A stretch of DNA of 24,114 nucleotides from a virus. Of this stretch, positions 1 to 24,114 are shown piece after piece (within the stretch, counting starts at the first letter, position 1; each line of letters begins with the position of its first letter). The notes below the pieces were generated by a model. The model was not told where the DNA came from. It did no database searches and saw only the letters and a list, made by a program, of their open reading frames with translations. A program made the position numbers and the translations under genes. Where the stretch lies: IMG/VR virus record IMGVR_UViG_3300042301_000963, positions 1 through 24,114 of that record, one strand, 5' to 3'.

Positions 1-1
1 A

Positions 2-202
2 GCTAAGATAGCTACTGCCGGCACGTTTATGTATACAAAGGACGCATCAAATGCATTTGAGGGTACAAACTTTAGTACAGAGACATCTACAGGTTTTGAT
101 ACAACAGTAGACAATAGACTTGTTATCACAGCTCAGTGGGGATCAGCTGATACTAGAGACATCATATATTCTGAAATATTTACCCTTAATAAGACATACT
201 AA
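2..202 (+). CDS. C-terminal fragment of a virion/fibre-type protein (5' end outside window)
   Basis: An open frame runs from the first bases of the window to a TAA at 200-202, giving 66 residues of a protein that starts upstream. The fragment is beta-rich with many Thr, Ser and Asn residues and ends DNRLVITAQWGSADTRD followed by a short SEIFTLNKTY tail. That ending, a strand-rich VITAQW segment and a terminal LxKTY, resembles the C-termini of phage tail-fibre or head-fibre proteins that I recall from Bacteroidetes phages. The stop shares its last A with the ATG of the next gene (TAATG), so the two are probably co-translated. Being a structural protein is inferred from composition. The receptor-binding role is only a possibility. 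Confidence 0.7.
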   Translation, partial: AKIATAGTFMYTKDASNAFEGTNFSTETSTGFDTTVDNRLVITAQWGSADTRDIIYSEIFTLNKTY

Positions 203-615
203 TGAGATACATACTGATTGCACTATTGATTGTTTCATGCAGTCCAAAGGCCCGTTTCACGCGTCTAATTGAGAAGCATCCTGAGTTGCTTACTGTTGAC
301 AGCATTACTATTCATGATACTGTAAGAGTTATCGTGCCTGAAGTTAAAGTAGACACAGTTGTTAAGGTAAATGATTTGCTAGATACTATTTTTATAGAGA
401 AAGAGCAATTGAAGGTAAAAGTTTGGATGAAGGGGGATCAGGTATTCATTGAAGGTAAGTGCGATACGGTGTACGTAGATAAGATTATAGAGGTAAAAGT
501 ACCTGTTAACTACTATGAGAAGACTCCAGAATGGAAGAAGCTGCTAAATAAATTTTTGCCAATTTTAATTATCTTTGCTATAGTTTATTTTGTTTACCGA
601 TTTATCAGAAAATGA
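202..615 (+). CDS. Lipoprotein with C-terminal membrane anchor; candidate unimolecular spanin
   Basis: This 137-residue protein starts with a short lipoprotein signal, MRYILIALLIVSC, in which IVSC fits a lipobox and Cys13 would be the lipidated residue. The middle is strand-rich with repeated D-T-V/I pairs (for example TIHDTVRVIVPEVKVDTVV). Residues about 114-133 (FLPILIIFAIVYFVYRF) form one C-terminal transmembrane segment followed by RK. A lipidated N-terminus in the outer membrane, a beta-rich periplasmic region and a C-terminal inner-membrane anchor is the defining architecture of unimolecular spanins such as T1 gp11, which fuse inner and outer membranes at the last lysis step. It is the first gene of a run that ends in an endolysin, which supports a lysis role. 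The lipobox, anchor and location are seen; the spanin function is inferred. Confidence 0.65.
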   Translation: MRYILIALLIVSCSPKARFTRLIEKHPELLTVDSITIHDTVRVIVPEVKVDTVVKVNDLLDTIFIEKEQLKVKVWMKGDQVFIEGKCDTVYVDKIIEVKVPVNYYEKTPEWKKLLNKFLPILIIFAIVYFVYRFIRK

Positions 616-869
616 TGCAGGATTTGATTCAGTTTGGGATGGTTACGGCCATTGCTATTATAGGGTATTTTTTAAGAATGGTACATGCCGATGTGCGTAA
701 AAATACTGAAGATGCTGGTAAACTAAAAGGAAAAATTGAGTTAGTTGAACAGGAATCAAGACTGAAATATCAAGCCATACAGGAACAAACTCAACTTGAG
801 ATAAAGAACTTAGCTAGAAGTGTAGCTGAGTTATCAGACGCAGTCAAGCAATTAATAATTAATAGATAA
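612..869 (+). CDS. Small membrane protein with C-terminal coiled coil; holin-like or accessory lysis protein
   Basis: The 85-residue product has one N-terminal hydrophobic segment (about residues 5-22, LIQFGMVTAIAIIGYFLR) followed by a charged helix of about 55 residues rich in Glu, Lys and Gln that looks like a coiled coil. The gene overlaps the upstream stop as ATGA, and a second in-frame ATG lies at 615, so the true start may be three bases later. One membrane helix plus a cytoplasmic coiled coil is found in many small phage proteins in lysis cassettes, including class III-type holins and holin modulators. No specific family is recognised. It could equally be an inner-membrane partner of the preceding spanin-like protein. 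Confidence 0.6.
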   Translation: MMQDLIQFGMVTAIAIIGYFLRMVHADVRKNTEDAGKLKGKIELVEQESRLKYQAIQEQTQLEIKNLARSVAELSDAVKQLIINR

Positions 870-1060
870 TGGATACAGTATCAACAGCACCTGACTTTGG
901 TGTATTTGCACAACTTGGAGATTATGGTCCTCTAGGGTTAGCAGTATTAGCTCTTGGTTATGTAGCTTGGTTATTTATCAAGAGATATCTTGATGAGAAC
1001 AAGAAGATGAAAGAAGAGCTTACGGAAAAGAAAGTAGTAAAAAGAAAAACTAGAAAGTAA
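869..1060 (+). CDS. Small single-helix membrane protein, paralogue 1 of a tandem pair (holin-like)
   Basis: A 63-residue protein with a short N-terminal stretch, one transmembrane helix at about residues 21-38 (PLGLAVLALGYVAWLFIKR) and a very basic tail ending KKVVKRKTRK. It begins in a TAATG overlap with the upstream gene and ends in another with the next. The helix is clearly related to that of the next gene: LGLAVLALGYVAWLFIKRYL here against LGFAVLALGYLCWMFLNKLL there. Small size, a single helix, a positively charged tail and location upstream of an endolysin suit a holin-like protein, but no catalytic or diagnostic residue exists to prove it. Confidence 0.62.
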   Translation: MDTVSTAPDFGVFAQLGDYGPLGLAVLALGYVAWLFIKRYLDENKKMKEELTEKKVVKRKTRK

Positions 1061-1302
1061 TGTCATTTGGTCCTTTTGAAGTATTAACTCAGTATGGCGT
1101 GTTGGGATTTGCTGTCCTAGCACTTGGCTATTTATGCTGGATGTTTTTAAACAAACTTCTCAAGAGTGAGGAAGATTTGAAAGCAAAAGTAGAAGAGTTA
1201 GAGGGAGACTATAGAGATGATTTAGAAAAGAAACTAGAAGAAAATACTGAAAGCTCAAAAAGTTTAAAAGAAACTATCTTATTACTTTTTAGTAAAAAAT
1301 GA
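1060..1302 (+). CDS. Small single-helix membrane protein, paralogue 2 of a tandem pair (holin-like)
   Basis: An 80-residue paralogue of the preceding gene. The transmembrane helix at about residues 13-31 (VLGFAVLALGYLCWMFLNK) keeps the xLGxAVLALGY core. The tail differs: instead of a short basic tail it has an acidic and basic helix (EEDLKAKVEELEGDYRDDLEK) likely to form a coiled coil. The gene starts in a TAATG overlap and ends in an ATGA overlap with the next gene. The pair most likely arose by tandem duplication followed by tail divergence, which could give a holin with an antiholin or two cooperating membrane subunits. That role is inference from architecture and position. Confidence 0.62.
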   Translation: MSFGPFEVLTQYGVLGFAVLALGYLCWMFLNKLLKSEEDLKAKVEELEGDYRDDLEKKLEENTESSKSLKETILLLFSKK

Positions 1303-1679
1303 AGACTAGATTATTTCTAATAGCTGGCAGTTTTATTCTACTTGTAATATTGCAGATATTTTCAAGCGGTCATGAACATGTAGTTGTTGTAGATGATAAT
1401 GTTCAGCTAACAGGTAAAAATAAAAAACTTACTACATCAAATAAAAAACTAACTCACAGTGTTGGTAAGTTAAAAGCTGCAAACCAAGTGTTAGTAGAAG
1501 AAAAAACAAATCTACAAGAGATGGTCTCTGAAGTTATTGGAGACTTAGATAGTACTAAAGCTGTAGTAAAAGACATTAAAAAAGAATTAGAAAATGAAAA
1601 AGATATTGTTCGTAAGCAGTCTACTGGTAAGCAGTTTAACTTTGAGCCAATCACGCTACCCACTGAAGACGGTAATTAA
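1299..1679 (+). CDS. Inner-membrane-anchored periplasmic coiled-coil protein; i-spanin-like
   Basis: This 126-residue protein has an N-terminal membrane segment (residues 4-22, RLFLIAGSFILLVILQIF) followed by a long helical region with evenly spaced hydrophobic positions (for example KLTTSNKKLTHSVGKLKAAN and EEKTNLQEMVSEVIGDL). This is the layout of an Rz-type inner-membrane spanin: N-in anchor plus periplasmic coiled coil. Its last 86 bases overlap, in another frame, the start of the next gene, which encodes a secreted protein. The lambda Rz/Rz1 pair shows a similar out-of-frame overlap. The C-terminus is short and non-helical (NFEPITLPTEDGN). The spanin role is inferred from architecture and neighbours. 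Confidence 0.6.
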   Translation: MKTRLFLIAGSFILLVILQIFSSGHEHVVVVDDNVQLTGKNKKLTTSNKKLTHSVGKLKAANQVLVEEKTNLQEMVSEVIGDLDSTKAVVKDIKKELENEKDIVRKQSTGKQFNFEPITLPTEDGN

Positions 1680-2145
1680 TGGTGACTCTGTAGTTATACT
1701 TACAAAAGGTCAGGCTGATACCATCAATAATATCTTTGACTCTCAGAAACAAAAGATTGCAGACGCAAAGCAATTGATTAGTTTTAAAGATTCATTGCTT
1801 AGATCCAAAGATTCATTGCTTAATATAGCTTATGCTCCTACGGCTCAATATGATTCGCTGAATGCTAAATACATTAATACATTGATGTTCTTAGATTACG
1901 TAGAATCATGGGTATATGATAGGGCAAAAGAGGGATCATTCTTGTATTACTCATATGATAGCACTTGCATTGAAGCAATAGACCTTTCAGATTATGAAGT
2001 AAGAAAAAATGATTACACAGGAGCCATATTTTTTTACAGAATAACTGAAACTCCATTCATACACAAAAAGAAAAATGACTCTTTTAGAAAGGGATGGGAA
2101 CAGGAAATTACAAGAACGAATAGACCAAAAATACATAGATTATGA
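1594..2145 (+). CDS. Exported protein with coiled-coil region, start embedded in the upstream gene
   Basis: A 183-residue protein whose first 28 codons lie inside the upstream gene in another frame. Those codons specify a good signal peptide (MKKILFVSSLLVSSLTLSQS), so the start at 1594 is supported even though it is internal. There is no lipobox cysteine, so it would be a cleaved secretory protein. The mature part begins RYPLKTVINGDSVVILTKGQ, followed by a helical region with an exact heptad duplication (KDSLLRS KDSLLNI) and a C-terminal part that is rich in Tyr and Asp. Proteins with this RYPxxTxINxDxVV start recur, as I recall, near lysis genes of flavobacterial phages. It may be the outer partner of the spanin-like protein or another lysis factor. 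Its function is not established. Confidence 0.66.
   Translation: MKKILFVSSLLVSSLTLSQSRYPLKTVINGDSVVILTKGQADTINNIFDSQKQKIADAKQLISFKDSLLRSKDSLLNIAYAPTAQYDSLNAKYINTLMFLDYVESWVYDRAKEGSFLYYSYDSTCIEAIDLSDYEVRKNDYTGAIFFYRITETPFIHKKKNDSFRKGWEQEITRTNRPKIHRL
1786..1822 (+). repeat. Duplicated heptad: 16-base direct repeat with 21-base period
   Basis: AAAGATTCATTGCTTA occurs at 1786-1801 and again, without change, at 1807-1822. The period is 21 bases, so the protein repeats KDSLLRS KDSLLNI, one heptad in a helical region. It looks like a recent in-frame duplication in the coiled coil. Confidence 0.85.
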
Positions 2146-2396
2146 AAAAGTTTTTTAGAGAATTGATATCAGACGATAACCAAATTAACGAGCAGGCCTT
2201 TGTTGGTGTTATCTCGTTTTTCGCTATGGTATTTGTGTTAATGACTGATGTCATTACAGGAATCATTGGTAACGAACTAATCATTAAGGAATTTATCTTT
2301 GATGGATTTATGTTACTAACTTTAGGGGCGTTTGGCATCACAACTGCTGGACGTATTATGAAACTTAAAAATAAAGATAAAGATGCAACTGAGTAA
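2142..2396 (+). CDS. Two-helix membrane protein, putative holin
   Basis: The 84-residue product carries a charged start (MKKFFRELISDDNQINEQAF) and two hydrophobic segments at about residues 20-44 (VGVISFFAMVFVLMTDVITG) and 53-72 (FDGFMLLTLGAFGITTAG), ending in a short lysine- and aspartate-rich tail. Two transmembrane helices, a length under 100 residues and placement directly upstream of the endolysin, whose start it overlaps by 14 bases, make this the best holin candidate of the cassette. The MKKFF(R/K)EL...DxxQINExxFVGVISF start is familiar to me from small membrane proteins of Bacteroidetes phages. The gene starts as ATGA on the upstream stop. Confidence 0.65.
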   Translation: MKKFFRELISDDNQINEQAFVGVISFFAMVFVLMTDVITGIIGNELIIKEFIFDGFMLLTLGAFGITTAGRIMKLKNKDKDATE

Positions 2397-2844
2397 AAAT
2401 TTAGCATTAGCAGAAGTAACACGTAGCGAAACTGCAAAACGTAAAGGCATTAGCAATATGCCTACACCTGAACATTTGGAGAACTTCAAAAAGTTAGCTG
2501 AGAAAGTATTTCAACCTATCCGTGAACACTTTGGTGGTCCTATCCATATTTCATCCGGATATCGCTCCGCAGCATTGAATAAGGCGGTTGGGGGCTCATT
2601 ATCCAGCCAACATTGCACGGGTGAAGCGATTGATATCGACATGGATGGCACAGCAATTACTAATGCTGAAATCTTTAACTATATCAAAGATAACTTAGAG
2701 TTTGATCAACTTATTTGGGAGTTTGGTACAGATACAAATCCTGATTGGGTACACGTATCTTATGAGTCTACAGGAAAGCAACGCAAACAAATGCTTAAAG
2801 CTAAACGTGTAGGAGGTAAAACTACTTATGTTCCTTTCAAATAA
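2383..2844 (+). CDS. Peptidase M15 family endolysin (D-Ala-D-Ala carboxypeptidase-like)
   Basis: This 153-residue protein shows the complete zinc-site signature of M15A peptidases: ISSGYRSAALNKAVGG (residues 56-71), SSQHCTGEAIDID (74-86) and DWVHVSY (121-127). The zinc ligands would be His77, Asp84 and His124, and Glu113 in LIWEFG is a candidate catalytic acid. Its length matches stand-alone M15 domains used by phages to cut peptidoglycan stem-peptide bonds. It has no signal peptide, so it should be cytoplasmic and depend on a holin. It overlaps the holin-like gene by 14 bases and ends the lysis cassette; a promoter-like box follows it. A start at 2383 fits because the N-terminus MQLSKNLALAEVTRSETAKR matches the usual M15A beginning. 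Confidence 0.92.
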   Translation: MQLSKNLALAEVTRSETAKRKGISNMPTPEHLENFKKLAEKVFQPIREHFGGPIHISSGYRSAALNKAVGGSLSSQHCTGEAIDIDMDGTAITNAEIFNYIKDNLEFDQLIWEFGTDTNPDWVHVSYESTGKQRKQMLKAKRVGGKTTYVPFK

Positions 2845-2849
2845 ATCAC

Positions 2850-2857
2850 TAAATTTG
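2850..2857 (+). promoter_or_regulatory. Bacteroidetes -7 promoter box (TAAATTTG), four bases before a start codon
   Basis: TAAATTTG fits the Bacteroidetes housekeeping sigma -7 consensus TAnnTTTG. It lies in the 17-base gap after the endolysin stop and is followed by TACA and then ATG at 2862. No clear TTTG -33 box is visible at the usual distance. Transcription would start at or next to the ATG. Confidence 0.6.
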
Positions 2858-2861
2858 TACA

Positions 2862-2993
2862 ATGAAGAAGGTTGAGCAGTCAGCAAAGAAGAGTGTTAAG
2901 GTGAGTCGTCCAGGCGTTCATGCCAAGACAAAGACATCTTGTTTAAAGTCTTCAAAAGGTTACAAGAAAAAATATAAAGGCCAAGGGCGATGA
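2862..2993 (+). CDS. Small basic conserved phage protein
   Basis: A 43-residue open frame from an ATG at 2862 to TGA at 2991-2993. The product is extremely basic, with 14 Lys and 2 Arg, and contains SRPGVHAKTKTSCLKSSKGY and ends KKYKGQGR. I recall short proteins with the same RPGVHAKTK(T/S) and GQGR elements in other Bacteroidetes phages, which makes it a real gene rather than chance. It follows a promoter-like box by four bases and overlaps the next gene as ATGA. The charge suggests nucleic-acid or anionic-surface binding, but no function is known to me. Confidence 0.75.
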   Translation: MKKVEQSAKKSVKVSRPGVHAKTKTSCLKSSKGYKKKYKGQGR

Positions 2994-3391
2994 AAGTACA
3001 AAACTATATTACTCAAACACCTAGTACCGGATCAAAGGTATTTGGTTTAAATGATTTAGGTCAATCAGTTAATTTTGATGTACCTGCTTTATTGGCTTTA
3101 AATCAATCTCCATCAGTTGTTGCAACAAATTCGCTAACTTCAGCTACATTAACAAATGTGAATACATACTTCACGGGAACAGCAGGAGTGTCTTTTGCGG
3201 TTACTCTTCCAGCCGCTAATTCAAACCTAGATGGTGTTAAGTATGTCATCATGTCTACAGCTACTCGCGCAACAACAACTTGGGCCTCTAGCGGTGCTAC
3301 AATTGTAGGCGCTCCATCTACCCTTACAGCAAATACACCGGTATGTCTGCAATACAGCCATGCCGACCTTAAATGGTATATATCTTTATAA
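2990..3391 (+). CDS. Small beta-rich probable virion protein
   Basis: A 133-residue protein rich in Ser, Thr, Ala and Val with almost no charged residues after the first 30. It has alternating hydrophobic strands (SFAVTLPAANSNLDGVKYVI, ATTTWASSGATIV) and ends DLKWYISL. The composition and a terminal K/N-W-Y strand are like phage fibre or decoration domains with a jelly-roll or beta-sandwich fold, in which LPAA..DG...I describes a common repeat pattern in capsid and fibre appendages. It starts in an ATGA overlap with the small basic protein. A location among pre-terminase genes does not settle whether it is a head or tail component. I do not recognise a named family. Confidence 0.7.
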   Translation: MKVQNYITQTPSTGSKVFGLNDLGQSVNFDVPALLALNQSPSVVATNSLTSATLTNVNTYFTGTAGVSFAVTLPAANSNLDGVKYVIMSTATRATTTWASSGATIVGAPSTLTANTPVCLQYSHADLKWYISL

Positions 3392-3403
3392 TTAAAATAA
3401 AAT

Positions 3404-3640
3404 ATGAGTAAAATAACAAAAGAAGAACTTGACGCGTTGGTTAACGCTAACCGAGTTTACAGAGATTTAAAGTTTAATTTAGCTGACATTGAGATGCACT
3501 TTTGGGCTCTCAAGGAACAGAAAGAATTTGCTATTCCTAAGATTAATGAGGCTCAGCTTGAGTTGGCAAAGCAACAGCAAGCCATCTATGACAAGTATGG
3601 CGACGTCAGTGTAAACCTCCAAACAGGTGAGTATAATTAG
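3404..3640 (+). CDS. Small coiled-coil conserved phage protein
   Basis: A 78-residue, mostly helical protein (KEELDALVNANRVYRDLKFN, EAQLELAKQQQAIYDKYGD) with a short terminal strand, VSVNLQTGEYN. The pattern of a helical hairpin followed by a YGxxxVNxQTGE ending is one I recall from small proteins of Bacteroidetes phages, all of unknown function. The 12-base gap upstream (TTAAAATAAAAT) is A-rich, as expected for Bacteroidetes translation starts, which do not rely on Shine-Dalgarno pairing. Its 3' end overlaps the next gene by 14 bases. Confidence 0.7.
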   Translation: MSKITKEELDALVNANRVYRDLKFNLADIEMHFWALKEQKEFAIPKINEAQLELAKQQQAIYDKYGDVSVNLQTGEYN

Positions 3641-3848
3641 AAAAATATCAATCGGTCCTGACTACATGAAGTCTATGCACTACATGGTAGGACAGGAAAT
3701 CCTTGATAAGACTTGGAAGATCAACACCATCAGAATTGAAAATGATGGCAGTATCTGCGTGTGGATTATCAAGGAAGGAGAGATTATTAGATGGAAGTCT
3801 TTCTCTCCAACAATGCCAATTGCAATTGAGTACAAAATAGACTACTGA
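3627..3848 (+). CDS. Small conserved phage protein of unknown function (GTG start)
   Basis: A 73-residue protein starting with GTG at 3627 inside the end of the upstream gene. The first ATG in frame is at 3666, but translation from GTG gives a coherent beginning (MSIIRKISIGPDYMKSMHYM) that I recall as conserved in related phage proteins, so GTG is preferred. The rest is strand-rich with WKINTIRIENDGSICVWI and ends WKSFSPTMPIAIEYKIDY. Its stop TGA shares a base with the following ATG. No catalytic motif is visible and no function is known to me. It lies within a run of small genes ahead of the terminase. Confidence 0.7.
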   Translation: MSIIRKISIGPDYMKSMHYMVGQEILDKTWKINTIRIENDGSICVWIIKEGEIIRWKSFSPTMPIAIEYKIDY

Positions 3849-4402
3849 TGAAATCCCCATACTGCTTCATTGTAGAACCAATTGGTCTGAGGCGGTACGA
3901 CAACATTAAGAAGTTCGGTGATACCGAGTTTATAATAAGTTCCTCCCAAGAAGACCATAAGGTTTCTAATCGTTTTGCAAAAGTAATTGCAACACCTATC
4001 TATTATGATGGTCCGGTTCAAGCCGGAGACACTGTTATAGTTCACCATAACGTATTTAAGTTTTATTATGACATGAAGGGCCGACAAAAAAGTAGTTGGA
4101 ACTATGTCATGGACGATATGTTTTTAGCTGAAATTGATCAGGTATATGCGATTAAGCGAGATGCTGATTGGCAGGCGGTTGAGCCATTTGTGTTTATTAA
4201 GCCTGTGCCATCAGAGGACAAGGTGTTCAGCACACTAGGTGGATTCGAGGAGTTATGGGGTGAGGTTATATATCCTAGCAATGGCTTTGTATCTAAAGGT
4301 GATGTTGTATCTTTTACTCCAGATAGTGAGTATGAGTTTAGGATAGGTGATGAGGTGTTGTATCGAATGTATAATAAGAACTTATGTCTGATAAAAAAGT
4401 AA
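3848..4402 (+). CDS. Conserved phage protein resembling two GroES-type halves
   Basis: A 184-residue protein in which two segments have a co-chaperonin-like pattern. Residues 1-105 run from YCFIVEPIGLRRY, through FAKVIATPIYY and VQAGDTVIVHHNVF, to FLAEIDQVYAI. Residues 112-183 run from EPFVFIKPVPSEDKVFS, through LWGEVIYPS, to FVSKGDVVSF and IGDEVLYRMYNKNLCLI. In GroES the order is N-terminal strand, mobile loop, G-x-V-x-A-V strand, V-K-x-G-D-x-V strand and a final I strand, so each half matches loosely. This is pattern reading only and might be a different small-barrel fold. It sits two genes upstream of the terminase, so a role in virion assembly is plausible. The start TGATG overlaps the upstream stop. 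Confidence 0.68.
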   Translation: MKSPYCFIVEPIGLRRYDNIKKFGDTEFIISSSQEDHKVSNRFAKVIATPIYYDGPVQAGDTVIVHHNVFKFYYDMKGRQKSSWNYVMDDMFLAEIDQVYAIKRDADWQAVEPFVFIKPVPSEDKVFSTLGGFEELWGEVIYPSNGFVSKGDVVSFTPDSEYEFRIGDEVLYRMYNKNLCLIKK

Positions 4403-4668
4403 GGATCATTGAGGCTGGTAAGAAGGCAATTGATGAGTTGATTAAAGTTCTTGAGCAACCTATCATTACGCATGCAGAGGATGACATATCTGCTGATAAG
4501 ATGAAGAACGCAGCGTCAGCAAAACGTTTGGCATTTGAGGATGCCATGTTTATGCTTTTAAAGATTGAAGAGGAGGAAAACAAGCAGTTAGAAACACCAA
4601 TAGCTGAGGTTACTCTAGGTAAGAGTGGATTCGCTGAGGGCAGAGCAAAGATGAAGAATGGAAAATAA
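4384..4668 (+). CDS. Small helical protein immediately upstream of large terminase; possible small terminase subunit
   Basis: A 94-residue, charged, helical protein (KVRIIEAGKKAIDELIKVLE, DKMKNAASAKRLAFEDAMFM) that overlaps the upstream gene by 19 bases and the terminase gene by 11 bases. It ends in a Gly/Lys-rich tail (GFAEGRAKMKNGK). Small terminase subunits commonly occupy this position and are helical, but they are usually longer and carry a helix-turn-helix DNA-binding part that I cannot identify here. It may be a small terminase, a terminase accessory protein or an unrelated conserved protein. Position is the main evidence. Confidence 0.68.
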   Translation: MSDKKVRIIEAGKKAIDELIKVLEQPIITHAEDDISADKMKNAASAKRLAFEDAMFMLLKIEEEENKQLETPIAEVTLGKSGFAEGRAKMKNGK

Positions 4669-6877
4669 TCTGTACCGTATAGTCACCGACCATGTTCATA
4701 AGACTGCTCTTACTACTAAGAACAGCAAGAAAAGTTGGGACTATGGGTACAATAAAGATTATGACATCATCGTTATATCTAAGGATGGAACCATTGGCGA
4801 AATATATGAAATCAATGGGCTAAAGATTGCTGTTCCATCTACACCAAAGAAAATAGATGACCGAGGCAACAAGTGGGTTGCACAAGAGTACCCGGCAGAG
4901 TTGCAGAAAATAAAGTCAATATTTGATTGGAACCGTAGAGACAATTCGTTCAAGTCAAAGTACGTCGACATGATCGAGACTGAGTTTGATAGAAGGGAAT
5001 ACGGCTATTGGTTTAAGAACAACGGCAAGCCAACTTATATGACCGGAACTCACTACATGTACTTGCAGTGGACCAAGATTGACGTTGGTCTTCCTGACTT
5101 CCGTGAGTCCAACCGAATATTCTTTATATTCTGGGAGGCCACTAAGGCAGACAGCCGCTCATTTGGCATGTGCTACCTAAAGAACCGTCGTTCAGGTTTC
5201 TCGTTTATGTCTTCAGCCGAGACGTCCAATACAGGTACAATTGTTAGGGATTCTCGTATTGGTATCTTGTCTAAGACAGGTGGAGATGCCAAGAAGATGT
5301 TTACCGATAAGGTGGTACCTATTGTTAGAAATTACCCCTTCTTTTTCAAGCCGATCCAAGACGGTATGGACAACCCAAAGACTGAGTTGGCCTTCCGTGT
5401 TCCTGCGAGTAAGATTACGCGTAAGAATATGGATGAGGAGCGCGATGATGACATAGAAGGGTTGGATACTACCATTGACTGGAAAAACACCGCAGACAAC
5501 AGCTATGACGGTGAGAAGCTACTTCTACTTGTACATGATGAGAGCGGTAAATGGGAAAAGCCTGAGAACATCCTAAATAACTGGCGTGTAACCAAAACAT
5601 GTTTGCGTTTGGGTAGCAGGATCATCGGAAAGTGTATGATGGGTTCTACATCGAATGCACTCAGCAAGGGTGGTGAGAACTTTAAGAAGTTATACAACGA
5701 CAGCGAGCCAACCAAGCGATCTGCCAATGGTCAGACTAAGTCAGGGCTATACAGTCTTTTTATTCCAATGGAGTGGAACATGGAGGGTTTTATTGACGAG
5801 TATGGATGGCCTGTGTTTGAGGACCCAAAGAAACCTATCATGGGTATCGATGGTGAGGAAATAACAATGGGAGTTATTACCTATTGGAACAATGAGGTTG
5901 CCGCACTTAAGACTGACTCAGATGCACTCAATGAGTTCTATCGTCAGTTCCCACGCACAGAGTCACACGCATTCCGTGATGAGTCTAAGTCCTCACTATT
6001 CAACCTCACAAAGATCTATCAACAGATTGACTATAATGACGCCTTGATTAAGGACCGCGTCCTAACTAAGGGGTATTTCCATTGGAAAAATGGAGAGCAA
6101 GATAGCGAGGTCATTTGGACACCTGATCCGAACGGAAGGTTCTTGGTGTCATGGATTCCTGAACAAACTATGCGTAACAGAGTGATTGTGAAGAACGGCC
6201 GCAAGTACCCAGGCAATGAGCACATCGGTGTGTTTGGATGTGACCCTTATGACATATCAGGTGTAGTTGGTGGCGGTGGATCTGCCGGAGCGCTTCATGG
6301 ATTGACTTCATTTCATATGGAAAAAGCGCCAACAAATCAATTCTTTTTGGAGTATATTACTCGTCCACAGACAGCTGAGATATTCTTTGAGGACGTTCTC
6401 ATGGCCTGTCATTTCTATGGAATGCCAATACTTATTGAGAACAACAAGCAGCGACTACTATATCATTTCAAGAATAGAGGCTATCGAGCGTTCTCTTTAA
6501 ATAGACCAGACAAACACACATCAAAGCTATCTAAAACAGAGCTTGAACTTGGTGGTATTCCCAACTCATCTGAGGACGTAAAGCACGCCCACGCTAACTC
6601 CATCAACACATACATCGAAGAGTACGTTGGTCTTGATCAGGAGGGAACATACAGAGAATCAGACACCATGGGTGACATGTATTTTAACAGAACACTCAAC
6701 GATTGGGCTCGATTTGATATTAATAACAGGACAAAACATGATGCCTCGATTAGTTCAGGACTTGCTATTATGGCATCAAGAAAACACCTATTTATACCTA
6801 AGAAAGAGGAATCTAAAATAAGTGTTAAATTTGTAAGATATAAGAATACAGGCATTAGAAGCGAAATCATCGAATAA
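4658..6877 (+). CDS. terL: Terminase large subunit (ATPase and nuclease)
   Basis: This 739-residue protein is the DNA-packaging motor. The ATPase part has a deviant Walker A, LKNRRSGFSF (residues 174-183), in the R-R-x-G-x-S style, and a Walker B with catalytic acid, KLLLLVHDE (287-295, Glu295). The coupling motif is probably GSTSNA (329-334). The C-terminal RNase H-like nuclease has VFGCDPYD (Asp529), FFEDVLMACHFY with IEN at 593-595, and KHDASISSG with Asp695, matching the usual three acidic positions. Length is longer than the 450-600 residues of many terminases, mainly from an N-terminal extension of about 120 residues, as in large terminases of crAss-like and related phages. It starts within the upstream gene and ends in TAATG with the portal gene. 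Confidence 0.93.
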   Translation: MENNLYRIVTDHVHKTALTTKNSKKSWDYGYNKDYDIIVISKDGTIGEIYEINGLKIAVPSTPKKIDDRGNKWVAQEYPAELQKIKSIFDWNRRDNSFKSKYVDMIETEFDRREYGYWFKNNGKPTYMTGTHYMYLQWTKIDVGLPDFRESNRIFFIFWEATKADSRSFGMCYLKNRRSGFSFMSSAETSNTGTIVRDSRIGILSKTGGDAKKMFTDKVVPIVRNYPFFFKPIQDGMDNPKTELAFRVPASKITRKNMDEERDDDIEGLDTTIDWKNTADNSYDGEKLLLLVHDESGKWEKPENILNNWRVTKTCLRLGSRIIGKCMMGSTSNALSKGGENFKKLYNDSEPTKRSANGQTKSGLYSLFIPMEWNMEGFIDEYGWPVFEDPKKPIMGIDGEEITMGVITYWNNEVAALKTDSDALNEFYRQFPRTESHAFRDESKSSLFNLTKIYQQIDYNDALIKDRVLTKGYFHWKNGEQDSEVIWTPDPNGRFLVSWIPEQTMRNRVIVKNGRKYPGNEHIGVFGCDPYDISGVVGGGGSAGALHGLTSFHMEKAPTNQFFLEYITRPQTAEIFFEDVLMACHFYGMPILIENNKQRLLYHFKNRGYRAFSLNRPDKHTSKLSKTELELGGIPNSSEDVKHAHANSINTYIEEYVGLDQEGTYRESDTMGDMYFNRTLNDWARFDINNRTKHDASISSGLAIMASRKHLFIPKKEESKISVKFVRYKNTGIRSEIIE

Positions 6878-9300
6878 TGGATAAACCATCAGTAGTTATC
6901 TCTGCACTACCTTTTCCGGACCAAATGGCTCCAGATGAGGTTAAGGCTACATATGAATATGGCCTAAAGGTAGGTAAAGCCATCGAAGGGGAGTGGTTTA
7001 AAAGAAAATCAAACTCAAGTAGATTTTATCAACAGTGGGGTGAATTCCACCGTTTGAGACTGTATGCTCGTGGAGAGCAGCCAGTGCAGAAGTATAAAGA
7101 TGAGCTCGCTGTTAATGGTGATATATCTATGCTCAACTTAGATTGGACTCCTGTTCCTATCATCCCTAAGTTTGTTGACGTTGTTGTTAACGGAATGCTT
7201 GACCGACCATACACTGTAAAGGCCGAAGCTCAAGACGTAATGTCAGCTGAGAAGAAGAACGTCTTCCAAGATATGATCGAGGCTGATATGGTAGCCAAGG
7301 ACTTTCTTACGCTTACACAAGAGCAGTTTGGTATCGACGCGTTTAACGTTAATCCAGATGACCTTCCTGCCAATGATCAGGAGCTTTCATTGTACATGCA
7401 GATGAACTATAAACCATCTGTAGAGATTGCTGAAGAGATTGCTATTGACACTGTCATGAAGATGAATGAGTATGAGGACATCATGCGTTTATACTATTAT
7501 GATGTTACTACGCTTGGTCTTGGTGTTGTTAAGCATGAGTTTCTTATCAATGATGGCGTAAAGATTGAGTATGTAGATCCGGCAAACTGGATCCATAGCT
7601 ATACTGAAAAGAATGACTATTCTGATTGTTTCTATTTTGGTGAGGTTAAGCAGGTGCACTATACCGAGCTTCTTAAGATGGATCCAAATCTAACTGACGA
7701 GCAGCTTACTGAAATTAAGAATGCTGGATCAGCATGGTATGACTACTTTCCTGTGGTTAAAAACTATCAAGACGACGCATTCTTAAACGAGGTTGTAACG
7801 TTATTGTATTTTAACTACAAGACCCATAAAAAATTTGTTTGGAAAAAGAAAATTCTTGACAACGGCGGTGAGCGAGTTATTCGTAAAGAAGATACTTTTA
7901 TGGCTCCAAACGGTGAATACTTTGAGGTAATTGAAGCAGTTCGTGATGTTTGGTATGAAGGCGTTCTTGTTGGTGGATCCAACATAATGATCAAGTGGGA
8001 GATGATGAAGAATATGGTTCGTCCTAAGTCTGCATCGCAGCGTGCACTTCCAAACTACATTGCTTACGCTCCACGTTACTACAAAGGAAATATTGAGTCG
8101 CTAGTTCGACGCATGATCCCGTTTGCTGATCAGATTCAGTTGACACACTTGAAGCTACAGCAAGTTATGGCGCGTATTGTGCCTGACGGTGTATTCATCG
8201 ATGCTGATGGTATCAATGAGGTTGATTTAGGTACCGGTGCGGCATACAATCCTGAGGATGCACTCAATCTATACTTCCAGACAGGTAGTGTTATTGGCCG
8301 ATCTTATACCACAGAAGGTGAGTTCAACAACGCTCGTATTCCTATCCAAGAGCTTAATACAAATAGTGGCCAAGCTAAGATGTCTGCCCTAATCGGTAAC
8401 TACAACCACTACTTAAATATGATCCGCGACGTGACGGGTATAAATGAGGTACGCGACGCATCTACACCACATCCTGACGCATTAGTTGGTGTTCAAAAAC
8501 TTGCAGCACTTAATTCAAACACAGCTACCCGTCACATCTTAGATGCTGGTATTATCACAACTAGACGTGTAGCTGAGTGTATTTCTATTCGTATTGCTGA
8601 CATCCTAGAGTACTCTGATTTTGCTGAAGAGTTCGCTATGCAGATTGGTAAGTACAACCTATCGATCTTGCAGGACGTTAATGATTTATACCTGCATGAC
8701 TTTGGTATCTTCGTTGAGGTAGCTCCAGATGAAGAACAGAAGGCACAACTAGAGAGCAACATACAGATAGCTCTACAGCAGCAGACAATTGATCTTGAGG
8801 ATGCAATTGACATCCGTATGATCAATAACGTTAAGCTTGCTAATGAGATGCTTAAGATGAAGCGTCGTAAGCGTATGGAGCAAAAGCAGAAAGAGAAGGA
8901 GATGGAGTTCCAAATGCAAATGCAGACAAACATTCAGTCCTCTCAAGCAGCTTCTGAAGCCAAGGCACAGATCATTCAATTGGAAGGTCAGACCAAGGCA
9001 CAGATCAAGCAGATGGAAGTTCAAGGCGACATTCAAAAGATGCAGGCAGAAGCTGAGCTCAAGAAAGAGCTAATGGCTATTGAGTTCCAATATAACATGC
9101 AGCTTAATGGTATGCAGATGCAGACTCTAAAAGACCGTGAGCTTGAAAAGGAGAAAGCTAAAGATAAACGAGTAGACCTACAGGCTACACGTCAGTCTGA
9201 GCTCATCAACCAACGACAAAATAACTTACCTCCACAAAACTTTGAAAGTACAGAGGATTCCCTGGATGGATTTGACTTAGAATCATTTGGACCAAAATAA
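6877..9300 (+). CDS. Portal protein
   Basis: An 807-residue protein directly after the terminase. The N-terminal and middle part contain portal-like elements: PIIPKFVDVVVNGMLDRPY (about residues 93-111), DVTTLGLGVVKHEF (209-222), VKIEYVDPANWIHSY (228-242) and a long helix region, NIESLVRRMIPFADQIQLTH (405-424), followed by IRDVTGINEVRD (about 514-525), the typical portal crown-helix element. Residues from about 640 to 790 are an uninterrupted Gln/Lys/Glu/Met-rich helical region, which would extend the crown or barrel into the capsid. The length is large but normal for podovirus portals with a barrel. The gene overlaps both neighbours as TAATG. Sequence style and position make this a confident call. 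Confidence 0.88.
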   Translation: MDKPSVVISALPFPDQMAPDEVKATYEYGLKVGKAIEGEWFKRKSNSSRFYQQWGEFHRLRLYARGEQPVQKYKDELAVNGDISMLNLDWTPVPIIPKFVDVVVNGMLDRPYTVKAEAQDVMSAEKKNVFQDMIEADMVAKDFLTLTQEQFGIDAFNVNPDDLPANDQELSLYMQMNYKPSVEIAEEIAIDTVMKMNEYEDIMRLYYYDVTTLGLGVVKHEFLINDGVKIEYVDPANWIHSYTEKNDYSDCFYFGEVKQVHYTELLKMDPNLTDEQLTEIKNAGSAWYDYFPVVKNYQDDAFLNEVVTLLYFNYKTHKKFVWKKKILDNGGERVIRKEDTFMAPNGEYFEVIEAVRDVWYEGVLVGGSNIMIKWEMMKNMVRPKSASQRALPNYIAYAPRYYKGNIESLVRRMIPFADQIQLTHLKLQQVMARIVPDGVFIDADGINEVDLGTGAAYNPEDALNLYFQTGSVIGRSYTTEGEFNNARIPIQELNTNSGQAKMSALIGNYNHYLNMIRDVTGINEVRDASTPHPDALVGVQKLAALNSNTATRHILDAGIITTRRVAECISIRIADILEYSDFAEEFAMQIGKYNLSILQDVNDLYLHDFGIFVEVAPDEEQKAQLESNIQIALQQQTIDLEDAIDIRMINNVKLANEMLKMKRRKRMEQKQKEKEMEFQMQMQTNIQSSQAASEAKAQIIQLEGQTKAQIKQMEVQGDIQKMQAEAELKKELMAIEFQYNMQLNGMQMQTLKDRELEKEKAKDKRVDLQATRQSELINQRQNNLPPQNFESTEDSLDGFDLESFGPK

Positions 9301-9932
9301 TGGCATATATAGAGCACAACTTCTTTCCCTTAAAAGTATTCGTTAGAAATGAGTACATGTATCAACACCAAAAAGGGCAAGGGGAGTTTACCCCGGGTGT
9401 TATAATGTCGGTAAGATGTATGCCTGGTCAGGCTGCTTTATTTCAAGTTCTATTAGAGAACGGAGTAATGCGTGATAAGTTACCAAGCCATGCTTTGCTT
9501 ACTGAGCCAAAGACTCCAGAAGAAGACCTGCCATTCCACTTCTTACAGATATGGAATTGTTTTTCTTATAACTTCACGTTATTACACTTATCTTATGTAT
9601 ACGATACAAAAGTTGAGGTATACATGAAAGACCATAAGTACTATCCAGGAAGTTATTACGCCACTATCAACTGGGGTGCAAATGACTTGAACACAGACCT
9701 TTCTTTAGCAGAAGATGCATTGGAGCATAAGAGTCACCACATCATTCTACTTGACAACGGTCAAATAGCATTACAGCCAAACAATCGTATCAAGTGGTCT
9801 GAGCCTAGTTTTGTGACCAAGCCGTTCCCTGAGAAGCCGGACTATCTAGTAAACAAAGACTATTATAATTGCGAATGTTTTGATAAGTGGCATACAGAGG
9901 ATTCGGAGAGAATGTTCTACGATAATGAATGA
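9300..9932 (+). CDS. Conserved phage protein between portal and scaffold, unknown function
   Basis: A 210-residue protein, mixed alpha/beta, rich in aromatic residues, His and Asn. It starts MAYIEHNFFPLKVFVRNEYM, contains a central HFLQIWNCFSYNFTLLHLSY and ends with EHKSHHIILLDNGQIALQPN followed by NRIKWSEPSF. I recall proteins with the same NFFPLKVxVRNE start and LDNGQxAxQPNNRxxW ending in portal-MCP regions of Bacteroidetes phages, always unnamed. Its place between portal and scaffold suggests a head protein. The first 16 bases around its start (AATAATGGCATATATA) are identical to those at the start of the gene at 14492. No enzymatic motif is evident. Confidence 0.75.
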   Translation: MAYIEHNFFPLKVFVRNEYMYQHQKGQGEFTPGVIMSVRCMPGQAALFQVLLENGVMRDKLPSHALLTEPKTPEEDLPFHFLQIWNCFSYNFTLLHLSYVYDTKVEVYMKDHKYYPGSYYATINWGANDLNTDLSLAEDALEHKSHHIILLDNGQIALQPNNRIKWSEPSFVTKPFPEKPDYLVNKDYYNCECFDKWHTEDSERMFYDNE

Positions 9933-9945
9933 TAAAAGTATTTAT

Positions 9946-9953
9946 TAACTTTG
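9946..9953 (+). promoter_or_regulatory. Bacteroidetes -7 promoter box (TAACTTTG) upstream of scaffold and capsid genes
   Basis: TAACTTTG matches TAnnTTTG and lies in the 37-base gap between the gene ending at 9932 and the scaffold-like start at 9970. A transcript from here would have a leader of about 10-13 bases (A-rich, AAATTAAATTAA) and would carry the scaffold-like and capsid genes up to the terminator at 12523. No convincing -33 TTTG is seen. Confidence 0.6.
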
Positions 9954-9969
9954 TTGAAAATTAAATTAA

Positions 9970-11079
9970 ATGGAAGGTGAATTTAAAGTAAGAGCTGTAG
10001 ATTTCGAAGAGAAGTCTGTAGCCGAAAAAGAAGCAGCGCTTCTTGAAGGTTTAGAAGATCATAGTGGCGATCAAGACACAGTAAAGATTGACTTAACCGA
10101 AGGGCAGCCTGTAGAAGACCCAATTCAACCAGTAGAGGTTGATTTGGATGATAATAAAGTTCTTTCATATCTTGGTAAGAGATGGAACAAAGAGATTACA
10201 TCTTTGGATGATTTAGTTCAAGAGCGAGAACAAGCTGAAGAACTACCTGAAGATGTCTCCGCGTTTCTGAAATACAAAAGAGAGACAGGACGTGGTATTG
10301 AAGACTTCATGAAGTTGAACGTCGACTACAGTACCATGGACGAAGATTCTCTACTTTACCAATACGCTAAAGAACAAAACCCGGAGCTTGATGCTGACGA
10401 GGTTAAGTTCGAGTTAGAGACCAAGTTTTCATATGATGAGGATTTTGATGATGACAAGCACATTAAGAAGGTAAAGCTAGAGAGAAAAAAAGAGCTCAAT
10501 AAGGCTCGTGAGTATTTTAATAAGCTTAAAGAACAGTATAAGGCGCCGCTTGAGTCAAGGGATGCCTTTGTTCCGCAAGAAGAAAAAGAAGCTTACGAAT
10601 CTTATAAGCAATATAAACAAACCGCGACTAGCGAGCAAGAGGAGCAACAAAAGCGGTCTAAGTATTTCGCCGATAAGACGAATGAATTATTCTCTGATAA
10701 GTTTGAAGGTTTCAAATTTAATATTGACGAGAATAAGGCAGTAACGTTCAAGCCGGCAGATGCAAAGACACTTCTTAACGAGCAGTCTTCATTAAGTAAC
10801 TTTGTAAATAAGTTCTTAAACGAAGAAGGCTACCTAAAGGATGCTGAGGTGTTCCATCGAGCAATAGCGATTGCTTCGAATCCCGAAAAGTTTGCCAAGT
10901 TCTTCTATGAGAAGGGTATGACAGAGGCTGTTGAGACAGTTTCTAAAGAGTCTAAAAATATTGACATGACTCGTCAAGCCACTCAGGTGACTAACAAAAC
11001 TGACGGAACATTCCAAGTAAGAGCCGTAGAGTCTGGTTTCGGTAACAGATTAGTTATTAAACAAAAACCTAAAAACTAG
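9970..11079 (+). CDS. Scaffold-like head assembly protein
   Basis: A 369-residue protein directly upstream of the major capsid gene, with features usual for scaffolds: many Glu, Asp and Lys residues, little aromatic or cysteine content and long predicted helices (for example KVKLERKKELNKAREYFNKL at about 164-183 and the Gln/Glu-rich region at 210-235). No nuclease or protease motif is visible. The ends are unusual: EFKVRAVDFEEKS near the N-terminus and TFQVRAVESGFGNRL near the C-terminus share FxVRAV (residues 5-10 and 348-353). The gene follows a promoter-like box and is separated from the capsid gene by five A-rich bases. The scaffold call is by position and composition; an internal head protein is the alternative. 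Confidence 0.72.
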   Translation: MEGEFKVRAVDFEEKSVAEKEAALLEGLEDHSGDQDTVKIDLTEGQPVEDPIQPVEVDLDDNKVLSYLGKRWNKEITSLDDLVQEREQAEELPEDVSAFLKYKRETGRGIEDFMKLNVDYSTMDEDSLLYQYAKEQNPELDADEVKFELETKFSYDEDFDDDKHIKKVKLERKKELNKAREYFNKLKEQYKAPLESRDAFVPQEEKEAYESYKQYKQTATSEQEEQQKRSKYFADKTNELFSDKFEGFKFNIDENKAVTFKPADAKTLLNEQSSLSNFVNKFLNEEGYLKDAEVFHRAIAIASNPEKFAKFFYEKGMTEAVETVSKESKNIDMTRQATQVTNKTDGTFQVRAVESGFGNRLVIKQKPKN

Positions 11080-11084
11080 AAAAA

Positions 11085-12509
11085 ATGGCTGGTACATTAC
11101 AAGCATCTCCGGGTCCATTATTGACCCCGAGCTCCGTCAAGGCAACATTGCCTACAAACTACATTACTAACTTTGATTTCTTGAATCAGTATCTTCCTGA
11201 TACTTATGAGCAAGAATTCGAGCGCTATGGTAACCGTTCAATCGCATCTTTCTTGCGTATGGTTGGTGCCGAGCTTCCTACTAACTCTGACCTTATCAAA
11301 TGGGCAGAGCAAGGTCGTCTTCACACAAAGTACACAGCAGTTACTGCAGTTAGTGCTACAGGTGGTGATGATACTGCTACTTTTGATATCGGTACAGGAA
11401 CTTGTGTTTTCCGTATTGGTCAAACAGTTTTCCTTTCAAACAATGCATCTTCTACATCTTCTTACAAAGCTGTAGTAACTGCTCTTCCTGCTGCTGACCG
11501 TTTCACTGTTGCTTTCTACAATGCTTCTGGTATTGCTGCTGGTGACACTGGTGCTACATTTACTGCATTTGTTTATGGTTCTGAATTCCAAAAAGGTACT
11601 AGCGGTATGCAAGGATCTTTGGAAGCACAAGATTTGTTCTTCGATAACAAACCAATTATTATCAAAGACAAGTATACTGTCTCTGGTTCTGACATGGCTC
11701 AAGTTGGTTGGGTTGAAGTAACAACTGAGAATGGTGCTACTGGATACTACTGGTATATGAAGTCTGAGCACGAAACTCGTTTACGTTACGAAGACTATCT
11801 TGAAATGTCAATGGTAGAAGGTGTTCCTGCTGAGGTTAACTCAGGCGCAGCTGCTGCATTAGGTAATGCTGCATATCCTGCAGGATCTACAATGCCTTAC
11901 AACGCTGGTACTCAAGGTATGTTTGCTGCTATTGAATCTCGTGGTAACGTTTGGGCAGGTGGTAATCCATCTTCTTTAGGTGACTTCGATACAATTGTAC
12001 AACGTCTTGACAAACAAGGTGCTATCGCTGAGAACGTATTATTCTTGAACCGTCAGTTCTCTTTTGACATCGACGATATGTTAGCTGCTCAAAACTCTTA
12101 CGGTGCTGGTGGTACTTCTTACGGTTTGTTTGACAATAGCGAGGAAATGGCCCTTAACCTTGGTTTCTCTGGATTCCGTCGTGGTTATGAGTTCTACAAG
12201 ACTGATTGGAAATACCTTAACGATGCTACTCTTCGTGGTGGTCTAGTTGGCGGTGCTATCAACGGTGTTTTAGTTCCTGCTGGTACAATGAGCGTTTACG
12301 ATCAAGTACTTGGTAAAAATGCTAAGCGTCCATTCCTTCACGTTCGTTACCGTGCTTCTGAAGCTGAAAACCGTCGTTACAAAACTTGGATGACTGGTTC
12401 AGCTGGTGGTGCACAAACTAGCGACCTTGATGCTATGGAAGTCAACTTCTTGTCAGAGCGTGCGCTTTGTACAATGGGTGCTAACAACTTCTTTATCTTC
12501 AAAGGATAA
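11085..12509 (+). CDS. Major capsid protein (HK97 fold expected)
   Basis: A 474-residue protein, rich in Gly, Ala and Ser, between the scaffold-like gene and a strong terminator. The N-terminal part has YGNRSIASFLRMVGAELPTN (48-67) and DLIKWAEQGRLHTKY (69-83), a pattern I recall from capsid proteins of crAss-like and related Bacteroidetes podoviruses. A strand-rich insertion follows (about residues 84-165, with FDIGTGTCVFRIGQTVFLSN). The C-terminal part, YKTDWKYLNDATLRGG and FLHVRYRASEAENRR, is like the core of HK97-type capsids. Arginine is encoded almost only by CGT, and many codons end in T, unlike the tail genes, which suggests selection for high expression. The start is preceded by the A-rich sequence CTAGAAAAA. 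Confidence 0.88.
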   Translation: MAGTLQASPGPLLTPSSVKATLPTNYITNFDFLNQYLPDTYEQEFERYGNRSIASFLRMVGAELPTNSDLIKWAEQGRLHTKYTAVTAVSATGGDDTATFDIGTGTCVFRIGQTVFLSNNASSTSSYKAVVTALPAADRFTVAFYNASGIAAGDTGATFTAFVYGSEFQKGTSGMQGSLEAQDLFFDNKPIIIKDKYTVSGSDMAQVGWVEVTTENGATGYYWYMKSEHETRLRYEDYLEMSMVEGVPAEVNSGAAAALGNAAYPAGSTMPYNAGTQGMFAAIESRGNVWAGGNPSSLGDFDTIVQRLDKQGAIAENVLFLNRQFSFDIDDMLAAQNSYGAGGTSYGLFDNSEEMALNLGFSGFRRGYEFYKTDWKYLNDATLRGGLVGGAINGVLVPAGTMSVYDQVLGKNAKRPFLHVRYRASEAENRRYKTWMTGSAGGAQTSDLDAMEVNFLSERALCTMGANNFFIFKG

Positions 12510-12522
12510 GAATACAAAATAT

Positions 12523-12553
12523 GAGAGGGGTTACGGCCCCTCTCTATTTTTTT
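12523..12553 (+). terminator. Rho-independent terminator after the capsid gene
   Basis: GAGAGGGG (12523-12530) pairs perfectly with CCCCTCTC (12537-12544) around a six-base loop, TTACGG. A T-rich tract, TATTTTTTT, follows at 12545-12553. It lies 14 bases after the capsid stop, so it would end the head-gene transcript. Confidence 0.9.
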
Positions 12554-12574
12554 AAATAATTTAAATTATATCAA

Positions 12575-13336
12575 ATGGAAAGAGTAAAACTAGAGGCGAA
12601 AGATCGCACCTACTTATTAAAGATTGATAATGCTCCATTGAGCTATTTTATTGCGCATAAAGACACTCCGCGTAAACGTCTTCTTTACTATAATGAAGGG
12701 ACAAATACAAACCACCCACTTCGCTACGCGCGAAATTCAAACACACCATTTCAAGATGAGCAAGATGCTAACGTTATCGTCGAGCCAATTGTATTTGAAG
12801 ATGGCGTATTAAATGTTCCAAAAAACAATCCTGTGCTTCAAGAGTTCTTGCATTATCACCCGGGTAATGGTTCTGAATTTTATGAATTTGACTCAGAAAA
12901 AGATGCTCAAGAAGATGTAGAAGAGTTATTCTCAGAAATTGATGCATTGCTATTAGCTCGTGATTTAGCAGACAAAGACATTAATACATTAGAAGCAGTC
13001 GCTAGATTAGTTTTAAAAGGTAATGTAGATAAGATGAGTTCTGCTGAGATCAAGAGAGATATGATGTTATTCGCTAAGAGATATCCTCAAGACTTCATGG
13101 AAGCAGCATCTGATCCAATGCTTAAGATAAATAACTTCGCAGCTCGCGCGTTTACAGCAGGATACCTTACATTCAGAGGAAACAAAGACATCCACTATAA
13201 CTTCAAGGACAATAAGAAGCGTCTAATGACCGTTCCGTTTGGTCACGACCATATCCATGCATTGGCTTCTTACTTGCAGTCTGACGAAGGATTAGAGCTA
13301 TACAAGTATCTAGAAGATAAATTTTCTGAGAATTAG
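12575..13336 (+). CDS. Conserved phage structural-module protein of unknown function
   Basis: A 253-residue protein between the capsid gene and the small beta-rich gene. The N-terminal half is strand-rich (KLEAKDRTYLLKIDNAPLSY, RKRLLYYNEGTN, RYARNSNTPFQDEQD, EPIVFEDGVLNVPKNNPVLQ). The second half is acidic and helical (DAQEDVEELFSEIDALLLAR, SSAEIKRDMMLFAKRYPQDF). The phrase DTPRKRLLYY...PLRYA...PFxDEQD recalls unnamed proteins found after the capsid gene in Bacteroidetes phages. It may be a head-completion, capsid-vertex or internal protein, but nothing in the sequence decides this. It starts after a terminator and an AT-rich gap (TTTAAATTATATCAA) with no clear -7 box, so readthrough or an unrecognised promoter must serve it. 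Confidence 0.75.
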   Translation: MERVKLEAKDRTYLLKIDNAPLSYFIAHKDTPRKRLLYYNEGTNTNHPLRYARNSNTPFQDEQDANVIVEPIVFEDGVLNVPKNNPVLQEFLHYHPGNGSEFYEFDSEKDAQEDVEELFSEIDALLLARDLADKDINTLEAVARLVLKGNVDKMSSAEIKRDMMLFAKRYPQDFMEAASDPMLKINNFAARAFTAGYLTFRGNKDIHYNFKDNKKRLMTVPFGHDHIHALASYLQSDEGLELYKYLEDKFSEN

Positions 13337-13344
13337 TATATTTG
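13337..13344 (+). promoter_or_regulatory. Bacteroidetes -7 promoter box (TATATTTG) upstream of the 106-residue gene
   Basis: TATATTTG matches TAnnTTTG exactly and is followed by CA, as in many flavobacterial promoters (TATATTTGCA). It begins on the base after the stop of the upstream gene and lies 30 bases before the ATG at 13375. The leader contains TTAACTATTAAAACGTTTTAAG, A-rich near the start codon. Together with the terminator at 13715 it would define a one-gene transcript. Confidence 0.65.
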
Positions 13345-13374
13345 CATAGTTATTAACTATTAAAACGTTTTAAG

Positions 13375-13695
13375 ATGAACAAGAAATTTTTACAATTTAC
13401 GATTGGAGCAGCGGATGCACTTCCAAAAGCATTGATTCCAGCAAACTCAGAGTATTTCATTACTATGCCTTCTACCTCTACATTGGTATTGACTGCATTT
13501 GGTGGTGTTGCTACTGCTGATGTTATTACAATTACATTCACTACTGCTGATGCTACTTATGCATCTCACTATGCTGTAGTAAATGCATTGGCTTATGCTA
13601 ATCAAGCTCTTTCTAATCCAGATGCAATTATCATTCCTGTATTGCCTTTAGTTGGCGCTACACAACAATTGATTACATCTGTAGCTATTGCTTAA
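13375..13695 (+). CDS. Small beta-rich protein in its own transcription unit; candidate capsid decoration protein
   Basis: A 106-residue protein with almost no charged residues after the first 20, rich in Ala, Thr, Val and Ile (for example TLVLTAFGGVATADVITITF and PDAIIIPVLPLVGATQQLIT). It has no signal peptide; MNKKFLQFTIGAADALPKAL is only weakly hydrophobic. A promoter-like box at 13337 and a strong terminator at 13715 isolate it from its neighbours, the arrangement expected for a very abundant protein. Its small size and place between head and connector genes suggest a decoration (head-stabilising) or minor structural protein. That role is inferred. No family is recognised. Confidence 0.72.
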   Translation: MNKKFLQFTIGAADALPKALIPANSEYFITMPSTSTLVLTAFGGVATADVITITFTTADATYASHYAVVNALAYANQALSNPDAIIIPVLPLVGATQQLITSVAIA

Positions 13696-13714
13696 TCATT
13701 AGCTAACTACTACT

Positions 13715-13748
13715 AAAAGGGCACTTCTAATGGAGTGCCTTTTTTTAT
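13715..13748 (+). terminator. Rho-independent terminator after the 106-residue gene
   Basis: AAAAGGGCACTTC (13715-13727) pairs with GGAGTGCCTTTTT (13732-13744), with a perfect central GGCACT/AGTGCC stem, G-T pairs at its ends and a TAAT loop. The 3' arm continues into a T tract (13740-13746). The next promoter box begins at 13750, giving a compact terminator-promoter junction. Confidence 0.88.
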
Positions 13749-13749
13749 T

Positions 13750-13757
13750 TATCTTTG
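13750..13757 (+). promoter_or_regulatory. Bacteroidetes -7 promoter box (TATCTTTG) at the head of the connector/tail genes
   Basis: TATCTTTG matches TAnnTTTG and is followed by TACA, as at 2850. It starts two bases after the end of the terminator. Transcription from about 13762-13764 would leave a leader of about ten bases before the ATG at 13773, and it rules out an upstream TTG at 13755, which lies inside the box. Confidence 0.65.
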
Positions 13758-13772
13758 TACAAAAGCAGTCAG

Positions 13773-14492
13773 ATGATCAATGACGTTCGAAATACCGTCC
13801 TATCAATAATTAGCAAAGACAACCGTGGCTTCATTACGCCATTTGAGTTTAACTTGTTTGCAAAGCAGGCACAGCTTGAGATTTTTGGGCAGTATGTATT
13901 TAATTACAGCAATGCAATCAACAAGCAAAATGCTCGAATGCATGGTGAGGGATATACTGACATCCCTAAGAACATGGCTGAGGTAATTGATACTTTTTCT
14001 GTGTTTACATCAGCAACATATAATACTGGAACAAGCAAGTTTAATTTTCCGGTAGACCCATTAACTAATGTCGAAAATTATTTCTTCCTAGATAAACTTG
14101 TTTACAATAACTCTACAGAGATTGAGAAGGTGAGCCACAGAAAGATATTAAACTTAGTTAACTCAAACCTTACTGCTCCCACAACTAAATATCCTGTTTA
14201 TACAATGGATGAGAATGGTTTATTGGTTTATCCTACAACCATCACATCTAACGTCACTATACAGTATTTAAGATATCCTAAAGACCCAAATTGGACTTAT
14301 TCAACAACTCTACTTGGTGATCCTTTATTTAATCCTGGAGCTGCTACATACCAAGACTTTGAGTTACCATTAGATGACTTTGCAAATTTAGTTATCAAGA
14401 TACTAGAGTATTCTGGCATATCAATCAGAGAGCAGGACGTTGTATCTGCCGCTAAGGCTGAAGAAGTACAAGACATTCAACAGAAACAATAA
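13773..14492 (+). CDS. Head-tail connector or neck protein
   Basis: A 239-residue protein from ATG 13773; an in-frame TTG at 13755 would lengthen it but lies within the promoter box. The N-terminus is helical (MINDVRNTVLSIISKDNRGF, ITPFEFNLFAKQAQLEIFGQ), the middle is strand-rich and the C-terminus returns to helix (DFANLVIKILEYSGISIREQ). This helix-beta-helix layout and the position after head genes and before the tail hub suit an adaptor or ring protein of the neck. An ending with ISIREQD followed by Ala/Glu/Gln-rich helix is a feature I recall from this position in Bacteroidetes podoviruses. The function is inferred from context. It ends in a TAATG overlap with the next gene. Confidence 0.72.
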   Translation: MINDVRNTVLSIISKDNRGFITPFEFNLFAKQAQLEIFGQYVFNYSNAINKQNARMHGEGYTDIPKNMAEVIDTFSVFTSATYNTGTSKFNFPVDPLTNVENYFFLDKLVYNNSTEIEKVSHRKILNLVNSNLTAPTTKYPVYTMDENGLLVYPTTITSNVTIQYLRYPKDPNWTYSTTLLGDPLFNPGAATYQDFELPLDDFANLVIKILEYSGISIREQDVVSAAKAEEVQDIQQKQ

Positions 14493-15400
14493 TGGCATAT
14501 ATAACTAATTATCAGTACTATACCAACAATGGTAATGTCCCCGAAGATGAAAACTGGGGGTCTTATCAATATGTTACGCTTGACTATATGGTCAATAACT
14601 TCATATTGAATTATGTTGGGAATGATAAGTTGATCAACAATGTCGATCGATATACCATTCTGTTTCACGCAAAGAGAGCCATCCAAGAGTTAAACTACGA
14701 TGCACTCAGAAATATTAAGGTGCTTGAGTTTGAGCTAGGAGACCAGCTGAAGTTGGTATTGCCTCCTGACTACGTTAACTACGTTCGTATCTCAATGCTT
14801 AGAAATGGTGTGTTGTATCCACTTACAGAGGCTAGACAGAGCATCACAGCTACAGCATACCTTCAAGATAATGACGGTCAGATTGTATTTGACTCAAATG
14901 GAGAGGTAGTTATTGGCGAATCAAGGCTAGACATCCTACGACAAGATAACAGACTATATGTTGGTCCTGGTGCATACTATAATCAATGGGGTTGGGAGTA
15001 TGACGGGGAGTGGTATTTTGGATACCCAATTGCACAGAACTTTGGATTGAATACAGCTGACGCAAACATTAACCCTAAGTACTACATCAACAAAGCAGCT
15101 GGTGTGATTGACTTTACATCAGGCGTAGAGAACTCTTATATTGTACTTGAGTACATATCAGATGGCATGGAGAACGGTGATACAAGCGCCATATCTATCA
15201 ATAAATTAGCAGAAGAATATATCTATGCTTACTTGAAGTGGGCTTTGCTTACTAATAAGTTTGGTGTCCAAGAGTATATCGTTAGCAGGGTAAAAAAAGA
15301 AAAAACAGCTGCCCTTAGAAATACAAAAATCAGATTGAGCAACATGCACCCAGGTCGATTATTGATGGCAATGAGAGGCAAGGATAAATGGATTAAGTAA
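14492..15400 (+). CDS. Tail tube/adaptor protein (tail tubular A-like)
   Basis: A 302-residue protein starting in a TAATG overlap. It shows the pattern of podovirus tail tubular A or ring proteins: a helical segment, TILFHAKRAIQELNYDALRN (55-74), then a strand pair, KVLEFELGDQLKLVLPPDYV (76-95), with NYVRISMLRNGVLYPL (96-111). A strand-rich middle (GESRLDILRQDNRLYVGPGA) and a C-terminal helical region (INKLAEEYIYAYLKWALLTN) follow. It ends with a basic segment (RVKKEKTAALRNTKIRLSNM) and RGKDKWIK. Position directly before the large hub protein, as tail tubular A stands before B in T7-like phages, supports the call. A crAss-like ring protein is the close alternative. Confidence 0.76.
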   Translation: MAYITNYQYYTNNGNVPEDENWGSYQYVTLDYMVNNFILNYVGNDKLINNVDRYTILFHAKRAIQELNYDALRNIKVLEFELGDQLKLVLPPDYVNYVRISMLRNGVLYPLTEARQSITATAYLQDNDGQIVFDSNGEVVIGESRLDILRQDNRLYVGPGAYYNQWGWEYDGEWYFGYPIAQNFGLNTADANINPKYYINKAAGVIDFTSGVENSYIVLEYISDGMENGDTSAISINKLAEEYIYAYLKWALLTNKFGVQEYIVSRVKKEKTAALRNTKIRLSNMHPGRLLMAMRGKDKWIK

Positions 15401-15402
15401 TT

Positions 15403-18400
15403 ATGGCTGACCTACAAAGAACATTTCTTGCCGGGAGAATGAATAAAGACCTCGATGAGAGGTTGATTCCTGATGGAGAATACCGTGATGCGGTTAACAT
15501 TACTATTGATACGTCTGAGGGATCTAGTGTAGGTGCCGTTCAGAATGCATTCGGTAACACTCAGCTAAATATTCCACAGAATATATTAGCTAGTATGGGT
15601 GTAGCAATAAGTAACGACCTATCTACCATCGGAGCTGTAACATATGAAGCTCAAAGCCTGCTGTATTGGTTTGTAGTTGGATCTGACTTTGAGGGTATAT
15701 TTGAGTACAATCAAGAAACTCAAATAACATCATTAATACTTGGATGCACTGACGGTCAATTAGGGTTTACTAAAAACAACCTAATCACAGGTGTAAACTA
15801 CATCACTGACGGCAAAGGAAGTGGTCTATTGGTATGGAATGATAATAAGAACGAGCCTAGAAAGATCAACATAAGTAGAGCTAGAACATATTCAGTTGAT
15901 GATCCTCGTATAGATATTGACATCAATCTTATTGTTAAGCCACCGCTCAACGCTCCATACATTAAGCTATCTACACTTGCTAGCCCTAACCTTATCCCAA
16001 ACAATATTGAGGATAAGTTTGTTTACTTCAGCTATAGATACAAGTATGCAGACAACGAGTACTCGTCAATGTCTCCATTTTCAGCAGTCGCGTTTGATCC
16101 TAAAGTTTTGCAAATTGATAGTCAAACTGGTGAGAATAAAGGCATGCTAAACAAGTTCAATCAGGTTGAACTATCATTTGAGACAGGAAATGAATTTGTA
16201 AAAGAGATACAGCTATTGGTTTGGGAGTCTAGAACTCTAAATGTAAGAATTATAGACAACTTAGATAAGTCTGAACTTAATATACCAGATAATGCAGTTG
16301 AGTCTTTCTACTTCATGAATAATAAGACTTACGCAGCTTTACCATCTGACCAAACCACTAGACTATTTGACAACGTTCCATTAAAAGCATTGGCTCAAGA
16401 TGTAATTGGTAGTCGACTAGTCATGGGTAATTACGTTCAGTTTAGAGATTTAGTTAACTCAGCTGGCATGATTGACATTAATTATGTTGTTGACTATATA
16501 CCAGATCCAATACCAGTTACAGTTGATCCAAAACAGACATGGAGAAGCGATCGTGACTATGAGATTGGTATCGCTTATTTAGATGACTACGGCAGAATGA
16601 CAACTGTTTTGACTACATCATCTGACAATACAGATAACAACCAATCAAACTCTGTATACATACCTGCTGAAAACTCAGACACGGCAAATTCATTGCGTGT
16701 AACGATTAAAAATAAGGCGCCTGAATGGGCTACAGGATATAGATTCTTTGTCAAGCAGTCAAAAGGTGAGTATTATAATATTTTCCCAACTACATTCTTA
16801 AGATCAGGATCATACCGTTACTTTTTAATTAACGAATCTGATAGAGATAAGATAAAAGTAAATGGGTATATCATATTCAAGTCTTTTAATAATGGCGCAA
16901 CGAACACGAATAAAAGATTTAAAGTACTAGAACTAGAGCAAAAGCCAGTTGGTTTTATAGCGGGTGCATTAGAAGGTCTTTATTTTAAAATTAAAGCTGA
17001 TGCCTCAGATACTTTTTTAAATGTAAGCGCTCAGCAAAATTTCAACTTTAATGGATCAGGAAGAGGTTTAAGAATACCTGTATTTAATAGATCTTTAAAT
17101 ATTGATACATCTTACTATAGCTATACAGGTGACAATACAATTATACCTACAACGCAGGATGTTACTGCTTCATTTGTAGGTCCTTTAAACTCTGAGTCTG
17201 ATTTTAGGATTAATGTAGAGATACTTCCAAATGACGAGTTTAGATGGACTTCAAATTTAGCATTATCAACGTGGTCTTCTAATATTCCAATTCCATTTGG
17301 AGGTACTTATACATTATCATCTTCTTCTCTTGGCATGAAGCTTGGCTTTGCTAATGCAATTTATAACGTAGGTGATAGATGGGTTTTCAATGTTAGAGGC
17401 GATGGAAGTACAGAAGGTACTCCATCTTATCCATATACTGGGTATGGGTTACCAGGAACTGCGACATTATATGGAGGAGGTGCTATATTAAAGGGCCCTG
17501 GAGTTATATTTCCAGGAGCATCTATAGAGATAAATATTTTATTTGATTCTAATCCAAATAACCCTACGAATGGAACAGGTGTTCAGAGTTTTATATCAAA
17601 TAACTACTACAAAAACTTAGAAGAGTGGTTTTATGAGTCAGGTGCTTATGCGTCATATATTCAATATAACCAATCAGGAACAAATATTGGATCAAGAGGA
17701 GTTACATTTAGATACGGAACGAATTATCAAAATACAGGTAACCCTTTAAGTAATCAGATAAATCAATCCAATGTTGGAGGTGATATTTATATGATTATTC
17801 AAGGATTTGGAACTGGATCTGGATCTAATCTTAATGAAATAAAGGCCTCTTTAAAGGTAACTCAGACTCCTATTAGTAGTAGAATTTCTGCCGAAACCGT
17901 TCCATCAAATGATGATACAGATATTTACTACGAGCTTAGCAGAACGCACAAGATAGAGAATGGAAATCACCTTTCTTTGTGGAGGTATGATGCTTCTACA
18001 GTTATTGGTTCAAATTCAAAGCTAACTCAAAACGGAAATAAGGAGCCGCATTACTTTGAAGCAGGACAGACTGTCTATATAACAGCGTCAAACATTCCAG
18101 CAGGTACTCCTTTTACAGTTGTATCAGCTCCGGATAGATATTCTATACTCATCAATTATGTTGTTCCATCCAATCAATCTGGTGGTGTATCTAATAATGA
18201 CTTTGATCAAGACCAAACTAGTGCACTGAACCCGGCTATAGTTGTTTTGAACAATCCTACCAATAAAAACTCTGACTACAACGCATACTGCTATGGCAAT
18301 GGTGTTGAGTCTAACAGAATTCTTGACACATACAATGAGCCTTGGCTTAAGTATAGCTTAAGAGCTAGCACTGTAATTGAGGATTATGAGCAGCAAATAA

Positions 18401-19254
18401 AAGATGCGTCTCTCACCTATAGTGGTCTATACCAATGGAGCTCTTCAATTAACAGACTCAATGAGTTTAACTTGTCTACAGCTAACTTCAAGAACCTTGA
18501 CAAGAACTTTGGCTCTGTTCAGAAGATTTATGCTAGAACTACAGACCTATTGGTTTTACATCAGAACAAAATAACGTCAGTTCTTTATGGCAAAAATCTG
18601 CTAGTTGATGCCGTTGGCGGGGGTACTGTAGCATCAGTTCCTGAGGTGCTTGGTACACAGATTGCATATCCATATGAGTTTGGTATATCTAGCAATCCTG
18701 AGAGTTTTGCAGTTTGGGGTGATACAATGTATTTCGCAGATTCAAAAAGAGGTGCTGTATTGAAGATGACAAATGATCAAGTACTAGAGGTGTCTAGAGT
18801 TGGTATGTCTGATTACTTTAGAGATTTAATGAAGGCAAACCCTCAAAACGCAAAACTTGGGGCCTATGATCCATACAACCACAACTACGTAATAGCATCT
18901 ACAACTATTAGAAATACACCTTGCGATATAACAATTAATCCTACTGTTGGAAGTGTAGCTCATAACACAGCGGGTAGTTTAGAGTATATGTTCTCAATAT
19001 CAGGCACAACATCTTGGTTTATTCAATTAATTAGCATTGGATTTGGAACAAGTTGGATTGAGCTGCCTCCATACTGCCAAACAGGTGTTGGATCTCAAGA
19101 TATTTATGCTAGAGTTCAAAATAACTTAGCAACAGTACCAAGATCTGTTGCATTTAGAGTTCACTACTGTAGTTCATATGTAGATTACATACTTACTCAA
19201 GGTATAGGCAAAAAGATAGACTTTAATATTTTAACATTCGGCAAAAATGAGTAA
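15403..19254 (+). CDS. Large tail hub/stabilisation protein with C-terminal BACON-like domain
   Basis: A 1283-residue protein. The N-terminus, FLAGRMNKDLDERLIPDGEY then RDAVNITIDTSEGS (8-41), is the classic start of tail tubular B or crAss-like stabilisation proteins, which form the tail nozzle. A repeated strand-rich region follows, probably propeller-like. Near the C-terminus, FADSKRGAVLKMTNDQVLEV (about 1113-1132) with GMSDYFRDLM is another hallmark of this group. Residues of about 540-860 look like an insertion rich in Gly, Ser and Asn, with AGA, GGA and TTA codons. Residues of about 1174-1266 resemble a BACON domain: SGTTSWF, GTSWIELPPYCQTGVGSQDI, VPRSVAFRV and a closing ILTQ. BACON domains are thought to bind glycans or mucin, so this may assist attachment. 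The BACON call is from pattern only. Confidence 0.86.
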   Translation: MADLQRTFLAGRMNKDLDERLIPDGEYRDAVNITIDTSEGSSVGAVQNAFGNTQLNIPQNILASMGVAISNDLSTIGAVTYEAQSLLYWFVVGSDFEGIFEYNQETQITSLILGCTDGQLGFTKNNLITGVNYITDGKGSGLLVWNDNKNEPRKINISRARTYSVDDPRIDIDINLIVKPPLNAPYIKLSTLASPNLIPNNIEDKFVYFSYRYKYADNEYSSMSPFSAVAFDPKVLQIDSQTGENKGMLNKFNQVELSFETGNEFVKEIQLLVWESRTLNVRIIDNLDKSELNIPDNAVESFYFMNNKTYAALPSDQTTRLFDNVPLKALAQDVIGSRLVMGNYVQFRDLVNSAGMIDINYVVDYIPDPIPVTVDPKQTWRSDRDYEIGIAYLDDYGRMTTVLTTSSDNTDNNQSNSVYIPAENSDTANSLRVTIKNKAPEWATGYRFFVKQSKGEYYNIFPTTFLRSGSYRYFLINESDRDKIKVNGYIIFKSFNNGATNTNKRFKVLELEQKPVGFIAGALEGLYFKIKADASDTFLNVSAQQNFNFNGSGRGLRIPVFNRSLNIDTSYYSYTGDNTIIPTTQDVTASFVGPLNSESDFRINVEILPNDEFRWTSNLALSTWSSNIPIPFGGTYTLSSSSLGMKLGFANAIYNVGDRWVFNVRGDGSTEGTPSYPYTGYGLPGTATLYGGGAILKGPGVIFPGASIEINILFDSNPNNPTNGTGVQSFISNNYYKNLEEWFYESGAYASYIQYNQSGTNIGSRGVTFRYGTNYQNTGNPLSNQINQSNVGGDIYMIIQGFGTGSGSNLNEIKASLKVTQTPISSRISAETVPSNDDTDIYYELSRTHKIENGNHLSLWRYDASTVIGSNSKLTQNGNKEPHYFEAGQTVYITASNIPAGTPFTVVSAPDRYSILINYVVPSNQSGGVSNNDFDQDQTSALNPAIVVLNNPTNKNSDYNAYCYGNGVESNRILDTYNEPWLKYSLRASTVIEDYEQQIKDASLTYSGLYQWSSSINRLNEFNLSTANFKNLDKNFGSVQKIYARTTDLLVLHQNKITSVLYGKNLLVDAVGGGTVASVPEVLGTQIAYPYEFGISSNPESFAVWGDTMYFADSKRGAVLKMTNDQVLEVSRVGMSDYFRDLMKANPQNAKLGAYDPYNHNYVIASTTIRNTPCDITINPTVGSVAHNTAGSLEYMFSISGTTSWFIQLISIGFGTSWIELPPYCQTGVGSQDIYARVQNNLATVPRSVAFRVHYCSSYVDYILTQGIGKKIDFNILTFGKNE

Positions 19255-21886
19255 GACTAAACAAGCATTTTCATATACAGGCAGCACAACCTATACAATA
19301 GATAACGTCATTCTAAGCAATAGCGCTATCGCTCTATTTGACTCTAACACCGGGGTTGGTGGCATTGACTATATACCATATAATGGATCTACAGTTACGG
19401 TAGTTGCTGGATCAACATCAGATTCTTACGAGAAACTAGCTCCTACATTAAATAACAAGCTATATTATCTTGTATCTGACATCCAATACTCAGCTGAAGA
19501 TAAGGCAACCATACTAGCGGCAGCCACAGAGATACCTGTAGTATTTAGCGGAGGGGTATTTACAGGTCAATTTGTATTCCTAAACCCAAACAACTATGAC
19601 TATGTTTATCTTCTTTGGGACTATGAGGATAAAATGGACGTAGTTGCATCATATAAAGGCGTGACTGAAAATAGGTCAATAGGCATGTCTTTTGGTACAA
19701 CAATCGGGCGGGCTGGTATTAATTTTAATACCATTAATCCTGACCAACCGACAAGATATCAGATTGAATGGAATGGTGAAATTGTAGCTGACACCAAGTA
19801 TGTCGGATTAAATTCAACCGCAAATTATGATGCACTAATTGCGGCTGGTATACCTGCTGAAGATATTGGGCTTGTGGCACCTTATAATGGCCTTGTTGAT
19901 AATGGCGATGGTATTATTAATTTTTACAAAAACCTACCAACCGCAGATGCTAAGTTAATTGTATCATCTCCATTTAGAGATTCAACGTGGATTGTTAATA
20001 AAATTAATCCATACTTAACTAGGATGTTTATAGATCCAGCACCTGGAACAACTTCTGATGTGTGTGCTCAATCACCTGCGGATGACATATGGCATAATGG
20101 CGTTGATTTACTACCTAATGTTGGTGATCAATTGTTTGTCACAAACGATGGTTTAGAGGTTTATGTTGGTGATGAGTATTTACATTTAATAGATTCTCCA
20201 GTTGTTTCATCAGCTATTTATTATATAACTTCAAGTTTAACAGGTGAGGTACTTTCAAAAGAAAATTGTACATGCTTTGAATATGCTGCTCCTTTTATTC
20301 TTTCTGACACTATAACAGTTGAGTCAAATATACAAGAGTCTGTTACTATAGAGACTGTAAACAAGCCAACATCTTGGGAATTACGAGTAAGCACGTTGCC
20401 GTCTGAGGCTTCATTCTCTAATGGAACAATCTTATTTAATAACTGCCCTGCTGGTACTTATTCAGTAACTCTTAGAGCTACTAACTGTGTAGGCACTAGC
20501 GCAGAAACAGTCATTGCAATAAATGTGGTTGACACAGGAGATTTAAAACCAGTACTAATTGATATTGAGCAGTTTAAAGAGTCAGGGAATGATGCGTGTT
20601 TAGTTATACCTACATTCACGCTAATGTACTTTGGTGGTAATTCATACATTCCTGATCTTACCGATACTATTTATTATGATTCAGCTGGAACAAAACCATT
20701 CATGGGGGGTGAGAAGTGGTATCAAATAAATGACTCAGATTATTCAATTCAAGTAGATACTCATGGCACTGTATTGAAAAAATCAACATGTGCTGGCACA
20801 ACAACAACCACAACTACTACAACTACTACAACGCTTCCATCTGGAACTTATTTTACAGCCACATCTTGTTCTGATAGTTCAGTAGATGTCATTTTAAGAA
20901 ATTCACTAGGAACATCTATAACAACTGGAAGTGTTATAAAAACAACAGATGGTAGCTGTTGGATAGTAACCGGATCGACATCTGCAAGATTTCCATACTA
21001 TAACGTTATTACACCTATAGTCACATATGTAAACTGCATCACTTGTATAGGTACGACAACGACTACAACTACAACTAGTACGACCACATCAACACCTGTG
21101 ACTAGTTTTGATATTGATATAACCGGTCTCACCTCAGCTAGATTGGCATGTATAGAAACACCTACATATGTTACTTATTACCATACAGGCACATTTGCAG
21201 TAAACAGTTTTGTTTATACGAATGCAGGAGCTACAACATTATTTAATGGGGCTTTCTTATGGTATCTAGTTAGAAAGTCTGGTGTAACTTATGCCTGCCT
21301 AATTGCTGATACAGGTCAAATACTCAAATTGTTGGCATGTTCTGGTGTTACGACAACTACAACTACAACAACGATTCCTGTGAGATATTACTCAGGCACA
21401 AGGTGCGTTGGTGGTGCTGCTGTATTACTATCGTATACAGGCTTTGAGGCATTAAGCTTGCCTAACTATGTCAAGGATAGCAATGGAAATTGTTGTACTA
21501 TAACTACGTCAGTAGGCCCAGGGACGATTACAGGAACTATATTGTATACGTATAATAGCTGCTCAGAGTGTGCTGCCACAACAACGACTACGACTACAAC
21601 TACTACGACTACAACTACTACGACAACGACAACAACCACAACGACAACAGCCGCACCATTGACTCCAATTACACTGTCATACTCTTCTTCACAATCATCT
21701 GTATGCTCTGTACTTGATATTGATAATTATTATGTCAATGGCGCTATAGGTGTCCCTGGAAATTATATCTTTACAAACCTAATCGGAACAATTCTTGCTC
21801 CATCTGGTTGGTACTTAAATTTAATTACAAATGTTGCGTATGAGTGGAACGGATCAAACTGGACCGGCGCAAGTAAAGCCTGTTAA
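19247..21886 (+). CDS. Modular fibre-like protein with alternating cysteine modules and poly-Thr linkers
   Basis: An 879-residue protein that overlaps the hub gene by eight bases. Residues 1-340 are strand-rich and may attach it to the tail. Residues 346-430 look like an Ig-like putative immunoglobulin (He_PIG) module, with ASFSNGTILFNNCPAGTYSV and TLRATNCVGTS. The rest is five small modules separated by poly-Thr linkers (12, 14, 8 and 24 residues, two Ser in the second). Types alternate A-B-A-B-A: A (432-517, 617-701, 802-879) has a Cys near its start, a Y/V-Y-x-N/S-A-G motif and a W-Y core; B (530-602, 710-777) has a YF/YY start, a DGxC or NGNC centre and a C-x2-C end. Two or more cysteines per module suggest stabilising disulfides. 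It is probably an adhesion fibre, inferred. Confidence 0.84.
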   Translation: MSKTKQAFSYTGSTTYTIDNVILSNSAIALFDSNTGVGGIDYIPYNGSTVTVVAGSTSDSYEKLAPTLNNKLYYLVSDIQYSAEDKATILAAATEIPVVFSGGVFTGQFVFLNPNNYDYVYLLWDYEDKMDVVASYKGVTENRSIGMSFGTTIGRAGINFNTINPDQPTRYQIEWNGEIVADTKYVGLNSTANYDALIAAGIPAEDIGLVAPYNGLVDNGDGIINFYKNLPTADAKLIVSSPFRDSTWIVNKINPYLTRMFIDPAPGTTSDVCAQSPADDIWHNGVDLLPNVGDQLFVTNDGLEVYVGDEYLHLIDSPVVSSAIYYITSSLTGEVLSKENCTCFEYAAPFILSDTITVESNIQESVTIETVNKPTSWELRVSTLPSEASFSNGTILFNNCPAGTYSVTLRATNCVGTSAETVIAINVVDTGDLKPVLIDIEQFKESGNDACLVIPTFTLMYFGGNSYIPDLTDTIYYDSAGTKPFMGGEKWYQINDSDYSIQVDTHGTVLKKSTCAGTTTTTTTTTTTTLPSGTYFTATSCSDSSVDVILRNSLGTSITTGSVIKTTDGSCWIVTGSTSARFPYYNVITPIVTYVNCITCIGTTTTTTTTSTTTSTPVTSFDIDITGLTSARLACIETPTYVTYYHTGTFAVNSFVYTNAGATTLFNGAFLWYLVRKSGVTYACLIADTGQILKLLACSGVTTTTTTTTIPVRYYSGTRCVGGAAVLLSYTGFEALSLPNYVKDSNGNCCTITTSVGPGTITGTILYTYNSCSECAATTTTTTTTTTTTTTTTTTTTTTTTAAPLTPITLSYSSSQSSVCSVLDIDNYYVNGAIGVPGNYIFTNLIGTILAPSGWYLNLITNVAYEWNGSNWTGASKAC
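20798..20833 (+). repeat. Poly-threonine linker 1 (12 codons)
   Basis: Twelve uninterrupted ACN codons (ACA, ACC, ACT, ACG mixed) encode twelve threonines between modules A1 and B1 of the fibre-like protein. Mixed third positions mean the protein run, not a DNA slippage tract, is being kept. Confidence 0.9.
21053..21094 (+). repeat. Poly-threonine linker 2 (14 codons with two serines)
   Basis: Fourteen codons of Thr with Ser at two places (TTTTTTTTSTTTST) join modules B1 and A2. Both Ser codons (AGT, TCA) are one base change from ACN, as expected if the linker tolerates small hydroxylated residues. Confidence 0.88.
21350..21373 (+). repeat. Poly-threonine linker 3 (8 codons)
   Basis: Eight ACN codons between modules A2 and B2, the shortest linker of the four. 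Confidence 0.88.
21578..21649 (+). repeat. Poly-threonine linker 4 (24 codons)
   Basis: Twenty-four ACN codons without a break before the last module. The four ACN codons are freely mixed. It is the longest linker and could hold the terminal module well away from the rest, or carry O-linked sugars. Confidence 0.9.
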
Positions 21887-22803
21887 TGAAAACACTTAGG
21901 ATGTTGTCAGCGCAACCAGCGCTTGACTACTATGCGTGGCAGATTGAGGTATGTATACACAACTTTGCTTCGTTAGGTTACAAAAATATTGACATAGTTG
22001 CCGGGTACCAAGATGAGATACCTGAGTCGTGGAATAAGTTATATCAGACCTACTCTGACATTGCTAGGTTCTTTTTCTACAAGGACACCATGGGTGAATG
22101 CGACTATCCACCTGCCATACAGGCACACCTATTGCAAAAGCATTTCAAGAAACATCCTGATCTGACAAACGATGCAATCTTTTTTCATGATGCTGACTTT
22201 GTATTCACTAAATACTTAGACTTTACACCATACCTAGACAACAATATTTGGTACTTCTCAGACACTATCTCATACATAGGTTACGACTATATCATGAGCA
22301 AGGGTGAAGAGATCTTAAAAGCCATGTGTAATCAAGTTGGCATATCTAGAAAAATAGTTGAGTTTAATAAGGATAGGAGCGGTGGCGCTCAGAAGCTAAT
22401 GAAAAACTTGACGCATCATTATTGGAAGAAGGTAGAAGATGATAGCAAAGGACTATACAAGCTACTGACTGGTATGCAACACATTAAAAAGGAAGATGAT
22501 CCAAATGGCATACAGGCATGGACAGCTAGTATGTGGGCTGAGCTATGGAATGCTTGGTTTTTTGGACATCATGTATCGGTGCCAAAAGACTTTGATTTTG
22601 CTTGGGCTACATGCCCATCAATCACATGGGATGACGTATACTTTTTCCACAACGCAGGAGTTATGAACAACCAACAAGGTATGTTCCATAAAGCATCATA
22701 TATGCACACACTTCCTTTTGGTGAAGACTTAAAGATAGACCCAAATAGATGCTCATACAACTACTATGAAATGATCAAAGGCATGAAAAGTTGCTTGGTC
22801 TAA
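21886..22803 (+). CDS. Glycosyltransferase-like protein (GT-A DxD motif)
   Basis: A 305-residue protein that overlaps the fibre-like gene as TAATG. It contains IFFHDADFVFTKY (98-110), a classic hydrophobic-D-x-D metal-binding motif of GT-A glycosyltransferases (Asp102 and Asp104). The N-terminus, with LGYKNIDIVAGYQDEIPES, reads as a nucleotide-sugar-binding start. Later segments WTASMWAELWNAWFFG and YFFHNAG (residues about 215-265) are aromatic-rich, as in acceptor-binding regions. Which sugar it transfers, and to what, cannot be read. Candidates include host surface glycans (to block superinfection), the phage fibre next door, or poly-Thr linkers. It lacks a membrane segment. The GT-A call is by motif and layout and not by family recognition. 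Confidence 0.72.
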   Translation: MKTLRMLSAQPALDYYAWQIEVCIHNFASLGYKNIDIVAGYQDEIPESWNKLYQTYSDIARFFFYKDTMGECDYPPAIQAHLLQKHFKKHPDLTNDAIFFHDADFVFTKYLDFTPYLDNNIWYFSDTISYIGYDYIMSKGEEILKAMCNQVGISRKIVEFNKDRSGGAQKLMKNLTHHYWKKVEDDSKGLYKLLTGMQHIKKEDDPNGIQAWTASMWAELWNAWFFGHHVSVPKDFDFAWATCPSITWDDVYFFHNAGVMNNQQGMFHKASYMHTLPFGEDLKIDPNRCSYNYYEMIKGMKSCLV

Positions 22804-22809
22804 AATTCG

Positions 22810-22817
22810 TAACTTTG
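22810..22817 (+). promoter_or_regulatory. Bacteroidetes -7 promoter box (TAACTTTG), four bases before a start codon
   Basis: TAACTTTG matches TAnnTTTG, is followed by TTAC and then ATG at 22822. A TTG at 22791-22793, inside the end of the upstream gene, lies 16 bases before the box, one base short of the usual Flavobacterium spacing. Confidence 0.62.
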
Positions 22818-22821
22818 TTAC

Positions 22822-23607
22822 ATGATAGATACAATAACTTATTCAGAAACATCTCAAGGATGGACATCTAGGTGGAGTTATCGACCTGAGTGGATGGTTG
22901 GGTTAAATAGTATATTCTATTCATTTAAAGGTGGCTCTCTTTATCAGCATGACGCTAATATTGTTAGGACTAGATTCTATAATACAACAGACGGATTCTC
23001 AATAAAAACAATTATAAATCAGTCTCCAACAGAGACCAAGATGTATAAGACTTTAGCGTTAGATAGTTCTCATCCAATGAACGTTACAGGATCTACAGAT
23101 CTTGATCCTGTTTATATGAATGTATCTCAGTTCTCAAAGAAAGAGGGTGACTTTTTTGCATACATAAGAAGACCAGTAGCAGATGAATCTAACTTGCAGA
23201 TGGTATCCGCGCAAGGTGTTGGCATCATAGACTCTATTGCCGGCTTTGAGCTTACAATGGATACGCAGGTGAGTAATGCATCTACAGGTGACCTTGTAAT
23301 GGGAGGTATTGTTGACTCAAACAATAACCTAATAACAAGTATAAAGATTGGATACGTTGTAGATGTGGTTGGGGATGTAATATCTATTTCAAGCGATAAT
23401 CCGACTCCACCTACTCCACCTACTCCTGGATTCATAAATGTACCAATAGCAGGAAACTATGTATACATATTAAAAGGGGCTGTAGCTGAGTCATATGGTG
23501 CGAGAGGTAGATATTTAGATGTATCTCTATCATTAAATGGATCAGCTGCTGAAGTAGAGGTAGAGTTGTTTGCAATCAGTACATCAGCATTCAAAAGTTT
23601 TCCTTAA
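22822..23607 (+). CDS. Virion-type protein with beta-rich domains and proline hinge
   Basis: A 261-residue protein. The N-terminal part, ETSQGWTSRWSYRPEWMVGL with NSIFYSFKGGSLYQHDAN, is a motif I recall from structural proteins of Bacteroidetes and crAss-like phages. There, QGWTSxxxYxPE...LNxxxYxFKxGxLYxH introduces strand repeats. RFYNTTDGFSIKTIINQSP and KMYKTLALDSSH follow. A proline-threonine hinge, TPPTPPTPGF (about residues 195-204), leads to a short terminal beta domain (VPIAGNYVYILKGAVAESYG, then LDVSLSLNGSAAEVEVELFA). It lies in a small gap-isolated position with its own promoter-like box. A tail or fibre-cap role is inferred. Confidence 0.76.
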   Translation: MIDTITYSETSQGWTSRWSYRPEWMVGLNSIFYSFKGGSLYQHDANIVRTRFYNTTDGFSIKTIINQSPTETKMYKTLALDSSHPMNVTGSTDLDPVYMNVSQFSKKEGDFFAYIRRPVADESNLQMVSAQGVGIIDSIAGFELTMDTQVSNASTGDLVMGGIVDSNNNLITSIKIGYVVDVVGDVISISSDNPTPPTPPTPGFINVPIAGNYVYILKGAVAESYGARGRYLDVSLSLNGSAAEVEVELFAISTSAFKSFP

Positions 23608-23612
23608 ATTTG
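23605..23612 (+). promoter_or_regulatory. Bacteroidetes -7 promoter box (TAAATTTG), four bases before a start codon
   Basis: TAAATTTG matches TAnnTTTG, overlaps the stop codon of the upstream gene and is followed by TTAC and ATG at 23617. The eleven bases TTTGTTACATG are identical to those at 22814-22824. No -33 box is seen at the usual distance. Confidence 0.62.
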
Positions 23613-23616
23613 TTAC

Positions 23617-24024
23617 ATGGAAGTTAGGTTTTTAGATGACCACGACTACGATGTACTAGCGCAATGGTGGAAAGACTGGAGATGGTCAGCCCCACCTAAG
23701 GATATGCTACCACAAGACGGAAGAGGGGGATTAATGGTAAGTAAAGACGGTGAAGATATTTGTGCCGGATTTGTTTACTTCACGAACTCAAAGACAGCTT
23801 GGATTGAGTACATTGTATCAAACTTCCACTACAGACAAGACGATCGCAAAGAGGCGATAGAACTATTGATTAACTCGCTTGTTGAGGTGGCTGCCGAAAC
23901 AAATGGAACTAAGTATTTCTATACCTCTCTTAAGAACGAGAATTTGATTAACCGATATGCAGAATGCGGATTCCAAAAAGGGACAAGCAACTGCACTGAA
24001 ATGATAAAGATATGGCAGCAGTAA
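23617..24024 (+). CDS. GNAT-family acetyltransferase-like protein
   Basis: A 135-residue protein with the GNAT layout: an N-terminal strand-helix (MEVRFLDDHDYDVLAQWWKD), middle strands (GGLMVSKDGEDICAGFVYFT), the A region (AWIEYIVSNFHYRQDDRKEA, 61-80), a long helix (IELLINSLVEVAAETNGTKY) and a B-region ending (LKNENLINRYAECGFQKGTS, with EMIKIW). The usual acetyl-CoA loop Q/R-x-x-G-x-G/A appears as RQDDRKEA, with no glycine, so cofactor binding may be weak or altered. Small GNAT-like proteins recur in tail regions of Bacteroidetes phages, as I recall, with unknown substrates. It overlaps the next gene by 13 bases. Confidence 0.78.
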   Translation: MEVRFLDDHDYDVLAQWWKDWRWSAPPKDMLPQDGRGGLMVSKDGEDICAGFVYFTNSKTAWIEYIVSNFHYRQDDRKEAIELLINSLVEVAAETNGTKYFYTSLKNENLINRYAECGFQKGTSNCTEMIKIWQQ

Positions 24025-24114
24025 CATCAACATTAGTAGCCTTAGGGGGAATTGGCGTTAGTGCCGCTCAGGCTATCAAATCACAAAGCCAAATGAAGGA
24101 AGCCACGCAGGCTA
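24012..24114 (+). CDS. N-terminal fragment of a probable internal virion protein (3' end outside window)
   Basis: An open frame from ATG 24012 runs to the window end, 34 codons plus one base. The visible residues, MAAVTSTLVALGGIGVSAAQ then AIKSQSQMKEATQA, combine a small hydrophobic Gly/Ala-rich helix with a polar helical continuation. This is how many internal virion or DNA-ejection proteins of podoviruses begin (T7 gp14-like layout). The start overlaps the upstream gene by 13 bases in another frame. The call rests on 34 residues and location. Confidence 0.6.
   Translation, partial: MAAVTSTLVALGGIGVSAAQAIKSQSQMKEATQA

Follow-up and report, generated by a model that had tools for sequence, protein, structure and literature searches.

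Poly-threonine strings of a crAss-like phage adhesin as a proposed acceptor for a phage-encoded virion O-glycosyltransferase

Mucin-type and serine-rich-repeat adhesins carry Ser/Thr-rich stretches that are glycosylated by cytoplasmic GT-A enzymes encoded alongside them, for example in the GlyE pathway of S. pneumoniae. The Bacteroidetes possess a general O-glycosylation system that acts in the periplasm, recognizes the sequon D(S/T)(A/I/L/V/M/T), and places O-linked sugars on Thr. Phage-encoded virion glycosylation has been described for the mycobacteriophages Che8, Corndog, and Myrna (Freeman et al. 2023, as cited in PMC12619734 and PMC12363180). For the Crassvirales, excerpts of PMC10136315 describe tail spikes with carbohydrate-binding, BACON, hydrolase, and other domains.

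The locus studied here lies in a 24,114-base IMG/VR virus record, which was analyzed over its whole length and is called the window below. It resembles the Crassvirales muzzle and tail fibre proteins, as excerpted from PMC10136315, in its MUZ_C domain, muzzle homologue, Ig-like domain, and place among tail genes. Unlike them, it has a muzzle-linked adhesin and encodes MUZ_C separately, and the same excerpts make no mention of poly-Thr strings bearing Cys modules or of an adjoining glycosyltransferase. With the serine-rich-repeat systems, the locus shares the combination of a Ser/Thr-rich adhesin and a neighbouring enzyme, and GlyE is the best fold match of that enzyme; here, however, there is one small enzyme, the Thr runs are nearly pure, and the modified protein would be a virion protein. 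Che8, Corndog, and Myrna are alike in their phage-encoded glycosyltransferases, with glycans that the excerpts place at the C-termini of capsid and tail-tube subunits. In Che8, however, the genes for gp108-gp110 are far from the structural genes, and the capsid and tail proteins end without poly-Thr. We observed no significant match between a phrog_4417-type profile and Che8 gp108-gp110, and homology to the Che8 enzymes was rejected for this reason.

The window contains a portal homologue (phrog_6547, named portal) and two genes named virion structural, phrog_13704 and phrog_14478, which we read as major capsid and muzzle from their order and length. This portal, capsid, and muzzle block is kept in related loci. 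The portal and the two virion structural genes, together with a crAss_MUZ_C domain, identify the window as a fragment of a crAss-like podovirus. The features that matter here are as follows.

15403..19254, + strand: muzzle-type virion structural protein, 1283 aa (phrog_14478)
19247-21886, + strand: modular adhesin ORF, 879 aa, between the muzzle gene and the phrog_4417 gene
19247..20050, + strand: N-terminal domain of the adhesin, aa 1-268, with the highest conservation in the protein (pairwise identity averaging 77%)
20060..20275, + strand: module A0, aa 272-343, A-type by profile comparison, without a Thr linker
20276..20545, + strand: putative Ig-like domain, aa 344-433, from secondary structure, repeats, and Foldseek matches of the whole model
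20546..20797, + strand: module A1 (Cys451/Cys515), from profile comparison and the alignment of relatives
20798..20833, + strand: linker 1, Thr12, proposed O-glycan acceptor
20834..21052, + strand: module B1, four invariant Cys (541, 571, 597, 600)
21053..21094, + strand: linker 2, T8STTTST, proposed O-glycan acceptor
21095..21349, + strand: module A2 (Cys635/Cys698)
21350..21373, + strand: linker 3, Thr8
21374..21577, + strand: module B2, four invariant Cys (720, 749, 772, 775)
21578..21649, + strand: linker 4, Thr24
21650..21883, + strand: A-like tip module A3, whose second Cys (879) is the final residue of the chain
21886..22803, + strand: predicted GT-A glycosyltransferase, 305 aa (phrog_4417), whose start overlaps the adhesin stop as TAATG
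22822-23607, + strand: separate crAss_MUZ_C protein (PF25729, E 2.1e-9, above the cut-off), found after the glycosyltransferase in family loci that reach that far

We propose, with a probability of about 0.8, that this locus encodes a muzzle-linked adhesin of Cys-stapled modules whose Thr strings are the acceptor for a phage-encoded virion O-glycosyltransferase, phrog_4417. Two other features of the gene order were observed. The crAss muzzle C-terminal domain has a small gene to itself, which lies 3' of the glycosyltransferase and is distinct from the main muzzle gene. The next ORF in the window, as in most family loci extending there, is GNAT-like (acetyltransferase; 23617-24024, below the Pfam cut-off), and its product could contribute to virion or host modification.

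An earlier note on this DNA had described five Cys modules of two alternating types, A-B-A-B-A, on Thr runs. The five modules, A1-B1-A2-B2-A3, are real: A1 and A2 are homologous by profile comparison (E 8e-11), as are B1 and B2 (E 2e-6), and no relationship between A and B modules was detected by the same method. The order and the linkers stand as described, but the fifth module is better called an A-like tip. A3 is weakly A-like (E 2e-5 with the A2 profile and 7e-4 with the A0 profile), and profile-profile comparison gave no support for its homology to A modules. The description also missed what lies before A1, namely, the Ig-like domain and A0 (20060-20275), which is homologous to A1 (E 1e-9). 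An AlphaFold model, which covers neither the N-terminus nor A3, agreed with two module types: A0, A1, and A2 share one strand/helix order, and B1 and B2 likewise share one (pLDDT, ~70-85). Foldseek searches with the whole adhesin returned multi-domain and Ig-type matches only, and neither A nor B could be assigned to a fold reliably; the Ig-like assignment depends on these matches to the whole predicted model. The A and B sequence profiles had no meaningful relative among solved structures, and neither Pfam nor NCBIfam had a name for these modules. An unnamed family, phrog_21885, matches module A1, and tblastn of B1 and A3 against isolated phages gave nothing significant. The N-terminal domain, which has a partial 35% match in Flavobacterium phage tant8-1, presumably attaches the protein to the virion. 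The Ig-like domain profile matches twice in some relatives.

The Thr linkers are encoded by mixed ACN codons in the + frame of the ORF at 19247-21886, and there is no further such run elsewhere in the window. When the adhesin protein was shuffled 2000 times, the longest run averaged 3.5 residues, with a maximum of 7. The earlier note had looked to the O-glycosylation of secreted Bacteroidetes proteins for the modification of these runs, and O-linked sugars on Thr are indeed found in bacteria of the presumed host phylum. This appeal is doubtful, since that system is periplasmic and its sequon, D(S/T)(A/I/L/V/M/T), is absent at the Thr linkers, which lack Asp and follow CAG, CIG, SGV, and CAA. 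We rejected host O-glycosylation of the linkers for want of the sequon. An enzyme encoded by the phage and acting in the cytoplasm makes better sense.

A first scan for relatives of the adhesin gave 22 homologous loci at 54-89% identity. More came from scanning the collection with the DNA pattern C..C..T7, the A and B profile alignments being insufficiently conserved for scanning. The adhesin alignment held 37 nonredundant proteins. Across them, A modules have two Cys each, invariant or nearly so, and B modules have four invariant Cys (in B1, C-x29-C-x25-C-x2-C). An extra Cys pair in A0 is mostly gained or lost jointly: both residues are present in 25 proteins, a single one in 3 and 0, and neither in 6. 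Separately, an otherwise standard adhesin (L103:11181-13724) has an A1 in which both conserved Cys are replaced together. Two relatives, L115 and L124, have a protein in which the muzzle C-terminus runs into the adhesin N-terminal domain, and this fusion locates the adhesin at the muzzle. The invariant Cys, the joint behaviour of the A0 pair, and the muzzle fusion bear out the earlier description of a Cys-rich modular tail adhesin. Cys400 in the Ig domain and Cys684 in A2 were also correlated, but we gave this no weight, since the pattern was probably inherited within a single clade.

These patterns also bear on what the Cys do. The four B-module Cys might bind zinc in the cytoplasm and form no disulfides, an idea that is compatible with glycosylated linkers. 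Four invariant Cys including a CxxC are a common zinc-site pattern, and virion proteins fold in the reducing cytoplasm. Against zinc, the A pair is near-invariant, with both members missing in A1 of L103, and the extra A0 pair covaries as a disulfide would; this evidence concerns the A modules. We regard zinc in B as possible but doubtful.

The earlier note had also called the modules exchangeable. In a reading of this kind, the fibre would be a recombination cassette whose ACN tracts let modules shuffle and thereby alter host range, with glycosylation secondary or absent. Modules have indeed been lost at linkers, B2 in three loci (L071, L115, and L124) and A3 in six (L091, L133, L134, L150, L164, and L165), and poly-Thr proteins outside the adhesin family have different modules. 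Apart from such whole-module losses, however, module order is constant among the 37 nonredundant relatives. Identity tracks position rather than protein: equivalent modules of different phages average 51-69% identity, whereas two A or two B modules of the same protein share 20-29%. Linkers vary little in length, measuring about 12/12-14/8/24 or 11/12/11/22 among the first set of relatives. Identical adjacent codons are somewhat rarer than in shuffles (10 versus 15.5; p 0.044), the opposite of what is expected of a tract kept slippery. Thus, with fixed order and near-constant linkers, free module exchange is unsupported, the position-tracking identities led us to reject shuffling as the main explanation, and we consider the cassette reading very improbable. 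An in-frame deletion that joins linker 2 to mid-A2 was observed in L013 (8001-10556), L042, and L094, which are one contig; perhaps it reflects recombination between repeats or assembly collapse.

PHROGs lists phrog_4417 as being of unknown function, and ten diverse members that we checked also match it. The protein had no Pfam or NCBIfam match above the cut-off and no PDB sequence match. Foldseek with the enzyme model (pLDDT 72; reliable to about residue 238 and poor beyond) gave GT-A enzymes as the best matches, with probabilities of 0.97-1.00 and TM-scores mostly of 0.3-0.4. The top match was GlyE of S. pneumoniae (E 3.7e-5; probability, 1.00). Among 15 diverse members, both Asp of a DxD motif (D102 and D104) are invariant. 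An HNAG...K motif is nearly so, with H255, G258, and K269 fully invariant, in the region beyond the reliable part of the model. In GT8 enzymes, the third metal ligand is a His, and a Lys lies near the C-terminus. From the modelled fold and these residues, the phrog_4417 product is very probably a GT-A glycosyltransferase.

The earlier note had pointed to the glycosyltransferase-like neighbour of the adhesin, and we found that the association with poly-Thr goes far beyond chance. A phrog_4417 homologue was present in 72 of 72 adhesin-family loci with at least 500 bp downstream and was directly adjacent in 68. In the reverse test, loci were picked only by one divergent phrog_4417 protein; 71 of these 80 loci had a poly-Thr ORF, but in a control of 78 random viral loci (634 kb), unmatched in host and in gene type, there was none. 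Loci that are related do not count as independent, and the Fisher value of 2e-35, which ignores relatedness, is descriptive only. After thinning to less than 80% identity, 17 of 21 enzyme loci had a same-strand poly-Thr ORF, adjacent in 12; the other four had none by a strict rule, although one has interrupted Thr stretches. For other residues, runs occurred in 0-6 of 69 loci; the exception was Ser-rich runs (22 of 69), which overlap the Thr runs. For 30 random loci, the search covered the entire record, and phrog_4417 was absent from all of them. The pattern scan, run without reference to the enzyme, gave 33 poly-Thr loci outside the adhesin family with at least 1 kb downstream. In 16 of them, phrog_4417 lies within 2.5 kb, mostly touching; four have a GT2-type gene and one a GT7-like gene, counts that are descriptive because the GT2, GT7, and PF11397 queries were taken from some of the same loci.

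Other poly-Thr genes have no phrog_4417. Outside the 33-locus count, one gene has an adjacent GT2 (L087), and another has a PF11397 gene (GlcNAc transferase) 515 bp downstream (L075). More generally, a GT2-type (PF00535), PF11397, or GT7-like gene lies downstream in place of phrog_4417 in L072, L078, L080, L087, L096, L075, and L139; in L078 and L080, these glycosyltransferases are joined to extra domains (methyltransferase-like, DUF6171). Among the leftover poly-Thr records, which may be incomplete, phrog_4417 was missing in 19 of 25 and GT2 in 11 of 12 tested. One crAss-like group (L052, L055, L073, L081, L083, L092, and L122) has poly-Thr linkers, some of them in muzzle-type proteins, without an adjacent glycosyltransferase, and mostly none was found in the group's incomplete records. 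The earlier note had held that linkers without a neighbouring glycosyltransferase, and unmodified in virions, would speak against its reading; the gene half of this statement describes this group. In the same group, Cys modules with poly-Thr linkers lie upstream of a conserved phrog_15100-type ORF (MSKTIVIKLT...).

The crAss-like group fits a reading in which Thr runs are flexible low-complexity spacers and the glycosyltransferase targets host surface glycans, phage DNA, or another virion protein. Thr runs are plausible as spacers. However, poly-Thr genes also have glycosyltransferases of unrelated families close by, and phrog_4417 follows poly-Thr on unrelated proteins, including as C-terminal tails that need no spacer. 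These tails are found in Firmicutes phages. By tblastn, phrog_4417 is present in 72 isolated phage records, mostly of Enterococcus, Lactobacillus, Staphylococcus, and Lactococcus, and in most regions inspected, the gene adjoins genes for capsid, small head, or tail proteins with poly-Thr C-termini. The 4995_1 capsid protein ends in GTTTTTTKPTTTTTTTQA, and the orf13 protein of Lactococcus phage 1706 ends in TTTTTTTTTTHHD. The tail proteins of phiFL1A and SA2 have such ends, as do the capsid protein, small head protein, and tail protein of iLp84. In Lpa804, the poly-Thr ORFs near the phrog_4417 gene are unannotated, and Enterococcus phage 9183 has broken Thr runs only. Prophage loci in bacterial genomes had tags in 13 of 13 cases. 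In Staphylococcus phage SA2 (L176:4117-4930), a frame overlapping the poly-Thr tail protein end adds more poly-Thr (PTTTTTTSSTTTTTTTTRP...); a frameshift yielding a longer tagged form would fit.

Comparisons within phage lineages weigh further against spacers alone. Among E. faecium-type phages sharing one portal, loci with phrog_4417 have Thr-tagged capsid proteins, whereas three loci (L238, L239, and L243) have no phrog_4417 between the capsid and head-closure genes, and their capsid and tail proteins are untagged. Two further tagged loci of this set end before the expected position of the gene. In about half of the gene-carrying loci, the tail-protein end is T-rich but broken, and thus the capsid tag is the constant one. 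Among L. paracasei phages, iLp84 and R9.1 have the gene and tags; CL1, CL2, and R24.2 have neither, yet their capsid proteins are ~98% identical to those of tagged relatives up to residue 337. The JNU_P10 capsid protein is untagged, and its record stops before the gene position. Within Coetzeevirus, R3.3 has the gene and tags, and Bassarid and phiJL-1 have neither. In three lineages, then, relatives without the gene are also without the tails, on two proteins at once, and we consider it unlikely that the runs are spacers unconnected with the enzyme. In a hand-assembled table of nine lineages, the residues after the Thr run agree among the tagged proteins of one phage in five (permutation p 1.5e-4).

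Returning to Thr strings as the acceptor of phrog_4417, we suggest the following course of events. The adhesin would be the tail-tip protein of a crAss-like podovirus, its N-terminal domain docking at the tail muzzle and its small Cys-stapled beta modules kept apart by poly-Thr strings, and it may bind a receptor. The phrog_4417 GT-A enzyme, translated from the overlapping start codon, would move sugars from a nucleotide-sugar donor onto the Thr strings in the cytoplasm of the infected cell. The glycosylated strings may become stiff, extended, protease-resistant, mucin-like spacers, with shielding as another potential benefit. Disulfides probably form only once the particle has left the reducing cytoplasm. 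Poly-Thr could then be a portable acceptor tag, used as a linker in Bacteroidetes phage fibres and as a C-terminal tail on Firmicutes phage capsid and tail-tube proteins. We think it fairly likely, if less so than the reading for this locus, that poly-Thr is a general tag of this kind on capsids, tail tubes, and fibres of Bacteroidetes and Firmicutes phages, and that it has been paired with phrog_4417 and, on separate occasions, with GT2-, GlcNAc-transferase-, and GT7-like enzymes.

Virion glycosylation by phage enzymes is already known. The new element, as far as the open-licence literature goes, is the pairing of poly-Thr with a glycosyltransferase, of which we found no description there. 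Its recurrence on virion proteins across many unrelated phages suggests that virions are sugar-coated in a widespread way not yet described. For phrog_4417, a family listed as unknown, the proposal offers a function that can be tested; the family occurs both in environmental phages and in cultured phages of Lactococcus, Lactobacillus, Enterococcus, and Staphylococcus. If the proposal is true, a short Thr tail would predict sugar-bearing virion proteins from sequence alone, which would bear on phage stability, on adsorption, and on protein labelling with a minimal tag and one enzyme. It would also explain the long Thr strings in many environmental phage fibres.
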